A program made the translations under genes and the position numbers. Below, one piece after another: positions 1-64,000 of a DNA stretch of 64,000 nt. The stretch is from Bacteroidales bacterium (lineage in GTDB: Bacteria > Bacteroidota > Bacteroidia > Bacteroidales > UBA932). The stretch is from contig JAFVAU010000025.1 in the NCBI GenBank assembly GCA_017480345.1, positions 62,001 through 126,000 of the forward strand, in the 5' to 3' direction. Under the pieces are notes generated by a model that saw only the letters and a list, made by a program, of their open reading frames with translations, was not told where the DNA came from and did not search any database. Positions within the stretch are counted from its first letter, which is position 1, and every line of letters starts with the position of its first letter.

Positions 1-2898
1 GACATCCATTCCGTCAACATCACGGAAAATGTACATTGCTTTTCCGTTTCCAAAAAATGAACAGTTCTTGATGGTCGTTGACGGACATCCGTAGCATTTG
101 AGAGCGTACTTGTCAAACATGGTCTGCGTGAAAGAACAGCCGTCAATTACCGTTTCCAGTGCATAGGGCTGAACCACCTTCCCATCTGTTGAATAGAAAG
201 TAACGTTCTCAAAACGCTCCGACTCAAGATAGAAATTCGAATACAGAGGGTCATCGGTTGTCGGGATTATTTTCACTCCGCTAAAAGTTATATGCTTCCC
301 GGAGTTAATCGCTCCCAACTTGATAACGGTGTCGCTGGTTCCCTTTACAGTCAGATTAGAGACCTTCACCGTTGACGGAAAAGTATATTCCCCGGCAGGA
401 AGGGCAACCGTCAGTTCATCAGCCGGTGTATTCAGAAGCGTATTCAATACATTCTGGGAGGGAACGATACCTTCGCCATTAATCTTGATATTCCTGAAAC
501 CGCCAGAGTCAATCCCGGATTGGAAGACAAATTCCACTTCCGAGCTTTCGTCATAATTCACATTCGAATACGTGGTATGCCCGTTATTGTTAAACGGAGA
601 AGCATCAACGACCAGTTTGCCAATTTTCGATTGTTCAAGATTAAAGGTAATGACATCCTCATCATAATAATTGTTGTCAATTATCGCCCGTGAACATTCC
701 ATGTTCTTCAAATTCACCGTAATATTCGCGGCATGGGTATAGTTGACATTACCACGGACAAATAGGGCGTAGTCGTTACCATCTGTCATCATCGGCTGGG
801 TCATCTTGATATTCTCAAAGTTGATGACAGTAGGATCAGCGGAATCACCATAATTCCCATAGATATAGAAAAGACGGGCATAGCTCCACGAAGTTCCATT
901 GGTGTAGAAGGTGGGGCCATCGCCCTCGCCGATAAGAGAAATATTTCTGCTCTTATGATTTTTATTGATATAAATCTCCTTGTAGCGGGCATCAGCAAAA
1001 TACACGCCCTCTTCCACGTAAATGATGGCATCCGTCACCGATTCCACAAGCGCCTTCAGCGCATCCCAGTTCCCTGCTTCTGTTTTGTTGGAATCGTACT
1101 TGTAATAGATAACTTTCTCGTCAACGATGCTTGACTCTTCATCTATGACGATGGAACCACCTTCTGTTTCCTCGGAAGTAACCTTCACATCATCCGTCTC
1201 AGTTGTCACATACGCAGAGGAAGTATTTCCTTGATTATCCGCACCCGACGCATACACCTCGCAATCAGCATTGGCCACCACGTAAATCTCGCCTCCGTTC
1301 TGGGCGGTTGCAGAAGAACCCGCAGCCTCGGCATTGATGGTCACCACAACTTTGTTGTCAGACGTAGCTACATCGATATTATCCTTCGGTTGTTCCACAA
1401 CCACATCAGACTTGGCATTCAGCTCAATCTGCTTAATTGCCGCTTCTTTGGCTACGATTACCTGAACGGGATTCTCCCCGTCAGCCGTAGCACCCGATTG
1501 AACATCTACCTTGTCAACCGTACCTGCAATAAGAGCATTACCCTTGAGGATATTCACTGTACTTACGGTGGCTCCCTCCTGGATTTCCAAGGTGCTGTCA
1601 CTGGTGTGGAGAGAAGTGGTGTTGATGACAGAGCCTCCAAGGATGGTCACGTGGGTAGAGGTGATTTCTCCGCTCAGCGCCGAGAGAGAAGGAGCATAAA
1701 TCTCTACAATGGCAGGCTTGTTTGTGGCACCATCGGGATAAGCCAGGGTCAAAGTTTCGCCGTAAGAGGCCGAAATCCGGATTTGGACACGTCCTGCATA
1801 ATCGGGAAGAACGATGGAGCCGGGAGTTCCTTCGATAGCGGTTAGTGTCACCACCTCGGGATTCACATCGCCATTGTCCGCATTGTCAGTGAATTTAGCA
1901 AAATAGGTATTCAACGCTGCCACGCTGGCAAAGCTGGGGCCGATGAGCTTGTTATAGTCCACAGCGGCAAAACCGGGAACCGTCTGTACCGTAAAGGTGA
2001 AGTCACTGGTGAAAACGTTGCCAAGAATATTGGTGCGGTAGTTGCGTTTCAGCGGAACATTGGCAACTTCACGGGTGATGGGATACTCCTGCGTATTTGC
2101 CGCATTCGCGCTCTTGGCTTTCACATTCAGCGTAGCCGTCACGTTGGACTGGTTCTCTTTGGCGACAAGGGCATACACCATGGCAATGCGGTCGTAACCG
2201 TCCACAAACTTGGGATCTTCGGCGGGAACCCGGGCAGCCTGCGTGAAAGTTACAGCGTCGGCAGCGCCCGACTCCTCTTCCGTCAGAACATTCATTTCGG
2301 AATAAACATCCGCCAAGGTGACACCCGTGAGCATGGTGTCATCCGTCTTAATGGAATAACCCGCAGCAGTAAGGTCCGATGCACCGAAGTTCACCTGCGC
2401 CAGCGGACGATGCATTTCCTCCGCCTTTTCAAAAGAGCCGGTCACCTTAAATTTGTCCTGTACAAAGAAGAAATCGGCATCATCGCTATTGGCGGCGACT
2501 GCGCTATAGTCGATGGAAATCTTGGCATTCGCAGCATCGAAATGGCAGAAACCGGCATCAACATCCGCCTCCTTTTTGGCAATGAACACAAACTGGTACG
2601 TCAGGTCCTTGATGACCTTCATGCTCACGTTCCAAATGGGAGCGGCGCCAGTTTTAGTAGCATTCGCAGAAAGCTCCGACAAATAATTTCCCGCCTCGTC
2701 ATACACTGCCACAATAAGTTCGGTGGCCGTAGCACCGTCGCTGATAGCCTTCGTCGCCACGCCCTCCGGTGCAGCAACGGTAAATGTAGCCGTCACCACC
2801 TCCCCTTCCGGAGAGGCAGCACGCTCCGCCTCCTTGTTACAGGAAGCCATCAGGGCAAGGGCTCCGAGCCCTGCCAATGTGTAGAGTAACTTTTTCAT
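1..2898 (-). CDS. DUF6562-type beta-helix surface lipoprotein (3' end outside window)
   Basis: Open from the ATG at 2898 to the window edge (966 codons, no stop), so the C-terminus is missing. A lipoprotein signal ends in MASC with the lipidated Cys at residue 20. Residues of about 25-300 form the fimbrillin-like DUF6562 module, ending in the NYRTNILGNIFT motif that also occurs in the next two lipoproteins of this region. After that come low-complexity Thr/Val-rich repeats and a stretch rich in short Asn/Ile/Val turns that looks like a right-handed parallel beta-helix. It probably sits on the outer membrane facing outward. It is a tandem paralogue of the gene at 3025-7041 with near-identical DNA blocks. 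Function is unknown; adhesion or a fimbria-like role is inference. Confidence 0.8.
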   Translation of the reverse strand, partial: MKKLLYTLAGLGALALMASCNKEAERAASPEGEVVTATFTVAAPEGVATKAISDGATATELIVAVYDEAGNYLSELSANATKTGAAPIWNVSMKVIKDLTYQFVFIAKKEADVDAGFCHFDAANAKISIDYSAVAANSDDADFFFVQDKFKVTGSFEKAEEMHRPLAQVNFGASDLTAAGYSIKTDDTMLTGVTLADVYSEMNVLTEEESGAADAVTFTQAARVPAEDPKFVDGYDRIAMVYALVAKENQSNVTATLNVKAKSANAANTQEYPITREVANVPLKRNYRTNILGNVFTSDFTFTVQTVPGFAAVDYNKLIGPSFASVAALNTYFAKFTDNADNGDVNPEVVTLTAIEGTPGSIVLPDYAGRVQIRISASYGETLTLAYPDGATNKPAIVEIYAPSLSALSGEITSTHVTILGGSVINTTSLHTSDSTLEIQEGATVSTVNILKGNALIAGTVDKVDVQSGATADGENPVQVIVAKEAAIKQIELNAKSDVVVEQPKDNIDVATSDNKVVVTINAEAAGSSATAQNGGEIYVVANADCEVYASGADNQGNTSSAYVTTETDDVKVTSEETEGGSIVIDEESSIVDEKVIYYKYDSNKTEAGNWDALKALVESVTDAIIYVEEGVYFADARYKEIYINKNHKSRNISLIGEGDGPTFYTNGTSWSYARLFYIYGNYGDSADPTVINFENIKMTQPMMTDGNDYALFVRGNVNYTHAANITVNLKNMECSRAIIDNNYYDEDVITFNLEQSKIGKLVVDASPFNNNGHTTYSNVNYDESSEVEFVFQSGIDSGGFRNIKINGEGIVPSQNVLNTLLNTPADELTVALPAGEYTFPSTVKVSNLTVKGTSDTVIKLGAINSGKHITFSGVKIIPTTDDPLYSNFYLESERFENVTFYSTDGKVVQPYALETVIDGCSFTQTMFDKYALKCYGCPSTTIKNCSFFGNGKAMYIFRDVDGMDV

Positions 2899-2917
2899 AA
2901 AGTTTTTTGTGTTTTTA

Positions 2918-2942
2918 CGGGAGGAATCTCTACCCCCCCCCC
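2918..2942 (-). promoter_or_regulatory. Conserved leader element with G10 tract
   Basis: The 5' leader of the lipoprotein gene starting at 2898 carries, on the minus strand, ten consecutive G (2933-2942) followed by TAGAGATTCCTCCCG. The paralogous gene at 7041 has nearly the same element at 7063-7087 with a shorter G run. The element lies 20-45 bases before the ATG. It may be a translation or transcription control element; the homopolymer could slip in length. Role is inference. Confidence 0.5.
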
Positions 2943-3024
2943 ATTGTTAAATTGTTAATAATTAAATTGTTTTGTTTTCTTTTGGTACCCCCGGGCGGGG
3001 TCAGGCGCCCAGGGATAAAATGCG

Positions 3025-6000
3025 CTATTCCACTATATTAGTGATAATGTTCATCGTGTTGCCCGAAGCAGTGACATTGGCAGCATCCGTGGCACCAGCC
3101 CAAATGCCATCGTTAACAAGAGGCTTGGCTGTATTGATCGTACCCTGGATGGTATTGCCGGTAATGGTAGCAGTACGGTTCGCTTCCACATATCCGATGA
3201 AAGCGGCCGTTCCATCACCTTTACTGCTGTTAATGGTTATGCCGTTAAGGGTGTTGTTCGAGATTTCAACAGCACCAGTGCCGCCATCAGCCCATACGGC
3301 ACCGATAACACTGGCAACATTTTCAGTAGCGTTAATAACGACGTTGCTAACCGTATTGTTCTTGATCTTAAGACCGGTTCCATAGTTCATCATGCCGATG
3401 AGGCCGCCAATACCGTAGTTTGCAGAGGCCTGCAGGCTGGTGTTCTCCACGGTGTTGCCGGAAATCTCCACGCTGTCCTCAATCAGGCCGACGATACCGC
3501 CGCAAGCGTAGTCGGAGACAACCTTAATGTTGGAATAGTTGTTCTTGATGTCGCCGCTCTGGGGAGAGAAGCCAACGATACCGCCGGTTGCCCAGAAACC
3601 GTCGATGATGGAGGTTTCATCCACATTCACCGTGCACTCGTGCACATAATAGTTGGAATAACCGCAGATGGCGGCAGCACCACGATGGGCAGCAGTAACC
3701 ACCACGTGACCGGTTACATTGACATTGTAGATCTCGCTGGGCTTGCCTTCCACGCTGTAAGCATTGTAACCAACGGCAGCGGCAACCTCACCACGAGCAA
3801 GAACGTTGGCGTTGTGGATGGTAAGGTCGTGAACCTTGGCACCAATCGCAGAGCCGATAAAGCCAATACGCCAATTCGCATCCACATCTGCAAATGCCCT
3901 GGTAATCTTGAGGTTGGAGATGGTATGGCCGCCACCGTCGAACTCGCCGGCAAAGTTTTTGCCCTTTTCACCAATCGGAGTCCATTCCTGATTATTCAGG
4001 TCCATATCCTTGGTAAGGGTAATCTTGTATCCTTCATAGTTGTTACCAGCCTGTACATTGGCAGCAAGCTTAGCCAGCACGGCCGTCGAAGAAATGGTAA
4101 CAGTCTTAGCAGTCGCGTCAACCGATGCGTTGAACTGCTCGTCGGAAGCAACGGCACCGCTCCATACGGCCGGGCCTACAACCCACCAACCGTCACCGTC
4201 CAGATTGGCCTCCAAGCCAGCTGCCAGGAAGGCGGTAGGGTCTACAGAATACTTACCACCGGAGACTTCCATATAAGCGGGAGAAGTGATTGCATATCCG
4301 CCTTGGTATACACCGTCCTTGAGTTTGAGGCCGCCGGTGTAGCTGGGATAAGTGTTGAGGTCGATGGCCGCAACTATTGCGACGCCGTCCTTGTTACCGC
4401 TGAACGTTCCGTCATTGACGGTAATCTCACCGCCGGAAGAGAAGACGTACAGAGCATAGTTCTCACTTTCGTAAGAGCCGCTGTTGATAGTCAGCGAGCT
4501 GCCGCCGGAAACAGACAGCGTAGAGCTGCAATGGTCGAAATAGCCGGTCTGCGTGAAATGGCAGTTGGTAAGGACTGCTGTGCCTTTCTTGCTCTGGGCA
4601 CCAAGGTCAGCCTCGGTTACTTCGATACCGCCACCATAAGAGGAGGTAATATTGACATTGGTGAGGATTGCAGTACCACCAAGAACCTTAACGTTCAGAC
4701 CCCAAGGCCTGGAGTTCTTGAGGGTAAGGTCATGCGCATTCAATGCACCGTTGGCCTCAATACGGAAGGCGCCATAGCAGCCCGTTCCATTGGAACTGTC
4801 AGTGCCTGCGCCAACTGCAATGATAGAACCGCCATAGACCTCAAGGGCACCGTTGTCGATACGGAAAGCACGGTAGTTCACATTGCTGCCGCTGTTGATG
4901 GTAATGGTCTTGCTATTCAGATCAAGTTTGGCGCTGATATTCTCCTTGTCGAAAAGAATACCGTTATCCTGAGTAATATCGGTGAGAACGATAATGGTCT
5001 CGCCATCTTTCACAGCATCAACAGCCTCTTCGATTGTTAAATACTTTGCTTCACCAATCTTGGCCACATAAGCAATGATATCACCATCAATGTCGGCGTC
5101 CGGGGCGGGCTCTACGGTAGCATCACCTTCGGTTTCTGTGTGCACATCAGCATCGGAGGCCACCTTGTCGATAACGACGGAAGAAGGAACGGGCGTTTCG
5201 TTGGGATCTTCGGGAGTGGAAGAACCGGAGGCCGTCACTTCGCAGTTGCCGTTGGCGGTGAGGTCAATGGCGCCGCCATTGGTGGCGTTGACAGAGGACC
5301 CTGCTGCGCTAGGTTCGATGATCACGGTGGAGGACACAGGAGTGCCGTCTTCAGCCTCGGAGGTGCCGTCGGCCGTCACGGTGCAAGGAACTTCGGCCTT
5401 CACATAGATGACGCCGCCGTTCTGGGCCGTGGCGGTGGAGTTGTCGGCGCCTTCCTTGACATACACTGCTATTTTCTTTTCTGTTGCCTCTACGTCAATG
5501 TGGTCCTTCGGCTGCTCCACAAAAACATCAGACTGGGCATTCAGGGTAATGGTCTCGATGGCAGCTTCTTTGGAAACGAATACCTGCACAGGCGTTCCAG
5601 CCACGGCAGTGGCGCTGGAGAGCACTTCAACATTTTCAACATTACCCTGAATATTGGCATTACCCTTGACGATTTTCACCGTACCAACAGTGGCAGTGGG
5701 TCTGATTTCCAAGGTAGTGTCGCTGGTGCTCACCGTTGAGGTGCCAATGTGAGAGCCCTCCAGGATGGTAAGGTGAGTGGAAGTAATGGTGCCGGTAAGA
5801 GTCGCTCCCGACATATTGGGTGCATAAAGCTCCACGGTAGCAGGTTTGTCGGCATCCGCATCTGCATACTCCAATGTAAGCGTTCCGCTATATGCAGCGG
5901 TGATTCTAATCCTTACGGGAGTTGCCTTGTATTTAGGCAGTGTGATGGTAGCAGCGCTCGTTTCACTTGCTCCAAAAGCGGTAAGAGTCACCACCTCGGG

Positions 6001-7041
6001 ATTCACATCGCCATTGTCCGCATTGTCAGTGAATGTAGCAAAATAGGTATTCAACGCTGCCACGCTGGCAAAGCTGGGGCCGATGAGCTTGTTGCTGTCC
6101 GAAGTATAGAATCCCGGAACGGTGTTCACCGTGAAGTTAAAGTCATTGGTGAAAATGTTGCCAAGAATGTTGGTGCGGTAGTTGCGTTTGAGGGGAACGT
6201 TGGCAATCTCGCGAGTAATATCGTGAGGAGTAGTATTCTTCGCACCCTCAGCCTTTACGTTCAGCGTAGCCGTCACGTTGGCTTGGCTTTCCTTTTTCAC
6301 AAGCGCATACACCATGGCAATGCGGTCGTAGCCATCCACAAACTTGGGATCTTCGGTGGGAACCCGGGCGGCCTGCGTAAAAGTCACATTGGTAGCATCG
6401 CCGATTACTTCCTCGCTGCGCACATCCAACTGGGAATAGATGCCCGTGAGCGTAACCCCCGTGAGCATGGTGTTGTCCGTCTTGATGGAATAAGCAGCAG
6501 CCGCAAGGTCCGATGCGCCGAAGTTCACCTGCGCCAGCGGACGGTGCATTTCCTCGGTCTTGGAGAAGGAATTCTCCACCTTGAACTTATCCTGCACAAA
6601 GAAGAAGTCTGCGTTGTCGTTATTGGCGGACAGTTTGCTGTAGTTGATAGCAAGCTTACCTGTCGAAGGAGTAAAGGTGCTGAAACCGTTATCCGAGGCA
6701 CTCTTGGCAATGAACACGAACTTGTAGGTCATGTCTTTGACAACCGGAATGGTGACCGTCCAGGGACTGGACGTACCCGCGACAGTGGCCGCACCGCCGT
6801 TTTCCGTGGTCTTGGACAAACCCTCAAGGTAGTTACCCGCCTCATCATAAACAGCGAAACTGAAATCAGTAGCTTTGGAGCCGTCACTAAAAGCTTTAGT
6901 CGCAACCCCCTCCGGGGCGGCAACGGTAAAGGTAGCCGTCACCCGGTCCCCGGAAAGGGTGGGCGATTCCGCTTCCTTGTTACAGGAAGCAATCATTGCC
7001 AGGGCTCCCAGCCCGGCCAATGTGTAGAGAAGTTTACGCAT
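3025..7041 (-). CDS. Giant DUF6562 beta-helix surface lipoprotein
   Basis: 1338 residues. The signal peptide ends IASC with Cys20, so the protein is an outer-surface lipoprotein. Residues of about 25-310 are the DUF6562/fimbrillin-like module (motifs EEMHRPLAQVNFGASDL and NYRTNILGNIF). Residues of about 330-650 are repetitive Thr/Val/Ala-rich with the QPKDHIDV motif shared with the downstream paralogue. The rest consists of many short Asn/Gly-rich rungs with repeated GGIVG and IGGLIG motifs, similar to GLUG-type beta-helix repeats. Only 126 bp separate it from the paralogue at 2898. An insertion sequence now lies 70 bp upstream of its start, so its original promoter may be displaced. Function is unknown. 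Confidence 0.85.
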   Translation of the reverse strand: MRKLLYTLAGLGALAMIASCNKEAESPTLSGDRVTATFTVAAPEGVATKAFSDGSKATDFSFAVYDEAGNYLEGLSKTTENGGAATVAGTSSPWTVTIPVVKDMTYKFVFIAKSASDNGFSTFTPSTGKLAINYSKLSANNDNADFFFVQDKFKVENSFSKTEEMHRPLAQVNFGASDLAAAAYSIKTDNTMLTGVTLTGIYSQLDVRSEEVIGDATNVTFTQAARVPTEDPKFVDGYDRIAMVYALVKKESQANVTATLNVKAEGAKNTTPHDITREIANVPLKRNYRTNILGNIFTNDFNFTVNTVPGFYTSDSNKLIGPSFASVAALNTYFATFTDNADNGDVNPEVVTLTAFGASETSAATITLPKYKATPVRIRITAAYSGTLTLEYADADADKPATVELYAPNMSGATLTGTITSTHLTILEGSHIGTSTVSTSDTTLEIRPTATVGTVKIVKGNANIQGNVENVEVLSSATAVAGTPVQVFVSKEAAIETITLNAQSDVFVEQPKDHIDVEATEKKIAVYVKEGADNSTATAQNGGVIYVKAEVPCTVTADGTSEAEDGTPVSSTVIIEPSAAGSSVNATNGGAIDLTANGNCEVTASGSSTPEDPNETPVPSSVVIDKVASDADVHTETEGDATVEPAPDADIDGDIIAYVAKIGEAKYLTIEEAVDAVKDGETIIVLTDITQDNGILFDKENISAKLDLNSKTITINSGSNVNYRAFRIDNGALEVYGGSIIAVGAGTDSSNGTGCYGAFRIEANGALNAHDLTLKNSRPWGLNVKVLGGTAILTNVNITSSYGGGIEVTEADLGAQSKKGTAVLTNCHFTQTGYFDHCSSTLSVSGGSSLTINSGSYESENYALYVFSSGGEITVNDGTFSGNKDGVAIVAAIDLNTYPSYTGGLKLKDGVYQGGYAITSPAYMEVSGGKYSVDPTAFLAAGLEANLDGDGWWVVGPAVWSGAVASDEQFNASVDATAKTVTISSTAVLAKLAANVQAGNNYEGYKITLTKDMDLNNQEWTPIGEKGKNFAGEFDGGGHTISNLKITRAFADVDANWRIGFIGSAIGAKVHDLTIHNANVLARGEVAAAVGYNAYSVEGKPSEIYNVNVTGHVVVTAAHRGAAAICGYSNYYVHECTVNVDETSIIDGFWATGGIVGFSPQSGDIKNNYSNIKVVSDYACGGIVGLIEDSVEISGNTVENTSLQASANYGIGGLIGMMNYGTGLKIKNNTVSNVVINATENVASVIGAVWADGGTGAVEISNNTLNGITINSSKGDGTAAFIGYVEANRTATITGNTIQGTINTAKPLVNDGIWAGATDAANVTASGNTMNIITNIVE

Positions 7042-7062
7042 AATGTTTTTTCTTTACTTCTC

Positions 7063-7087
7063 CGGGAGGAGTCTCTATCCTCCCCCC
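7063..7087 (-). promoter_or_regulatory. Conserved leader element, second copy
   Basis: This repeats the leader element at 2918-2942 (plus-strand reading CGGGAGGAGTCTCTATCC then a C run). It sits 22-46 bases before the ATG at 7041. Conservation between the two paralogue leaders, in otherwise diverged non-coding DNA, suggests a regulatory or ribosome-loading role, or simply recent duplication. Confidence 0.4.
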
Positions 7088-7110
7088 ATCGAAAAATTAA
7101 ACAATAAGTA

Positions 7111-8625
7111 GTCGGCCCTGCTTTAGTTAAAATTGTTTGACAATCAATGAAATAAGTCGAGATAGTGTTTGTTTTATTTGCAGGAAATGCTTATCTTGTA
7201 GTCAGAATCCTGCAAATAATTGAAGCAAAATGATCGGCAAAACACCTACGGAGCATCAGATGTCCATCTTTGAAGTCGCACTGGAAAGTTTCATCGACAT
7301 GAACCACGAACTGGTCCTTCTGTCCAGGCAGATAGATTGGGAAGCGGTGGAGTCGGAGTTCGCGGAGTACTACTGCGCGGACAACGGCCGTCCGAGCGTT
7401 CCGATCCGTAAGATGGTGGGAATGATGCTTTTGAAGAGCATCTACAACCTGAGCGACGAAGGAGTCGTGGCCCGTTGGATGGAGAATCCGTACATGCAGT
7501 ACTTCACGGGCGAGAAGGTGTTCCAGAAGCGCCCTCCGATGAATCCGATTGACATGACGAAGTTCCGCAAGCGCATCGGAGAGAAGGGAGCGGAGAAGAT
7601 ATTCAAGATCAGCTTGCTGGTGAATGCGGAGGAGATAACGGAGCAGGAGATGAAGCTGGTGATGATAGACAGCACGGTTCAGGAGAAGAACATCACATTC
7701 CCGACGGATGCGAAGCTGTACAGGAAGATCATTGCCAAGGTACTGAAGATGGCCCGGAAAGAGGACATTGAACTTCGCCGGACTTATACCCGGGAGTTGA
7801 AGTCGTTGAAACTGAAGGTGCGGTTCATGAACCATCCGACGCGGATGAAGGAGGGTAAGAAGGCGGTGAAACGCATCCGTACGATTGCGAGGGCCATGGT
7901 GAACGACATCGCGAGGAAAATGGATGAGGATCAGATGTCCTTCTATAGGAAAGATCTGGAGTTGTTCATGCGTGTGATCAACCAGGAGCGGAATGACAAG
8001 GACAAGATCTACAGTCTTCATGAGCCGGAGGTGGAATGCCTCTCGAAGGGAAAAGAGCACAAGAAGTATGAGTTCGGGAACAAGAGCGCGATAGCCAAGA
8101 CGCGTAGCGGTCTGATTGTGAGTGCGCTGTCCTTTATCGGGAATCCATACGACGGCCATACGATATCCGCCCACCTGGAACAGACCAGGCGCCTGACTGG
8201 TTATACGCCGGAGGAGGCCGTAACGGATCGGGGATACCGGGGAAAGAAAGAGATTGGCCGGACGAAGATCAGCATTCCCACATCCGGATCACCCGGCCAG
8301 AGCTACTATCAGAAGACGAAGGCCCGGAAGAAGTTCTGCAAGCGCGCGGGCATCGAGCCGGTTATCGGCCACCTGAAATCAGACCATCGGATGATGCGGA
8401 ACTACCTCAAGGGGACCCTTGGGGACGCCATCAATACACTGATGGCAGCCGCAGCCTACAACATGAGGCATTGGATGAACAAAAATGCCTTGTCTTCTTT
8501 TGTCTCCTGGCTGAAGACGCAGTTCGAACGCCTCGAGAATGTGATATTTGGAAACGAAAACCAAAGAAGCCTGCCTATACCCGGCTCTTGCGACGGTCGC
8601 GTAGTGGGGCTTTAGCAGGCTTGAC
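7111..8625 (+). mobile_element. Complete IS element (DUF772/DDE type) with 6-bp target duplication
   Basis: The ends are imperfect inverted repeats: GTCGGCCCTGCTTTA at the left and, read inward from the right, GTCAAGCCTGCTAAA (10 of 15 match). The flanks are direct repeats TAAGTA at 7105-7110 and 8626-8631, interpreted as the target-site duplication. The single transposase gene fills the element and its stop codon lies inside the right terminal repeat. Intact ends, an intact ORF and an intact duplication point to a fairly recent insertion. Confidence 0.8.
7230..8615 (+). CDS. IS5/IS1182-like transposase
   Basis: 461 residues. The N-terminal DUF772 domain spans about residues 45-120 (FAEYYCADNGRPSVPIRKM, NPYMQYFTGEKVFQ). 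The DDE nuclease fold follows, with VMIDSTVQEKN as the first acidic motif, AVTDRGYRGKKE as the second (residues about 330-340) and the glutamate in RAGIEPVIGHLKSDHRM as the third. It catalyses cut-and-paste movement of the element that encloses it. The frame is uninterrupted, so it is probably active. It is on the plus strand, opposite to its neighbours. Family assignment between IS5 and IS1182 groups is by eye only. Confidence 0.88.
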   Translation: MIGKTPTEHQMSIFEVALESFIDMNHELVLLSRQIDWEAVESEFAEYYCADNGRPSVPIRKMVGMMLLKSIYNLSDEGVVARWMENPYMQYFTGEKVFQKRPPMNPIDMTKFRKRIGEKGAEKIFKISLLVNAEEITEQEMKLVMIDSTVQEKNITFPTDAKLYRKIIAKVLKMARKEDIELRRTYTRELKSLKLKVRFMNHPTRMKEGKKAVKRIRTIARAMVNDIARKMDEDQMSFYRKDLELFMRVINQERNDKDKIYSLHEPEVECLSKGKEHKKYEFGNKSAIAKTRSGLIVSALSFIGNPYDGHTISAHLEQTRRLTGYTPEEAVTDRGYRGKKEIGRTKISIPTSGSPGQSYYQKTKARKKFCKRAGIEPVIGHLKSDHRMMRNYLKGTLGDAINTLMAAAAYNMRHWMNKNALSSFVSWLKTQFERLENVIFGNENQRSLPIPGSCDGRVVGL

Positions 8626-8644
8626 TAAGTAGTATTCCTATAAA

Positions 8645-8745
8645 AAGCTGACAGACAAGCGCCTACATGGTAGCACGACGTTGTTTTATGTATATGGTAT
8701 TTTAAGTAAGATGACGCTACCTTTCAGCATCTTACCTGTCAGCTT
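8645..8745. other. Nested inverted-repeat structure
   Basis: Outer arms of 15 bp (8645-8659 and 8731-8745) match at 13 positions. Inside lie GGTAGC/GCTACC (8669-8674, 8716-8721) and TAAGATG/CATCTTA. It sits between the IS element and the end of the next lipoprotein gene. It could be a small non-autonomous element or a structured RNA; no coding frame was seen. Confidence 0.4.
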
Positions 8746-8750
8746 ACAAG

Positions 8751-8827
8751 GGCCGGACGGCGGTGTATTCGTAATATCAATCCAATAAGGGGAATCTCGC
8801 GACTGCCCAACAGATTCCGGCCCTTTT
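8751..8827 (+). terminator. Possible rightward terminator-like inverted repeat
   Basis: GGGCCGGA (from 8751) pairs with TCCGGCCC (ending 8821), followed by six T on the plus strand. The 50-base spacing is long for an intrinsic terminator. It would act on rightward transcripts leaving the IS element, opposite to the lipoprotein gene ending at 8830. Confidence 0.35.
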
Positions 8828-8829
8828 TT

Positions 8830-9612
8830 CTATATATCTCCCATAATATTCGTCCTATAATTTGGTTCCAGCGGCATGTTCAAAATCTCCCTTGTCACCT
8901 CGGTGCCCTCACGAACCACCTTCACGGAAACATCCACCAGCGCCCCATCCTTCCCCACCGGCACATACCCAAAGGCTACCAGATTGCCGCCCTGCTCAAA
9001 CGCCACCCCATTCAAACACGTCCCGCTCATCGTCATCTCCCGCGTCCCGCTCACATTCCCCGTCACCGCATCGAACGTCTCCGGCACGGAGGACACCGTC
9101 AAACGCACCGTTGTACCGGCATCAACCGCCAGTGTCGAAGCCACATTCACCTGCGCCCACGCCCGCGCCAAGGCCACATTTTGCGTCATTTCTGACGCAT
9201 CCACCTCCAGGCACGCATAAAACGCATCCGTTCCCTCATCATTCAGCGCCAGCGTAGCCGGAACGGGCACCGCCCGTAGCATCGACGTCGAAGTAAATCC
9301 AGTAGAAGCCAAGTACGCCTCCGCCGCCTGCGCAAACAGTACCACCTGGTACCGCATCCCCTTCACCAAGGTCAGTTCAAACACAAAGTCCTCCGCCGAT
9401 GACGTCCGCGTCACCACCCGCCGGAAATCCTCCAGCGCATGCCCCTCCTGGTCCAGCACCCCCACAAACAGCTGCGTCACCGCCGACCCGTCCCCGGCCT
9501 TGGTCACCTCTCCGGCCTGCACGACAAACTGCACCGGCTCATCACAGGCCTGCTTCTGGCAAGCACAGGCCAGAAACAGCAACATCCCTATAAGAACAGT
9601 CCTCGCTTTCAT
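8830..9612 (-). CDS. Short DUF6562/fimbrillin-like lipoprotein
   Basis: 260 residues. The lipoprotein signal is FLACACQK with the Cys near residue 18. The body matches the N-terminal module of the two giant lipoproteins downstream: a VTKA segment near residue 36, a RAWAQVNVAS core and the closing motif NYRTNIMGDI, where the protein stops. It is therefore the module alone, without beta-helix repeats. It overlaps the upstream gene by 4 bp and belongs to the same operon as the Mfa2-like and DUF3575 genes. It is probably a fimbria-like surface subunit. Stop codon TAG at 8830; no sign of truncation by the nearby IS. Confidence 0.75.
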   Translation of the reverse strand: MKARTVLIGMLLFLACACQKQACDEPVQFVVQAGEVTKAGDGSAVTQLFVGVLDQEGHALEDFRRVVTRTSSAEDFVFELTLVKGMRYQVVLFAQAAEAYLASTGFTSTSMLRAVPVPATLALNDEGTDAFYACLEVDASEMTQNVALARAWAQVNVASTLAVDAGTTVRLTVSSVPETFDAVTGNVSGTREMTMSGTCLNGVAFEQGGNLVAFGYVPVGKDGALVDVSVKVVREGTEVTREILNMPLEPNYRTNIMGDI

Positions 9613-10616
9613 TGCAGATATACGTTAAATTCACCGTCATAAGTAGGGTCAATCATCACGCCCGAATCCACCCCATGCGTCAGGAGCGTCCCCTCCACCG
9701 TCGTGAGCTGTCCGCGCATCAGCGGCACCGTAATACTGTTCACCGTGGATATATACTCCCCTTCCGCATCGTAAAACTCCAGCGCCACCACTACAAGACC
9801 CTCGTCCGGGCCCATAATCACCCAGTCCCAGCCTAGGTCCACCTTGCCATCCTCCCGGAGCTGCATCCTGGTCCAGAAAGAATAGCCCGTTCCGGCATCG
9901 GCCGCCCGTTCCGTAAACAGGTTAAAGGCATTGGGCAGATACTGCGGATACACCACCCGCACCTGATAACTGTTCAAATCGGCCTCGGGAATCTGCGATT
10001 TAATGGCGCTGCCCTGCCGCATGGCCCGCTCGCGCGCCCAGAACTGCAGGAACTCCTCTTTGTCGGTAGCCACAAAACGATACTGTGCAAGCGGCCGCTT
10101 CAACGTAAGCGTCGTTTCATACACCGACCCCGCCGTTATCAGCGTCTCCAGCGGCAGTTCCTCCTGCGCAAAGAAAGCTTCCTGCCGTCTGTCGCCACCC
10201 GGATATTCGCCCGTCAGGCCGATATGCTGGAACTCCGTCACATCATACACCGGTCCCGTCTCTGCCGATACAAAATCCACCCATAGCTGCGCCAGGTACC
10301 GCCCCGGCTTGAGGCTGAGCGTCACATCCCGCTCCAGAGAAGCCAAGTCCGCGCCCACATACGTCTGGACAAGGAACGCCTCCCGTTCAAAATCCCCGGG
10401 AACGCCCCGGTAAAGCCGCACATGGCATTGCACCTCCAGGCTGGGAGCCTTCGTCTCAGGATATTCCACCGTCTTGTAAGGCGGCAGCGACTCGTCAAAC
10501 GCCAGATGCAGCGTCACCTCCACGTCCGAGCTGCCCACCGGTAATTCGTGCACGTCGCACGCCCACAGGCACAAGGCAGCCGCCAGGAGGGCCATATTTC
10601 GTAACATCCTACTCAT
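9609..10616 (-). CDS. Mfa2/FimB-like or DUF6562-like lipoprotein
   Basis: 335 residues from the ATG at 10616. This start was preferred over a longer frame because it gives a clean lipoprotein signal (LCLWACDV) and overlaps the upstream stop by only 8 bp. The N-terminal part has a charged strand-rich region (VTLHLAFDE), and the middle holds LKRPLAQYRFVATD, resembling the RPLAQ motif of the neighbouring lipoproteins and of FimB/Mfa2 anchor subunits. It likely anchors or caps a fimbria-like structure made with the DUF3575 and DUF6562 partners in the same operon. Family assignment is tentative. Confidence 0.65.
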   Translation of the reverse strand: MSRMLRNMALLAAALCLWACDVHELPVGSSDVEVTLHLAFDESLPPYKTVEYPETKAPSLEVQCHVRLYRGVPGDFEREAFLVQTYVGADLASLERDVTLSLKPGRYLAQLWVDFVSAETGPVYDVTEFQHIGLTGEYPGGDRRQEAFFAQEELPLETLITAGSVYETTLTLKRPLAQYRFVATDKEEFLQFWARERAMRQGSAIKSQIPEADLNSYQVRVVYPQYLPNAFNLFTERAADAGTGYSFWTRMQLREDGKVDLGWDWVIMGPDEGLVVVALEFYDAEGEYISTVNSITVPLMRGQLTTVEGTLLTHGVDSGVMIDPTYDGEFNVYLQ

Positions 10617-11754
10617 GGTTCCTCCTTTTTCCAAAACGGAACGACAGCGTGACCGCCGCGTGATCCGGTCCCCAATAATGTTTCCATAGGCCCTCTTCAG
10701 CCAGGGCGCCGTTCTCCACATTGAAAAAGGTATCGTAGTATAACGGCATGTATCCGGCGCCCAGGCTGAATTCCAAGGCCCATCGGGAATTTCCAAACGG
10801 CAGGCGGTATCCGGCGTTGATGCCCCCGCCAAACACAGGACTCTTGGTTGCATGGTCCTGATAACGGTACCGGCCGCCCACAGCCACATTATACCAGCCA
10901 AACGTGGCATGAGCGGCGACATAAAAGCCGGTGAAGTCCCGCCGGAACCAGTATCGCACCTCCGGCTGGGACCCTGCCACCCTGAACTTGATGTTGTTCT
11001 TGAACCAGTTCAGGGCCGAATAGTAGAACGGAACGCTCACCGAAAAATGCCGTCCAATTTCCACTTCCACGGCCAGGTTCGCCGTCAAGTTCAGCGGATA
11101 AGTCAAAAAGTTCGTTTTCAAATACCACGACGTGGACCAGGGGGATTCCTCCACTACGGTCGGAATGACAGTAGCCTTTTCTGTCATTTCGAGCGAAGTC
11201 GAGAAATCTCCTCTGGAGACCTCCTCTGGCATTTCGAGCGGAGCCGCAGTCGAGAAATCTCCCGCAGCCGGAGCGTGTGAATCTCCTTTTTCCTGCACGC
11301 TGAACGTAAGCGCAATGGCGCAGCGCCTGAAATCCTCCCTTGGGACCGATTTAACATCATCCCATGTCGAAACGGCCGCATGCATGGATATCACCATCTT
11401 CGGCGCATCTTGTAACGACTGCAACCAGCTTTCCACCGCCTTGCCGCGGCGGATAGACAGAGCGGCATTTGCCGCCCGATTCCCATCCGGGGAACTGAGT
11501 GGGTAAAGCGTTACGTCAACCGTCTCCACGCCTGCTTCCTTCAACGCTCCAAGCTGTATCCGCAAACGGTCCATCACAAGACCGTTACCACGGAAATCCG
11601 CATCTATCACGTGACTGGACGCGGGAAACCAAATAATAAACGAATCATCGGCCGGGCCGGACATGCCGCCGCCGGGCTGCAGTTGCGCAAAAGCGGAAGG
11701 CCTGGCCCAAAGACAGAGCAACAGGCACACCAACAAACAACACTTTTTTTGCAT
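10609..11754 (-). CDS. DUF3575 outer-membrane protein with repeat-derived linker
   Basis: 381 residues from the ATG at 11754, where a signal peptide begins (LLVCLLLCLWARPSAFA). Residues of about 25-130 resemble an OmpA/DUF3868-like half (VDVTLYPLSSPDGN, then RRGKAVESWLQSL). Residues of about 185-381 are the DUF3575 beta-barrel (SWYLKTNFLTYPLNLTANLA, ending VTLSFRFGKRR). Between them lies a linker with two GDFST units, encoded by copies of a dispersed palindromic repeat (11132-11275). DUF3575 genes usually accompany Mfa-type fimbrial operons, as here. The fused linker is unusual. Confidence 0.75.
   Translation of the reverse strand: MQKKCCLLVCLLLCLWARPSAFAQLQPGGGMSGPADDSFIIWFPASSHVIDADFRGNGLVMDRLRIQLGALKEAGVETVDVTLYPLSSPDGNRAANAALSIRRGKAVESWLQSLQDAPKMVISMHAAVSTWDDVKSVPREDFRRCAIALTFSVQEKGDSHAPAAGDFSTAAPLEMPEEVSRGDFSTSLEMTEKATVIPTVVEESPWSTSWYLKTNFLTYPLNLTANLAVEVEIGRHFSVSVPFYYSALNWFKNNIKFRVAGSQPEVRYWFRRDFTGFYVAAHATFGWYNVAVGGRYRYQDHATKSPVFGGGINAGYRLPFGNSRWALEFSLGAGYMPLYYDTFFNVENGALAEEGLWKHYWGPDHAAVTLSFRFGKRRNHE
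11132..11275. repeat. Dispersed REP-like repeats inside the DUF3575 gene
   Basis: Two tandem copies of a palindromic unit are visible on the plus strand: TTTCGAGCGAAGTCGAGAAA (about 11187-11206) and a variant beginning CATTTCGAGCGGAGCC (about 11230). A related intergenic unit, TTCTGAGCGAAGCGAAGAAT, is at about 18460. They are translated in frame as the linker of the DUF3575 protein. Confidence 0.7.
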
Positions 11755-11761
11755 AAATCTT

Positions 11762-12802
11762 CTATTGAGCATTATCAGACAATTGGACATTGCCCCGTAC
11801 AAGTTCCCCAAAACGGTCCAGGTACTCACGGGGAGCATACTGCAGTCCAAATGAAGCCTTCTTCATAAAGCGGATGGCCGTATCAACTTTTCTTCGGGCG
11901 GACGAAGCGGACAAAGCGGAGCGCCGTCCGGGAGCATGATGGCCGAAGTCTCCACCGCCAAAGACAACTCCATATAATGCGCCGTACGGCATTCCAGCAG
12001 GATACAAGCCGACATCCAGCCCTAATTCTTCTCTAACAAAACAGGTTACCATTCTCGTCCATCTTCCTATGCCGCACCGGTGGCATAACTGCCGGAACTT
12101 ATCCTTGTCATACTGCCCGTCCAGGGCGCGCAGCGCCATGGCCATGTCACAAAGCTGCCTGAGACCGACGCCGGGGCCCATGGCATGTTTGAGGATATGG
12201 GCGTCGAGCATGAGCAAGGTCGCCTCCGGAGAAGGAATCCCGGGATGTAGCGCCGGAGAAACATGCAGGTCGATATAACGGCTATGGATATCCACCGATG
12301 CTGGGCGGTCATCGCAGAAGTAGCTGCCGTCGGACGTCAGCACCGGGGCATATCCTTTTTTCTTAAATATCATCAGAGCCGATGGAAGTTCTGCGGCCGT
12401 AAAAAACAAATCGATGTCTCCGGACTCGCGAAGAAGCGGTTTGGGATAAAAAGCAGCAACAGCAGGACCCTTCATCAGGACCGGAGAGAGGCCGGCCCTA
12501 CGAAGACCGCCCAGCATTGTTTCCGCCTGCTTCTGGACGGCGGCACTGCGCTGCTCTACACGGGCCGATTGGGCAGCAAGGGAAAACACGAAATCCTCCG
12601 GGACACTCATCCTGGCCGGCAACTTGGAAAGTGCCTGGTACATCAATCCCGTAACCGTCTGTTGCCGCGCAAGTGCGTAAACCTCCTTCCAAAGGGATGG
12701 CTCTAACTCGCGGCATTGATTCACCGTCACTTCCGCATTTTGCGTTCCCAAGGCATACCGCACAAGCGAGAGCAGGACCTTATCCGGCATAAAAGGCGGC
12801 AT
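11762..12802 (-). CDS. Nucleotidyltransferase family protein
   Basis: 346 residues from the ATG at 12802, which overlaps the stop of the upstream hydrolase gene; longer starts in the same frame run over that gene and were rejected. The signature VLMKGPAVAAFYPKPLLRE followed by SGDIDLFF (residues about 118-145) is that of the PF14907-type nucleotidyltransferase family, with the paired acidic residues in DIDLF. Such genes often sit at the end of Bacteroidales polysaccharide loci. The substrate is unknown; a role in modifying a small molecule or sugar is inference. Confidence 0.7.
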   Translation of the reverse strand: MPPFMPDKVLLSLVRYALGTQNAEVTVNQCRELEPSLWKEVYALARQQTVTGLMYQALSKLPARMSVPEDFVFSLAAQSARVEQRSAAVQKQAETMLGGLRRAGLSPVLMKGPAVAAFYPKPLLRESGDIDLFFTAAELPSALMIFKKKGYAPVLTSDGSYFCDDRPASVDIHSRYIDLHVSPALHPGIPSPEATLLMLDAHILKHAMGPGVGLRQLCDMAMALRALDGQYDKDKFRQLCHRCGIGRWTRMVTCFVREELGLDVGLYPAGMPYGALYGVVFGGGDFGHHAPGRRSALSASSARRKVDTAIRFMKKASFGLQYAPREYLDRFGELVRGNVQLSDNAQ

Positions 12803-13224
12803 TACCTCTTTTTCCCCAACAAGCGGGAGAACCATGAGCGATGACTGCGATGGCTCCGCCTGTGTTTCATTGCTTTCTCCTTTCCGCTCACAAGGGCATA
12901 TATCTCGCCCCAGTCCGGAATGCCTCCCAGGTTGGAATCGTCGATAAAAAGATCGGCGGAAACCTTGGGAGAGCCGTTTGGGTTGGAGGCAAACAGCGAC
13001 CCCTGCGGCTTGTTGCTGTTGACAGCGTAAAACTTCAGTCCCCTCTCGGCACACCATTTTACAGCCTCGTGCAGGAGATCGCCGGAACGGACGGTCCATA
13101 AGATAAGCTCATGACCATCGGCGCTCAACTGTTTGAGGGTCTCTACGGCGAAGGGTTTTTCCTTGCCGATGGAAGGATATTTGTGCTCGACGATAGTTCC
13201 GTCAAAATCCACTGCAATTCTCAT
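12802..13224 (-). CDS. Small HAD-like hydrolase (BT0820 type)
   Basis: 140 residues. Begins MRIAVDFDGTIVEH with the DxD nucleophile motif, followed by ELILWTVRSG and a later acidic FIDDSNLG (residues about 93-100), which together match the HAD phosphatase fold without a large cap domain. The C-terminal tail is basic (KHRRSHRSHRSWFSRLLGKK). It overlaps the upstream Wzc gene by 4 bp and the downstream nucleotidyltransferase by 1 bp, so it is co-translated with capsule genes. Substrate unknown. Confidence 0.75.
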   Translation of the reverse strand: MRIAVDFDGTIVEHKYPSIGKEKPFAVETLKQLSADGHELILWTVRSGDLLHEAVKWCAERGLKFYAVNSNKPQGSLFASNPNGSPKVSADLFIDDSNLGGIPDWGEIYALVSGKEKAMKHRRSHRSHRSWFSRLLGKKR

Positions 13225-15593
13225 TTCGCATCACCATAATACCCGGCACCGTAGCCGTAACCGTAGTAGCCATATCCGTATCCATAGCCATAGCTATAAC
13301 CATAGATCTTGCGAATATCCGTTCCGTTGAGCACAACGGAAAGATTTTTCAGGCGGTGTTCCTCGCTAAGTTCCTTGACCATGGGAAGGAGCCGCCGGTC
13401 GGACACGCCGCAGCGGAGAACAAAGAGGTTCATGTCCACAACCCGGCCCACTACCATCGAGTCAGCCACCACATTAACGGGCGTTCCGTCCAGAATAATG
13501 TAGTCATAGTGCTTTCTGAGAATCTCTATGAGCTCATCAAAACGGCTCCGTCCCAGAAGTTCCGTTGGATTCGGCGGTATATGTCCGGCAGGGATGAAGT
13601 CGATGCCATCCAATACGTTGCGGCGCAGGACGTGCTCAAGTGTTAAATCCTTATCCACCAGATAATTGGAAAGACCCGCCGTGCGATGCTTCATTCCAAA
13701 GAAAGAAGATATGGAGCGCTTGCGAAGATCAATATCCACGACCACCACTTTTTTCTCGGCATCCTTCAGGCACATCGCAACATTTCTGGAGATGAACGAC
13801 TTACCGGCGCCGGAATTAAACGAGGACGTCATGATGACAGGATTTGTACAGCCTTCCGGCTTTGTGAAGTCAATGTTCGTGCACATCATACGCATGGCCT
13901 CCTTGAACACCTTGGACGAGTTGCCATATTCAATGATAGGTATTGAGGAGCCATCCTCCCGCTTTTTCTTCTTGAGTTCCTTCAGCTTTTTCCGTTTGAA
14001 CACCGCCTCGGGGATATCGGCCAGGAAAGGGATGTCACCCACTTCGTCGATGTCCTTGCGACTACGGATTTTGGTATCCATGAACAACCTGACAACAAGG
14101 ATGACAGCAGGAACGAACAAACCGATAAGGAACGCCACAAGAAGCATCTTGTTCCTGTCCGGATAAATGGGCGTCCAGGAGCCAGCCGCCGAATCTATCA
14201 TCCGGGCATTGTTATCCACCATGGCCTGTGTAAGGGCGTTTTCCTCCCGCTTGTTAAGGAGGAACACATACAGGGATTCTTTGATTTTTTGCTGACGCTC
14301 GATGGAGAGGAGTTCCCGGGCCTTCGCAGGCATGGTGGTGAACATCTCCAGGGATTCCTGTTCGCGCTGGACCAGTTCCCGCCGGTTCACAGCGAGCGAG
14401 GCCGTAAGGTTGGTGATGAAACCTAGAATATTCGAGCGGACGGACTGGAGTCCGGACTCAACCTGACGCACCGCCGGGGAGTCAGCGCTACTCTCCTGTA
14501 TGAGTTGTTCACGCTGAATGATAAGCTTGTTGTACTGCCCGATAGCCTGACTGAGATTGGCATCCTCCAAGCCGGTATTCACCGGAATGGTTTCGTAAAT
14601 CTGAAAAGAGGAACGTAAATATTCGTCCAGATATTCGGCCAGTTTCAACTTGGCTTCTATCTCCACAATCTCTTGACTGTACTTGTTACTCTCCGACAAA
14701 TACTGGGCAGCGGCAGCATCCACGCTCATAATGCGCTCATTGATTTTAAAATCGGCAATGTCATCCTCCACTTCGCCAAGTTCCCGTTGGATAATCATCA
14801 GCCGGTCATTGATGAAAGCGGCGGTATTGACGGCTATCCTGTTTTTCTCACGGATGGCATCCTCGTTATATTTCTCGACAAGCATATTGAGCACGTCGCT
14901 GGCCCGGTGGATAGAATAGTCCTGGAGGGAAAGGGAAAGGATACTCCCCTCCTCTTCCGTCTGCTGGATTTTCAGACGGGACAGGAATCCGGCAGCGGCA
15001 TTGGTAACGGGAAACTTGACCACCGCAATGTCCTTTCCCACATAATCGTTATAATAGCCCGTGGGCTGAAAGCAGATACGCGAACCGGCAATCTCCAGCG
15101 TATCGCCAACCATCACGTCTTTCAGGGTATCGGCAGCGTTCGATACCCATAACCGGCCTTTTTCAAAGACGCGAACCTTGAGTGGCAGATATTCAGGTGC
15201 GCCGGAAGAACGGTCGACCAGCATCCTTATGGGCGAAAGGTTGTACAGCTCGATGTCGCGGAGGCGGTCACGGATGGTGTAGCTGACGTCGGCGTTCAGG
15301 GACTGGACGACTTCGCCCATCAGACGCTTCGACTTGAGCTGGAGTATCTCGTTGGACATGCTCACCTTATTGATGAGCCCGCTGTAATTGTCCATGTGAA
15401 CAGTTGAACGGGTGTTGCTGGGGTCCTTGATAATCACGGTAGCGTCACTGCGGTAAATCATCGGCATCTTTGAGTACCGATAATAGGCAAAGCCTACACT
15501 GAGAGCCACGCACAAAAAGAACCAATACCAGTGCCGGAGCAGGTAAAAGAAAAGGTCCATCAGGTTGACCTGGTTGTTGTTTTTCTCTTGCAT
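13221..15593 (-). CDS. wzc: Wzc-type polysaccharide copolymerase and tyrosine autokinase
   Basis: 790 residues, inner membrane. The first membrane helix is near residue 17 (HWYWFFLCVALSVGFAYY), then a Wzz chain-length domain with long coiled coils, then a second helix near 490 (MLLVAFLIGLFVPAVILVV). The cytoplasmic BY-kinase has Walker A SSFNSGAGKSFISRN (about 590), Walker A' VVVVDIDLRKRS and Walker B YDYIILDGTP. The C-terminus is a Gly/Tyr repeat with more than ten tyrosines, the expected autophosphorylation tail. It works with Wza to control capsule chain length and export, and follows wza by 5 bp. Confidence 0.93.
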   Translation of the reverse strand: MQEKNNNQVNLMDLFFYLLRHWYWFFLCVALSVGFAYYRYSKMPMIYRSDATVIIKDPSNTRSTVHMDNYSGLINKVSMSNEILQLKSKRLMGEVVQSLNADVSYTIRDRLRDIELYNLSPIRMLVDRSSGAPEYLPLKVRVFEKGRLWVSNAADTLKDVMVGDTLEIAGSRICFQPTGYYNDYVGKDIAVVKFPVTNAAAGFLSRLKIQQTEEEGSILSLSLQDYSIHRASDVLNMLVEKYNEDAIREKNRIAVNTAAFINDRLMIIQRELGEVEDDIADFKINERIMSVDAAAAQYLSESNKYSQEIVEIEAKLKLAEYLDEYLRSSFQIYETIPVNTGLEDANLSQAIGQYNKLIIQREQLIQESSADSPAVRQVESGLQSVRSNILGFITNLTASLAVNRRELVQREQESLEMFTTMPAKARELLSIERQQKIKESLYVFLLNKREENALTQAMVDNNARMIDSAAGSWTPIYPDRNKMLLVAFLIGLFVPAVILVVRLFMDTKIRSRKDIDEVGDIPFLADIPEAVFKRKKLKELKKKKREDGSSIPIIEYGNSSKVFKEAMRMMCTNIDFTKPEGCTNPVIMTSSFNSGAGKSFISRNVAMCLKDAEKKVVVVDIDLRKRSISSFFGMKHRTAGLSNYLVDKDLTLEHVLRRNVLDGIDFIPAGHIPPNPTELLGRSRFDELIEILRKHYDYIILDGTPVNVVADSMVVGRVVDMNLFVLRCGVSDRRLLPMVKELSEEHRLKNLSVVLNGTDIRKIYGYSYGYGYGYGYYGYGYGAGYYGDAK

Positions 15594-15598
15594 GTCTT

Positions 15599-16369
15599 TT
15601 ATTTGTTTCTGTTGGACCAGATGAGTACGTTCGTAATAATGGAGGCCAGGGTGAGTCCGGTCCCCACAATGGTCAGCGTGGCCTGTCCCTCGGAGCTCAA
15701 CACCGCTCCCTTGGGCTTGACATAAACAATGTCATTCTGCTGCAGATAAAACACGGGAGAGTCAAACAGGTCTTTCTTCTGAAGGTTAACCGTATAGGCC
15801 GTCCGCGTATCGTCTACGGTTCGGATGACCGTCACCTTTTTGATATTGGCCGCATGCGTGATACCCCCGGAACGGGCCAGAACCTGTAACAGGTTGATGC
15901 TGGAATCGCCCACGGTGAGCACGTTGTTTCCGAGGCTTCCCATGACCGTGACTTTGAAGTTCTGCAATTCCACATTGACCACAGGGTCTTTTATGTACCC
16001 TTTCTCGCGGATGCTGCCCGCAATCAGTTCCCGGGCCTCCCTGAGCGTCTTGCCTTCCATTTTGAGAAGGCCCAATACGGGGAAGTCTATGTTTCCGTTC
16101 CGGTCAATGACATAGCTGACCATTTTCTGTGCAGCGGCCGAAGCGTCCACCAGGCTGAGTCCCGCATTGAAAGGCGACGCCAACTGTGGATTCTCGCTGA
16201 GCACCTGGATGCCCAGTTTATCTTCTTTATGCAACACCAGTTCGGGCGCCGGCGGTGCCGGATAGGGCGTGTTTTCCTGCATATCCAGCAGAAGGCTCAT
16301 TTTACGCGGCGTAGCACAACTGACCACAAGCAGCACAGCCAGCACAAAACCCGGAAGTTTATTCTTCAT
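15599..16369 (-). CDS. wza: Wza-type outer-membrane polysaccharide export lipoprotein
   Basis: 256 residues. The signal ends VVSCATP with the lipidated Cys at residue 18. A poly-export domain follows (HKEDKLGIQVLSENP, RNGNIDFPVLGLLKMEGKTL, residues about 47-120), then an SLBB-like domain (FKVTVMGSLGNNVLTVGD). A C-terminal hydrophobic helix (TGLTLASIITNVLIW) is typical of Bacteroidetes Wza proteins. It forms the outer-membrane channel for the polysaccharide. It overlaps the upstream glycosyltransferase by 4 bp. Confidence 0.92.
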   Translation of the reverse strand: MKNKLPGFVLAVLLVVSCATPRKMSLLLDMQENTPYPAPPAPELVLHKEDKLGIQVLSENPQLASPFNAGLSLVDASAAAQKMVSYVIDRNGNIDFPVLGLLKMEGKTLREARELIAGSIREKGYIKDPVVNVELQNFKVTVMGSLGNNVLTVGDSSINLLQVLARSGGITHAANIKKVTVIRTVDDTRTAYTVNLQKKDLFDSPVFYLQQNDIVYVKPKGAVLSSEGQATLTIVGTGLTLASIITNVLIWSNRNK

Positions 16370-17508
16370 TTTTCATATATTTTAAGTACATTTTTTATCA
16401 TTTCACCAAGCGTATAACGCGCCTCAAAGAGACGGCGGGCACCGTCACTGTATTTCTCCTGGTTGTCCAATACACCCTGTATAGCCGTAGCAAGCATTTT
16501 GGCGTTCCGCGGTGGAACGTTCATCCCGGAAACACCGTCCTCGTTTACCCAGGAAACACCAGAGCCCGGGATGGAAGTGGCCACCACAGGCTTTCCACAG
16601 GACATGGCTTCAATTTGTACAATGCCAAAGGCCTCCGTCTTGATGACACTGGGAAGCACAAACAGGTCACAGGCGCCAAACAGGGCATTGAACTCGTCAC
16701 CCTCGGGAAGATACCCCGGAAGGCTTACCCGGTGTTCCAGATGGTTTTCACGGATGAGCTTTTCAAGCCTGCCGCGCAAAGGGCCCTCCCCCACAATCTG
16801 CAGTTCAAAAGATTCAGGCAAATACCCCATGGCCTCTATCAAATACTGATACCCCTTGTAAGGGACCAAACGGCCCACCGACAGGATATGGTATCTAGCC
16901 ATGAAAGACCTCCGTATCCTTGAGATGTCCGCCTCCTTCATGGGCAGGGGAAGAATGCCGATGGGTACGACCGAGCACTTGGACTGGGAATGCCTCAGAT
17001 GCGGAGAATTTCTTACATAGACAGGGGTCGTACCCACTATCCGTTCGGCCCGGCGCAGCATCCAGTTTTGAAGCGGCTTATAGAAAAGCAGCAGCAGTTT
17101 TTGCGAGACGATGTCGGAGTGCCAATGCACGATGACGCGTCCCTTGTACCCGCTCAGACAAAGAGACAGAGCCGCCATGGGGTCCGGGTGATGGATGTGA
17201 ATGATGTCATATTCCTGACAGTGTGCCTTCAGGTAACGAATCATTGCCGGGGAAATCATGGTGCCGGCAACCTTGCATAGCGCAGGGACACAGATAATCC
17301 GGCCCGATGCATTCAGCTGCAAAATGAGCGTGCCTGCTTCATGCCGTGTTTTTCCCGTATCCTTGGCATCAATGGGCGCAGAAGGCAATTTCGCGCAAAG
17401 CATATCGCAGCGGACGCCGCGTTCGGAGATGCCTTCCGTAAGGTCCCGCATCACCTTTTCCACACCACCCCTTATGGGATAGAATTTTCCAAGTTGAAGG
17501 ATTCTCAT
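16366..17508 (-). CDS. GT4-family glycosyltransferase
   Basis: 380 residues from the ATG at 17508; the longer frame begins only with TTG. Two Rossmann halves of the GT-B fold: a glycine-rich start (GKFYPIRGGVEKVM) and a C-terminal half with SVGRLVPYKGYQYLIEAM and the retaining EX7E motif in TEAFGIVQIEAMSCGKPVV (residues about 290-308). It adds a sugar to the repeat unit at the cytoplasmic membrane face. Donor and acceptor cannot be read from sequence. It lies between fcl and wza. Confidence 0.85.
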   Translation of the reverse strand: MRILQLGKFYPIRGGVEKVMRDLTEGISERGVRCDMLCAKLPSAPIDAKDTGKTRHEAGTLILQLNASGRIICVPALCKVAGTMISPAMIRYLKAHCQEYDIIHIHHPDPMAALSLCLSGYKGRVIVHWHSDIVSQKLLLLFYKPLQNWMLRRAERIVGTTPVYVRNSPHLRHSQSKCSVVPIGILPLPMKEADISRIRRSFMARYHILSVGRLVPYKGYQYLIEAMGYLPESFELQIVGEGPLRGRLEKLIRENHLEHRVSLPGYLPEGDEFNALFGACDLFVLPSVIKTEAFGIVQIEAMSCGKPVVATSIPGSGVSWVNEDGVSGMNVPPRNAKMLATAIQGVLDNQEKYSDGARRLFEARYTLGEMIKNVLKIYEK

Positions 17509-17519
17509 TATCGTTCGGC

Positions 17520-18449
17520 TCAAACTGGATTCGTAAGGAAGTCCTCATAACTAAGGCGAATACCTTCCTCAAGTTCGGTCTTATAGGTCCAGCCAAGCCC
17601 TGCGGCCTTGCTGACATCCAACAGTTTGCGCGGCGTACCGTTGGGCCGGGTAGTATCCCACTCAATGCGTCCGGTGTACCCTACCACCTTTGCCACCAAC
17701 TCCGTCAGCGCCTTGATGGTCAGTTCCTTACCCGTCCCGGCATTCACCGTCTCGTCCCCACTATAGTTGTTCATCAGGAACACGCACAGGTTGGCCAGGT
17801 CATCCACATACAGGAACTCCCGCAGCGGAGAACCGTCGCCCCAGCAAGTTACCGAGGGCAGCCCCGCCACCTTCGCCTCATGGAAACGACGGATCAGCGC
17901 CGGCAGCACGTGCGAATGCTCCGGATGGTAATTATCATTGGGCCCATACAGGTTCGTAGGCATCACGGAGATATAATCCGTCCCATACTGCTTGTTCAGG
18001 AACTCGCAATACTTCAAGCCGGAAATCTTGGCCAGCGCATAGGCCTCATTGGTCTTCTCCAGCGCACCCGTGAGCAAACAGCTCTCCGGCATCGGCTGTG
18101 GCGCCATGCGCGGATAGATGCAGGACGACCCCAGGAACTCAAGCTTCTTGCAGCCATTCTTCCAAGCCGCGTGAATCACGTTCATTTCCAGAATCATGTT
18201 CTCGTACATGAAATCCGCCAGGGCCGATTGATTGGCAATAATACCGCCCACCTTAGCCGCTGCAAGGAACACGTACTCCGGCTTCTCCGCCGCAAAGAAC
18301 GCCTCCACAGCCTCCTGTCGTGTCAAATCCAATTCCTTGTGCGTCCGGGTGACAATGTTCGTATATCCCTGCCGCTGCAATTCACGCACAATGGCAGAGC
18401 CAACCATTCCCCGGTGCCCCGCCACATATATTTTGCTATTCTTTTCCAT
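17520..18449 (-). CDS. fcl: GDP-L-fucose synthase
   Basis: 309 residues, usual length for the family. NADP-binding [14 protein letters not shown] near the N-terminus, the catalytic serine in LGSSCIYP, and the YxxxK pair in [14 protein letters not shown] (residues about 135-145). Catalyses epimerisation and reduction of GDP-4-keto-6-deoxymannose to GDP-L-fucose. It acts directly after Gmd, encoded just upstream at 19562-18480, so the polysaccharide very likely contains fucose. A REP-like repeat occupies the 30-bp gap between the two genes. Confidence 0.95.
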
Positions 18450-18454
18450 TATTC

Positions 18455-18481
18455 TGTCATTCTGAGCGAAGCGAAGAATCT
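18455..18481. repeat. REP-like palindromic repeat between gmd and fcl
   Basis: A 27-bp unit, TGTCATTCTGAGCGAAGCGA continuing AGAATCT, which is a known style of dispersed repeat in Bacteroidetes. Its last bases coincide with the gmd stop codon. Related units lie inside the DUF3575 gene near 11187 and 11230. Confidence 0.65.
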
Positions 18482-19562
18482 AGTCCTCCAGCCGTTCCTG
18501 CAGATACAGTTTGCGCACCTTTTTCATGTCGTGCTCCACCATATTTTTCACCAGTTCCTCGAAGCTGGTCTTCTGCGGATTCCAGCCCAGGCGCTCGCGG
18601 GCCTTGGTAGGGTCTCCGAGCAACTGGTCCACTTCTGCGGGACGGAAGTACTTGGGATCCACCTCTACCAACACTTTGCCGGTTTCCACGTCAATTCCCT
18701 TTTCATGCAGGCCTTCTCCTTCCCATCTGAGCACGATGCCCACTTCCCGGAACGCCAGCGTGCAGAACTCCCGCACCGTGTGGTACTGCCCCGTGGCAAT
18801 CACAAAGTCCTCCGGCTTCTCCTGCTGCAGGATGAGCCACATGCACTCCACGTAGTCCTTGGCATAGCCCCAGTCACGTAGGCTGTTCAGGTTGCCCAGA
18901 TACAGCTTGTCCTGGAATCCCTGGGCAATGCGCGCCGCCGCCAGCGTAATTTTACGCGTCACGAACGTCTCGCCACGGCGCTCGCTCTCGTGGTTGAAGA
19001 GAATGCCGTTGCAGCAGTACATGCCATAGCTCTCACGGTAGTTCTTCATAATCCAGAAACCATAGAGCTTCGCCACTCCGTACGGGCTGCGCGGATAAAA
19101 CGGCGTCGTTTCCTTCTGCGGTACTTCCTGCACCATACCGTAGAGCTCCGAGGTGGATGCCTGGTAGATGCGGCACTTGTCCGCCAGTCCGGCGATTCTC
19201 ACCGCTTCCAACAGCCTCAACACTCCCAACGCATCCGCATCGGCCGTAAACTCCGGCACGTCGAAACTCACCTTCACATGGCTCTGTGCAGCCAGGTTGT
19301 AAATTTCGTCTGGTTTGATTTCACTGATGATGCGGATGAGGCTGGAGCTGTCTGTCATATCCCCCCAATGGAGGTTCACCAGCCGCTTTTTCTTCATGTC
19401 CCGCACCCACTCGTCCAGATACAGGTGCTCGATGCGGCCCGTGTTGAAACTAGAGGAACGACGTAGGATGCCGTGCACCTCGTAACCTTTCTCTATCAGG
19501 AGCTCCGCAAGGAAGCTTCCGTCCTGTCCGGTAATACCGGTAATCAAAGCTATCTTTTCCAT
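18480..19562 (-). CDS. gmd: GDP-mannose 4,6-dehydratase
   Basis: 360 residues from ATG 19562, chosen because the Rossmann motif [16 protein letters not shown] follows immediately. The catalytic region has QASTSELYG and [12 protein letters not shown] (YxxxK). [15 protein letters not shown] is typical of Gmd. Converts GDP-D-mannose to GDP-4-keto-6-deoxymannose, the substrate of the neighbouring Fcl. Length and motif order match the family; the frame is intact. Confidence 0.95.
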
Positions 19563-19563
19563 G

Positions 19564-20670
19564 TTAACTGAGTAATTTCTTGAATAATTCCTCCCAACCG
19601 TGGGAAAACGGTTCCACGATTGCTTTTTTCCCCACCGGGCCAAAATGAATCCGGGTGTTCTTCACTATTTCCTCCATGCGCAAAGCAAGCGCAACGGCAT
19701 CCCGGCCATCAAAAAAGGCAACTTCACCGGCGCCGGCCGCCGTCTCATGGGCATAAGGCATATCGGCAAGAATCATGGGCTTTCCAAGGGGGAGAAACTC
19801 AGAGATGGGAAGTCCCCAGGTTTCTATGCGGGAAGGGAAAACCAGACAGGCCGATTTCTCGTAATAGGCATATAATTCCTCCTTGGTCATAAAACCGTGG
19901 AAGTCGATCGAACTCACTGTCCCGTACTTTTTCTTAAGCCACCGGGCATAACGGTTCTCCGTACCCTGCACGGTGATGACCACCCTGAACTTCCCCCGCA
20001 AGCCTCTCATTTCCAGCAGCCTTGCCGCCCTGCATAAGGTCTCGAAGTTCTTGTGACAGTCCGGGGTGGACGGGTATAGGAAAAGGGGCAACGGTTCTGC
20101 CGACATCACATCCTGCCGCCCTGGAGCGGGAAACACCGGAGGGGATACAATGATTCGATCTGTGGGAAAATGTATCAGTTTTGACAGCCCATCCCGCATC
20201 CAGGCGGTCTGAACCACCAGATACCGATTCTTTTTCACGTTTATCCAGTATGCAAAACGCGTGAACAGGGTAAACAGCGGAATTTTTGCGTCCATCCAGA
20301 CATCCCGCAACGTAGGCTTCATGAAGGGGAATGAAGTATGGCAGTACACGGCCTGACGCTTGGCTGTCACCCGAGGCGTCGTGTCGTGCAGGGACAGCCA
20401 CAGGTCCACTTCCGGAAGAGTCCTGGAAATCCGGTACATGGTAACGTACTCACACCATAGCCTTCTCCCCCATCCTTTTACGCTCCAGGGAATCTCTATA
20501 TAGTGAATTCCCGGGAAATGGCAGAGCGAATGGTCGTGAACAAGGGCAGTAACTTGCCAATGAGACTGGGTGGAAAGGTATCGGAGACAGTCACATAAAA
20601 CGGTGAGCGTACCGCCCTTTCGGATGTTCACGGCCGAGATGACTATATTTCTTGGAACAGATTGATCCAC
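19564..20670 (-). CDS. GT4-family glycosyltransferase
   Basis: About 368 residues if the GTG at 20670 is the start. No ATG is available near the conserved start [18 protein letters not shown], and the longer frame runs far into the upstream gene, so the start is uncertain. GT-B fold with [20 protein letters not shown] and the EX7E motif in [19 protein letters not shown] (residues about 280-298). Overlaps the upstream glycosyltransferase by 28 bp under this start and stops 2 bp before gmd. Sugar specificity unknown. Confidence 0.78.
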
Positions 20671-21773
20671 TGTTGCATAATGGTTTCCTTGTCCCAGCGG
20701 GAAGCATGTTCGCGGGCCTTCCGGCCCATGCGGCTCCGCAGGGAGGAATCTTCCATGAGTTTTATTAGAGCATCGGCCAGGGCCGGGACATCGCCTTCCG
20801 GCACCAGGATGCCGTCTTCGCCGTCTGTGATAACGTCGCGCGGCCCGCATTTGCAGTCAAACGAGACGGCCGGAAGGCCGTAGGATTGCGCTTCCAGCAG
20901 CACCATCGGCAAGCCTTCATAGCGGGATGACAGGGCAAAAATGGATGCTCCCCTGTAAACAGCGTCCATATTGGCATAAGGGCCGCCCATCTGCACATGC
21001 GAGTCCAGCCGGGCATTCCGGATTCTAGCCTGAAGTTGCTCGTACTCTTCTCCGTCGCCTGCCAGATTCAATATCCAATCACCCCACTCGGGATGTTGTT
21101 TCAATACGATAGCCCACGCGTCAATTAAGCGCGAGAAGCCTTTCTGATAACTGAATCGGCCCACGCCCAACACTACCTTACACGTCAGCGAAGACGGATC
21201 CACAGGTATTCTACTCAGGAAATTGGGGATAACCCGCCCGTTGGAAGGATTTCCCCAATAGGCGGCATCTTCATGCGTCAGGGTCACAAAACGGTCGAAT
21301 CTCCGGATTACGGTTCCATCCTTGCGGTTCCGGTAACGGTCGGCAAGCCTCCATACCCCCTGTCGTCCATATTGAAGACGTTTGAACCGGGAGAAATGCA
21401 CTTCCAGGATGGTTTTCCCTGTATAGCGAAGACGTGGAAGGAAGGATTCATCTCCGCAAAACATGGAGATGATGATGTCCGGACGCTCCTTTTTCAACAA
21501 ATTTGCAAGACGCCTCCTGTGTTTATATTTCTTGAAAGGGTAGCGGATGAACTTACTGATGAAACGACCGCCGTTGTTGTCCTCGTAATCAATTCCCAAA
21601 TCCACCCTCCGGACAGATGCATCCAAAGGGAACGCCGCCGGCCGGCTTTTTTGGTCGGTGGTGACAATGAGCACCTCTATCCCCCTCCCGGCCAGGTAAT
21701 TCGCTTTGTCGGCCAGGATACGCTCCATGCCAGCAGCACGGTAGAACCCTGCTATTGTGTAAATGATTTTCAT
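20643..21773 (-). CDS. GT4-family glycosyltransferase
   Basis: 376 residues, GT-B fold. N-terminal IIYTIAGFYRAAGMERILAD, then the C-terminal Rossmann half GVGRFSYQKGFSRLIDAWA and the nucleotide-sugar site SSRYEGLPMVLLEAQSYGLP with CGPRDVI (residues about 280-315). This arrangement is typical of capsule GT4 enzymes acting on N-acetylhexosamine or hexose donors, but the donor cannot be assigned. It overlaps the upstream GT2 gene by 4 bp. Confidence 0.87.
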   Translation of the reverse strand: MKIIYTIAGFYRAAGMERILADKANYLAGRGIEVLIVTTDQKSRPAAFPLDASVRRVDLGIDYEDNNGGRFISKFIRYPFKKYKHRRRLANLLKKERPDIIISMFCGDESFLPRLRYTGKTILEVHFSRFKRLQYGRQGVWRLADRYRNRKDGTVIRRFDRFVTLTHEDAAYWGNPSNGRVIPNFLSRIPVDPSSLTCKVVLGVGRFSYQKGFSRLIDAWAIVLKQHPEWGDWILNLAGDGEEYEQLQARIRNARLDSHVQMGGPYANMDAVYRGASIFALSSRYEGLPMVLLEAQSYGLPAVSFDCKCGPRDVITDGEDGILVPEGDVPALADALIKLMEDSSLRSRMGRKAREHASRWDKETIMQQWINLFQEI

Positions 21774-22780
21774 CGGTTGCGGATGAGTAAACCGTAATAA
21801 ATCCTGTTAACCGCAAAGGCGTACAGCCACACAAGAGGCCAATATCCTTTTCTTGCCCAGACTTGCACCCGCCGGGTACGCTCCGGAAGGAATGAGTTTT
21901 TTTCAATGTAAGGATTGCTCTCCGGGAACCATTCTTTCCAAAGCAGGTACTGGGAGTATTTTCCGGAAAAGAGAAATGGAAGCTTTATGTTCAGTCTAAA
22001 AAACATTTTATTCAGCTCAGGCACGCCGTCCAAGGCTGACCAGATTCTTTCTACATTATAACGGATGTCCTCCAAGTGCTTCGTACTGAACGTATTGGAA
22101 AAGGCGTTATCATTGAGTTTGAAGTAGTGGTATAATGCCTGTGGGACATGGACTACGCGCGTGGCCCGGGTAGCCAGGGTGATGACGGTCATGTCCTCCC
22201 CCATGGAATGGCCCTCCGGAAAAGTAACGTTCCGATATAAGGAACGGCGGATAATCTTGTTCCAGACATTGTACTTCATGCGCCCACCCAGAAAACCCTG
22301 TTCGAGCATATCCTTTGCCGCGGTATACTCCGGATTCTCCATATAACGCTTCCGGCTTCCGTAATCCAGGTAAAAGTCACAGTATGCAATATCGGCATCA
22401 ACCCTCTTGGCCGCATTATAGAGCTTCTCCAACATTTCCGGCTCCGGCCAGTCATCGGAATCACAGTGCCAGATATATTCACCCGTAGCGGCGGCAAGGC
22501 CGGTGTTGCGTGCCGCCGGGAGCCCCCTGTTCCTATCATGACGAAGCAGCTTGACACGCCTGCCAGGATATGCCTTCAGCACCTTTTCCAGCACCTCAAC
22601 GCTATTGTCCGGCGATGCGTCGTCCACAAAGATGAACTCCACATCCCACAGCGTCTGCCCCATCAACGCACGCGCACAGCGTTCAATGTATGGCGCCACG
22701 TTGTAGAGGGGGATGATTGCGGAAATGGAGAGAATCGAATTTACCCGAGAAGTTCTCTTGTTGCCTGAGTTTCTATCCAC
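21770..22780 (-). CDS. GT2-family glycosyltransferase
   Basis: 336 residues with a GTG start at 22780 that overlaps the upstream stop by 8 bp; the first ATG or later starts would trim into the SAIIPLYNVAPYIERC start of the fold. GT-A motifs: FVDDASPDNS, NRGLPAARNTGLAAATG and the metal-binding DSDD in WHCDSDDWPEPE (residues about 100-115). Inverting transferase on the inner face of the membrane. Long C-terminal region of unknown role. Confidence 0.85.
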   Translation of the reverse strand: MDRNSGNKRTSRVNSILSISAIIPLYNVAPYIERCARALMGQTLWDVEFIFVDDASPDNSVEVLEKVLKAYPGRRVKLLRHDRNRGLPAARNTGLAAATGEYIWHCDSDDWPEPEMLEKLYNAAKRVDADIAYCDFYLDYGSRKRYMENPEYTAAKDMLEQGFLGGRMKYNVWNKIIRRSLYRNVTFPEGHSMGEDMTVITLATRATRVVHVPQALYHYFKLNDNAFSNTFSTKHLEDIRYNVERIWSALDGVPELNKMFFRLNIKLPFLFSGKYSQYLLWKEWFPESNPYIEKNSFLPERTRRVQVWARKGYWPLVWLYAFAVNRIYYGLLIRNR

Positions 22781-23720
22781 GCCACAATCGCTTGTCTATA
22801 GGGTATCTCAATAATTGTTTTATGCGCTTAGTCAACGTCATATCCTTCAGTAGATTGCGTTCACGATTCCAGAATCCGAAAGCAAATTCTTCGTCAAAGC
22901 AGATAGACTTCCTGTAATAAGACCACCAGACATCCATATTCAAACACATACCTTTCCAAGGTTTCATGCCATTATAATGGACAATCCCACTTCGGAGTGC
23001 ATGTTCAATCTCTGTTTCCCCATATATCCGGTCCATGTCTTCACGCCGTGTTACCGAAAGTTCATATAGGAAATTGGTTAGGCAGAAAGACGGTCCCAGC
23101 GGTAAAAATCTGCCGTTGCATGCAATATTAATGATGTCCATATCCTGCTGATGGAAAGCCTTTTTACCCAATTGACGGAACTGTTCCAGTTTCCGGTCTT
23201 TTAACAACTGACGACTGTTGATAACAAGATTCCCCGAATAGTAATATCCCTTTCTGTAATCGAGGCCCAACTTCTCCTTAAGATAAGTACGTACATCCGG
23301 CCTCAGTTTCGAGCAATTGTCGACGCCGGCAAAATAATTCTCTCCCAGATGAAGCCGGTAATATGGGAGCAAATCTTCCCTGAAAATGACATCCACGTCA
23401 GAGTAAATAATAGTATCATATTCCGGAATCAATTCAGGAGCAATAAGCCGATAATATGCCGTTTCAGGGATTCCACGTATCTCATAACCGCCCACAAACT
23501 CTCCTACAACTTTGCGGAAACGAATCCTGCACTTTTCCTTGTACTTTTGCGCAAACAATGCTAATGGAGATTGCGAGAAATCGCATTGGGAGCCGTGAAG
23601 AACAAAAATGTCGTAAAATGTGCTTGATGCGGCGTTCTCAAGCAACGACGTCATGCATACGACTGCAGGCATCACCAGAGACTCGTCAAACGTAAAAAGT
23701 ATAGGGACGATATTACTCAT
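22773..23720 (-). CDS. GT8-family glycosyltransferase
   Basis: 315 residues. VPILFTFDESLVMPAVVCM start, YYRLIAPELIPEYDTIIYSD and the DxD metal site in YSDVDVIFREDL (residues about 105-115), followed by NYFAGVDNC and the late HYNGMKPWKG motif; all are typical of GT8 enzymes such as LPS galactosyl- or glucosyltransferases. Overlaps LicD by 4 bp. Likely transfers galactose or glucose, by analogy only. Confidence 0.88.
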   Translation of the reverse strand: MSNIVPILFTFDESLVMPAVVCMTSLLENAASSTFYDIFVLHGSQCDFSQSPLALFAQKYKEKCRIRFRKVVGEFVGGYEIRGIPETAYYRLIAPELIPEYDTIIYSDVDVIFREDLLPYYRLHLGENYFAGVDNCSKLRPDVRTYLKEKLGLDYRKGYYYSGNLVINSRQLLKDRKLEQFRQLGKKAFHQQDMDIINIACNGRFLPLGPSFCLTNFLYELSVTRREDMDRIYGETEIEHALRSGIVHYNGMKPWKGMCLNMDVWWSYYRKSICFDEEFAFGFWNRERNLLKDMTLTKRIKQLLRYPIDKRLWRG

Positions 23721-24550
23721 TGTTCAAGACTGAAGAATAAAATATAGGGAGCATGGTTCACCTGTTTTTCTTTTGGAAGCGTAGGAGAAAGATGCGGATA
23801 ATGATGCCGTAGGTAAACCTCTACATCGGCCGGGGCCAGCACGCTTATCCCTTCAAATTCCATTAGAACCGGAGGATTCACTGAATTGTAAGCAATTTGA
23901 TCAAGTGGCATTTTAACAATGCTGACGTACTTGCACTGTTTCTTGTTAAATGCACCTTGGGCATACGTAAGCAGTTTATAGAAAAGTTTCCTCGGGAACA
24001 GGCAAATTAGCCCACGCCAAAGAAAAAAGATAGGTAATGCCACCCCTCTTGGAAGGTTTCCAATGCTCTCTCGAATAGCCGATGCCATTTGGCGCCTTTT
24101 AAAAGCTCCTTCAAAATACTGAACCGCCCGTCGATGTATAACTTCCATTCCAGTAGAATCTGGAACATTATCATAAGGGAAAACATCAACAAAAATTCCT
24201 TGATGTATTTTCATGTCTTTGTATGGTTCTTCCACGAACAGAGTCCCAGACTTACGTACCTTGACAAAATAAAACGGAGTCAAATTCTCCGTAGAAAAGT
24301 GTTGCAGAAAATACTTATCCGACAAAATCGCAGGAGCCTCCTTGATAAACCGCTCATAATCTGGCCGAAGCATCCCCAGGTCAATGTCATCATCCCATGG
24401 GACAAAACCCTTGTTGAAAAAAGCGCCAATGGCAGTCCCCCCCTGAATAAAATAGTGGATATCAAGGATGTCGCAGACCCTGATGATTTCCTTCAAGATA
24501 TCTTCCAGTTCTGCGTGCAGTCTATTCAGTTCGCTATCTGTATATTGCAT
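23717..24550 (-). CDS. LicD-family phosphotransferase
   Basis: 277 residues. The family signature is complete: IQGGTAIGAFFNKGFVPWDD followed by DIDLGMLRPDYERF (residues about 35-70), with the paired acidic DDDID site. A later DVFPYDNVP fits the family. LicD enzymes move a phospho-alditol or phosphocholine-type group onto surface glycans. No choline or alditol supply gene was seen in this window, so the donor is open. Overlaps the polymerase gene by 17 bp. Confidence 0.88.
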   Translation of the reverse strand: MQYTDSELNRLHAELEDILKEIIRVCDILDIHYFIQGGTAIGAFFNKGFVPWDDDIDLGMLRPDYERFIKEAPAILSDKYFLQHFSTENLTPFYFVKVRKSGTLFVEEPYKDMKIHQGIFVDVFPYDNVPDSTGMEVIHRRAVQYFEGAFKRRQMASAIRESIGNLPRGVALPIFFLWRGLICLFPRKLFYKLLTYAQGAFNKKQCKYVSIVKMPLDQIAYNSVNPPVLMEFEGISVLAPADVEVYLRHHYPHLSPTLPKEKQVNHAPYILFFSLEQ

Positions 24551-25847
24551 GGAGATGTCGTATTACGCCGCCTGTCCGGGAAACAGGAGTGGTCAACGCA
24601 GCGGTTGACAAGAATAATGAGAAAAACATAAAAACATCAGTAGAGACCTTTAGCCAGATAACAAGGCCTGCCAGAAGTGCAGACAAGAAAAGCCACTTTT
24701 CTGCCGGGAAAGATTGAATGCATACCTTTGCCGAATATAAAATCATCCCCACCATGGGAATCAATCCAATTATCCCAAAATAAAAGATGAATCGCAAATA
24801 GCCGATATCCGTTCCCATGTAAAATCCCATTTTCGTAGAATTCCCTAGGTAGTTCACGTCATTTCTGCTATTCTCAAAGTACCCATCACCAATAATCCAC
24901 GTATGAAGATGCTCCGGGAAAATAATCATCGTTTTCAATTTCTCATTGGAACTTACTTTCCATTCGCCTTTTTCCGCTAGGTTGAAGAATCCTTCAAAAG
25001 CAAAACGGAACAATTTGTGAGCGGAATCATTGGTATTATAAAGGAAAACGCTTACAGCAATAACCAAAAGTAACAACATTAACAACCATCCGTTAAAAGA
25101 AGCGTGTTCCCGGAGATTACCACGTCCGCTGAGCATCCCAATAATCAGCAACACCAAACCTATACTCGTTCCTACCATGGTTGTTCTGGCGATCATATTC
25201 CCCACGACGCTAATCCAGATAAAAGCCAGTGCATAGAATCCCCGTCCTATTTTTCCCTCAAGCGCCGTAAATCCGGCCAAATAAAATGCAATTCCTATCA
25301 GCACTACTGAAAACCGGCCACCAGCCACATCCAAGGTAGAGCCAAAACCATATAGACGTGAAGCAGCTTCCGAGACATCCTGACCAAAATAAATATGGGC
25401 ATTTAAGAAATTCTTTAATCCTGAATAGGAGTCTACCAGAAGGGCAGACAGACATTGAAACATGCAAACTACCGCCAAATAACTCATAACAAGTTGAACA
25501 CTAATTCTACCATGAGCCATTTTTATAAAACTGCATACAGCGTAGGAACCGCTTAACCATACACACGCCGACATGAGATAGGACGCATAGGTAAAATCCG
25601 GGGTCTGGTTAATCGTAACAGATAAAAGAGAAGCGGCTGACACCATGCCTGAAATAATAACGAGCACCAGTAATTGCACAGGAATTTCGATTCGTCCCTT
25701 ACGATGCAATGAGAACGCACCCAAAAACAGTCCCAAAACGGCCAGCATCATTTTCGAATTTATCCCGGGCAATAGCGTGAGTTCTATCGGGAAAAAATAC
25801 AGACTCATCAGTATTCCGACGAGCAGAGCGGAAATAAAAAGCTTCAA
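24534..25847 (-). CDS. wzy: Wzy-like polysaccharide polymerase
   Basis: 437 residues made mostly of membrane helices (for example LFISALLVGILMSLYFF at the start and FYFGIIGLIPMVGMILY near the C-terminus). A large soluble loop with IIFPEHLHTWIIGDGYFENS (residues about 300-320) resembles the periplasmic loop of O-antigen ligase/polymerase proteins, including the G(D/N)G element. It probably joins repeat units in the periplasm. Its presence beside an ABC-type exporter is odd (see findings). AT-richer than the wza/wzc end. Confidence 0.75.
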   Translation of the reverse strand: MKLFISALLVGILMSLYFFPIELTLLPGINSKMMLAVLGLFLGAFSLHRKGRIEIPVQLLVLVIISGMVSAASLLSVTINQTPDFTYASYLMSACVWLSGSYAVCSFIKMAHGRISVQLVMSYLAVVCMFQCLSALLVDSYSGLKNFLNAHIYFGQDVSEAASRLYGFGSTLDVAGGRFSVVLIGIAFYLAGFTALEGKIGRGFYALAFIWISVVGNMIARTTMVGTSIGLVLLIIGMLSGRGNLREHASFNGWLLMLLLLVIAVSVFLYNTNDSAHKLFRFAFEGFFNLAEKGEWKVSSNEKLKTMIIFPEHLHTWIIGDGYFENSRNDVNYLGNSTKMGFYMGTDIGYLRFIFYFGIIGLIPMVGMILYSAKVCIQSFPAEKWLFLSALLAGLVIWLKVSTDVFMFFSLFLSTAALTTPVSRTGGVIRHLHAIYR

Positions 25848-25848
25848 T

Positions 25849-26649
25849 TCAGATGTTTATTTTTTTTCGATGCATCAAAACGATTATGCGTGATGCCATA
25901 ATGCGTGTATACTTATTGATACGCGCAAAAGACAAAAGCCCCGTGTAAAAGGGCCCCTCCACTGATCTTTTCATTACAAGATGCGAGTAACCATTATTTT
26001 TTAGATATCGAGCCGCCTCCCTCGTCCATCGCCCACGCCTTACTGCGCCTCCAGCCAGCCCAATTAAACGAAACTCCTGTTGGGAAACATTCTCCAGCAA
26101 GACAAATGACTTCGTGTCAGTTTCGACCATGGCCGCAACCTTCTCCTCAAAGTCCCACCCAGTCCATCCAGACACTAACAACTGCTCAAAAAAGAATTTA
26201 TTCCAAATCCCCGCAGAAAGGCAAAGAGCATACGGTTCCAGACCGACAGGACTCAAAGCATGGCGTTCATCTATGCGGTATAAATCCAGCCAGGGGCAGG
26301 TCAAGCGCAAACTCGCTATAGAGTTTTTCTTGCAAAAAGACAATTCCTGCTTCACAAAATCTGTATGGACGGGAGCCGTCAGCCAAAAGTCCTCCTGCAT
26401 ATACAGAAAAAATTGAACATCCTCTGGAATGTGCTTCAGGGCCGATTTCAGATTGGTTGCCCAACCTTTGTCCTCGCCAACAGGAATGGCACGGAATCCT
26501 CCAATTTTGTCTTCTACATCCAGATAGTTAGTGACAAAATAACGCTTATAAGGGCAGTCAGGCCATGCTTTGTTGAACGCAGCAATAAATGGGGCCCAAC
26601 AAATTTTAGCCTTATCACACGTGGAGACAAGAATAATTAATTCATCCAT
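25849..26649 (-). CDS. Uncharacterised glycosyltransferase-like protein
   Basis: 266 residues, no confident family. ILVSTCDKAKICWAPFIAAF at the start and FFLYMQEDFWLTAPV (residues about 80-95, an acidic pair at a strand end) suggest a GT-A-like fold in which QED replaces the usual DxD. A basic C-terminus (RIIVLMHRKKINI) may lie at the membrane. It sits between a GT2 gene and the polymerase, with 13 bp overlap to the former, which supports a role in building the same glycan. Function otherwise unknown. Confidence 0.5.
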   Translation of the reverse strand: MDELIILVSTCDKAKICWAPFIAAFNKAWPDCPYKRYFVTNYLDVEDKIGGFRAIPVGEDKGWATNLKSALKHIPEDVQFFLYMQEDFWLTAPVHTDFVKQELSFCKKNSIASLRLTCPWLDLYRIDERHALSPVGLEPYALCLSAGIWNKFFFEQLLVSGWTGWDFEEKVAAMVETDTKSFVLLENVSQQEFRLIGLAGGAVRRGRWTREAARYLKNNGYSHLVMKRSVEGPFYTGLLSFARINKYTRIMASRIIVLMHRKKINI

Positions 26650-27548
26650 GTCTTGACTCGTCTGAATATTCTTTTTAACAGATAACGCACGAGAGGGGTT
26701 AATTGAGCGCCCTTCAATGAGACACTATTTTTCAGGATCTGAAATGATGACGCATTACGCCGCGAATATATATATCGGAGAATTAAATTATTACCGTTGT
26801 GATAGTACTCCGTTATAAAAAAAATGCGTGCCCACTCGTAATAATGTGACAAGTCTTTTTGGGAACTGAACGAATCCCTGTGGCTGACAAAGAAACACAA
26901 TGGTTCCCGAATGACTTTTACCTCCTTATATTTTACAGCCGCTATCAAAAACAGCAGCAGGTCATTACCCGCACCATTCAAACTGGAATCGAGTCCTTCT
27001 GCATTGGGGACCCTTTCAATGAGCGCCTGAACAGCATCATGGGTCCTGAATAGCGCGCATCCCGGAGATTTTGGAAAACTGTCCATCCTGTAGAACAAAA
27101 TATCGTTCAGATATTCTTTGGCAGAATAAACAGTTTTCCGAGGCATTATCTCAAATAACTTCTCTCCTTTTTCCTCCACTACTGCCACACCTGACATCAC
27201 GAAGCCGGTTTGGTCGTCAAATACAGCAAGCGCACGTTCTACGAAATCACTAGAGATCCAGTCATCCGACCATATAATTTTTATATACTCTCCTTTCGCA
27301 TACGAAAAGCATTTGGCCCAATTGGCAACGGGGCCCAGATTCCTCTCATTCCGAAAAATACGAATGCGAGCATCCTTCTGCTGCAAGTGTTTCAACACCC
27401 CCCATGTTCCATCTGTACTCGCATTGTCGCAAACTATAACCTCTATATTGCCATAAGTCTGGTCCAGGGCGGACTGTATGGCCCTGGAAACCAATTTTTC
27501 CCGATTGTACACCGGGATTACAATGGAGACCAACTGGTTTTGTGTCAT
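26637..27548 (-). CDS. GT2-family glycosyltransferase
   Basis: 303 residues from ATG 27548, which coincides with the stop region of the upstream epimerase gene; the longer frame was rejected. GT-A motifs VSIVIPVYNREKLVSRAIQS, VCDNASTDGT, NLGPVANWAKCF and the metal site IIWSDDWISS (residues about 95-105). Uses a nucleotide-activated sugar, possibly the dideoxyhexose made by the adjacent genes, but this is only suggested by position. Confidence 0.85.
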   Translation of the reverse strand: MTQNQLVSIVIPVYNREKLVSRAIQSALDQTYGNIEVIVCDNASTDGTWGVLKHLQQKDARIRIFRNERNLGPVANWAKCFSYAKGEYIKIIWSDDWISSDFVERALAVFDDQTGFVMSGVAVVEEKGEKLFEIMPRKTVYSAKEYLNDILFYRMDSFPKSPGCALFRTHDAVQALIERVPNAEGLDSSLNGAGNDLLLFLIAAVKYKEVKVIREPLCFFVSHRDSFSSQKDLSHYYEWARIFFITEYYHNGNNLILRYIYSRRNASSFQILKNSVSLKGAQLTPLVRYLLKRIFRRVKTWMN

Positions 27549-28570
27549 TACCATCCTATATTTGCCAACCACTGCAGCATTTCAGATATTCCTTCATAGG
27601 CACTTATGCGTGGCTTCCAGCCGATGAGTCTGTTTGCTTTCTCTATATCGGCCACAAAGACTTTTTGGTCGCTTTCCCTCCAAGGGAGTTGTTCATAACA
27701 CATTCGGATACATAGTTTATCCTCTAATTTTACAAACAATTCCAACAGAGAAAGGCTGTTCCCAATTCCGCCACCGATATTAAACACTTCACCATATGCG
27801 CTTTCTACATCTTTAGCCTGGAAATACAGGGAGACGACATCATCTCCAAACAGGACATCCCGCACCTGTTTCCCCGTCCCTGAAATGGTAAACGGAGATC
27901 GCTTCGGGTTGGCCTTTATCTCCAGCGCTTGCTTGCAGAACCATCCAATCCAGCCCTGATCAAAAGTTGCATGCTGATTAATTCCAAACATAGAAGAATG
28001 GCGGAAAACAATGGTCTTCAAACCATAAATCCTATGATAATCAAGCATATACTGGTCAGCAGCCCCTTTAGAACAACCATAAGGGGAATGGAAATCAAGA
28101 GTTAGGGTTTCGGGGAACCCATTAGGGTATTCCTTGCAGACATACCTGGTCGGTTCCTCATGGAAGTGAAGATTCGCGAAATCCCCATAAACCTTATTAG
28201 TGGAAGAGAATAGTACTACAGCCTGTGGAGCAAATTTCCGTACGGCTTCTAGCACATTCAGCATACCAAGTGCGTTCACTTCAAAATCCAGGCGAGGATT
28301 CTCAATGGACGTGGTCATGGCTACTTGCCCACAGAGATGGAAAATGTAGTCAGGTTGTACCTCCCTAACAATCCTTTCCACATCGGCACCGCTACGGATA
28401 TCCTCATGGAAAAATACAAACTTTCCCATCATTTTTAGCTGCGCAAGGTTCTCTGCGCTGCCGTGGCGGTAAAGATTGTCTAAAACAAAAAGCTCCTCTC
28501 CTCTTGCCAGGACTTCTTTGGCCAGATTGCTTCCCACGAAGCCACATCCGCCGGTAATCAAATATCGCAT
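27548..28570 (-). CDS. CDP-paratose 2-epimerase-like (tyvelose epimerase) SDR protein
   Basis: 340 residues, extended SDR fold. NAD motif ITGGCGFVGSNLAKEVL, catalytic FSSTNKVYG and SPYGCSKGAADQYMLDYHR (YxxxK), and the substrate-specific run FRHSSMFGINQHATFDQGW (residues about 195-215), which is characteristic of the RfbE/Tyv family. Converts CDP-paratose to CDP-tyvelose at C2. It is the last step of the block rfbF-rfbH-rfbG-reductase encoded just upstream. Overlaps its neighbour by 13 bp. Other C2-epimerising SDRs are the main alternative. Confidence 0.75.
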   Translation of the reverse strand: MRYLITGGCGFVGSNLAKEVLARGEELFVLDNLYRHGSAENLAQLKMMGKFVFFHEDIRSGADVERIVREVQPDYIFHLCGQVAMTTSIENPRLDFEVNALGMLNVLEAVRKFAPQAVVLFSSTNKVYGDFANLHFHEEPTRYVCKEYPNGFPETLTLDFHSPYGCSKGAADQYMLDYHRIYGLKTIVFRHSSMFGINQHATFDQGWIGWFCKQALEIKANPKRSPFTISGTGKQVRDVLFGDDVVSLYFQAKDVESAYGEVFNIGGGIGNSLSLLELFVKLEDKLCIRMCYEQLPWRESDQKVFVADIEKANRLIGWKPRISAYEGISEMLQWLANIGW

Positions 28571-29469
28571 GTTATATATTCCTCCAAACGCTTATAAAAA
28601 TCAGGTTGTTCTTTACTGCCAATTATCTCTCTGAGCTTTGAGACATCACCTATCAGTTGCATCGCTTCATTCTCCCGATAGGGAATGGTTCCATAATTCA
28701 CCCTAGATGAAGAAGAAGTTTTTATTCTCAAAAATTCGATAATATCCTGTAGAGACTCACTTCTACCACTGCCCACATTGATGATTTCTCCCTGCACGCG
28801 GTGGGGATTCTCCAGAATTTTCCCTATAAAGTCTACGAAGTCGTCTATATAGAGAAAATCTCTTTTTTGGCCACAGGGCGTCACATTCAAATCCTCACCA
28901 GAAAGTAGCGTTTTAGCTATGTAAGGGATGAACTTAGAAGAATTCTGATATCGCCCAAAAAGATTAGAAGGACGCACTACGCACACCGGGAACCCATAAT
29001 TCCTATAAAGCATAACAGCAGTGTTGGTTGTGAGCTGTTTTGCCAAAGCATAAGGAGAAAGAGGGCATTCCCTGTCTGTCTCCTTATATGGAATGAAATT
29101 GGGACCGTATTCCTCTAGGCTGCCAAACTGAATCACGAGCTTCATTTTTCCAGCACAATTCTGGAAACGCTGGTACAAGTTCATCAGAATTCTCAGGTTG
29201 TTCTGAATCATCCCGTCCATAAGGCTAATATCTCTCTGTCCAATAACATCTGCCGCCAAATTAATCAAGAAATCCGGTGTCCCATCCTCAATGGGCACCA
29301 TTTCCTTTTCAAGTGCAATGGGCGCGACCTTGACATCCGGGAACAATGCGAAAAAATCCGCGTCAACAAACCTGTCATAGACATAAAGGTCATATTTGGT
29401 ATGGAGGAACCGGACCATGTTCTTCCCAACAAAGCCACTTCCTCCAATGATAAAAATCCGCTGTCTCAT
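28558..29469 (-). CDS. CDP-abequose/CDP-paratose synthase-like SDR reductase
   Basis: 303 residues from ATG 29469. The Rossmann motif IIGGSGFVGKNMVRFL lies at the N-terminus, the active site is FGSLEEYG with SPYALAKQLTTN (YxxxK, residues about 130-145). In other bacteria the enzyme encoded beside rfbF, rfbG and rfbH reduces the C4 keto group of CDP-3,6-dideoxyhexulose to give abequose or paratose. The tyvelose-type epimerase next door favours the paratose route (RfbS/Prt role). Stereochemistry cannot be settled from sequence. Confidence 0.68.
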   Translation of the reverse strand: MRQRIFIIGGSGFVGKNMVRFLHTKYDLYVYDRFVDADFFALFPDVKVAPIALEKEMVPIEDGTPDFLINLAADVIGQRDISLMDGMIQNNLRILMNLYQRFQNCAGKMKLVIQFGSLEEYGPNFIPYKETDRECPLSPYALAKQLTTNTAVMLYRNYGFPVCVVRPSNLFGRYQNSSKFIPYIAKTLLSGEDLNVTPCGQKRDFLYIDDFVDFIGKILENPHRVQGEIINVGSGRSESLQDIIEFLRIKTSSSSRVNYGTIPYRENEAMQLIGDVSKLREIIGSKEQPDFYKRLEEYITCDI

Positions 29470-30548
29470 AGGCGTCCAAAACAAGTTATTTGTTCCACAC
29501 AGATTCGATAAACGTCCTCTTCCTTATATCTTTTGTACCAGTCAGCTACAAGAGATATGGTCTCGTCCAGCGTCAAACGGGGGCTCCATCCCAATTCCGT
29601 CCTTGCCTTGGTAATGTCAAGTTGAAGCAGCCGGGCTTCGTGAAAAACTTCACCCGCACCAGATACATCTGTGATGGTCCCCGTACCAAGTTCAGACACT
29701 AGTTTGGAGGTAATGTCCAACACTGTAGCAACTGTAGCAGTAGTAGGGCCGAAATTCCAACCGCCAGAGTACTCACGGGGTGATTCCCACATTTTTTTTA
29801 CAAGCAGTAGATATCCGCTCAAGGCTTCCAGGACATGCTGCCAAGGCCGAATAGCCTGCGGAGAACGGAGTTCGATTGGGCGTCCCGCCTCCACGGACCG
29901 GATGCAGTCAGGGATAATCCTGTCTTTAGCCCAGTCACCTCCTCCGACTACATTTCCAGCCCGTGCACTGGCCAAACACATATGGTGCCGAACACCGTAT
30001 TCTCCCGGATTGAAGAAACTGCGCCGCCAACTCTGGATGGCAATTTCGCAAGACCCCTTGCTGGAGGAATAGGGGTCGTAGCCGCCCATCGGGTCATTTT
30101 CCTTATAGCCTGTCAATTGTTCCTTATTCTCGTAACACTTGTCTGTTGTAATCATCAACGCCGCTCTCACACTGTCGACAGAACGGATAGCTTCCATTAC
30201 ATGAATGGTCCCCATTACATTGACCTCATACGTTTGGACCGGGATCTCATAACTTAGTCGAACAAGCGGCTGAGCGGCAAGGTGAAACACAATTTCAGGT
30301 CTATAGAGGCGAAACAATTCTTTCAGTTTTTCGGCATCTCGGATATCTGCCCTTATATCAGCATCTATTTTTCCGCCGATACCAGAGAGGATAAAATTGT
30401 CCCTCTCAGTCAAAGGCTCCAGCCCAATCCCTATCACCCGCGCGCCCAGTTCTTTGAGCCAGATACACAACCAACTACCCTTGAAGCCGGTATGTCCGGT
30501 AACAAGGACTGTTTTTCCCCGATAGAATTCGTTGAAATGACTAAGCAT
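29466..30548 (-). CDS. rfbG: CDP-glucose 4,6-dehydratase
   Basis: 360 residues. VTGHTGFKGSWLCIWLKELG with IGIGLEPLTERDNF, ITTDKCYENKE and YDPYSSSKGSCEIAIQSWR (YxxxK) all match RfbG/DdhB. Turns CDP-glucose into CDP-4-keto-6-deoxyglucose, second step of the CDP-3,6-dideoxyhexose pathway. It overlaps rfbH by 8 bp and the following reductase gene by 4 bp, so the pathway genes are translationally coupled. Confidence 0.93.
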   Translation of the reverse strand: MLSHFNEFYRGKTVLVTGHTGFKGSWLCIWLKELGARVIGIGLEPLTERDNFILSGIGGKIDADIRADIRDAEKLKELFRLYRPEIVFHLAAQPLVRLSYEIPVQTYEVNVMGTIHVMEAIRSVDSVRAALMITTDKCYENKEQLTGYKENDPMGGYDPYSSSKGSCEIAIQSWRRSFFNPGEYGVRHHMCLASARAGNVVGGGDWAKDRIIPDCIRSVEAGRPIELRSPQAIRPWQHVLEALSGYLLLVKKMWESPREYSGGWNFGPTTATVATVLDITSKLVSELGTGTITDVSGAGEVFHEARLLQLDITKARTELGWSPRLTLDETISLVADWYKRYKEEDVYRICVEQITCFGRL

Positions 30549-31896
30549 AAGCTCCGGTTTTTTCTTTTACAAAGTTCCAGACCGCCTGCACCATAAATTG
30601 TAACTTTTCCCTGTCCAGCCCAGGATAGACTCCAAGCCAGAAACCGTTAGTCATAATAGTATCTGTCGCCGATAGTATTCCGACCACCCTATAGTCTTTT
30701 CCTTCCTCGTAGGGGGAAAACGCCGGGTGTTTCAAAAGGTTGCCGGCAAACAGATTTCGGGTTTGAATGCCATGCTCTTCTAAATAGGAAGTAATTTGAT
30801 TACGCGTAAACCCGGCATCTTCCTTCACCACGATAAGAAATCCAAACCATGACGGCCTGCCATTAGGTTGATGAGAGGGAAGAAGGAGCCCCGGAATACC
30901 CTCCAGGCCCTTTTTCAGAAAGGCAAAGTTCTCACGTCTCCTCTGAACAATGAAATCCAGTTTTTCCAATTGCGCACACCCAATGGCCGCCTGCAAATCG
31001 GTGGCTTTGAGGTTGTATCCTAGGCGGCTATAGACATATTTGTGATCATAACCGGTTGGTAATTGGCCGAATTGACCGCTGAAACGCCGACCGCAAGTAT
31101 TGTCCACACCACCTATACACCAACATTCTCGTCCCCAGTCCCTGAAACTTTTAATATATTTATCCAGTTGGGGACTGTTGGTATATACTGCACCGCCCTC
31201 CCCCATCGTCATGTGATGGGGCGGATAAAAGCTGCTGGTTCCTATATCTCCTATAGTCCCCGTCTTTTTCCATTGACCATCCACATAATATTCCGAGCCC
31301 AGAGCATCACAGTTGTCCTCAATCAGCCATAATCCGTGCTCCCGACAGAAATTCAAAATTTCCTGCACGTTGAAAGGGTTTCCTAGTGAATGCGCCAACA
31401 TGACGGCTTTGGTCCTAGGGCTCAGCGCCCGTTCCAGTTGAGAGGCGTCAATATTCCCATCTTCAAGGCGTATGTCGACAAAAACCGGGACAGCGCCAAA
31501 CTGAACAATACAGGCAACCGTTGTTGGGAAGCCTGCTGCTACAGTTATCACCTCATCCCCCCTTTTAATAGCACGCTCACCCAACTCATGCGCAGTCAAT
31601 GCGCTAAACGCTAAGAGATTGGCACTAGAGCCACTGTTGCACAAAGAGCAGTAGCGCACACCCAACCACTGCGCAAATCGCTTTTCAAATTTTTGAGCCC
31701 AAGAACCTGCTGTCAGCCAAAAATCAAGCGCAGCGTCTACCAAATTCACTAATTCTGAGTGGTCAAAAAAACGCCCTCCATAATTGATTTTTGTTTTCCC
31801 CGGAACAAAATCAGATTGGTTCTCAAAGTTTGAACAATAATAGTCACGCGTAAGCGCTAGAATCTGTTGTTTCAGGTTTTCACTATTTGAATTCAT
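30541..31896 (-). CDS. rfbH: CDP-4-dehydro-6-deoxyglucose 3-dehydratase (E1)
   Basis: 451 residues. Aminotransferase fold with the active-site Lys replaced by His in SSFYPPHHMTMGEGGAVYTN (residues about 225-245), the hallmark of RfbH/DdhC, which use PMP plus an iron-sulfur centre rather than transaminating. Cysteines near the 250-265 region (ECWCIGGVDNTCGRRFSGQ) can supply the cluster ligands. It removes the C3 hydroxyl and needs electrons from an RfbI/DdhD-type reductase, which is not encoded in this window. Confidence 0.93.
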   Translation of the reverse strand: MNSNSENLKQQILALTRDYYCSNFENQSDFVPGKTKINYGGRFFDHSELVNLVDAALDFWLTAGSWAQKFEKRFAQWLGVRYCSLCNSGSSANLLAFSALTAHELGERAIKRGDEVITVAAGFPTTVACIVQFGAVPVFVDIRLEDGNIDASQLERALSPRTKAVMLAHSLGNPFNVQEILNFCREHGLWLIEDNCDALGSEYYVDGQWKKTGTIGDIGTSSFYPPHHMTMGEGGAVYTNSPQLDKYIKSFRDWGRECWCIGGVDNTCGRRFSGQFGQLPTGYDHKYVYSRLGYNLKATDLQAAIGCAQLEKLDFIVQRRRENFAFLKKGLEGIPGLLLPSHQPNGRPSWFGFLIVVKEDAGFTRNQITSYLEEHGIQTRNLFAGNLLKHPAFSPYEEGKDYRVVGILSATDTIMTNGFWLGVYPGLDREKLQFMVQAVWNFVKEKTGAYA

Positions 31897-32917
31897 ATCT
31901 TTTAAGTAACAGTTCTACTTTTCGGGAACAGAAATACAACGCTACCGTAAACACAATGATGCTGGTATATACCGTCGCTGTATAACAGAGTCCCTGAGCA
32001 GAAACTCCTGCTCGTCCAAAAAGGAATTTGACACCGGTAAGAACTGGTCCATGAGCAAGTAGTAAATACAGGCTGTACTTACCCAATATCGTAAGAATAC
32101 CCCTACCTAACTTTGTCAAACATTTTTTTAAGACGGATTCATTAATTATTGTAGCAGCAAGTATCCATGGGAGCAAGATAAACACGTATTTATCATAACT
32201 CCCCCGAGAAAACAAAATACAAAGATAGAGAGACAGGGCTAACACACCCATGCAATTTATGAATTTGGCGCGTCTCGAAAACGCTTCGGCGTAGGTATTA
32301 TGACAGTAGCTAATCAAAGCGCCTAGAGCCATGCAGCACAAAGCACGATAAAACTCGTAGGGCAGCCCCCAAATAACCGTCCACTTGTTTCCGTCGAATT
32401 CATTATATAGTAGATTATAACTTACAAAAACCAAACAAGGGAAAAGAACATAAACAGATAATTTATGATTAAACTCCAGCATCCCATACAAAAGTCCTCC
32501 CACAAGGATCAGCTCTCCAATGAACCAACTACCTATAAAAAATTGTTCACAACCAGCTTGAGCGCCCATTGCCTGGGACATTGTGAAGATTTGGAATAAA
32601 CGAGTATATCCTTCCAGGAAACTATCTAAATCCTTAAAATGGAATAGCAGGTCAAATCTAGTAAGACATGCACCTACCAATGTTAGTATATATGGAATCG
32701 CATATCTTTTTATCCTGCTCCAAGTGTACCGGACTGTGGTTGTGGGCCTATAGAGCCAACTCTCCATCAAAAAAAATCCAGAAATCATAAAAAATAGTTC
32801 TACGCCCAGATAACCGCGTGGGATTACGCCTACGGATACGTGGTAAACAACTATGCATACAATTCCAACTCCTTTGAGCCAATCTATGGCTGGGTTGCGG
32901 CTTACAAACTTCTCCAT
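31883..32917 (-). CDS. Acyltransferase-3 family membrane protein
   Basis: 344 residues with about ten membrane helices. The family start is present: NPAIDWLKGVGIVCIVVYHV with the conserved His, then GYLGVELFFMISGFFLMES (residues about 35-55). Such integral membrane enzymes O-acetylate sugars of surface polysaccharides. Located between rfbF and rfbH, so it may acetylate the dideoxyhexose residue or its neighbour (inference). Overlaps rfbH by 14 bp. AT-rich compared with the wza/wzc end. Confidence 0.85.
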   Translation of the reverse strand: MEKFVSRNPAIDWLKGVGIVCIVVYHVSVGVIPRGYLGVELFFMISGFFLMESWLYRPTTTVRYTWSRIKRYAIPYILTLVGACLTRFDLLFHFKDLDSFLEGYTRLFQIFTMSQAMGAQAGCEQFFIGSWFIGELILVGGLLYGMLEFNHKLSVYVLFPCLVFVSYNLLYNEFDGNKWTVIWGLPYEFYRALCCMALGALISYCHNTYAEAFSRRAKFINCMGVLALSLYLCILFSRGSYDKYVFILLPWILAATIINESVLKKCLTKLGRGILTILGKYSLYLLLAHGPVLTGVKFLFGRAGVSAQGLCYTATVYTSIIVFTVALYFCSRKVELLLKRYEFK

Positions 32918-33726
32918 CAGCGGCTATATTCTGGAATTATCGCCGTATTACCTTCCCACTTTTTCCAAGGTGCGTTTCCATTTCTCAAAAGCCCCTCCAA
33001 AAGGTTCTTTTCACGAATGCTGTCCATGCACTGCCAAAACCCCTTATGCGTATATGACATCAGCTCTCCCTGTGCTGCTAGTTTTTCGAGCGGTCCCCTC
33101 TCAAACACACAGTCATCCCCATCCAATAGTTCAAATACTGAGGGCTCCAAAACCATATACCCGGCATTAATCGGGTAGGAATCATTTGCATTTTTTTCTC
33201 TGAAAGACTTGACGATATTGTCATCAATATCCAGAATGCCTTTATCCTGGGCCAACTTTACAGCAGTCAATGTTGCTGCCTTTTGATGCCTCAAGTGAAA
33301 CTCAAGCAGCTTGTGCAAATCTACGTCGCAGACTGCATCTCCATATGTCATCATAAAGCGTTCATTCCCTACATAGGGCTGTATACGTTTGATACGCCCT
33401 CCCGTCATAGTATTGAAACCCGTATCTACTATTGTAACCTTCCAAGGCTCCACTTGTGAGGTATGCACCTGAAAAAGGTTTCCACCACTTGAGAAATCAA
33501 AAGTCACATTGCTTCGATGCAGATAATAATTGGAGAACCATTCCTTAATATACTCCTGCTTATAACCCGCACAAATTATAAATTCACGAAATCCGTAATA
33601 AGAATAGGACTTCATGATATGCCATAAAATAGGCATTCCACCGATCTCAATCATGGGCTTGGGCCTAAAGATTGACTCCTCGGAAATACGAGTGCCAAAG
33701 CCGCCAGCCAAAAGTACGACTTTCAT
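32917..33726 (-). CDS. rfbF: Glucose-1-phosphate cytidylyltransferase
   Basis: 269 residues, standard length. Pyrophosphorylase loop LLAGGFGTRISEESIFRPKP followed by MIEIGGMPILWHIM, then FMMTYGDAVCDVDL (metal Asp, residues about 125-138) and NAGYMVLEPSVFELLDGDD. Makes CDP-glucose from CTP and glucose-1-phosphate, first step of the CDP-3,6-dideoxyhexose route whose later enzymes follow downstream. Overlaps its upstream neighbour by 4 bp. Confidence 0.95.
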   Translation of the reverse strand: MKVVLLAGGFGTRISEESIFRPKPMIEIGGMPILWHIMKSYSYYGFREFIICAGYKQEYIKEWFSNYYLHRSNVTFDFSSGGNLFQVHTSQVEPWKVTIVDTGFNTMTGGRIKRIQPYVGNERFMMTYGDAVCDVDLHKLLEFHLRHQKAATLTAVKLAQDKGILDIDDNIVKSFREKNANDSYPINAGYMVLEPSVFELLDGDDCVFERGPLEKLAAQGELMSYTHKGFWQCMDSIREKNLLEGLLRNGNAPWKKWEGNTAIIPEYSR

Positions 33727-34907
33727 ATTCCTTTCGAATGTAATATCTTTTCAAAATAGGCATTAATCTGGGCACGAAATAAATCAATGGTATAATTGTT
33801 CCGTGCATACTCGGCACATCGCTGTTTGTACTTTAAGCGAGAATCAGGCTTCAACGAAACCGCCCATAAGATACCGTCGGCCAGTGCATCTATTGACCAG
33901 TCCTTCATAACATAGCCATAATCTTTGATTTCATCAAAAGCCGCCCAGGGCGTTACTATTGGTATCATTCCAAATTTCATGGCGCACAAAACAGACCCTG
34001 GGCTTCCTTCACTTCCGGATGGATAGACGATGAAATTACATGTGCTGACAAGGGTTTTAAAATTCGCAGAATTCAGATTCAACCGACCATGAAAAATAAT
34101 ATTGGGCGTCAGGGAATTCTTCAACGCCTCCATCAAATCGGACTCCAACGGCCCTACGATATGAATCACCATACTACGGTGTGTGGAAAAAAAATCCACC
34201 AGAAGCGGTATTCCTTTCAGAACATTCCCATATGATCCGATGAAGAGGAACTCGTTTTCGGGCGCATCTGTCACTTCATGCATTACATTCAATTCCTGTG
34301 TACTCTGACGGATAAAAGAGATTTTTTTTTGCAAATGAACAGGAAATGTCGCAAGGGTAAAAGAGCTCCCAATCATGAGCATCTTGTCAGCGTATTCATA
34401 TGCCACTAAGGCGCCATCCGCAGAATGGGGGTTACTCAATAAGCGCCTATAGGGCAGATTACTGCCATATTTCTCGTTAAATGCATTTGTGCTTACGATG
34501 ACCTGATTATTCTGATGTTCGGCATAGGCACCGGTAGCATAATAAATCATATATGCGTCCTTGTACAATTGGCAAGCCCTGTTATAATTAGGTTCCACGC
34601 CAAATACCAAACGGACATTTTTAAGTGCGGGCAAACTTATTGCAGAATGGAACGTTTGAACATAAACATTCATGCCCTGCCGATTCAGTGCGCGGACAAT
34701 TTCCACAGCTTCCCGTACATTTTGATGGGAAGCCAGATACTCATCGTTATCAAGTTCATAAAAAACGTCCGCTATGTATGAGACATAGGCCCATGGGTTC
34801 TGCGTTCCTACCCTTGAAACGTAAACATCCCGCATCCATCCGTTTGGATAGCCTAAAAACGGGAACAATACAGCTTTTATTTTATTTTTAACCTTATTCA
34901 ATATCAT
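33723..34907 (-). CDS. Glycosyltransferase, GT4-like
   Basis: 394 residues. The N-terminal half is not typical (GYPNGWMRDVYVSRVGTQNP, then VYVQTFHSAISLPALKNVR). The C-terminal half has FLFIGSYGNVLKGIPLLVD, HIVGPLESDLMEAL and a site FIVYPSGSEGSPGSVLCAMK (residues about 300-320) in the position of the EX7E motif, with only one clear Glu. Probably a GT-B enzyme of the same glycan. Overlaps Wzt by 14 bp. The donor is unknown and the weak motif lowers certainty. Confidence 0.65.
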   Translation of the reverse strand: MILNKVKNKIKAVLFPFLGYPNGWMRDVYVSRVGTQNPWAYVSYIADVFYELDNDEYLASHQNVREAVEIVRALNRQGMNVYVQTFHSAISLPALKNVRLVFGVEPNYNRACQLYKDAYMIYYATGAYAEHQNNQVIVSTNAFNEKYGSNLPYRRLLSNPHSADGALVAYEYADKMLMIGSSFTLATFPVHLQKKISFIRQSTQELNVMHEVTDAPENEFLFIGSYGNVLKGIPLLVDFFSTHRSMVIHIVGPLESDLMEALKNSLTPNIIFHGRLNLNSANFKTLVSTCNFIVYPSGSEGSPGSVLCAMKFGMIPIVTPWAAFDEIKDYGYVMKDWSIDALADGILWAVSLKPDSRLKYKQRCAEYARNNYTIDLFRAQINAYFEKILHSKGI

Positions 34908-36177
34908 TACATTCTAGCCCAACCAATCCATTGTCCTTAATTTGCAATGCATGTCCGTATGTGCCAGTATTTCCTTCTATCTCCATCCTTACTGCGCGAG
35001 GAGCATAAAAATGCATCGAGACTCCTGGTTGATGCAAAGCTATGTCCACAAGGCATGTCCCTTTAAAAAGAAAGTGCGGCAGCCTGATTCTTTTTTTTAG
35101 CACGAAATCTCCAGCAGGGACATGGTCTAGAAGGCCCGTAAAATGACCTGTACTCAAAGAAGCCAGAGGAGTTTCATCCATATTTCGGATAGTAAGGGAA
35201 AGGTCTGCTTTAAGAGGTAATTCCGTGTGCCCTTCCACAATTAAGTCAACATAAGACTGATTATTGCTAATCACTGTAACATCCCGGGAGCTTCCATTAT
35301 AAAGTATCTTATCGATGCGAATATAGTAGGCGGAAGAGCTGATGTATGCCGTAATTTCTTTTCCCTCAATATCCGAATCACATCCGTTATGCAAGTAAAA
35401 GTTAACAGCATCATTGACCGCACCGTCATAGACTAATTGCCCATTGTTCAATACAATTCCGCGGCGGCAAAGGTTTCGAACGGCATTCATGTTATGGCTG
35501 ACAAAAAGCACGGTTCTCCCTCCCCCTTGAGCAACATCCTGCATTTTCCCAATCGCTTTTTGTTGAAACTCCGCGTCTCCTACAGCCAAGACCTCATCCA
35601 CCACAAGAATTTCCGGCTCTAAATGCGCAGCAATGGCAAATCCCAGACGAACAATCATACCTGACGAATAGCGTTTCACTGGAGTATCAAGATATCGCTC
35701 ACATCCTGAGAAATCTACAATTTCATCCAATTTCCGGGCTATCTCGGCTTTGGTCATTCCCATAATGGCTCCGTTGAGGAAGATATTCTCGCGCCCAGTC
35801 ATTTCTGGATGGAATCCGGTTCCCACCTCTAAAAGAGAGGCTATTCTTCCTTCTGCTACTATTTTTCCAGTAGTAGGAGAGGTCACCCTGGAAAGCAATT
35901 TCAGAAGCGTGCTTTTTCCGGAACCGTTCCTCCCGATAATACCGACAACCTCTCCCTTTTCCACAGAGAAGTTAATATTCCTCAGAGCCCAGACATAATC
36001 ACTCTCCCCTGCGAGAGAACGATCATTCACTTCCCCAATTTTCAGGTAGGGGTCTTCTCGTCTTAAGATATGGACAGACCACCAGCGATTCAAATCGTGG
36101 CTGATGGTTCCTGTAGAAATAACGCCAAGTCTGTACTGTTTCCCAATATTTTCAAATTCAATGGCTTTCTCCATCAT
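34894..36177 (-). CDS. wzt: Wzt: ABC polysaccharide exporter ATPase with glycan-binding domain
   Basis: 427 residues. ABC ATPase with Walker A IGRNGSGKSTLLKLL (about 85), signature YSSGMIVRLGFA (about 165), Walker B ILVVDEVLAVGD (about 190) and the H-loop FVSHNMN. Residues of about 255-427 form an extra C-terminal domain (YDGAVNDAVNFYLHNG, then beta strands) like the glycan-recognition domain of O9a-type Wzt, which reads a terminal modification before export. Partner permease is encoded 6 bp upstream. Confidence 0.92.
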   Translation of the reverse strand: MMEKAIEFENIGKQYRLGVISTGTISHDLNRWWSVHILRREDPYLKIGEVNDRSLAGESDYVWALRNINFSVEKGEVVGIIGRNGSGKSTLLKLLSRVTSPTTGKIVAEGRIASLLEVGTGFHPEMTGRENIFLNGAIMGMTKAEIARKLDEIVDFSGCERYLDTPVKRYSSGMIVRLGFAIAAHLEPEILVVDEVLAVGDAEFQQKAIGKMQDVAQGGGRTVLFVSHNMNAVRNLCRRGIVLNNGQLVYDGAVNDAVNFYLHNGCDSDIEGKEITAYISSSAYYIRIDKILYNGSSRDVTVISNNQSYVDLIVEGHTELPLKADLSLTIRNMDETPLASLSTGHFTGLLDHVPAGDFVLKKRIRLPHFLFKGTCLVDIALHQPGVSMHFYAPRAVRMEIEGNTGTYGHALQIKDNGLVGLECNDIE

Positions 36178-36183
36178 TCTCCA

Positions 36184-37035
36184 TCAGATTGTGTCCATAA
36201 AGCTACGCTGGACAGAGTTGAAAATAACTATGCTAAAACCGAGCAACAAAAGCATAAAAATAAAACTATACGCCAATAAAGCCCATGAAAAATACCCCTG
36301 GCCAAGGGTGGCATATCGGAATGTTTCTACGATGGATGTCATGGGATTTATCATAATGAACGTGCGAAGAGACCTCTTTCCTATCATGCTAAGTGGATAA
36401 ACGATAGGCGTTGCATACATCCATAGTTGCACTATGAAATTGAACAAGATGGTCAAGTCCCGATATTTGGTGGTCAAAGACGATACCAATATGCCAAAAC
36501 CCAGTCCCAGTCCGCCCGTCATGACCACCAGGACCGGCAATAATAGAAGCGCCGCATTCGGGTGCACCTCTGCACTGTTAAACAGGAAATAGCCATAGAT
36601 GGCAACAAACAACATGAACTGGATTCCAAAACGAAGCAAATTACTTACTACAACCGCTATAGGGACCACCAAGCGCGGGAAATAGACCTTCCCGAACATA
36701 CGTTGATTGGCAGAAAAAGTTGTGGATGTCTGGTTAAGACAGTCTGCAAAATAAAACCAGCAGATGTTTCCCACCATGTAAAAAAGAATCTGAGGCGCAC
36801 CGTCTGTACTCATCTTCGCTATCCCGCCAAAAACAATCATGTTCATAATGACGGTCAAGACCGGCTGTACAATATACCAAAGAGGTCCAATGATAGTCTG
36901 TTTGTATTGAACCACGATATTCCGCCTGATGAACATGCCAACAAGGTCCCGATATCGCCATAGTTCTTTCCAGTCTATGCTCCACAAACTCTTGTGTGGA
37001 GTAATAACCATTTTTTGCATGTACGAAGACTCCAT
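36184..37035 (-). CDS. wzm: Wzm: ABC polysaccharide exporter permease
   Basis: 283 residues with six predicted helices. ABC-2 type: LWRYRDLVGMFIRRNIVVQY amphipathic start, QTIIGPLWYIVQPVLTVIM, then YATPIVYPLSM and a late INPMTSIVETFRY (residues about 225-240), all typical of Wzm/TagG permeases. Forms the inner-membrane channel with Wzt. An ABC exporter implies full-length chain synthesis in the cytoplasm, at odds with the Wzy-like gene at 24534. Confidence 0.92.
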   Translation of the reverse strand: MESSYMQKMVITPHKSLWSIDWKELWRYRDLVGMFIRRNIVVQYKQTIIGPLWYIVQPVLTVIMNMIVFGGIAKMSTDGAPQILFYMVGNICWFYFADCLNQTSTTFSANQRMFGKVYFPRLVVPIAVVVSNLLRFGIQFMLFVAIYGYFLFNSAEVHPNAALLLLPVLVVMTGGLGLGFGILVSSLTTKYRDLTILFNFIVQLWMYATPIVYPLSMIGKRSLRTFIMINPMTSIVETFRYATLGQGYFSWALLAYSFIFMLLLLGFSIVIFNSVQRSFMDTI

Positions 37036-37041
37036 AATATA

Positions 37042-38058
37042 CTACCAATAACAAGCACCTTCCACCTGTTGCGCATATAAAGGGCGCGAGGCAGAATCCG
37101 GCTTCTCCCAGGCACCATTGAACATGTTGGGGTAAAAAGATTCAGGTAAGCCCCATTCTTTAACACCATATAAAGGATTTTCCCAACGGTTTCCTTTTAT
37201 ACCGAATAAAAGTTGCAAGGCGCCCCCCATGTGTATAGCTTTCTTTCCAGACCGCTTAGCATAGGCAGCCAAAGGAAAACCGTAAGCTCCGCAGCCAATG
37301 AGACAAATATCGTAATCAACTTTGTCCATCTCTCGCTTCATCCTTGAAAGGGCATCAAACCAACTGCGGAATCCATGGCCGACTTCCCCTCCCGACGATT
37401 GTACCGCTGCCAACGTCTTTAACTCAAACGGGGGAAGAATATGGGCATTTTTAAACAGTTCACACCGATGAAGAGCATATTGCCGTTCCATCTGTAAAGC
37501 GAAAGGATGTACAACCAGCACTTTTTTCCCTTCTAGGGCGCGTGTCCATGGCAATTCAGCGTACCAAGGCTCCAAATGGGGAAGAAAAATCCGATCCTTT
37601 CCCAGCAATGAGGTGTCCAGTCGCAATTCTTTGGAAAGCCAACTAGCCAGGAGATCAACCTCTATTGCATCTTCCAGCATAAGTTGGCAAAAACGGACTA
37701 TTTCTTTTTCCTCTAGAGGGAAGAAGCCGGCATTGAATCCCATATTTCGAACACGCTCTGGTGCCCACCACCAAGGTTCAACCTCCCCTTTCACGAATCC
37801 CAATAACGGCTTTTTGCCAGCCAAAATTCCCAAATAATTGCACAGACAGTAGAGTTCCACCGAACCGTAACGCGCAATCATGCAGGGATATGGGGATGAA
37901 AGCAACTTATATATTTTATCTGAGGCCTCCTGAGCTGATTCAGAAGGCCTGTGATATATTGATTCATGAGGGAAAGTCTTAGTATACAAGTCGTTCAACT
38001 TGTACAACACCTTATGCCAAAATACCTGCACCGGCAAATAGGAAGGAAATTCGCTCAT
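37042..38058 (-). CDS. GT-D-like putative glycosyltransferase
   Basis: 338 residues. CMIARYGSVELYCLCNYLG near residue 60 and DICLIGCGAYGFPLAAYAKR with HMGGALQLLFGIKG (residues about 250-290) resemble GT-D fold proteins seen in bacterial polysaccharide clusters, where the ExY and GAYG elements form the sugar-nucleotide site. No signal peptide or membrane helix. Overlaps the next gene by 4 bp. Biochemical role not established; the assignment rests on motif resemblance. Confidence 0.6.
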   Translation of the reverse strand: MSEFPSYLPVQVFWHKVLYKLNDLYTKTFPHESIYHRPSESAQEASDKIYKLLSSPYPCMIARYGSVELYCLCNYLGILAGKKPLLGFVKGEVEPWWWAPERVRNMGFNAGFFPLEEKEIVRFCQLMLEDAIEVDLLASWLSKELRLDTSLLGKDRIFLPHLEPWYAELPWTRALEGKKVLVVHPFALQMERQYALHRCELFKNAHILPPFELKTLAAVQSSGGEVGHGFRSWFDALSRMKREMDKVDYDICLIGCGAYGFPLAAYAKRSGKKAIHMGGALQLLFGIKGNRWENPLYGVKEWGLPESFYPNMFNGAWEKPDSASRPLYAQQVEGACYW

Positions 38059-38915
38059 ATAACCTGATCTGATTCAGAAGGAAATACTCGGGAAAAACGG
38101 GCACTAGGAATGACCACAGAAAGTATTAGAATAAGCGCACGGACGATGCTATAGACTGGCCTCCTATAATTCCGACGTCCCAATTCCAGAAAAAAACGCT
38201 CATATGCTGTCGATGAATAGAGGGGGCCGAATACTTCCCTGCCATAATCCTCCAGAATACGGACTGGCAGCTCTTTGGACAAAACATTCTCCCACTCCTG
38301 CTGAGAGAAAAAACGGTTTCTTGCACTATAACCACCTGCATCGTAATCAACAACTGCAACGTCAACAGGCCGATAAGAAGCGTTATTCCTAACCAACGCC
38401 TCAAAAAAAAACTTACGGTCCGCAACAATTTTAAGCGACTCGTCATAGGGAAACTTTTTGAGCAATTCCGTTTTAATAAAGACTGCTTGATGGCAGAGTG
38501 CGTTCTTATACAAAAAACGGAATGTAATCTCTTCGGGAGCCCGTTTGACAAATGGATACGTGCTCATGATAAAGGCGTTTCCGCAAATAATGTCCTCAAC
38601 AGGGGCAAACACATTGAAACGCTCCAAAACATCTTTTGAATGGAACACATCGCCTGAATTCATAAAAATGCAGTATTCTCCCCGAGCTGCAGACACACCT
38701 TTGTTCATCGCATGATAAATACCATTATCCGGCTCGCTTATAGAAAATGTGATATATTGAGCGTACTCATCCAGCAAAACAGCGCTGCCATCGCTGGAAG
38801 CTCCGTCTATGACAATGAAATCGTAGGGTTGGAAACTCTGACAAACCACGCTGTCGATAGTTCTGCGAAGCCCCTCACAGTTGTTACGGTTTATGGTGAT
38901 AACGCTAATCTTCAC
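38055..38915 (-). CDS. GT2-family glycosyltransferase
   Basis: 286 residues if the GTG at 38915 is used; the ATG at 38966 would run 62 bp into the upstream gene. The GT-A fold starts directly with KISVITINRNNCEGLRRTID, then DFIVIDGASSDGSAVLLDEY, GIYHAMNKGVSAARGEYC and the FMNSGDVF site (residues about 80-90) where DxD is replaced by SGD, as in WcaA/WcaE-like enzymes. Sugar unknown. Overlaps the upstream acetyltransferase by 11 bp. Confidence 0.82.
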   Translation of the reverse strand: MKISVITINRNNCEGLRRTIDSVVCQSFQPYDFIVIDGASSDGSAVLLDEYAQYITFSISEPDNGIYHAMNKGVSAARGEYCIFMNSGDVFHSKDVLERFNVFAPVEDIICGNAFIMSTYPFVKRAPEEITFRFLYKNALCHQAVFIKTELLKKFPYDESLKIVADRKFFFEALVRNNASYRPVDVAVVDYDAGGYSARNRFFSQQEWENVLSKELPVRILEDYGREVFGPLYSSTAYERFFLELGRRNYRRPVYSIVRALILILSVVIPSARFSRVFPSESDQVI

Positions 38916-39588
38916 AAAATCGTTTCTTAAGCGTTTCAATGTCGCAAAATGATTCACAATTAGCACGAAGCCCTTCCAATGGTTGATTCCACCATTTCAG
39001 ATTCAAAAGCCAGCTAATAGTGCTCGCATCATATCTGTAATCTATCACCTTGGCCGGAACTCCGCCGACAATTGCATAGGGAGGCACATCTGTTACTACT
39101 GATGCACCTGAAAGCACCACCGCACCATCTCCTATATTGAGTCCACCCGCTATAAATACATTTACTCCTATCCAACAGTCATTTCCGATTCGCGTAGGAG
39201 GCAATATTTCATTGAAAAGCTCGACTTCGGAAAAACTTTCCATGGTCTGCAATCTCGGCGAATAAAACACCGGCGAGGTACTCACGTATGGAGCCTTGAA
39301 AGGATGCGTGCCGCGCGTAATCCAGATCCTGTTTCCCAAGGAGCAAAACCGTCCAATCTCCGCTTCCACATGGCATTCCTCCCCAATATAGGAGCCATAC
39401 CCCATAATCCCATCAAAAGTGGAATTTCCCAAAATGGAATTGTTGCCCTCGAAAAACGCATTATCCGCAATTCTTACTGAGCTGTCAAATCGAACAATGC
39501 CGTGCCAGCGTCTCTTATTGAGTAAATACTTTCTCATACGGGATACCGGATCGAACATTAATCTAAACAAGCAGGAAAAAGCCGACAT
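38905..39588 (-). CDS. Hexapeptide-repeat O-acetyltransferase
   Basis: 227 residues. Left-handed beta-helix repeats, for example IGEECHVEAEIGRFCSLGNR and IGNDCWIGVNVFIAGGLNIG, and the catalytic-type TRGTHPFKAPY loop (residues about 90-105) with His. The end DVPPYAIVGGVPAKVIDYRY is the classic tail of CatB/NodL-like acetyltransferases. Acetyl-CoA dependent modification of a sugar in the polysaccharide. Two further acyl-transfer genes follow at 39591-41164 on the upstream side. Confidence 0.88.
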   Translation of the reverse strand: MSAFSCLFRLMFDPVSRMRKYLLNKRRWHGIVRFDSSVRIADNAFFEGNNSILGNSTFDGIMGYGSYIGEECHVEAEIGRFCSLGNRIWITRGTHPFKAPYVSTSPVFYSPRLQTMESFSEVELFNEILPPTRIGNDCWIGVNVFIAGGLNIGDGAVVLSGASVVTDVPPYAIVGGVPAKVIDYRYDASTISWLLNLKWWNQPLEGLRANCESFCDIETLKKRFCED

Positions 39589-39590
39589 TA

Positions 39591-40553
39591 TTATACAGAA
39601 AGAGAATCCTGATATGCTTTGATAAGCTTTTGTGCGACGGCATTCACCAGAATGAAGGCTGGAATGGACACAGCGAGAAGTCCCCAGTATCCAATTACAG
39701 GGACAACACCGTGATATAAAACCTTACCATAGACCAGCACAAGCACATTTGCGGCATAAATCTCCAAGGAATACTTGCCAAGAAACTGAAGAAAGCCACA
39801 CAATCTGTCCAAACGCTTAATAAGGGGTATCAGGTAAGATAGTATGGCCACAACCCCTGGTGCAAAAATATAGACAAGGAAATCTCTATAAACCAGTCCT
39901 TTTACATAGAGGAATAAAATAGGAAGGATAGACAAAGAAAAGCCAATCAATCCGACCTTAAAATTACTCCGATTCAAATAGCAGAGGATTCCCAGAAAGA
40001 AAATCACAAGCCGCCCTAAAGCCGCTTGATAGTACCATGGGAAAGAAAATGCAACGACAAGCCCCAATATAAGAAACCACATCAACAAAATTCCTGCGCA
40101 CACAAACGAAGGGTTACAGGCAAAAAGGATCTTTGCTCCCCGATATAGTAAAGGGAAAACAACATAGAAAAGCAAAATCGCGGCAAGATACCATTCGTAT
40201 ACATCTCCACCCAAACCATAATAATAAAGGCCTGTCATGTTGCAGACAAAATCCCAAACTGAATAGTCTGAGAACCGGAAACTTACCATGAAACCCAGTG
40301 TAGCCCAAACGGGGAAAATCCGAAACATGCGACGCTTGTAAAACTCGCCAAGCGGGTACTTATGGTAAGAATAACAAAGTCCGTATCCTGAAAAGAACAT
40401 TAAAAAATCCACACCGACAAGTGCCGGATAAAAAAACTCTCCTATGGCTGAATCTCCCACGGGCTGATGATATAGAAGAACAAGCAACATTCCTATCCCA
40501 CCAAAAAGCAGTTTACTGTCAAATATGGTAGCTGATAGCTTCTGCATATTCAT
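39591..40553 (-). CDS. Acyltransferase-3 family membrane protein
   Basis: 320 residues from ATG 40553; the longer frame overlaps the upstream gene by 49 bp and was rejected. Integral membrane protein with FGGIGMLLVLLYHQPVG (conserved His) and VDFLMFFSGYGLCYSY. Ends in KLIKAYQDSLSV. Second OafA-like acetylase of the locus; probably modifies a different hydroxyl than the one encoded at 31883. The 1-bp overlap with the neighbouring acetyltransferase points to coupled translation. Confidence 0.83.
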   Translation of the reverse strand: MNMQKLSATIFDSKLLFGGIGMLLVLLYHQPVGDSAIGEFFYPALVGVDFLMFFSGYGLCYSYHKYPLGEFYKRRMFRIFPVWATLGFMVSFRFSDYSVWDFVCNMTGLYYYGLGGDVYEWYLAAILLFYVVFPLLYRGAKILFACNPSFVCAGILLMWFLILGLVVAFSFPWYYQAALGRLVIFFLGILCYLNRSNFKVGLIGFSLSILPILFLYVKGLVYRDFLVYIFAPGVVAILSYLIPLIKRLDRLCGFLQFLGKYSLEIYAANVLVLVYGKVLYHGVVPVIGYWGLLAVSIPAFILVNAVAQKLIKAYQDSLSV

Positions 40554-41164
40554 TACCTCAAACTCCTTATCACCCTTGCTGGATTCCCTCCTGCAAGGCA
40601 ATCTGCAGGAATATCATTCACCACAACGGAGCCAGCTGCGATGATTGCTCTTTCCCCTATCGTAACCCCTTTACAGATAATGGAACGCGCCCCCACAAAA
40701 ACATCGTTGCCGATATGGACGGACGCCTTATCTGCCGACTGCCTGTCCAAAACCCTGTCACGCCTCACCATCCAATCCTTGCTATGGAAATCAGAGTCCA
40801 TAATCAAGCATCCGGCACCAATATTTACATAATCACCGATAACAATCTCTTCACGGCACTGAATGGACGTATTGGACATCCCGGAATGTGCCCCTATGGA
40901 CAACGTTGCACCGTCTCCAACAGATATCACGGAATGACCACCATTATCAATTGCAAAACGACCGGAATTGCATATAAAGCCATCACCAATAAACACCCTC
41001 GAACCATGACTGATATACAAATAACATTTCCCCTTGAATGATATGCCTTTCCCGTCGATATCCACGCCAGCTTCGGCCAATGAAGAGAGCATTCTTCTCT
41101 CCGACAAATCCTGCAACTTACGTATCGCAACATCTTTATACCGGAATAGTATACTGCCGACCAT
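40553..41164 (-). CDS. Hexapeptide-repeat acyltransferase
   Basis: 203 residues. Repeats such as ISVGDGATLSIGAHSGMSNT and IVIGDYVNIGAGCLIMDSD, a His in the active-site loop DSDFHSKDW (residues about 120-130), and the tail DIPADCLAGGNPARVIRSL. First gene of the polysaccharide block when read in the direction of transcription. No promoter of the clear TTTG/TAnnTTTG kind was found in the region before it, so it may be read through from upstream genes. Confidence 0.87.
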   Translation of the reverse strand: MVGSILFRYKDVAIRKLQDLSERRMLSSLAEAGVDIDGKGISFKGKCYLYISHGSRVFIGDGFICNSGRFAIDNGGHSVISVGDGATLSIGAHSGMSNTSIQCREEIVIGDYVNIGAGCLIMDSDFHSKDWMVRRDRVLDRQSADKASVHIGNDVFVGARSIICKGVTIGERAIIAAGSVVVNDIPADCLAGGNPARVIRSLR

Positions 41165-41376
41165 AGTTTAAAAACCTCTAAACTCTACCACTCCACAAAG
41201 ACTAAAACTAAGATATTACAAAAAAGAGAAGGCCTCAGGCTGGTTAAACATCGTCACTGTAACTATTTGCCAGCGTAACAGTGAACTGGGTACTGTCTCA
41301 AAACCGTGGGCTCCTGTGGTTGCTAGTCTTTTGAAAGGCTGAGAGCCTTCAAAAGACTTGGGAAGTTCACTTTCTT
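41165..41376. other. Gap between capsule block and small peptide gene
   Basis: No convincing gene in these 212 bp. It contains the strong hairpin described at 41325-41358 and AT-rich DNA before the acetyltransferase start. A 63-codon minus-strand frame here has no recognisable features and its stretch overlaps the hairpin. Confidence 0.6.
41325..41358 (-). terminator. Strong hairpin after the 33-residue peptide gene
   Basis: Arms AGTCTTTTGAAAGGCT and AGCCTTCAAAAGACT pair fully apart from one bulged A, with a 3-base loop. It begins 18 bp beyond the stop of the small gene at 41377. No T tract follows on the minus strand, so it may stabilise the small mRNA rather than terminate it. Confidence 0.5.
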
Positions 41377-41478
41377 TCACTTTCCCTTCCGCCTCCTGTC
41401 CAGCCAATCTTCAATAAACCAAAGAATGATACCGGACATAATCGACAGAAAAATCTGCCACAAGAAGTTCAACATCAT
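41377..41478 (-). CDS. 33-residue single-span membrane peptide
   Basis: ATG at 41478 (or the adjacent ATG at 41475), TGA at 41377-41379. The peptide has one hydrophobic helix (FLWQIFLSIMSGIILWF, residues 5-21), then acidic-aromatic EDWLD and a basic tail RRRKGK. This layout, together with a stable hairpin just downstream, is like small membrane peptides of type I toxin-antitoxin systems and other small Bacteroidetes membrane proteins. No antisense RNA promoter was identified. Possibly real; function unknown. Confidence 0.5.
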   Translation of the reverse strand: MMLNFLWQIFLSIMSGIILWFIEDWLDRRRKGK

Positions 41479-41530
41479 AAGCCTTAGGTATTGCGCCTTC
41501 GGCCTTCTCTAAATAGCGATAAAAATTATC

Positions 41531-42649
41531 CTACTTCCCCTCCCCAGCCTTGGTGAAGTGAATCTCAACCCTACGGTTGCGCTGACGGTTTTCAGCAGAC
41601 GTATTGGGGGCCACGGGGCGATTCTTGCCATAGCCCACGGAGGTAATCATGAAGGGGTTCACACCACGCATCACAAGGTAGTCCACCACAGCGGCGGCAC
41701 GGCTGCGGGACAGACGGATGTTGTAGTCGTCTCCGCCCACGTCATCTGTATGGCCCTCCACCAGGGTGCGCAGGCCAGGGTTCTCCTGAATGTAATAGGC
41801 CACCTCGTCAAGAATGCGCTTGGCGGCAAAAGTAAGGGTGGAAGAACCGGTCTCAAACAGCACGGCGCCAGAAAGGTCGCGATTGAACTTCTCCTCCTGC
41901 TTCTTAAGCTTCTCATCCTGGGAAACCACCTGCTGTACAACCACATACTCCTTCTCCTTCACGGTAACAGTGTCCCGCACCACAACCGTCACGGTATCGT
42001 GTATGGGCTCAGGCTCAGGCATCAGTGCCGCCACATGCTGGACGGCTTTCTTGCGCCGACCTTCCTTGCCAATGTTGAAGCGCAGGCCGATGGTTGCACT
42101 GGCCACCATACCCACGGTAGAAGCATCGTCGCTGAGCATGGTTCCCCGCACGGCGGAAAGCTTGAGATTGGGCACCAGCTGAATATTCTCAGACATCTTG
42201 ATGGGGAACATTACGCCAATACCGCCGGCCGGTGAAACGCCCTTGGAGAAGGCGACACCCACGTGCAGATAGGGCACAAAAGCTCCGGCCAACCTCAAAT
42301 ATACATCGCCATGGGCATATAAGTACTGCCGCTTGCCATAATCCACATATTGGTCGGAGATGGTAAGCCCCTGGAAGCCCAGGCCGAAGCCCCACGTACC
42401 CTTGCGGGTCATCATCCCCGCATAAAGGTCCAGGGCCGTGCCGGCACCCAGGCCCGAGAACTCGCGGGTGCGGAAAGCGCGGCCGTTCATACCAAGGTTA
42501 AGGCCACCGCCCACGCCCACAAAAAAGCCCGGACGGGGCCGGTATTCCCGCACGGGAACAGAAATATCTTTGGTCGACAGCCCCTGTGCATGCACGGCGA
42601 AAGCCGTACCAAGCAAGACGAACACAGAAATAATTGTATTACGTATCAT
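41531..42649 (-). CDS. OmpA-family outer-membrane protein
   Basis: 372 residues with signal peptide (VFVLLGTAFAVHAQG). Residues of about 35-190 form a beta-barrel (PGFFVGVGGGLNLGMNG, GLRFNIGKEG). A linker with EKEYVVVQQVV repeats follows. The C-terminal OmpA domain has FETGSSTLTFAAKRILDEVA, TLVEGHTDDVGGDDYNIRLS (peptidoglycan-binding Asp and Arg) and NRRVEIHF. Anchors the outer membrane to peptidoglycan. Last gene of a surface gene set that includes three further outer-membrane proteins upstream. Confidence 0.9.
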   Translation of the reverse strand: MIRNTIISVFVLLGTAFAVHAQGLSTKDISVPVREYRPRPGFFVGVGGGLNLGMNGRAFRTREFSGLGAGTALDLYAGMMTRKGTWGFGLGFQGLTISDQYVDYGKRQYLYAHGDVYLRLAGAFVPYLHVGVAFSKGVSPAGGIGVMFPIKMSENIQLVPNLKLSAVRGTMLSDDASTVGMVASATIGLRFNIGKEGRRKKAVQHVAALMPEPEPIHDTVTVVVRDTVTVKEKEYVVVQQVVSQDEKLKKQEEKFNRDLSGAVLFETGSSTLTFAAKRILDEVAYYIQENPGLRTLVEGHTDDVGGDDYNIRLSRSRAAAVVDYLVMRGVNPFMITSVGYGKNRPVAPNTSAENRQRNRRVEIHFTKAGEGK

Positions 42650-42664
42650 CGTTCGTTCCTCCCC

Positions 42665-43384
42665 TTAAAAATGGAATATTACACCCAGTGAAGCCACAAA
42701 ACGGAGATCCAGCGGGAAACCGGCATATCCTTGCTTCTTATTCTGGTCTTCAACCGACGGCTGAAGGCCGTTGTATTGGTCGCCATACCCTTCTCCGCAG
42801 AGGTCGAAAAAGAAACTGAAGGTACGGTTCACGGCAAACTCGCCCATAAAGCCAAGCCGGAAGCCGAACTCATTGTTCACCGGGTCAATCTTCTGCCAGG
42901 GATGGCCGGAGTCTGTAAAGCCAAACGTATGCGCATATCCCAAGCCAAAATAGATTCTGGGATAGAAGGTTCTCAGTTTCTCGGCATCCCCGCGGCTCAG
43001 GAAGTCGAACACGACATCCAGGAAAAAGTTGGCGCTTTTGAACTTGTAGGGATAGAAGCCATGTGCGGCCGTGTCCACGGTATTGGCGGCCGAAGCGTTC
43101 TGGCCAAAGTATGCGGCCAGGCGCATGGACCAGTTGTTTGTGAAATAGTATCCCAGCTGTAGCCCCCCTTGTGGAGTGAGCAGGTCCGGAATCCGCCTGT
43201 TATCCACATAGGAGAAAACATTCTCGTTGACAGAGAGCAGGATGGACCCCTGCACAGCCAGATAGATGGGTTTGCTCGGACGCTCGGCACCCGCACGCTC
43301 CTCGGGCTGGTTTACGGAATTTTGCCCTCCGGACGGGATAACGGCCCCGACGAGAAAAGCAAAGAAAAGAATTAACTTTTTCAT
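42665..43384 (-). CDS. Predicted outer-membrane beta-barrel protein
   Basis: 239 residues. Signal peptide LILFFAFLVGAVIPSGG, then alternating strands with aromatic ends (GGLQLGYYFTNNWSMRLAAY, ANFFLDVVFDFLS, FYPRIYFGLGYAHTFGF) and a final strand DLRFVASLGVIFHF ending in Phe, as in OmpW/DUF-type barrels. No defined family by eye. It lies 15 bp upstream of the OmpA gene and shares orientation, so the two are probably co-expressed. Confidence 0.75.
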   Translation of the reverse strand: MKKLILFFAFLVGAVIPSGGQNSVNQPEERAGAERPSKPIYLAVQGSILLSVNENVFSYVDNRRIPDLLTPQGGLQLGYYFTNNWSMRLAAYFGQNASAANTVDTAAHGFYPYKFKSANFFLDVVFDFLSRGDAEKLRTFYPRIYFGLGYAHTFGFTDSGHPWQKIDPVNNEFGFRLGFMGEFAVNRTFSFFFDLCGEGYGDQYNGLQPSVEDQNKKQGYAGFPLDLRFVASLGVIFHF

Positions 43385-43403
43385 GTATACTGTTTTTTAT
43401 TAT

Positions 43404-45380
43404 CTACAAATCAGAATCGTCATCCCTATTCAGGCCATACGCCTTGACAAGCCTCGAAATCTCCGGGTCCAGATTGCCACGGAACACCATGGAGCGGTCC
43501 AGCTTGCAGGCCGTCAGATAGTGACGGACGGCCGTGCTCTCATCCCCGAACCGGGAGTACACGATGGCAAGCAGGTAGTGGACCTTTGCCGAAGGAGGCA
43601 GCTTGGAAAGGATGTCAAGCGCAACATGATTGCGGTCCGCACCGATTGCCGCCACGGCCGTATTGTAGTCCTTGTAGGGAGCCAGCAGGTTGGCCGCCGT
43701 CTGGTAATCCATTTCCTCAAGAGCCTTGAGGCCGGCGCGATAGACGGTATCCACCGTGGTCGTCACAACCGTGTCGCGCACCATGCCCTTGCGGTGCAGA
43801 TAGAATTCAAATTCCACCCGACGCAGTTTCGTGTAAAGGCTGTCGCGGATATAAGGGTACGAATCCAGGCCTTTCATCAGGTATTCCCTCCTGTCAATGT
43901 CACGCGTGTCACGAAGGGCACTGTAGTCGGCCTTTTGCTGTGCCGACAGCGTACTGTCGCGGGCGACCAGCATGTCAAGTGTCAGCCAGTCTTCGCCCAC
44001 GGACTGACTGATAAACGGAATGGAACGGCGGACGAACTTCACCGGATTGCCGTTCTCATCCATGGTGATGCCGAATTCGGCTTCCAGGGAATCCTGCTGT
44101 GCACGGACATAATCGTTCAGGTACGACGAGATGCTTCGTCCGCGCTCAAGGGAGAGCCTGTCATTGAAGGAAAGAGAACCCTCCGGAGAGCAGTAGGCCG
44201 ACACCACGATGGAATCCATGTCGTAAACCTGGTCCTGCAGGAGCGCCGACATCACCTTCCGCGCCCGGCCCAGCTCATGACGGTTGCGGCCGAGCTTCTC
44301 ATCCACGTCGGAACGCCCTATGGCAAAATCCACCTCGATACTCAAGTTGGCGGCCACGCGGCGCTCGGTTACCTTCTCCAGGTATTTTTCTTCCGGGCTG
44401 GCAAGGGTGGACGTACTCGATATATAGAAGGTAAAAGGCTTTGAACGCGGGATAAGATATATCACCTCCCCCTTTTCAAGCACCTCGCCGGAAAGGACGA
44501 TATCCACCTTCTTCAAGCCCGGCTTGGTTTTCACCGTATGAACATACTCATAGGTAAAAGTGCCATTCTCGTTCACCAGGACGGTATCCAGGCGCACCCC
44601 TTCCTTTTCGATGAACGTCTTGAGCTGGTCGTGCATCCGAGTCAGCCGGTTTTTCTTCCGCAGATTCCGACGAAGTCGGCCTTTATGGGAGTAATGGTCC
44701 AGGATATCCTGCTGGGACAGGCCGTAGCGGGTCCTGAAGGACTCGTCGGAGACAATGGTGGTATCACCTTTAAGGGAGTAGATTTCCGGAAGGTTGCGGG
44801 CCAGGAAAATCTCGAAATTCCTGCGCTCATAGTAGTAGTTGGGGTCCGTGATGAGGGACGCCATGAGTTTCTCGTACTGCTGATACCCCCGAAGCTGCGC
44901 CTTACGGTACTCCGTGCCGGTAATGATTACGGGATCCAGCCGCACGCTGTCGTCCAAAGCATACAGGTCTGGGAACAACTGCACCTGCCAGCGGCTGTCG
45001 CACACGGAGGGAGGGACAATAATGTCAAAGTACAGGTCCACCTCGCCGTTCCGTTCGGAGATGTGGCGGAAGCGGGCCGTGACAGTTGCGGCTTCCAGCA
45101 CCTCGGAGGCCGTGACTTCACCCGTCTTTTCATCCTTGAAAGTCTTCATGAAGAAAAGGTCCCGGCCAGTGCTCTCATCATACACTTTAAGCGTGTCTCT
45201 GAGGGTCTTGAAACGGTCGAACTGCGGGACCTTGGATGTAGTATCCTTGCCCACAATGGCCGGGAGCGCGACCTCGCCGCTGTACAACTTGTCAAGCTTT
45301 CGCTGCGTTGCGCATCCCACAACGACAAGGGCCGAAACGGCGAATAGAATGGATGTCAGATGCTTAGAATACATATACAA
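43404..45380 (-). CDS. DUF3868/OmpA-like lipoprotein with TPR-like tail
   Basis: 658 residues. Lipoprotein signal VVVGCATQRKLDKLYSGE (Cys near residue 23). The first 250 residues resemble the DUF3868 surface module (DLYFDIIVPPSVCDSRWQVQ). The middle has an OmpA-like domain (FAIGRSDVDEKLGRNRHELG, SAYCSPEGSLSFNDRLSLER). The C-terminal 100 residues look like a short helical repeat (YQTAANLLAPYKDYNTAVAA). Paired with the DUF3575 gene upstream, overlapping by 17 bp, a combination typical of Mfa/fimbria-type operons. Probable outer-membrane lipoprotein. Confidence 0.72.
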   Translation of the reverse strand: MYMYSKHLTSILFAVSALVVVGCATQRKLDKLYSGEVALPAIVGKDTTSKVPQFDRFKTLRDTLKVYDESTGRDLFFMKTFKDEKTGEVTASEVLEAATVTARFRHISERNGEVDLYFDIIVPPSVCDSRWQVQLFPDLYALDDSVRLDPVIITGTEYRKAQLRGYQQYEKLMASLITDPNYYYERRNFEIFLARNLPEIYSLKGDTTIVSDESFRTRYGLSQQDILDHYSHKGRLRRNLRKKNRLTRMHDQLKTFIEKEGVRLDTVLVNENGTFTYEYVHTVKTKPGLKKVDIVLSGEVLEKGEVIYLIPRSKPFTFYISSTSTLASPEEKYLEKVTERRVAANLSIEVDFAIGRSDVDEKLGRNRHELGRARKVMSALLQDQVYDMDSIVVSAYCSPEGSLSFNDRLSLERGRSISSYLNDYVRAQQDSLEAEFGITMDENGNPVKFVRRSIPFISQSVGEDWLTLDMLVARDSTLSAQQKADYSALRDTRDIDRREYLMKGLDSYPYIRDSLYTKLRRVEFEFYLHRKGMVRDTVVTTTVDTVYRAGLKALEEMDYQTAANLLAPYKDYNTAVAAIGADRNHVALDILSKLPPSAKVHYLLAIVYSRFGDESTAVRHYLTACKLDRSMVFRGNLDPEISRLVKAYGLNRDDDSDL

Positions 45381-45897
45381 AACTCAGGGAAAGGAAGTCG
45401 GGCAGCACACGGAGGCCAAGGTCACGGTAATTGGGCACCCAGCCGCCAGCGCCCACTTCCAGGTTTACAGACTCATTCAACATAAAAGTATATCCCAGGC
45501 CGATGCCGGGGCCGAAGCCCCCGCTTCCCTGCCAGCCGTTCTCATCAATAATTCCGGGGATGCTGAATCCGCCATAGTTGAACGACTGGTATTGGAGCTT
45601 GGCCACCACCCAGAAACCGGAATTCACATACCAGGGCCAATAGCGGACGCCTCCGTAGAAGGCGGTTTGCTGGAGTTTGAAGGAAGAGCCATTGGACTTT
45701 TCAAAACTCCAGGGATTGTAACGGAAACCCAGGTGGGCCGAGAAGTGCTGCGACATGGAGATGCCCCCTTCAAGATTGAAGGTAAACAAGGTGGCCCAGT
45801 CCAGCACGTTGGTCTGGATGGAATACTTCTGCGCCCTGGCCGTTCCGGACACAAACAAGAGCCCGCAAACGAGTGCAGTTACGAGATATTTCTTCAT
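45364..45897 (-). CDS. DUF3575 outer-membrane protein
   Basis: 177 residues. Signal peptide VTALVCGLLFVSGTARA, then the DUF3575 barrel: SIQTNVLDWATLFTFNLEGG, FRYNPWSFEK, GVRYWPWYVNSGFWVVAKL and final strand FLSLSFVYVF. Unlike the copy at 10609 it has no repeat-derived linker. First gene of its unit, preceded by a clear promoter at 45989-45996. Confidence 0.85.
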   Translation of the reverse strand: MKKYLVTALVCGLLFVSGTARAQKYSIQTNVLDWATLFTFNLEGGISMSQHFSAHLGFRYNPWSFEKSNGSSFKLQQTAFYGGVRYWPWYVNSGFWVVAKLQYQSFNYGGFSIPGIIDENGWQGSGGFGPGIGLGYTFMLNESVNLEVGAGGWVPNYRDLGLRVLPDFLSLSFVYVF

Positions 45898-45988
45898 TGA
45901 AAAACTATAGGGATAAATACGGCTTCGCCGTCAATCCTGCATGGCAGGACTGGGAAAGAAAATGATGGAAATCGCGTCCATTTGGATG

Positions 45989-45996
45989 CAAAGGTA
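45989..45996 (-). promoter_or_regulatory. Promoter (-7 box) for the DUF3575/OmpA operon
   Basis: On the minus strand the bases read TACCTTTG, a perfect TAnnTTTG -7 box. TTTG lies 23 bp further upstream, slightly wider than the usual 19-21. Transcription would start near 45981 and give a leader of about 84 bases before the ATG at 45897. It could also drive the capsule block by read-through. Confidence 0.6.
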
Positions 45997-46060
45997 ATAA
46001 AATTAAATGCAATGCACAACAAATCCCGTCCGAAATTTTGGTTCCGGGAAAAGAGCGCGG

Positions 46061-46525
46061 TCAACGGGCCGGTAACAGAAGCTTCAGACGGGCGACAAAA
46101 TGCATGCAGTCCATGGGGGTACTGTTGGCCAGGTCAAAGTCACGCAGGGCCACTTCAATACTGCTGGTTTCCACCTGCCGGGTTGCAGCCGGAACGGCAG
46201 GAACGGCAGGCCCGGCGCCATCCTTCCAGTTATGGAACGCCACCTCATCAACCGCGATTGGAGACTTCACCTCTATCCGGTCCGGCGTGTCCACCAGGCG
46301 CTCGTATCCACCGATATAGGATTCCAGGGAGCCGTCCGGTAGCCCCACGCTTATTGTATACTGCCCGGCAATCTTGACAAAACGGCGGGTGGGTTTCAGC
46401 GGTTTCACCTGCTTGACAAAAAGAAAGGCGGAACGCTCATACAGGTGCCAGAACATGCCTTCACGAAGCAATATCATGCGACCTGTATTTTCACTTTCCA
46501 ATGAGAGTTTTTCCAGCGTAGTCAT
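46061..46525 (-). CDS. Stand-alone MutS-like domain protein related to the DGR accessory
   Basis: 154 residues. Residues of about 17-75 (MILLREGMFWHLYERSAFLF, then RRFVKIAGQYTISVGLP) line up with the N-terminal domain of the DGR accessory protein at 51793-52488: both have G-x-F-x(3)-YERSAFLF followed by a RxVK strand. That domain resembles MutS domain I (FxxxGDFYE). The C-terminal 45 residues (PMDCMHFVARLKLLLP) differ and no Avd part is present. A second accessory or regulator of the DGR is the favoured idea, but direct evidence is lacking. Confidence 0.55.
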   Translation of the reverse strand: MTTLEKLSLESENTGRMILLREGMFWHLYERSAFLFVKQVKPLKPTRRFVKIAGQYTISVGLPDGSLESYIGGYERLVDTPDRIEVKSPIAVDEVAFHNWKDGAGPAVPAVPAATRQVETSSIEVALRDFDLANSTPMDCMHFVARLKLLLPAR

Positions 46526-46544
46526 TTCTCACACAGTCAATTTC

Positions 46545-46592
46545 TAAAAAATGATGCCCCTGCTACCATAAAAGTATAGGAAGCAGGGGCAT
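46545..46592 (-). terminator. Rho-independent terminator
   Basis: Perfect 11-bp arms ATGCCCCTGCT (46554-46564) and AGCAGGGGCAT (46582-46592) with a 17-base loop, followed on the minus strand by CATTTTTT. It lies 13 bp beyond the stop of the small secreted protein gene at 46606. Confidence 0.8.
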
Positions 46593-46605
46593 GGAACACC
46601 AGCCT

Positions 46606-46821
46606 TTAGAAAAGCGATACTTCCACCTGGTTTACGACATTCGTCGGTTTAGGTTTAGGCGTGAAAGGCCCGGGGCGCTTGATGTCAGGATTCGGCTTGG
46701 GGTCGCCAAGAATGATAGGCTTGTGAATCCACGGAGGAATGGCACCGCTTGCCGTGGTTGCCGAGAACGAGAAGCTACTTGACAAGGCAAGTATGCCGCC
46801 GAATAAGAGCAATTTTTTCAT
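46606..46821 (-). CDS. Small secreted Pro-rich protein
   Basis: 71 residues. Signal peptide KKLLLFGGILALSSSFSFSA, then PWIHKPIILGDPKPNPDIKR and a Pro/Lys-rich stretch ending QVEVSLF. The mature part is only about 50 residues. Its own terminator follows. Such small exported proteins are frequent next to regulators in Bacteroidales; no function known. Upstream 134 bp (46822-46955) show no clear promoter box. Confidence 0.6.
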   Translation of the reverse strand: MKKLLLFGGILALSSSFSFSATTASGAIPPWIHKPIILGDPKPNPDIKRPGPFTPKPKPTNVVNQVEVSLF

Positions 46822-46955
46822 AACATGTGTGTTTTAAAAGTTCACACGAAGTTAGGTTATCCGTTTGGCTCTACCACGTGTCAATGCATGTCAAAATAGG
46901 AACTTAAACTATTGATATTCAACAAATGGAAGAAATAATTTGTGGCATAAGAATG

Positions 46956-48286
46956 TCATCCTCTGGAAGGTCTGACGAGAAGGGTATAATACGTATCGCC
47001 ACGCTCGTTCTCCATGGAAAGGAATACCTGTTTGTAGCGCTTCTTGCGGGAACGGAGTGCATCGTCGGTAAGGTCCATATAAAAGCTGATGGCCGGGTTG
47101 GAAAAGCCTGCAAAGAAAAGAAGGAGGGCGACAAAGTCCGTTTCGCGGAATCTGGGGAGACCGGGATTATTCCCTGAAAAGTCCTTGCGCAAGCTTTCCA
47201 TAACGCCATTCTGTGTCTGTTTCAACATCTCCTCTATGGAACGGAGAAATTTCCGGTCACTGCGCAGCTCGGCCAATTCCTGCCTGAACTCAAGGATAAT
47301 GTCCTCCTTCCCCGTCCTTCCGTGCCGGATTTCCCTTTTCCGGACAGCGTCGTCCGACCAGTTCATATAGGATTCGGAGAGGGTTGCCATGCTTCTGAGC
47401 TTGTCATTCACCAATTCGCTGACAATGAGGTCGGAGCGCCGGGCTTCCGCACGCACCAGGCGCAAGTCACGGCTCAGCTCCTCTACACGGGACAATTCTC
47501 TTTCAATCTGCCTGCGACGGCGTTTCAAAAGCGCAATGGAGACAGCTATCGTGATAAGCAACAGCATGATAATCAGAGCGGCCATCAGCAACTGGGCGCG
47601 TCTGCGTTCATGCTCGGCATGGAACTGCTCTTCAAAGTAGGCTTGCAGGGCCCTGGTCGCAGACTGGGAAATAATGGTAGAATACATCCTGTCCTGGATT
47701 TTATCCACCATGGAAAGATTCAGGTACGCCTGCTCGTAATCTCCTCTCAGACGTGAGTTTTCTGTAAGGAATTCAAAGAAGACCATGCTATCCACGCCGG
47801 ATTTCACATTGCCCAGCATCACAGTCATCAGGGAATCTGCTTTAGGGGTATCTGAAAGGAAGTAGTAATTTCCGTAACTGCTCAAAGGGAGAGTATAGCC
47901 GGTAGCCTCAGTCTTGTTGTAATAATTGCGGGCTTCCTGTTCATTGCCGCGTTCCACAGCGATGTCGGCTTTCAGCAGGTACAGGTAATACTGAAGTCCC
48001 TAATCTGAGGGCTCCCCCCGCGACAATAACGAATCCGCTCCGGCAAGGCAGTACTCAGAAATCATCTTGTCATACGTGCCGCCAAATTGCGAATAATAGT
48101 CATAAGCCACCCGGCAAGGGAGTCGGATTCGGAAGTCTCTCCGCTGCCGTCCAACGCCATGGCGGCATTCAGCGCCTGGCGGGCCTCACGTGAAGAAAAA
48201 CCCACTCCCCCGCTGCAACAGCATACAAAAAAGGGTAAAACGGCCATCACTATGGCCGAATGAACGTGTCCTGATATATTTCGCAT
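46956..48286 (-). pseudogene. Decayed TPR-membrane-coiled-coil-HTH regulator
   Basis: Two frames that belong together. The N-terminal piece (from 48286) has a lipoprotein-like start (LPFFVCCCSGG). The C-terminal piece (to 46956) has helical repeats, a membrane span (LLMAALIIMLLLITIAVSIA), a coiled coil with ELSRVEELSRDLRLVR and an HTH-like end (FSNPAISFYMDLTDDALRSR). Between them is a one-base deletion near 48110 (restoring one C gives ARVAYDYYSQFGG) and an in-frame TAG at 48000-48002. The domain order is that of Bacteroidetes membrane-tethered regulators. Probably inactive. Confidence 0.72.
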
Positions 48287-48300
48287 GAAAAGATTTTTTC

Positions 48301-49875
48301 CTAGAGACTCAACCTCTCTATCCGGCAGCTGTGATGTTTGGTTTCACGGTTATAGTTGATTCCTACCAGCAACAGGTTTCCGGAATATTCAGCAACCTTG
48401 GCAGGGTACTCCTTCCTGCGAATCTGGTCTATGGCGGCATCGGCATTCTGGTTCACCTTCAACTCAATGACAATGGCCGGAGAATCCACGTTTTTCCGAG
48501 GAATAAGGACAATGTCCGCAAAACCTTTCCCCGAGGCCAGTTCCCGGTGCATGATATAGTCGTTGCGGGCATAGTAATAGGCAAGGCTCAGCACGCAGGA
48601 GAGGGAGTTCTCGTCGTTGTAGCTCAGAATGCTGGTATTGTCGTCATGGGCCAGTTCCACACCCTTTGCCACGGCTTCCTCGTCGCCATCCAGGGTATCC
48701 TTAAGCAGCTTCTTGGACTTGTAAAGCGAATCCGCCACGTTATTCCACTTGTTGGACTTGATGGCTCTCACCATTTCTTCGGACACCTCGCGATTGGGAA
48801 TATAACACTCCCGTTTCCGCCAGTCGTAAGAAAGATAACCCAGGTGAATGAGGACAGTAAGCACGTCATCCTTGCTGTGGATGTCCCGCATGTCATTTCC
48901 GAAGCCCGCCGGATCCACGTCACGGCGTTCATGCACAAGCATGGCGATGACGTCGTCCTTCAGGCCCTCATAGTTCATCCCGATATAGTCGGAAATTGCT
49001 TCGTATGAAGCGGTGGACGCCCAATAATTTTCGCACAGGTGGTTTTGGACCGCCATCATCACGCTGTTGGGGTTGAACATGGAAGGCTCGTCACCTATCT
49101 GATAGCCGTCGTACCAGTTCTCCAATTCGTCAAAGTCCATTCCGTACTTCTTTGCCAGAGAACGCACTTCATCTTTGGTAAAGCCGAAGTATTTCCCCAT
49201 ATTCACGGGCCGGACCATGGAATACTCCACAAAGTTGTTCAGGGCCGACTGCGTGTTGTACTTCTTGATGGGCAGGATGCCCGTCAGATACACCCCTGCG
49301 AACACCTGCGAAGACTGCCCCCCCTTGAACAGACGGCGGAGCCAGTTCACGTAGTTGTCCATGGCCTTGGTGCCAGGCTCGAACTCCCTGCAGATGGAAT
49401 CCCATTCGTCTATGATAAAGATGAAAGATTGCCCGGTGGAAGCCACAATGCGGCAAAGGTAATCCATGAGGTCATCGCTCTCCTCCACCGCAATATCCGG
49501 ATAGGCCTCGCTGACATTTTCCTTAATTCTACGGTCCATCTCGCTGACGATAGTATCCCCATCAAAACGAGTGATAAAATCTGAAATATCCAGAAAAATG
49601 ACGGGGTACTTGTTCAGATGCTCCTCGAATCCCGGGTCTGCGGCAATCTCAAGGTCTTCAAAGAGTGTCCTGGAATCGCAGGACTTGTCATAGTAGGCAC
49701 AAAGCATCTTGGCCGCCATGGACTTGCCGAAGCGACGGCTGCGGGTAACACAACTGAAACTGCGCTCAGAGTTGAGCGTACGGTTGACAATGGCAATCAG
49801 TCCCGATTTATCCACGTATTCCCCGTTCCTGGCGCGCCGGAAACCCGCATTGCCCACATTAATGTACATTCCCAT
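48301..49875 (-). CDS. AAA-ATPase-like / PD-(D/E)XK nuclease-like protein
   Basis: 524 residues. The N-terminal part is the AAA-ATPase-like (PF09820) family: YVDKSGLIAIVNRTLNSE, a P-loop variant TRSRRFGKSMAAKMLCAY (residues about 43-60) and a Walker B-like FIFIIDEWDSIC (about 150). The C-terminal DUF1703-type domain carries the nuclease-like motif SPAIVIELKVNQNADAAIDQ. Such proteins occur in many copies in Bacteroidales, with unknown function. It follows the DGR reverse transcriptase by 61 bp, in the same direction. Confidence 0.82.
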   Translation of the reverse strand: MGMYINVGNAGFRRARNGEYVDKSGLIAIVNRTLNSERSFSCVTRSRRFGKSMAAKMLCAYYDKSCDSRTLFEDLEIAADPGFEEHLNKYPVIFLDISDFITRFDGDTIVSEMDRRIKENVSEAYPDIAVEESDDLMDYLCRIVASTGQSFIFIIDEWDSICREFEPGTKAMDNYVNWLRRLFKGGQSSQVFAGVYLTGILPIKKYNTQSALNNFVEYSMVRPVNMGKYFGFTKDEVRSLAKKYGMDFDELENWYDGYQIGDEPSMFNPNSVMMAVQNHLCENYWASTASYEAISDYIGMNYEGLKDDVIAMLVHERRDVDPAGFGNDMRDIHSKDDVLTVLIHLGYLSYDWRKRECYIPNREVSEEMVRAIKSNKWNNVADSLYKSKKLLKDTLDGDEEAVAKGVELAHDDNTSILSYNDENSLSCVLSLAYYYARNDYIMHRELASGKGFADIVLIPRKNVDSPAIVIELKVNQNADAAIDQIRRKEYPAKVAEYSGNLLLVGINYNRETKHHSCRIERLSL

Positions 49876-49936
49876 AACGTGTCTTTTTTATTCCTGCAAT
49901 TTACAACAAAAAATCCGGAATTACAAGTCCGGTCTT

Positions 49937-51070
49937 TTAATACGGAAGTCCCAGCATGCGCATGTCCGGACGGTCCATGTGGGACAGATAGCCTTTGTAG
50001 GAGTTCACGCAGGCTCGGACCAGGTAGGGGTTGGGTTCAAAGGCATACGTTCTGGCAAGGTTCTCTGTCATGAGTTTGTGACAGCGTGCACTCATGTATC
50101 GATGCCCGTTTTTCACCACGCAGCCAAGAAATTGGACACCTTTCTCCTGACGCTGAAGATATATTTTCTTGGGATGCAGTGCAAGAAACAGCTTCTCATC
50201 CAGAAACTTCCGAATAGGCTCTATCAGAGAAAGCAACTTTTCCTTGCTGTTGTCCACTAGGTAAAAGTCATCTACATAGCGGCCATAGTGCTTCACTTTC
50301 AGGACCCGTTTCACATACTGGTCAAGTTCATTTAGATAAATGTTACTGAACAGCTGCGAGGTAAGGTTTCCGATAGGCAAGCCGCAGCCTTCGCGGGAGT
50401 GGAACAGGCTTTTTGTCGGAGGCAGCCCCTCCCAATCGGAGCGCTTCCCCTTCACATAACAACCTTTGGTTGGGTCATTGAAAATCACTTGCTTCAAGAG
50501 GAAGGCCATTGTAGGATATTCCGGTTCCTTATCCTTGCCTTTGGCAAGAAGAGTTGAGATTACGATATCATAGAGCCGTTGCCGATCCATGCTCATGAAG
50601 TACCCGGTCAGGTCCAGTTTCAGCACCCAGCACTCCTTGGTAAAGTTATTGGAGCAGGAACGGATATGGTGTTCCAGACGCTGGACGCCAAAAAGTGTTC
50701 CCTTCCCCACCCTGCACGAATATGAATCATAAATAAAGATGGGGTCAAAGATAGGGACAAGGTAATTATATAGCAAATGATGAACGACCCGGTCCCGGAA
50801 CGACGCGGCAAAAACTTCACGCTTTACAGGCCGTTCAATAATAAAGCAGATGCTCCGTCCCACCTTATATCGACGTGAAAGAATCTCATGATAGAGACTG
50901 ATAAGGTTTTCCGACAGATTCCGCTCAAAACGTACCTGATTATGAGTGTTCCGTTTGTTGGAACGGGCCGAATAGTAAGAAACGAAAAGGTCCGTGAGCA
51001 ATTTATCTTGATATTGACGCTCGGACGAGGCGCACGGAGTTGTAATTGCTGTTGCTGTTGGTGTTGACAT
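49937..51070 (-). CDS. DGR reverse transcriptase
   Basis: 377 residues as read from ATG 51070. The catalytic site is YVDDFYLV (residues about 265-272). Upstream, GLPIGNLTSQLFSNIYL carries the DGR-specific SQ in place of the SP of other bacterial reverse transcriptases. Other RT motifs: RVVHHLLYNYLVPIFDPIF and VLKLDLTGYFMSMDR. It copies the template repeat with errors at adenines and supplies cDNA for homing into the variable repeat. The first 15 residues are encoded inside template repeat 1, so the true start may be a downstream TTG (LLTDLFVSYY). Confidence 0.95.
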   Translation of the reverse strand: MSTPTATAITTPCASSERQYQDKLLTDLFVSYYSARSNKRNTHNQVRFERNLSENLISLYHEILSRRYKVGRSICFIIERPVKREVFAASFRDRVVHHLLYNYLVPIFDPIFIYDSYSCRVGKGTLFGVQRLEHHIRSCSNNFTKECWVLKLDLTGYFMSMDRQRLYDIVISTLLAKGKDKEPEYPTMAFLLKQVIFNDPTKGCYVKGKRSDWEGLPPTKSLFHSREGCGLPIGNLTSQLFSNIYLNELDQYVKRVLKVKHYGRYVDDFYLVDNSKEKLLSLIEPIRKFLDEKLFLALHPKKIYLQRQEKGVQFLGCVVKNGHRYMSARCHKLMTENLARTYAFEPNPYLVRACVNSYKGYLSHMDRPDMRMLGLPY

Positions 51071-51189
51071 TGCCGGAATTGAAGTTCAGGTTCACTGTAC
51101 TATCACTGCACCTATAGTTGCCTTCGGTACCACCACTATTGTTCCAGCTGCTGTTGTTGGTGTTGTAGTAGCCCGCGCAGGGCAGGAAC
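51020..51189 (-). repeat. DGR template repeat 1 (TR1)
   Basis: 170 bp, rich in AAC/AAT codons on the minus strand; translated it reads FLPCAGYYNTNNSSWNN and so on to VRLVR. It has 12 bp more than TR2 and the variable repeat (an insert of 9 plus 3 bp) and several further substitutions. No variable repeat in this window matches it. Its 3' part overlaps the start of the reverse transcriptase frame. Confidence 0.85.
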
Positions 51190-51400
51190 AGGACGCTGAA
51201 AGCAGCCACTTGAGAAATGTTGCAAGGGATGATAGTTCAAACCCTGCAACAGACATAATATGTTTAACTGATCCCATAAAATAAGACTGTAACGTTGTCA
51301 ACGATTCTGGAGGGTGGCAGTGGGCTGCTGATTCAATTTGCCCCGCATACTTAAGCCTTAACCGTTCTGCGGAGTCTTCAAGACATCTTCTCACGGACAC
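51190..51400 (-). pseudogene. Duplicated 3' tail of the DGR accessory gene plus spacer
   Basis: Closely matches 51630-51850 in order and sequence (for example GACTGTAACGTTGTCAACGA at 51286 and 51727, and the bases encoding the accessory C-terminus LRRTVKA). It shows that TR1 arose by tandem duplication of a block of about 450 bp: accessory tail, spacer and template repeat. No start or function remains. Confidence 0.8.
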
Positions 51401-51471
51401 AATTCATATGTATTATCAAAGTATAAAGAAAAAGCGAAAGGATCCATGAACGACATCTCTTAAAATTGACG

Positions 51472-51629
51472 CTCGGACGAGGCGCACGGAGTTGTAATTG
51501 GTGTTGGTATTGGTATTGACATTGCTGGAATTGAAGTTCAGGTTCACCGTACTGTCGCTACACCTATAGTTGCCGTTGGTACCACTATTGTTCCAGCTGC
51601 TGTTGTAGTTGCCCGCGCAGGGCAGGAAC
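51472..51629 (-). repeat. DGR template repeat 2 (TR2)
   Basis: 158 bp, the same length as the variable repeat at 52611-52768. On the minus strand it reads FLPCAGNYNSSWNNSGTNG onward with many Asn codons, as expected for an adenine-rich template. It differs from the variable repeat at 17 positions, each an A in this template. It is therefore the donor of the present variable repeat. Confidence 0.95.
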
Positions 51630-51792
51630 CAGGGCGCTGAAAGCAGCCGCTTAAGGAACGCTGCAAGGGATGATTGCTCCAACCTCGCAGCAGACATGAT
51701 ATGATTAACTGTTCCCATAAACTAAGACTGTAACGTTGTCAACGATTCTGTTGGGCTACAGTGGGCTGCTGATTCAATTTGTCCCCGCATAC

Positions 51793-52488
51793 TTAAGCCT
51801 TAACCGTTCTGCGGAGTCCTTCAAGTTGCCTGCTCACGGAATCAATCCTTTCGCTGTTAACGGCAAAGGATTCCACCGAAATCTGTTTCTTGTCCTTCAG
51901 CACTTGCAGAACAAAAAGCAGCTCGGAACATTCCTTTTTCAAAGTATCTATAGCGTGTTCCCTGTCTGATACATCATAGAGCGTTCTCACACCATAGCAT
52001 ATAGAGTAAGACAATCTCTTTGCAAAAATGGCATACGGATCCCACATATTCTTTTCCACATGTTTGGTCAAGTCCAAAAGATGCAGGAGGGCGTCATAGG
52101 CCGTTTTATATACAGGCTGATGCTCGATGACACTGGTGTGCGGTGTATAGCGCTTGTCCTCTTTCGCATCGACGGAAGCCAATTCCCTCCAATTCTCATA
52201 CTCCGCTTCATCCACCTGTTTCCCAATCTCACAACAGAACAGTCGCTCGTTGATTTGATTGCAGGGCCAGTCATGCAGCCATTTCCGGAGAGAAGCCTTA
52301 GGAAACCTCAACGAAATCATATTGCGGTTGACCACCTTTACATAGCGATAGCTCAACTTAAATGGAGATACATACCGATGGAAAAGGAAGGCAGAGCGCT
52401 CATACGCAGCCAAAAAATCTCCTTCTACATACAAGTATATCAAATTTGTATTGGAATCCTCCGTATTTAAAATTTCCGCAAAAGTCAT
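51793..52488 (-). CDS. DGR accessory protein: MutS-like domain fused to Avd-like bundle
   Basis: 231 residues. Residues of about 15-110 form a MutS domain I-like module (LIYLYVEGDFLAAYERSAFL, then YRYVKVVNRNMISLRFPKAS). Residues of about 125-231 are all helical and basic (TAYDALLHLLDLTKHVEKNM, FAKRLSYSICYGVRTLYD, VSRQLEGLRRTVKA), matching the four-helix Avd family that forms pentamers and binds the reverse transcriptase and template RNA. It sits between target gene and TR2, as expected of an avd gene. The fusion makes a separate avd unnecessary. Confidence 0.75.
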   Translation of the reverse strand: MTFAEILNTEDSNTNLIYLYVEGDFLAAYERSAFLFHRYVSPFKLSYRYVKVVNRNMISLRFPKASLRKWLHDWPCNQINERLFCCEIGKQVDEAEYENWRELASVDAKEDKRYTPHTSVIEHQPVYKTAYDALLHLLDLTKHVEKNMWDPYAIFAKRLSYSICYGVRTLYDVSDREHAIDTLKKECSELLFVLQVLKDKKQISVESFAVNSERIDSVSRQLEGLRRTVKA

Positions 52489-52502
52489 ATCTCTTTTAAA
52501 AA

Positions 52503-52527
52503 TTCCCGCGCGCCGGGCGCGCGGGAA
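52503..52527. terminator. GC-rich perfect hairpin upstream of the accessory gene
   Basis: Arms TTCCCGCGCGC and GCGCGCGGGAA (11 bp, no mismatch) with loop CGG. It lies 15 bp before the accessory ATG at 52488. As a terminator it would separate target and accessory expression; it lacks a clear T tract, so it may instead act as a DNA or RNA structure of the retroelement. Confidence 0.6.
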
Positions 52528-52550
52528 ATCCTACAAAGCGTCAACTGCAT

Positions 52551-52601
52551 AAGTCCCGCCCTTTCGCTCGCAGCCCCGATAGGCTACTGGCGGCGGGACT
52601 T
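52551..52601 (-). other. Inverted repeat just after the variable repeat
   Basis: Arms AAGTCCCGCC and GGCGGGACTT (10 bp, perfect) around 31 bases, starting 10 bp beyond the end of the variable repeat and overlapping the target stop codon. DGRs of phage and bacteria carry a hairpin or cruciform just after the variable repeat that promotes homing. This one has a longer loop than the known cases, so the role is inference. Confidence 0.55.
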
Positions 52602-54507
52602 ATTCATAATCTCGGACGAGGCGCACGGAGTAGTAATCGGTGCTGGTACTGGTATTGACATCGCTGGAACCGAAGCCCAGGTACACCGTACTGTCGCTAC
52701 ACCTATAGTAGCCGTAGGTACCACTATAGTACCAGCCGCTGTTGTAGAGGCCCGCGCAGGGCAGGAACGCACAACCACCTTCAATCAACTCATCTATATT
52801 CTCCTTCGAGATTTCCGCAAAAGCAGCACCAGCCATATTTGCATTCGCAAAATCATAGTAGATGGTTGCCCCATCCGGGAAGAGTAACAGGCCCTGCAAA
52901 TAAGCTGCGCCTGCCGTAGCACTGTAACCGGTATAACCATTCGGGACACCGTCTCCCGAAGAAGCGTTCGCTGCAATACCATTCAGCCCTATAATCTTTA
53001 CCTTGGTGTAATACTTACCACTCTGGTTGGCCGTACCATTGAGCGTAATAGTGGCTCCAGTACGAGAAGTACTTCCAATCCATTTTTTCAGTTCGTCCTC
53101 CTTAGGAGCACGCCAATCGGTTCCATAAGAATCATCGAACGATGTAACGGATACGGCAGCGTTGAAGTATGCCTGAAGACTAGTGCTAGGAGAACCAGCA
53201 GAACCCTGATTATTATAGTACTGCAGGTTAGCAAGATACGACGCACCATTAGTCCAAGTGGTACCTGATTTGATTGCATTACCCGGTGCCAGAATGACAC
53301 CGCCAATTCCGGCGCCTCCGGAAACAGGATTATCATACGTCGTCACCGTCACGGTGGCCGTCTTGGTGTCATCGTAGTACGTCATCCTGAAGGTCATTTC
53401 GACGGATTCGCCGGCTGCTACACCAGCCTTCGCACGTACCTTGATCACCGTTGCACCGTCATCCGTTGTGACCAAGTCTTCCACCACACCGTCACCATTA
53501 TTATCAATACGAGTAATGGTTGCCGCAGTGATCGCCACCGGAGTAGCCTGCTTATCCGCCGCAGCGTAGGTCAATGTGGTCCAATTGCCATCATTAGAGG
53601 CGTCACCGATACGAGTATTTGCATCCGTAATGACAAAGCTGCCAATTCTGTACTCATTGGACGTAATATCCATGGAAATCTTCCTGCCGCTCGCACGGGA
53701 AATGCTTCGGACATTGTCATTGGAAGCACCGGAAAGCTGGGTACCACCGCCGTCGGCCGCATTATAGGCCTCAACACTGAGCGTGCTGTATGCGCCGACC
53801 GGAATCGGGACATTCAGGACAACACCGTCGGTATCGGTAGCAAAAGCGCTGGAGAAATTGAACGTGACCGTATTTGATGAAGCCGATCCCGAGGTTGAGA
53901 TCGTGGGCGTAGCCGTTCCGGGGTTTTCTACCGTGAAAGTGCCCGTGATCTGCTTGTCAGTAGTCACCACAATGCTTCTGGTAGTTTCGGGAACATTATT
54001 CAGCGTAATGCGGAAAATACCTCCCAGATGTTTGAAGGCAAGCGCCGTACTGGGGGAATTCACTGCAATCATGGGCAGCGGAGAAAAAGTATCCATACTG
54101 CCGTCAATCGTGTAGGAGGAAGGCAGGGTAATGGTAGGAGCACTGGCGCTACCACCTGCCATCGAAGCAGGATAAATGGCATAGCCGTCACGGTCAGTAT
54201 CATTCATCTCCGCCGTGAAAACGCCGGAAGCCGTGCCAGCACCGCTCTCCAGCGTAGCCGTCATCCAATACGGGATGCTGGTATGAACCGCAATCTTGTC
54301 GCCTTCCGTCCAACTGAAAGCACCGGAAGCCGTGCTGATGTCCACCTTGGTGGCGTCCTCGTCCTGCACATTCTCGATAGTGGCAGTAAGTTTAATCTTG
54401 TCGGCCGGCGCTTTTTCGTTTCCGCCGACTTCTTCATGGCTACATCCCGCCGCGGCAAGCAGCAGTGACGGGATAAGTGCCCCGAACAAACATTTTTTCA
54501 TTTTCAT
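52600..54507 (-). CDS. DGR-diversified fimbrillin-like surface lipoprotein
   Basis: 635 residues. Lipoprotein signal LLLAAAGCSHEE (Cys about 22). Residues of about 35-290 are a fimbrillin-like domain (ASGAFSWTEGDKIAVHTS, YAIYPAS, FKHLGGIFRITL). A middle domain follows (residues about 290-400), then a C-type-lectin-like domain with WRAPKEDELKKWIG and LQGLLLFPDGATIYYD. The last 55 residues are the variable repeat (FLPCAG to VRLVRDYE). It should display a variable binding site on the cell surface, with the fimbrillin part as anchor or polymer subunit. Overlaps nothing; 21 bp after the upstream fimbrillin. Confidence 0.92.
   Translation of the reverse strand: MKMKKCLFGALIPSLLLAAAGCSHEEVGGNEKAPADKIKLTATIENVQDEDATKVDISTASGAFSWTEGDKIAVHTSIPYWMTATLESGAGTASGVFTAEMNDTDRDGYAIYPASMAGGSASAPTITLPSSYTIDGSMDTFSPLPMIAVNSPSTALAFKHLGGIFRITLNNVPETTRSIVVTTDKQITGTFTVENPGTATPTISTSGSASSNTVTFNFSSAFATDTDGVVLNVPIPVGAYSTLSVEAYNAADGGGTQLSGASNDNVRSISRASGRKISMDITSNEYRIGSFVITDANTRIGDASNDGNWTTLTYAAADKQATPVAITAATITRIDNNGDGVVEDLVTTDDGATVIKVRAKAGVAAGESVEMTFRMTYYDDTKTATVTVTTYDNPVSGGAGIGGVILAPGNAIKSGTTWTNGASYLANLQYYNNQGSAGSPSTSLQAYFNAAVSVTSFDDSYGTDWRAPKEDELKKWIGSTSRTGATITLNGTANQSGKYYTKVKIIGLNGIAANASSGDGVPNGYTGYSATAGAAYLQGLLLFPDGATIYYDFANANMAGAAFAEISKENIDELIEGGCAFLPCAGLYNSGWYYSGTYGYYRCSDSTVYLGFGSSDVNTSTSTDYYSVRLVRDYE
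52611..52768 (-). repeat. DGR variable repeat (VR)
   Basis: 158 bp encoding residues about 580-632 of the target. Compared with TR2 there are 17 substitutions and no indel; every one replaces a template adenine (minus-strand sense). They change 14 residues, mostly Asn to Tyr, Gly, Ser or Asp and one Asn to Leu. The ends CTCGGACGAGGCGCACGGAG (plus strand) and CCCGCGCAGGGCAGGAAC are unchanged and serve as homing anchors. Confidence 0.96.
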
Positions 54508-54528
54508 AAGCTTATAATTGATTTATTG

Positions 54529-55749
54529 TTAATCCCAATTGACACCTTCCCCGGAGTTGCCGCCCTGGGTGGTCATGCCATCCCAGGAGACATCCTCGGA
54601 ATTGCTTCCTCCCATGGAGGCCATGCCGCCCCACACAATGGCGCCGTCATCCGTACCGGCGCCCACAATGTTGGACTGTCCGTCCCAGGTGATGGTCTCG
54701 CCGCCGGACGTCACGTCAATATTGCCATCCCAGTTGATTCCTTCACCCTCACCCACGATACCGTTGATGTAAGGGAAAGTGAGGCCGTAGATACGGTACT
54801 TCCTGGCACCCACGAAAGTGAGCGGCGTACCGTTCACATCCAGTGAAAGCGTCCGAGTTCCAATCTGCGTTCCCGTGAAGGAGATGGTGAGCGTGTTCAG
54901 GTCCTGAGGCAGTGCGAAAACGGTTATTATGAGCGTCTGGCCTGCTGTGAGTTCGATGGGGTCGCCATTGGAGTCCTTCAGTGTCACTGTGACCGATGTT
55001 TCACCTTGCGAACAGCTGAGGGTCTCGGCCCCGACTGTACCGGCGATGGTGAACATACCGGACAGGGCATGGGCGGCATCCGTGGTGGACAGGCTGAAGC
55101 CGGTTAACGTAAGCGCACTTGTCTGCCGGGTGCTGGGCGCTATCTCCAACTGAAAGGCGGTAAACTTGGGAACGAACTGCAAGTCCACACTGCTGTTGGG
55201 CGCCGTGCTGGTGGAAGCATACATGTAAGCATAATCCATGTCCGGAGCCCCGACAACGGTTGTTCCGGAAGTCCAGGTGAGCGTCTGCTCCGCAGGAATG
55301 GTCCCGGTCACCGTGACCGCATTACCGGCGCCAGCCACTATTGTGCTGGCGGCATTGGTGGCGGTGGAAGGATAAATCGCATAGAAGTAATGCGGGTTGT
55401 CTTCCCCCCACACAAGTCCATGCTCATGGGTAGAGGCCACCGTGGCAACGCTGGTGGTGCCGCTTGTACTCACACCGTTCACCACGCAGTCGTCAAAGTG
55501 GTTGGACGCATCTTCCTGAAGGCCGGCTTGCGGGCAGTAAATGCGGACCACATCCCCCTCTGCCCAATGAAGCATCTGGTAGGTCTGGGAAGTGTTCTCA
55601 ATGTCTCCATAAACCGTTTTTGTATTGGGCGTCCCGGATGCGCTGTATGCCTTGGCACGGAACGTAATCCCCTCCCCGGCACGCGGTGTTTTTGTGCAGG
55701 AAAGCGCGGTTACAAGAAGTACGACAAATAATAGCGAAAGTCTTTTCAT
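54529..55749 (-). CDS. Fimbrillin-family lipoprotein
   Basis: 406 residues from ATG 55749, where a lipoprotein signal starts (VLLVTALSCTKTPRAGEG). Body of fimbrillin type: YQMLHWAEGDVVRIYCPQAG, HYFYAIYPSTA, FVPKFTAFQLEIAPS. The last 75 residues contain four to five short repeats ending in WDG or WGG (NWDGNIDVTSGG, TWDGQSNIVG, SWDGMTTQGG). Co-transcribed with the DGR target 21 bp downstream; probably a structural partner on the cell surface. Confidence 0.82.
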   Translation of the reverse strand: MKRLSLLFVVLLVTALSCTKTPRAGEGITFRAKAYSASGTPNTKTVYGDIENTSQTYQMLHWAEGDVVRIYCPQAGLQEDASNHFDDCVVNGVSTSGTTSVATVASTHEHGLVWGEDNPHYFYAIYPSTATNAASTIVAGAGNAVTVTGTIPAEQTLTWTSGTTVVGAPDMDYAYMYASTSTAPNSSVDLQFVPKFTAFQLEIAPSTRQTSALTLTGFSLSTTDAAHALSGMFTIAGTVGAETLSCSQGETSVTVTLKDSNGDPIELTAGQTLIITVFALPQDLNTLTISFTGTQIGTRTLSLDVNGTPLTFVGARKYRIYGLTFPYINGIVGEGEGINWDGNIDVTSGGETITWDGQSNIVGAGTDDGAIVWGGMASMGGSNSEDVSWDGMTTQGGNSGEGVNWD

Positions 55750-55763
55750 ATTCCTTTCCTCCA

Positions 55764-55955
55764 TCAATTCCATTCATGGTTGAACCCGCTGTCGGACGCA
55801 TCTATCTGCTCCAGTTCCTGCGCAGATGACTTCATGCCAGAGGCATTGATGTCATTCACCACGCTGCCGGCAAGGATTTCCTGCTCCATCTCAACCTCGT
55901 ACCGCTTAAGGACGAGGGGGGGAGAATAAAACTGTTTCTTGCGTTTGAATTTCAT
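55764..55955 (-). CDS. Small conserved-looking protein before fimbrillin genes
   Basis: 63 residues, no signal peptide or membrane helix. Basic start KFKRKKQFYSPPLVLKRYEV, then EMEQEILAGSVV and an acidic C-terminus ending SGFNHEWN. Similar short proteins with SPPxxLxxYEVEMExxILAGS are, from memory, common ahead of Bacteroidales lipoprotein genes, but their role is not known. Located between upxY and the fimbrillin gene, 14 bp from the latter. Confidence 0.6.
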   Translation of the reverse strand: MKFKRKKQFYSPPLVLKRYEVEMEQEILAGSVVNDINASGMKSSAQELEQIDASDSGFNHEWN

Positions 55956-55973
55956 TTTCTTTATAACGTTATT

Positions 55974-56510
55974 TTAGGATTCACTGTTCACTTTTTCCAG
56001 CCACGCCCTGGGAACCCGGGCCTTGGCGAACACCAGGCCGGCAAGGCTCACTACCACGTAGAGTTTGCCTTGAAGTTCCAGCACATTGCCTTCCACGCCC
56101 TGCAGAGGGCCCTTGATAACACGGACGCGGTCTCCCACACGCAGGGGCTTGTCCATCAGCCCTCCCTCCTGGATACTTGTCTGGAACACCCGCTGGAAGT
56201 CTTCCATCTCCTTGTCGTCCACTGTCATGATGCTGTGTGTGGCATGGTCTATCAGGAACGACATGGGGACATAGCTGCGGTTCACCAAATCCGTAGCCTC
56301 CCGCTTGGTGGCTTTCAGGAATACCAGATTGGGAACTACCGCGCATTCATGCGTTCCCCCGCCACGGGTCTTTTTCCGGCGAACCGTTGGAACGAAGTTC
56401 TCCACACCAAGGCCCGTGAGCAGGTCTCGCACCTTTATCTCCCAACGGAAATACCGCGTATGGGCCACATACCAGCATGCAGGCTGTATCATTGCACCGG
56501 AAACTGCCAT
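55974..56510 (-). CDS. UpxY-family transcription antiterminator (NusG paralogue)
   Basis: 178 residues from ATG 56510, 2 bp after the upstream stop. N-terminal NGN domain: ACWYVAHTRYFRWEIKVRDL, ENFVPTVRRKK, AVVPNLVFLKATK. C-terminal KOW domain: LRVGDRVRVIKGPLQGVEGN (residues about 125-145). UpxY proteins bind RNA polymerase at the leader of their own capsule operon and suppress early termination. Here the gene comes second, after the sugar transferase, and may serve the long downstream operon including the DGR genes. Confidence 0.88.
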   Translation of the reverse strand: MAVSGAMIQPACWYVAHTRYFRWEIKVRDLLTGLGVENFVPTVRRKKTRGGGTHECAVVPNLVFLKATKREATDLVNRSYVPMSFLIDHATHSIMTVDDKEMEDFQRVFQTSIQEGGLMDKPLRVGDRVRVIKGPLQGVEGNVLELQGKLYVVVSLAGLVFAKARVPRAWLEKVNSES

Positions 56511-56512
56511 GG

Positions 56513-57847
56513 CTAAAACTCCTTTCCACTGACAATGCTCAGGAACGTCAGTCCCAACACTTTGGCATCGAACCAAAGGGACTGGTTCCTCAGGTAATAC
56601 AGGTCAAGGTCCAGACGCGTGAGCATCTTGTCCATCGTGTCTGTATACCCATTGTAAAGCGTAGCATAGCTGGTAACGCCGGGACGGATCTGGTACAGGT
56701 ATGAGTACCGGGGGTTACGCTGCATGATTTGCTCTATATAAACCTCACGCTCCGGACGATAACCGATGAACGACATGTCTCCACGGAACACATTCCACAG
56801 TTGGGGCAGTTCATCCAGATGGTGACGCCGCAGAAAACCGCCCACCCGCGTGAGACGGGAGTCGTTCTCGCCGGCATACAAGTGCGCGCCGTCTTTCTCG
56901 GCATCGGTCCGCATGGAGCGGAACTTAAGGATGTAGAAAGGCTTCCCTCCCCTCCCCATGCGTTCCTGCCGGTAAAGAATTGGTCCTCCATCCTCTAACT
57001 TGACAAGGAGGGCGCACAGAAGTGAAAGTGGTGAGAAAATGATGAGCAGTGCACCGGAGAGAAGAATGTCAAAGGCGCGCTTGAGATACTGGGAGGGACG
57101 GGACATGGTTGAAATGTCGGCCATGGCAGTATCCGACGTAGCCTGAGTACCGGACGACACCGAGGGCTGGTCCTTCGAGAACAGATTCCGCTTAGGGAAA
57201 AAGACGCAGTCAATTCCTCCCAGCTGGATTTCCAAATTCTTGATATCCTCCGGTTGCGACACATGGAAAACAACGACATCGGAAATGACACGTCCCGACA
57301 TATTGGGATTGTCCGTCAGGAAGCCTACTACATTGTATTGTTTTGACAACTCTCTGGCCAGGGCGACCGAAGGAGTGTCCGTACCATATACAAGGGCATT
57401 GCGCAAGGAGGCCCGGGTCTTGACTTTCTCCACCTCTGTCTTGGAGAAAACACGCACGGCAAAACGGATATAGAATAGCTCCAACCCGGTAATGAGGGCG
57501 TCTGTCATGACCGCCAAAACGCTTAATGCCATTGACGGGAAATGCACCAGACCTATTATTAATATAACGACAAGGAGGACCTCCTTAATCAGAATACAGG
57601 TAATAAGGCGGGCCGTGGAACGGACGGTAGCCCAGCGGCGGACCACCCGGTGGCTGCCCGAGAGGATCTCCCCCACAAGCGATGCGCATAGCGCCGCTCC
57701 AAGCCAAACAAGAACAGTCTGCGTATAATTGGGGACAGGGTCACTCAACCATCGGACCAACAACACCGACAGCAAAGATGCCGCTAGTGACAAGGCACAA
57801 TCCTGAAGCAGGATAATCCCCGCTCCAGAATACCGGCCAGAATACAT
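56513..57847 (-). CDS. Initiating sugar transferase (WcaJ/WbaP type)
   Basis: 444 residues from ATG 57847. The longer frame starting at 58015 runs through the inverted-repeat segment and was rejected. N-terminal half with four helices (CALSLAASLLSVLLVRWL, LLVVILIIGLVHFP) and a Rossmann-like middle (ALVYGTDTPSVALAREL). The C-terminal catalytic domain has KRAFDILLSGALLIIF, PILYRQERMGRGGKPFYILK, SRLTRVGGFLRRHHLDELPQ and GDMSFIGYRPE. Transfers the first sugar phosphate to undecaprenyl phosphate. First gene of the operon, so its expression depends on the invertible segment just upstream. Confidence 0.93.
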   Translation of the reverse strand: MYSGRYSGAGIILLQDCALSLAASLLSVLLVRWLSDPVPNYTQTVLVWLGAALCASLVGEILSGSHRVVRRWATVRSTARLITCILIKEVLLVVILIIGLVHFPSMALSVLAVMTDALITGLELFYIRFAVRVFSKTEVEKVKTRASLRNALVYGTDTPSVALARELSKQYNVVGFLTDNPNMSGRVISDVVVFHVSQPEDIKNLEIQLGGIDCVFFPKRNLFSKDQPSVSSGTQATSDTAMADISTMSRPSQYLKRAFDILLSGALLIIFSPLSLLCALLVKLEDGGPILYRQERMGRGGKPFYILKFRSMRTDAEKDGAHLYAGENDSRLTRVGGFLRRHHLDELPQLWNVFRGDMSFIGYRPEREVYIEQIMQRNPRYSYLYQIRPGVTSYATLYNGYTDTMDKMLTRLDLDLYYLRNQSLWFDAKVLGLTFLSIVSGKEF

Positions 57848-57882
57848 ACTATTGTGTTGCTTTTCAGTCACTTCCTTAAACA

Positions 57883-58042
57883 ATCTTTTTCGCAGAGACT
57901 TTTTAATTGAATAAGCAACTGAAAATAAGCGCGATACGAGAATTTTTGGTGTAATGTGCACCAAAATATCCACTAATATGGTTTGTTTTTCCGTATAATT
58001 TTCATACCTTTGCAAGGTAGAAAAAGTCTCTGCGAAAGAGAC
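57883..58042. promoter_or_regulatory. Putative invertible promoter segment, OFF orientation
   Basis: Inverted repeats of 22 bp at 57883-57904 and 58021-58042 match at 20 positions, with an uninterrupted 17-bp core TTTCGCAGAGACTTTTT. They enclose 116 bp that hold a perfect Bacteroidetes promoter directed to the right, away from the sugar transferase whose ATG is at 57847. Inversion between the repeats would aim it at the operon. The neighbouring tyrosine recombinase at 58083 and the Mpi-like invertase at 60629 are candidate catalysts. The layout follows that of the phase-variable capsule promoters of Bacteroides fragilis. Confidence 0.82.
57982..58012 (+). promoter_or_regulatory. Bacteroidetes promoter inside the invertible segment
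   Basis: TTTG at 57982-57985 and TACCTTTG at 58005-58012, spaced 19 bp, matching the TTTG-N19-21-TAnnTTTG consensus. Predicted start near 58019, just at the right inverted repeat. No plus-strand gene follows; downstream lies the 3' end of the integrase gene on the other strand. Confidence 0.85.
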
Positions 58043-58046
58043 TTTT
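58022..58046. terminator. Bidirectional hairpin terminator in the right inverted repeat
   Basis: AAAAGTCTCT and AGAGACTTTT form a perfect 10-bp stem with loop GCGAA, ending in T runs on both strands. It can end the leftward integrase transcript and also the rightward transcript of the OFF-oriented promoter, which starts only a few bases before it. The left inverted repeat lacks this hairpin because of its sequence differences. Confidence 0.7.
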
Positions 58047-58082
58047 CTTGTTTCCCATCCTGTCTCTGCTCTCTTTCGGGCT

Positions 58083-59069
58083 TTACGATTGCACCTTTCT
58101 GTCCCGCATCAGCCGGTCGATAACCGTGCGGTTGGCCGCATCGATTAACCCCTGGTCCAAGTCGGCCAGGTATATTCTTGTGGTTTTTTCGCTGGTATGC
58201 CCCATCCCCGCGCTGATAACAGAGATGGGCACATCCGCATTGCGGGCCATCGTCGCCCACGAGTGCCTTGCCGTTAACGTAGAAAGTTGGAAAGGGATAT
58301 GGCAGCGAGCCCCTATCTCTTTCAGCAATAAGTTGTGACGTTGAAGTTGGTACTCATAGTCCTTGAACGCCCGGGCTGGGTCCCCGTTCTGGATAATGGG
58401 GAATACATAATTGTCATAACACAGCCTGTAATACCGCTCAATGATTGCCACCATGCAAGGTTCCAGCTTCACGCACAGACGTTGTCCAGTCTTGCTTCTC
58501 ACATAATCAATCTCTCCCTTTTTCAGGCAGATATTGTCATGGGTAAGGTGAGCCATGTCCACAAAGCACATTCCACGGGCATAAATACTGAAAAGGAACA
58601 AATCGCGGGTGAAAGCAAGTTCCGGCTCGGCCGACAAATCCAGTGAAACAATCTGCTGCAACGACATCAAGTCCAGCGCCCGCTTGCTGGTCTTGTCAAT
58701 GCCGGTATACACATCCGCAAACAGGCGGTTTTCATAAGGCACAATCCCCTCTTTTGCCGCCCGGTTATACACGGCCCGCAGAATCCGGTTATAAAAAGAG
58801 ACGGTATTGCGCACGCTGCCGCTATTGTACAAATAGCAATTGTATTGGAACAACAGCTCAGGAGAAAGATCCTGCATCATAAAAGAGTTTTCTCCCTCAA
58901 ATTTGGAGAAACTCCGGTACGTGTTCCGGTAGTTGCGGCAGGTGGACAGTTTTCCCGCAGTTTCCAAACGCGAGCAAATGAGCGCAAAGTAATCCTTGAC
59001 AGAAACAGATTTGTGTGTGTACATAACTTTAACAATTAAAGAATCATAATCTTCAAAAGTTACGAACAT
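58083..59069 (-). CDS. Tyrosine site-specific recombinase
   Basis: 328 residues (an alternative ATG at 59024 gives 313). Core-binding domain with SVKDYFALICSRLETAGKLS and SGSVRNTVSFYNRILRAVYN. Catalytic domain: first Arg in FSIYARGMCFVDMAHLT, box II STLTARHSWATMARNADVP (Arg-His, with the usual first His replaced), and GHTSEKTTRIYLADL holding His and the nucleophile Tyr. In Bacteroides such recombinases next to capsule operons invert promoters. It lies 40 bp from the putative invertible segment. Confidence 0.9.
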   Translation of the reverse strand: MFVTFEDYDSLIVKVMYTHKSVSVKDYFALICSRLETAGKLSTCRNYRNTYRSFSKFEGENSFMMQDLSPELLFQYNCYLYNSGSVRNTVSFYNRILRAVYNRAAKEGIVPYENRLFADVYTGIDKTSKRALDLMSLQQIVSLDLSAEPELAFTRDLFLFSIYARGMCFVDMAHLTHDNICLKKGEIDYVRSKTGQRLCVKLEPCMVAIIERYYRLCYDNYVFPIIQNGDPARAFKDYEYQLQRHNLLLKEIGARCHIPFQLSTLTARHSWATMARNADVPISVISAGMGHTSEKTTRIYLADLDQGLIDAANRTVIDRLMRDRKVQS

Positions 59070-59144
59070 TTCGCAATTTCTTCCTGCTGATTGCTCATTT
59101 CATCTGCCAGACATGATTCAAGTCCCCTTCTGCAAATATCATTG

Positions 59145-59450
59145 TCACAGATTCCTTACTCCGCCCTGCTCATAAAAGTAAACGCGAAGAACCTGCCCCC
59201 GTAGCAGCACTATCTTGTCAAAGGTGAATACCAGCCTTCTCTCGCTATTAGGGTCCACTGTCCCCATTCCTGTACTCTGTCCGGGGAAGACCACCTTCTC
59301 ATATTGCAGTCCCCGGCGTGTCCGCCTCCGGCTCTCCACCACAAACCATGGAGTGGAAAGCTCATAGCTCAGCGCCGAATCATTCTTAATGGTAAACATC
59401 AGATAAAGCACATCATCCTTCACCGCGATATTTGTACACAGAATCTCAGC
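59145..59450 (-). pseudogene. 3' fragment of a TraN/DUF4138 conjugation gene
   Basis: About 100 residues with stop at 59145. ILCTNIAVKDDVLYLMFTIK followed by NDSALSYELSTPWFVVES and a late VYFYEQGGVRNL resemble the C-terminal part of TraN-type (DUF4138) proteins of conjugative transposons. The frame is lost near 59450, where IS66 sequence begins on the other strand. Remnant of an integrative conjugative element. Family assignment moderate. Confidence 0.6.
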
Positions 59451-60583
59451 GGAAGCCGTCCGGCAGGAAGTCCGGCGGGCAGAAGGGGCATCAGGGCAGT
59501 ACCCGACTCCAGTCCGAGAATGTCACCGGAGTGGAACGCTGGTATCCTGCGGCAGTGTGCCCGCAGTGCGGAAAGCCGCTGGACATGGACGCGGCCAAGG
59601 TGTTCGACCATCTTCAGATGCAGGTCAAGTGTTCCTGTGGCCACTGCTGCAAAGGGCAGTTCCCGGAGAATGTGAATGCGCCGGTGTCCTACGGCCCCAA
59701 CATCATGGCCATGACCTCGTACCTGAGCACCTATCAGAACGTCCCGTTCAAGCGCCTCACGCATCTGTATGAGACCATCTTCGGGCTCCATATGAGCGAA
59801 GGCTCCGTGTCTAACATGCTGAATGCGATGCGCAAACTCTCCAAGACGCCCTACGAGATGATCAGGCAGAGAGTCGCAGGCGGTAAGGTGGCCGGATCCG
59901 ACGAGACCGGAGTCAACGTCGGCGGCAAGAACAACTGGTTTTGGACTTTCCAGAACGAGGTTGTGACCTACATCGCCTTTGACAAGAGCCGTGGCCACGA
60001 GGTCGTCAACAAGCACTTCTCTCAGGAGGAGCAGGGCGGGATGGTTTGGGTTACTGACCGCTGGCCGACATACTTTATGGACGAAGTCGGGATGGATGAC
60101 CATCAGATATGTATTGCCCATCTGTTGCGGAATCTTACCTATACGATGCAGGCCTTTCCTGATGACGCCTGGAGCCTGGACATGCTGGACCTTCTGCGGG
60201 ACTCCGTCCATCAGCGGAACCAGGGAAACATCGGGACGGAAGTGAGGATAAAGATGGAGGAGAGGCTGGACGAGCTTCTTGCCAGACCGCCCATATACAC
60301 CAGCGAAGACGGGAAAGACACCGCTCTGGACAAGCTCAAGAAGAGCATTGCCAAGCATAAGGACCACGTCTTCACCTTCCTGACTAATCCGGATGTTCCG
60401 CCTACCAACAACGACAGCGAGAACCGCCCGGCCAAGACCAAACTCAAGGTCAGCGGATGCTTCCGCTCCGAGACCGGCGTGGAGAACTACGCCACCGTCG
60501 CCTCCATCATCCAGACGGCGGTCAAGAACGGGCAGAACCCCTTCGAGGTCCTCCGGGTCATTACGACCCTTGTTCTGGCGTAG
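59432..60583 (+). pseudogene. IS66 transposase (TnpC), N-terminally truncated
   Basis: 383 residues. The zinc-binding part (PAAVCPQCGKPLDMDAAKVF, CSCGHCCKGQFPENV), the catalytic region with GSDETGVNVGGKNNWFWTF and VTDRWPTYF, then the third acidic motif NPDVPPTNNDSENRPAKTKL are present. The usual first 90-100 residues with the leucine zipper are missing, and the first few residues are read from foreign sequence. Presumed inactive. Plus strand, unlike its neighbours. Confidence 0.8.
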
Positions 60584-60650
60584 TATCATTGCTTGAATCA
60601 TTGTTGACAAGTGGTCACGGCCTACGGCCTATGGCTGGGGAACCAGAGTA
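59445..60650 (+). mobile_element. IS66-family element remnant
   Basis: The left boundary cuts the traN frame near 59450 and removes the first part of the IS66 transposase. The right boundary near 60650 coincides with the premature end of the DNA invertase gene. No inverted terminal repeats or accessory tnpA/tnpB genes of IS66 are visible, so the remnant is probably immobile. Boundaries approximate. Confidence 0.6.
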
Positions 60651-61189
60651 GTTACAATTTTTCTTTGTGAGCACCCGCTGTTGAGCATCTGAGCAATTGT
60701 TTCGGCCTTGTCATCCAACTTGTAATGCTTGTTCCTGGAACCAATCTGCCGTCCCAGTACAGCCCCTTCGGCCCGCTTCCGGCTCAACGCTTCCCGGGTA
60801 CGCTGGCTGATTAGCTGGCGCTCTATTTCGGCAGACAGCCCGAAAGCAAACGCCAGAACCTTGGACTGTATGTCATCCCCAAGCCGGTATCCTTCCTTTA
60901 TCGTCCACACTCTGCACTCCTTCTCCATGCACGTGTTAAGGATATTCATAATCATAAATAGGCTGCGACCCAAGCGGGACAGATCTGCACATATGATAAG
61001 GTCACCTTTTTTCACATGCGCCAGCAGGCGCCCAAGCTTCCGCTCTTCCGCCTGTTTTGTTCCTGAGATGGTTTCCTGAATCCATCCGTCCACAACAAGA
61101 TGTTCTTTTTGGCAAAAACTATTGATTTCGTAGCGTTGATTAGCCACGGTCTGACGGTCCGTACTGACCCTGATGTAACCGTAAATCAT
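60629..61189 (-). CDS. Mpi-like serine DNA invertase, 3' truncated
   Basis: 186 residues. Serine recombinase fold: YGYIRVSTDRQTVANQRYEI with the nucleophile Ser at residue 9, ICADLSRLGRSLFMIMNI, and EIERQLISQRTREALSRKRA. The C-terminal DNA-binding domain begins (GSRNKHYKLDDKAETIAQML, then CSQRK) but ends in VTTLVPQP exactly where IS66-related DNA starts, so the recognition helix is probably lost. In Bacteroides fragilis the Mpi invertase flips several capsule promoters. Activity of this copy is doubtful. Confidence 0.85.
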   Translation of the reverse strand: MIYGYIRVSTDRQTVANQRYEINSFCQKEHLVVDGWIQETISGTKQAEERKLGRLLAHVKKGDLIICADLSRLGRSLFMIMNILNTCMEKECRVWTIKEGYRLGDDIQSKVLAFAFGLSAEIERQLISQRTREALSRKRAEGAVLGRQIGSRNKHYKLDDKAETIAQMLNSGCSQRKIVTTLVPQP

Positions 61190-61196
61190 AGTATGA

Positions 61197-61229
61197 AATT
61201 TGGATTAATGGTTTAAATTAGTCCAAATT
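61197..61229 (-). promoter_or_regulatory. Palindrome before the invertase gene
   Basis: AATTTGGATTAA (61197-61208) and TTAGTCCAAATT (61218-61229) are inverted repeats with 11 of 12 matches and a 9-bp spacer, starting 8 bp before the ATG at 61189. It may be an operator for autoregulation or a recombination half-site. Confidence 0.45.
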
Positions 61230-61304
61230 CATGAGCCATTCATACGCCCGCGGCCGAAAAATATACGGATTTTCCGCCAAAAATGCCGTCTCTTTGTTGT
61301 GGCA

Positions 61305-61337
61305 TTTGCACAAAACCAAAACAAATGCTTATATTTG
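61305..61337 (+). promoter_or_regulatory. Orphan Bacteroidetes-type promoter
   Basis: TTTG at 61305-61308 and TATATTTG at 61330-61337, spacing 21 bp, fit the consensus. No convincing plus-strand gene follows before the IS110 element. A small palindrome (GCTGCACACGTGCAGC, about 61348) comes right after. It could make a short RNA or be left over from a deleted gene. Confidence 0.45.
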
Positions 61338-61479
61338 CTGGCAAATAGGCTGCACACGTGCAGCAACAGACATACAGCGATTTTCGCTTTGGGACCGGTA
61401 CCGAATCTCCAAATTTCCGTTCCCAGTTGAAATCCAAATAATAGGCTAATTATTTTTGACTTTTCTATTTAGGACGCTC

Positions 61480-61744
61480 TAAATCAAGCATTTGCAAAAC
61501 GATTGATTTTGGGCGCAACAATAACAATCCATCGGTCTCATAGAGATCGAGGTATTAGAGACTCTAAAAAATCCTCGGTAAACAAACTTCCCAAAGCGGA
61601 CAACTGAGTCCAGAGCCGCAAGTATCTGCATTAGGTTACGGAGGCAGGAGGTACACGCTTTAACAAGCGGACGTCAACGCCGCATTGGAATTTAAGTACT
61701 CTCTCCCAAGGGAAGTCTGTTTACCAGACAGGATTTCAATTGCA
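61480..61744 (-). ncRNA. Candidate bridge/seek RNA region of the IS110 element
   Basis: Non-coding DNA next to the transposase stop, rich in short stems: TTAGAG/CTCTAA (61555-61567), CGCTT/AAGCG (61656-61669) with a TAAC loop, TCCC/GGGA, GTCTG/CAGAC (61715-61729), and AAATCAA/TTGATTT near 61485-61510. IS110-family elements encode a guide RNA in their longer non-coding end that pairs with target and donor DNA. Position and structure fit; the guide loops were not identified. Confidence 0.5.
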
Positions 61745-62824
61745 TTATGAGACATAGCAGTTGACATAAGGCTGCTGATGTTTCATGACGAAATAAATAC
61801 GATTGACCAGGCGTCTTGCAATCTTAATAATGGCCTTGCTCGGTTTCATTTTTCTGCAATATTCGACGTAAGCTGCGGAAAGGACCGGATCTTTTCGTGA
61901 TGCTACCCATGCTGCTTCTACAATCAACCACCTCAGTTTGGCGTGGCGCCGAACGGTGATATCACCAATCCCATCATGAGCACCACTGGAATGACACATC
62001 GGGACGATACCTATGTAAGAGGCAAAGCAAGAAGCATCCTTAAAACGGGTAATATCATCCACCTCAGATAAAATCGTCAAACCGGCTAACTGTCCAATTC
62101 CAGGAACACTCATCAAATACTTAAGCGGCTCCTCAAACCGCTCTGTTCTTGACAGAACACGAAGTTCCTTCATCAGCTTGAGTTGCTGAGCACGAAGATC
62201 CTCATACTGTGCAATCAATAAATCAAGGGTTTTCTTTCCGTAATCCGTCTCAAGTTCCAGTCCTTTCAACCACAAGACAAACTTGTTGGTCCAAGCGCAT
62301 CCGGGGCGCTGAAACTCCTCCGGAATATCAATCCCCAGATATCTTAGATGGGACTTGATCCTGTTCTTGTGACGCGTCTGATCTTTTGTCAACGAGTCTC
62401 TCAATCTTATCAAAGAGCGTATCTCTGTTGCCACGCTATCCGGGACATAAATCCCTTTCAACTCTCCGGCACGTAAACTTCTCGCAAGCTTCCCGCTGTC
62501 AACGGCATCTGTCTTCCGCAGTCTCTCTCCAGCCATCGTAGGCACATCCGCAGGGTTCACAACAATGTTGTTTATCCCTAAATTACACAACTCCCAGTGT
62601 ATCCAGAACCCGCAGAAACCGGCCTCGTAGACCGAGTAATATTCCGCATCCGGATAAGTGTTGGTCAGAAACTTGTTCAAGGCAACAGGGCTTGGATCCT
62701 GTGTGAACTTCTTCAATACTGCCTGTTCTGATAGAACAGTTACCGACCAACTTCTCAAATGGACATCAAGTCCGACAAAAATCCTTTGACCTTTGAAGGA
62801 AAATGGTTTACTTTGTGTACTCAT
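61745..62824 (-). CDS. IS110-family transposase (DEDD recombinase)
   Basis: 359 residues, intact. N-terminal RuvC-like DEDD domain: IFVGLDVHLRSWSVTVL (first Asp), YSVYEAGFCGFWIHWELCNL (Glu) and AGERLRKTDAVDSGKLARSL (paired Asp). C-terminal transposase_20 domain: LMSVPGIGQLAGLTILSEVD with the helix-hairpin-helix GIG, then GIVPMCHSSGAHDGIG containing the catalytic-type Ser. Works with a guide RNA to recombine donor and target. Intact frame suggests an active element. Confidence 0.93.
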   Translation of the reverse strand: MSTQSKPFSFKGQRIFVGLDVHLRSWSVTVLSEQAVLKKFTQDPSPVALNKFLTNTYPDAEYYSVYEAGFCGFWIHWELCNLGINNIVVNPADVPTMAGERLRKTDAVDSGKLARSLRAGELKGIYVPDSVATEIRSLIRLRDSLTKDQTRHKNRIKSHLRYLGIDIPEEFQRPGCAWTNKFVLWLKGLELETDYGKKTLDLLIAQYEDLRAQQLKLMKELRVLSRTERFEEPLKYLMSVPGIGQLAGLTILSEVDDITRFKDASCFASYIGIVPMCHSSGAHDGIGDITVRRHAKLRWLIVEAAWVASRKDPVLSAAYVEYCRKMKPSKAIIKIARRLVNRIYFVMKHQQPYVNCYVS

Positions 62825-62915
62825 AGCTACTGTATTTTTAGTTACATGTTCGGCTTTATAAATGTAGCCAAAAATATCAGTAGCTTTTATTTCATATGAA
62901 AAACTTCTCGGGGGT

Positions 62916-63206
62916 CTGCCAAGCGGCAGGGGCCGACAAGCCCCTGAGAGCGTTCTTCATTTGGATTACAAACATAGTTACTTTATCACGAGTTCCCGAG
63001 CGGGAAACGTCTGTGCAATCCAGTGCAGACGTTTTACCGTATTTGTTCGTGATAGGTTTTGGAGAACCTGGTACCTCAGATACGGAAAACGTTTGCACTT
63101 TTTGTGTCCCCCCCTCCCAAGCATTCCCCTATGGCCGGGCTGCGCTTTCACACAGAGGATTCAGCACCCGCGCCCCAGGGCAAGCCCTCCCCCGGCTTGC
63201 CCTTTT
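62916..63206. other. Hairpin-rich non-coding stretch
   Basis: No gene found between the IS110 element and the toxin-antitoxin pair. Structures: CTGCC/GGCAG (62916-62929), CAGGGGC/GCCCCTG (62927-62946), AAACGTCTG/CAGACGTTT (63005-63034), and a long inverted repeat in which 63022-63041 pairs with 63080-63099 with one mismatch and one bulge, enclosing AGGTT/AACCT. The 63005-63034 and 63022-63099 structures exclude each other. It ends in a terminator at 63178-63206. A structured RNA or attenuator is possible. Confidence 0.5.
63178..63206 (+). terminator. Rho-independent terminator
   Basis: GGGCAAGCC (63178-63186) and GGCTTGCCC (63194-63202) pair perfectly over a 7-base loop, followed by TTTT. 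It ends rightward transcripts before the toxin-antitoxin promoter. Confidence 0.7.
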
Positions 63207-63249
63207 CTCCCTCCCTCAATGCACCTGATATTCAAAATAATGAAATAAA

Positions 63250-63281
63250 TTTGGAATTTGTTAACTAATTCGTTAACTTTG
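63250..63281 (+). promoter_or_regulatory. Promoter of the toxin-antitoxin operon
   Basis: TTTG at 63250-63253, 20-bp spacer, TAACTTTG at 63274-63281. The predicted start near 63288 lies only about 8 bases before the toxin ATG at 63296. Two GTTAAC hexamers (63260-63265, 63272-63277) cover the -7 region and could form the operator bound by the antitoxin. Confidence 0.7.
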
Positions 63282-63295
63282 CACATGAGCTGATT

Positions 63296-63541
63296 ATGTC
63301 TGTTCAGGACGTGCCAATCACTTTCTTGAAGCATCTGGAAGACGGGTTATACGAAATCCGAGTCTCACAGGGAGGGAACGCATACAGAATCTTCTGCTGC
63401 TTCGATGAAGGCAACTTAGTGATTTTGTTCAATGCTTTTCAAAAGAAAACGCAGAAGACTCCATCGGAGCCCTTGGAAAAGGCGAAAAAGATTATGGCAC
63501 AATACTTTCAGGAAAAGGAGGAGAGCAATGGAAAAGACTAA
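63296..63541 (+). CDS. HigB/RelE-like toxin, short N-terminus
   Basis: 81 residues. FLKHLEDGLYEIRVSQGGNA followed by YRIFCCFDEGNLVILFNAFQ and KKTQKTPSEPLEKAKK matches the C-terminal two thirds of Gp49-type HigB toxins (KKTqKTP with the following helix). Usual members have 105-120 residues; the first strand and two helices are missing. An in-frame TAA at 63266 rules out a longer form, and the promoter sits right before this ATG. Overlaps the antitoxin by 14 bp. mRNA interferase activity is uncertain. Confidence 0.8.
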   Translation: MSVQDVPITFLKHLEDGLYEIRVSQGGNAYRIFCCFDEGNLVILFNAFQKKTQKTPSEPLEKAKKIMAQYFQEKEESNGKD

Positions 63542-63830
63542 ACATATGAATCTTACCCCTATCGAAGACCTCATAGCAGAGGACTTCGGGGCACCCGGCA
63601 CTGCAGAGCGCAATTCCTATGATATGGAATGCGACACCTTCATCATCGGCGAGCAACTAAAAGCAGAACGCGCTAAGGCTGGACTGACTCAACAGCAGCT
63701 CGCAGAAAAGATTGGAACCAAGAAAAGTTTCATCTCCCGAATTGAGAACGGACGGGCAGACATTCAGATTTCCACACTGGTCAAACTTTTCAACGGGCTG
63801 GGGCGACAAGTCACCGTCAGAGTAATATAA
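63528..63830 (+). CDS. HigA-like XRE antitoxin
   Basis: 100 residues from ATG 63528, preceded by GGAGGAG, a clear ribosome binding site within the toxin frame. C-terminal XRE helix-turn-helix: IGEQLKAERAKAGLTQQQLA and KIGTKKSFISRIENGRADIQ (residues about 48-85), ending VKLFNGLGRQVTVRVI. The N-terminal half (LTPIEDLIAEDFGAPGTAER) is the toxin-neutralising part in this family. Likely represses its own promoter. Confidence 0.9.
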   Translation: MEKTKHMNLTPIEDLIAEDFGAPGTAERNSYDMECDTFIIGEQLKAERAKAGLTQQQLAEKIGTKKSFISRIENGRADIQISTLVKLFNGLGRQVTVRVI

Positions 63831-63833
63831 AAG

Positions 63834-63870
63834 TAAGCGGAGGTCCCAATGGGGTTTCCGCTATTTTTTT
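63834..63870 (+). terminator. Rho-independent terminator after the antitoxin
   Basis: AGCGGAGGTCCC and GGGGTTTCCGCT form a 12-bp stem with two non-Watson-Crick pairs and an AAT loop, followed by ATTTTTTT. It closes the toxin-antitoxin operon. Confidence 0.8.
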
Positions 63871-63875
63871 CGCCA

Positions 63876-63916
63876 TTTGGTTGACAATTCAATTTATTTT
63901 CGTAAATTTGTCAACC
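63876..63916 (+). promoter_or_regulatory. Promoter and operator of the next XRE gene
   Basis: TAAATTTG at 63903-63910 is a -7 box; TTTG at 63876-63879 lies 23 bp before it. GGTTGACAA (63879-63887) and TTGTCAACC (63908-63916) form a perfect 9-bp inverted repeat that brackets the core promoter, as expected for an autoregulated helix-turn-helix repressor. Confidence 0.65.
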
Positions 63917-63943
63917 GAAAGCAAATTCTACCAACTAACACTT

Positions 63944-64000
63944 ATGGCTTACAATCACGAAATATTCGGGCAAAGGCTCAAAAATGCCAGAGAAATGAGG
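63944..64000 (+). CDS. XRE-family regulator, N-terminal fragment (runs off window)
   Basis: Only 19 codons are visible: MAYNHEIFGQRLKNAREMR. The FGxRLKxARExR opening is typical of the first helix of an XRE helix-turn-helix domain. The rest lies beyond the window. The operator-like repeat overlapping its promoter supports a self-controlled repressor. Confidence 0.65.
   Translation, partial: MAYNHEIFGQRLKNAREMR

Follow-up and report, generated by a model that had tools for sequence, protein, structure and literature searches.

A predicted invertible promoter and its neighbouring tyrosine recombinase gene upstream of a wcaJ-UpxY operon in a Bacteroidales genome

Introduction

In Bacteroides fragilis, the large-capsule (LC, EPS) promoter IVp-I is an invertible promoter beside which the gene of a tyrosine recombinase, Tsr19 (BF2766), is located. 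The EPS operon includes a WbaP-type initiating glycosyltransferase, BF2782, and was OFF in the three genome sequences compared, according to the parts of the two reports drawn on here (PMC3090145, PMC4747536). The PS promoters of the same organism are inverted by the serine recombinase Mpi, which acts on many regions (PMC4747536, in the part drawn on), and the Mpi repeats are given as ARACGTTCGTN in the corresponding part of another report (PMC8375218).

A survey of invertons in gut Bacteroidota states, in the sections used here, that UpxY genes are enriched among the genes that an inverton can drive, and that tyrosine invertases are enriched beside invertons, mostly oriented so that the inverton promoter cannot drive them (PMC11892184). 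The predicted switch described below belongs to this already known kind, in that UpxY and invertase genes beside invertons had been reported there; within those sections, the likeness is one of gene association. As for DGRs, type V pilus tip proteins of Bacteroides are diversified by such elements (Macadangdang et al., via the review PMC12632263), and the consulted parts of that review treat DGRs and invertible promoters in separate sections.

Here we describe a locus in a 64,000-nucleotide stretch of Bacteroidales DNA (the window), in which a promoter segment of invertible design lies between a tyrosine recombinase gene and a wcaJ-UpxY operon predicted to end in a DGR target.

Results

Inverted repeats and core sites

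The features in and beside the segment are as follows.

58083..59069, - strand: tyrosine recombinase, 328 aa, PF13102 and PF00589 (40.8 bits)
58022..58046: hairpin AAAAGTCTCT-GCGAA-AGAGACTTTT, made up of the right arm plus its outer flank; the scan calls it terminator-like on the + strand
58021..58042: right inverted-repeat arm, with the core site at 58027-58041 (TCTCTTTCGCAGAGA, - strand)
57982..58012, + strand: Bacteroidetes-type promoter TTTG-N19-TACCTTTG, aimed at the recombinase 3′ end (OFF)
57905..58020: segment predicted to invert, 116 bp
57883..57904: left inverted-repeat arm, with the core site at 57884-57898 (TCTTTTTCGCAGAGA, + strand)

The two arms match at 20 of 22 positions and share a 17-bp perfect core (57888-57904 and 58021-58037); a wider call places them at 57879-57904 and 58021-58046 (26 nt, 88%), with 116 nt between. 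This 17-bp pair is the longest perfect inverted repeat in the 64 kb for gaps of 40-1000 nt, the next longest being 13 bp, and when the window was resampled 30 times under a first-order Markov model, the longest was 15 and none attained 17. The 116-bp segment between 22-bp inverted repeats proposed in the first-pass annotation was thus confirmed. The window core can be written TCTCT-TTCGC-AGAGA. One half-site change distinguishes the left core from the right, while the spacer and the inner half-sites are identical between the two arms.

In the source assembly (2.22 Mb: 2,220,095 bases in 46 contigs, 91% complete), the 17-mer of the arm occurs at these two places only, and the 15-nt core site with 0-1 mismatch is represented by this pair alone; with 2 mismatches it occurs at three further places, a number equal to that of its reversed control. 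Across 101 genomes of the genus, the 17-mer was found only in the window's own genome, and the opposite orientation was not met. Among viral contigs it was found in two stretches; none of the 16 window proteins tried has a homologue in the DNA there, and the flanks, compared by eye, are unlike those of the window. A plasmid search with the region gave no match, and no Rfam element was found in the 64-kb window. Another dyad, TTTTGGTG-N7-CACCAAAA, lies within the segment at 57944-57966, just upstream of the promoter -33 box; it is possibly a regulator site, and would travel with the promoter.

The promoter and the hairpin

The segment promoter faces away from the wcaJ-UpxY genes, the first of which starts at 57847. 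It is one of four matches with a score of 18.5 on both strands of the window (eight matches were obtained with the other pattern). When its coordinates are mapped onto the inverted segment, its -7 box would end about 65 nt upstream of the wcaJ start. The highest promoter score in the 300 nt preceding wcaJ is 12.5 on the same strand, as against 18.5 on the opposite strand, and no - strand match of at least 16.5 was found from 57847 to 52600 by the consensus scan. The earlier claims of a consensus promoter directed away from the operon (TTTG-N19-TACCTTTG, + strand, 57982-58012) and of the lack of another promoter for the operon therefore both stood, the latter within the consensus scan. An E. 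coli-type promoter was set aside, as the scan for it gave nothing inside the segment, and a wcaJ reading frame beginning with a TTG at 58015 and crossing the segment was treated as chance.

The right arm and its outer flank form a hairpin of 10 bp, for which folding is predicted on both strands (with flanks, -12.7 kcal/mol, z -2.45, and -15.4 kcal/mol, z -1.71). By contrast, the left arm read toward wcaJ gives a poor predicted fold (-4.2 kcal/mol, z +1.16). Since the inner half-sites are identical, the hairpin would stay on the recombinase side after inversion. Judging from these predicted folds, the right-arm hairpin would stop the OFF transcript and separate the recombinase gene from the operon.

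The recombinase gene

The recombinase gene lies 41 bp from the right arm, as had been noted (40 bp). Its reading frame is intact, and R165, K193, R268, H291, and Y300 are present. In an alignment of the window recombinase with 34 of 47 others, namely those without an inner stop in frame, the residues K193, R268, H291, and Y300 occur in all 35 sequences and R165 in 30. The histidine of the HxxR motif is a usual residue of tyrosine recombinases; at its position the window recombinase has L265, and 33 of the 35 sequences have Y. The locus thus has two attributes of an inverton: inverted repeats flanking an outward-facing promoter, and a nearby recombinase with an intact active site.

Genes of an IS66-type transposase and a serine resolvase (PF03050, PF00239) lie at 59432-61189, upstream of the recombinase gene, hinting at a past rearrangement. 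The serine recombinase gene among them (60629-61189, PF00239) is 2.6 kb away. Control by an Mpi-type serine recombinase was rejected, as the adjoining recombinase is of the tyrosine type and the repeats have the form of that family's sites.

The operon behind the segment

The following genes are found on the other side of the segment.

56513..57847, - strand: initiating sugar transferase, wcaJ-like (PF02397)
55974..56510, - strand: UpxY-family antiterminator (NF033644, 118.2 bits against a cut-off of 100; scanned as 55974-56576)
55764..55955, - strand: small ORF of 63 aa between the UpxY and lipoprotein genes, from sequence reading
54529..55773, - strand: putative secreted lipoprotein with no Pfam, NCBIfam, or PDB match
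52600..54507, - strand: DGR target, putative lipoprotein (Lcl_C match under the Pfam cut-off), with the variable repeat at 52611-52768

The second gene is assigned to the UpxY antiterminators by its NF033644 score above the cut-off. All five lie on the - strand with successive gaps of 21 nt or less, the 63-aa ORF overlapping the start of the lipoprotein gene by 10 nt. The closely packed unit is therefore wcaJ, UpxY, the small ORF, the lipoprotein gene, and the DGR target (57847-52600), and the operon would extend to the DGR target.

UpxY matches were obtained in 43 of 200 genomes of the genus, and 20 loci near the top of the list were compared. wcaJ adjoins UpxY in 18 of the 20, and a homologue of the lipoprotein follows UpxY in 10, while no recombinase was found in the stretches around any of them. 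A same-strand promoter with a score of 17.5-18.5 occurs 28-98 nt before wcaJ in 6 of 17 wcaJ loci of the genus, so the distance of about 65 nt predicted for the flipped promoter would be a common one. This support is mild, because promoters of at least 17.5 also occur on the opposite strand in 7 of the 17 loci, several of them with a divergent OmpA-type operon; in 8 of the 17, no same-strand promoter above 15.5 was found within 300 nt before wcaJ. The window looks like a core surface-polysaccharide locus whose promoter came under a recombinase. Among the genomes examined, the recombinase was also found beside wcaJ or UpxY in four others (G017, G066, G133, and G165).

The DGR and the reach of the switch

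Downstream of the DGR target, these features are found.

52488..52600, - strand: two hairpins with strong predicted folds, a U run following the second one, between the target and the DGR accessory gene
51793..52488, - strand: DGR accessory-type gene, with homologues beside the RT in 5 of 10 RT loci of relatives
51472..51629, - strand: template repeat a
51020..51189, - strand: a further template-like repeat, b, running into the start of the RT ORF
49937..51070, - strand: DGR-type reverse transcriptase, RT (PF00078)

Between the variable repeat (52611-52768) and template a (51472-51629), 17 of 158 positions differ, all of them at an A of the template. Such a template and variable repeat pair, differing at template adenines and lying beside an RT gene, is what identifies a DGR, and this one may have two template copies. 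The two hairpins at 52488-52600 together give -57.7 kcal/mol (z -4.95), and the consensus scan found no promoter before the accessory gene. The RT may be expressed by read-through, with the help of UpxY, or from an unrecognised promoter. The block from 45897 on (DUF3575, OmpA) has its own consensus promoter at 46020-45989, for which reason its control by the segment promoter alone was set aside.

The first-pass annotation held that the surface locus as a whole is probably phase variable, DGR genes included. This is supported in part: the five packed genes through the DGR target (57847-52600) would follow the switch. For the rest the claim is too broad, since terminator-like hairpins stand ahead of the DGR accessory and RT genes, and the OmpA block has a promoter of its own. 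Apart from this, the small protein encoded at 46061-46525 resembles the N-terminal part of the accessory protein (51793-52488), and both match the same RT-adjoining genes in four relatives (L146, L147, L148, and L151).

Of 200 genomes, 11, the window's own among them, encode a similar RT (E up to 1e-60). Around the 10 other RT loci of the genus, neither wcaJ or UpxY homologues nor a dyad-site pair were found in stretches of 4-18 kb, two of which (L147 and L149) had less than 2 kb of upstream DNA; one locus (L153) has a distant recombinase homologue with 25% identity. Judged from the sampled sequences, the pairing of a DGR with the switch seems special to this genome. Among the papers listed by our literature searches for a DGR together with an invertible promoter, none was evidently on the pairing.

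Paired sites beside related recombinases

Of 400 genomes sampled from the genus, 34, including the window's own, have recombinase homologues (E up to 1e-55). The set of 48 loci consists of the 46 matches plus C19 and C34, two weaker matches from the window's own genome; L051 and L052, identical over the segment and flanks, are counted as two. Under a strict rule (two inverted 15-mers, each agreeing at 9 or more of 12 positions with TCTCTT-N3-AAGAGA, with at most 2 differences between them and the same five central bases), inverted dyad pairs were found in 25 of the 48 loci. Of these, 18, the window among them, have the window layout, both sites lying within 600 nt beside the recombinase 3′ end; in 5 others the sites flank the recombinase gene itself, one has a long 3′ segment, and one has its pair on the 5′ side. 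Comparison DNA of 292,011 bases (30 loci chosen for UpxY or RT) contained no dyad pair, and resampling gave one locus with a pair in 20 x 48.

The figure of 25 of 48 is partly circular, because these loci also served to derive the dyad consensus and the searches select for agreement within a pair; this circularity does not touch the comparison counts or the finding that loci share their half-sites. In a search made without the dyad consensus, repeats scoring above 11 lay on the 3′ side at 19 of the 48 loci, as against a single locus with one on the 5′ side. Among the 23 loci in which the strict search gave no pair, 5 (L040, L074, L048, L053, and L049) have pairs outside the consensus. Eleven weaker recombinase homologues (E 1e-33 to 1e-38) showed no repeat above 11 at the 3′ side, and among 5 relatives in named genomes a clear 3′-side pair was found only in L034 and L036. 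The records of these relatives (Parabacteroides, Tannerellaceae, and Prevotellaceae), together with the promoter type, point to the order Bacteroidales.

For a comparison of the sites, 26 arm cores were chosen, with L074, L084, L094, L051, and L052 left out; two cores longer than 15 nt (L053 and L049) were not counted. In the remaining 24, the half-sites hardly vary, positions 3 and 13 being shared by all, while positions 7-9 vary by locus. The spacers of tyrosine-recombinase sites must match between partners, and the shared half-sites with locus-specific spacers thus fit sites of this type. Pairs with 1-2 differences occur, as in the window, at six other loci (L084, L043, L044, L045, L094, and L051/L052).

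Some of these loci deserve separate description. The window's own genome has a second predicted invertible promoter in identical copies (G000:C19:40217-40386 and G000:C34:6008-6177), both OFF and before a putative secreted lipoprotein; this reflects a duplication or an assembly artefact. A lone site with the same spacer lies at G000:C8:81918-81930. Since this spacer differs from that of the window, the two systems should not cross-react. In L038 (G017:C101, 1970-3116), the recombinase gene itself sits between inverted sites, with wcaJ-UpxY on one side and an OmpA-type operon on the other; in L053 (G066:C76, 1040-3142), such a site-flanked recombinase gene lies between two head-to-head wcaJ genes. 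Both segments have an outward promoter near one end (scores 17.5 and 16-16.5, respectively). A segment of this type would be an either/or selector of two surface operons, carrying its own recombinase. Dyad sites flank the recombinase gene in four more relatives (L085, L050, L100, and L088). Judged by eye, what lies behind the segment seems to be UpxY together with ClpV and sheath genes of a contractile system in L093, DNA methylase genes in L075, and a large helicase in L043; the switch family is thus perhaps not confined to capsules.

Promoter direction and contig ends in relatives

The segments of window layout number 21 when L040, L074, and L048 are added to the 18 found by the strict rule. 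Promoters scoring at least 16.5 in these 3′ segments point toward the recombinase (OFF) in L003 (the window), L044, L090, L093, L094, and L051/L052. They face the other way (ON) in L041 and in L040/L074, the latter two being 99% alike, and the direction is unclear in 9 of the 21. The two directions were encountered in different relatives only. The labels "ON" initially given to L087 and L096, and also L039, were dropped, their repeats being without the dyad. Only L040 and L074 form a near-identical pair across different genomes, and their segments are oriented alike. Their inner segment matches the opposite strand of L094 at 74% over 50-54 nt, which, as the genes behind the segments differ, may be taken as a weak hint of inversion.

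One contig ends on the core site (L083), and another at the outer edge of a 19-nt arm (L088). In all, a contig end falls within 300 nt of the recombinase 3′ end in 5 of the 48 loci and within the same distance of the 5′ end in 1. Repeats of 15-25 nt alone should not break an assembly, so mixed orientation is a likely cause.

Discussion

Taken together, the sites, the promoter, the gene order, the asymmetry of the predicted hairpin folds, and the recurrence of the same design in many relatives very probably mean that the local tyrosine recombinase inverts the 116-bp promoter segment, and that this inversion is a phase switch of the wcaJ-UpxY operon, now OFF. The recombinase encoded at 58083-59069 would recombine the 15-nt dyad sites at 57884-57898 and 58027-58041. 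In the sequenced orientation, the promoter would fire toward the recombinase 3′ end, the right-arm hairpin would end the transcript, and the operon would be OFF. In the inverted orientation, the promoter would lie about 65 nt before wcaJ, and wcaJ, UpxY, the small ORF, the lipoprotein gene, and the DGR target would be ON. The leader would then be free of the hairpin, because only the right arm together with its outer flank forms it. The hairpin, lying on the recombinase side in both states, would also end the recombinase transcript, so that the recombinase gene and the operon would be insulated from each other.

Three other explanations were weighed. The segment may be a relic, of invertible origin and now locked OFF, for example by the mismatch in the left half-site or by low expression of the recombinase. 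The left core (TCTTTTTCGCAGAGA) does differ from the right at one half-site position, and the occurrence of wcaJ-UpxY without a recombinase in all 20 fetched stretches of the genus implies that the switch is dispensable. We nevertheless consider a relic unlikely, given that the recombinase reading frame is intact with its catalytic residues, that the spacer and the inner half-sites are identical, and that pairs with 1-2 differences are found at the six other loci. Roughly the same low probability attaches to a segment that does invert while the operon is mainly transcribed from another start, by read-through or from a non-consensus promoter, in which case the switch would matter little. The absence of another promoter refers to the consensus scan, and the 8 of 17 wcaJ loci without a same-strand promoter above 15.5 suggest that non-consensus promoters may serve. 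Against this, transcripts coming from the recombinase gene would meet the predicted hairpin, and the - strand has no match of at least 16.5 from 57847 to 52600.

The third explanation takes the right arm to be simply the terminator of the recombinase gene, the left arm a chance or duplicate copy, and the promoter a source of antisense RNA to the recombinase end. The 10-bp hairpin of the right arm on both strands (z -2.45 and -1.71) and the promoter facing the recombinase would agree with it. It is very improbable in view of the 17-bp perfect pair, unreached in 30 resamples, the paired sites at the recombinase 3′ end in 18 of the 48 loci, and the reversed promoters in L040, L074, and L041. Inversion of the promoter segment by the neighbouring recombinase thus remains the preferred reading.

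On this reading, a well-defined promoter switch with its own site pair would be added to a large Bacteroidales genus. It also predicts the site form of the recombinase family, with shared half-sites and a locus-specific spacer, and this form in turn predicts phase-variable operons in these genomes. What is unusual is that the switched operon would include a DGR target. If this target is co-controlled, promoter inversion and retroelement mutagenesis would act on one surface protein. A plausible, somewhat doubtful extension is phase-gated hypermutation, in which the target would be made only when the promoter is ON, and the templates and RT perhaps too, through UpxY-assisted read-through of the hairpins. 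If this is true, a population would combine on/off control of a surface polysaccharide and protein with targeted diversification of that protein.

Among known systems, the DGRs of the Bacteroides type V pilus tip resemble the one in the window in diversifying a surface-protein gene, and, as far as the consulted part of the review describes them, they differ in that the window target would be the last gene of a wcaJ-UpxY operon preceded by a promoter of invertible design. The Mpi-controlled PS promoters resemble the window in that a short promoter segment of invertible design precedes a capsule locus containing UpxY. Their repeats are, by eye, unlike the window arms, and UpxY comes second in the window, after wcaJ. 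The design had been said to mirror the invertible capsule promoters of B. fragilis; this is apt for the large capsule with its local tyrosine recombinase Tsr19, and does not extend to the PS promoters, which the part of the report used here assigns to the serine recombinase Mpi (PMC4747536). The Tsr19 (BF2766) large-capsule switch appears to be the closest described system that we found. In the consulted parts of its descriptions it has the same layout, a local tyrosine recombinase, a promoter of invertible design, and an initiating sugar transferase behind it, the two recombinases being likened here by gene layout. In those same parts, Tsr19 also inverts a distant promoter, whereas the window's 91%-complete assembly has one site pair at 0-1 mismatch, a search in which diverged sites could be missed. 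The operon of Tsr19 has Wza and Wzc homologues, and that of the window has UpxY, a lipoprotein gene, and a DGR target.
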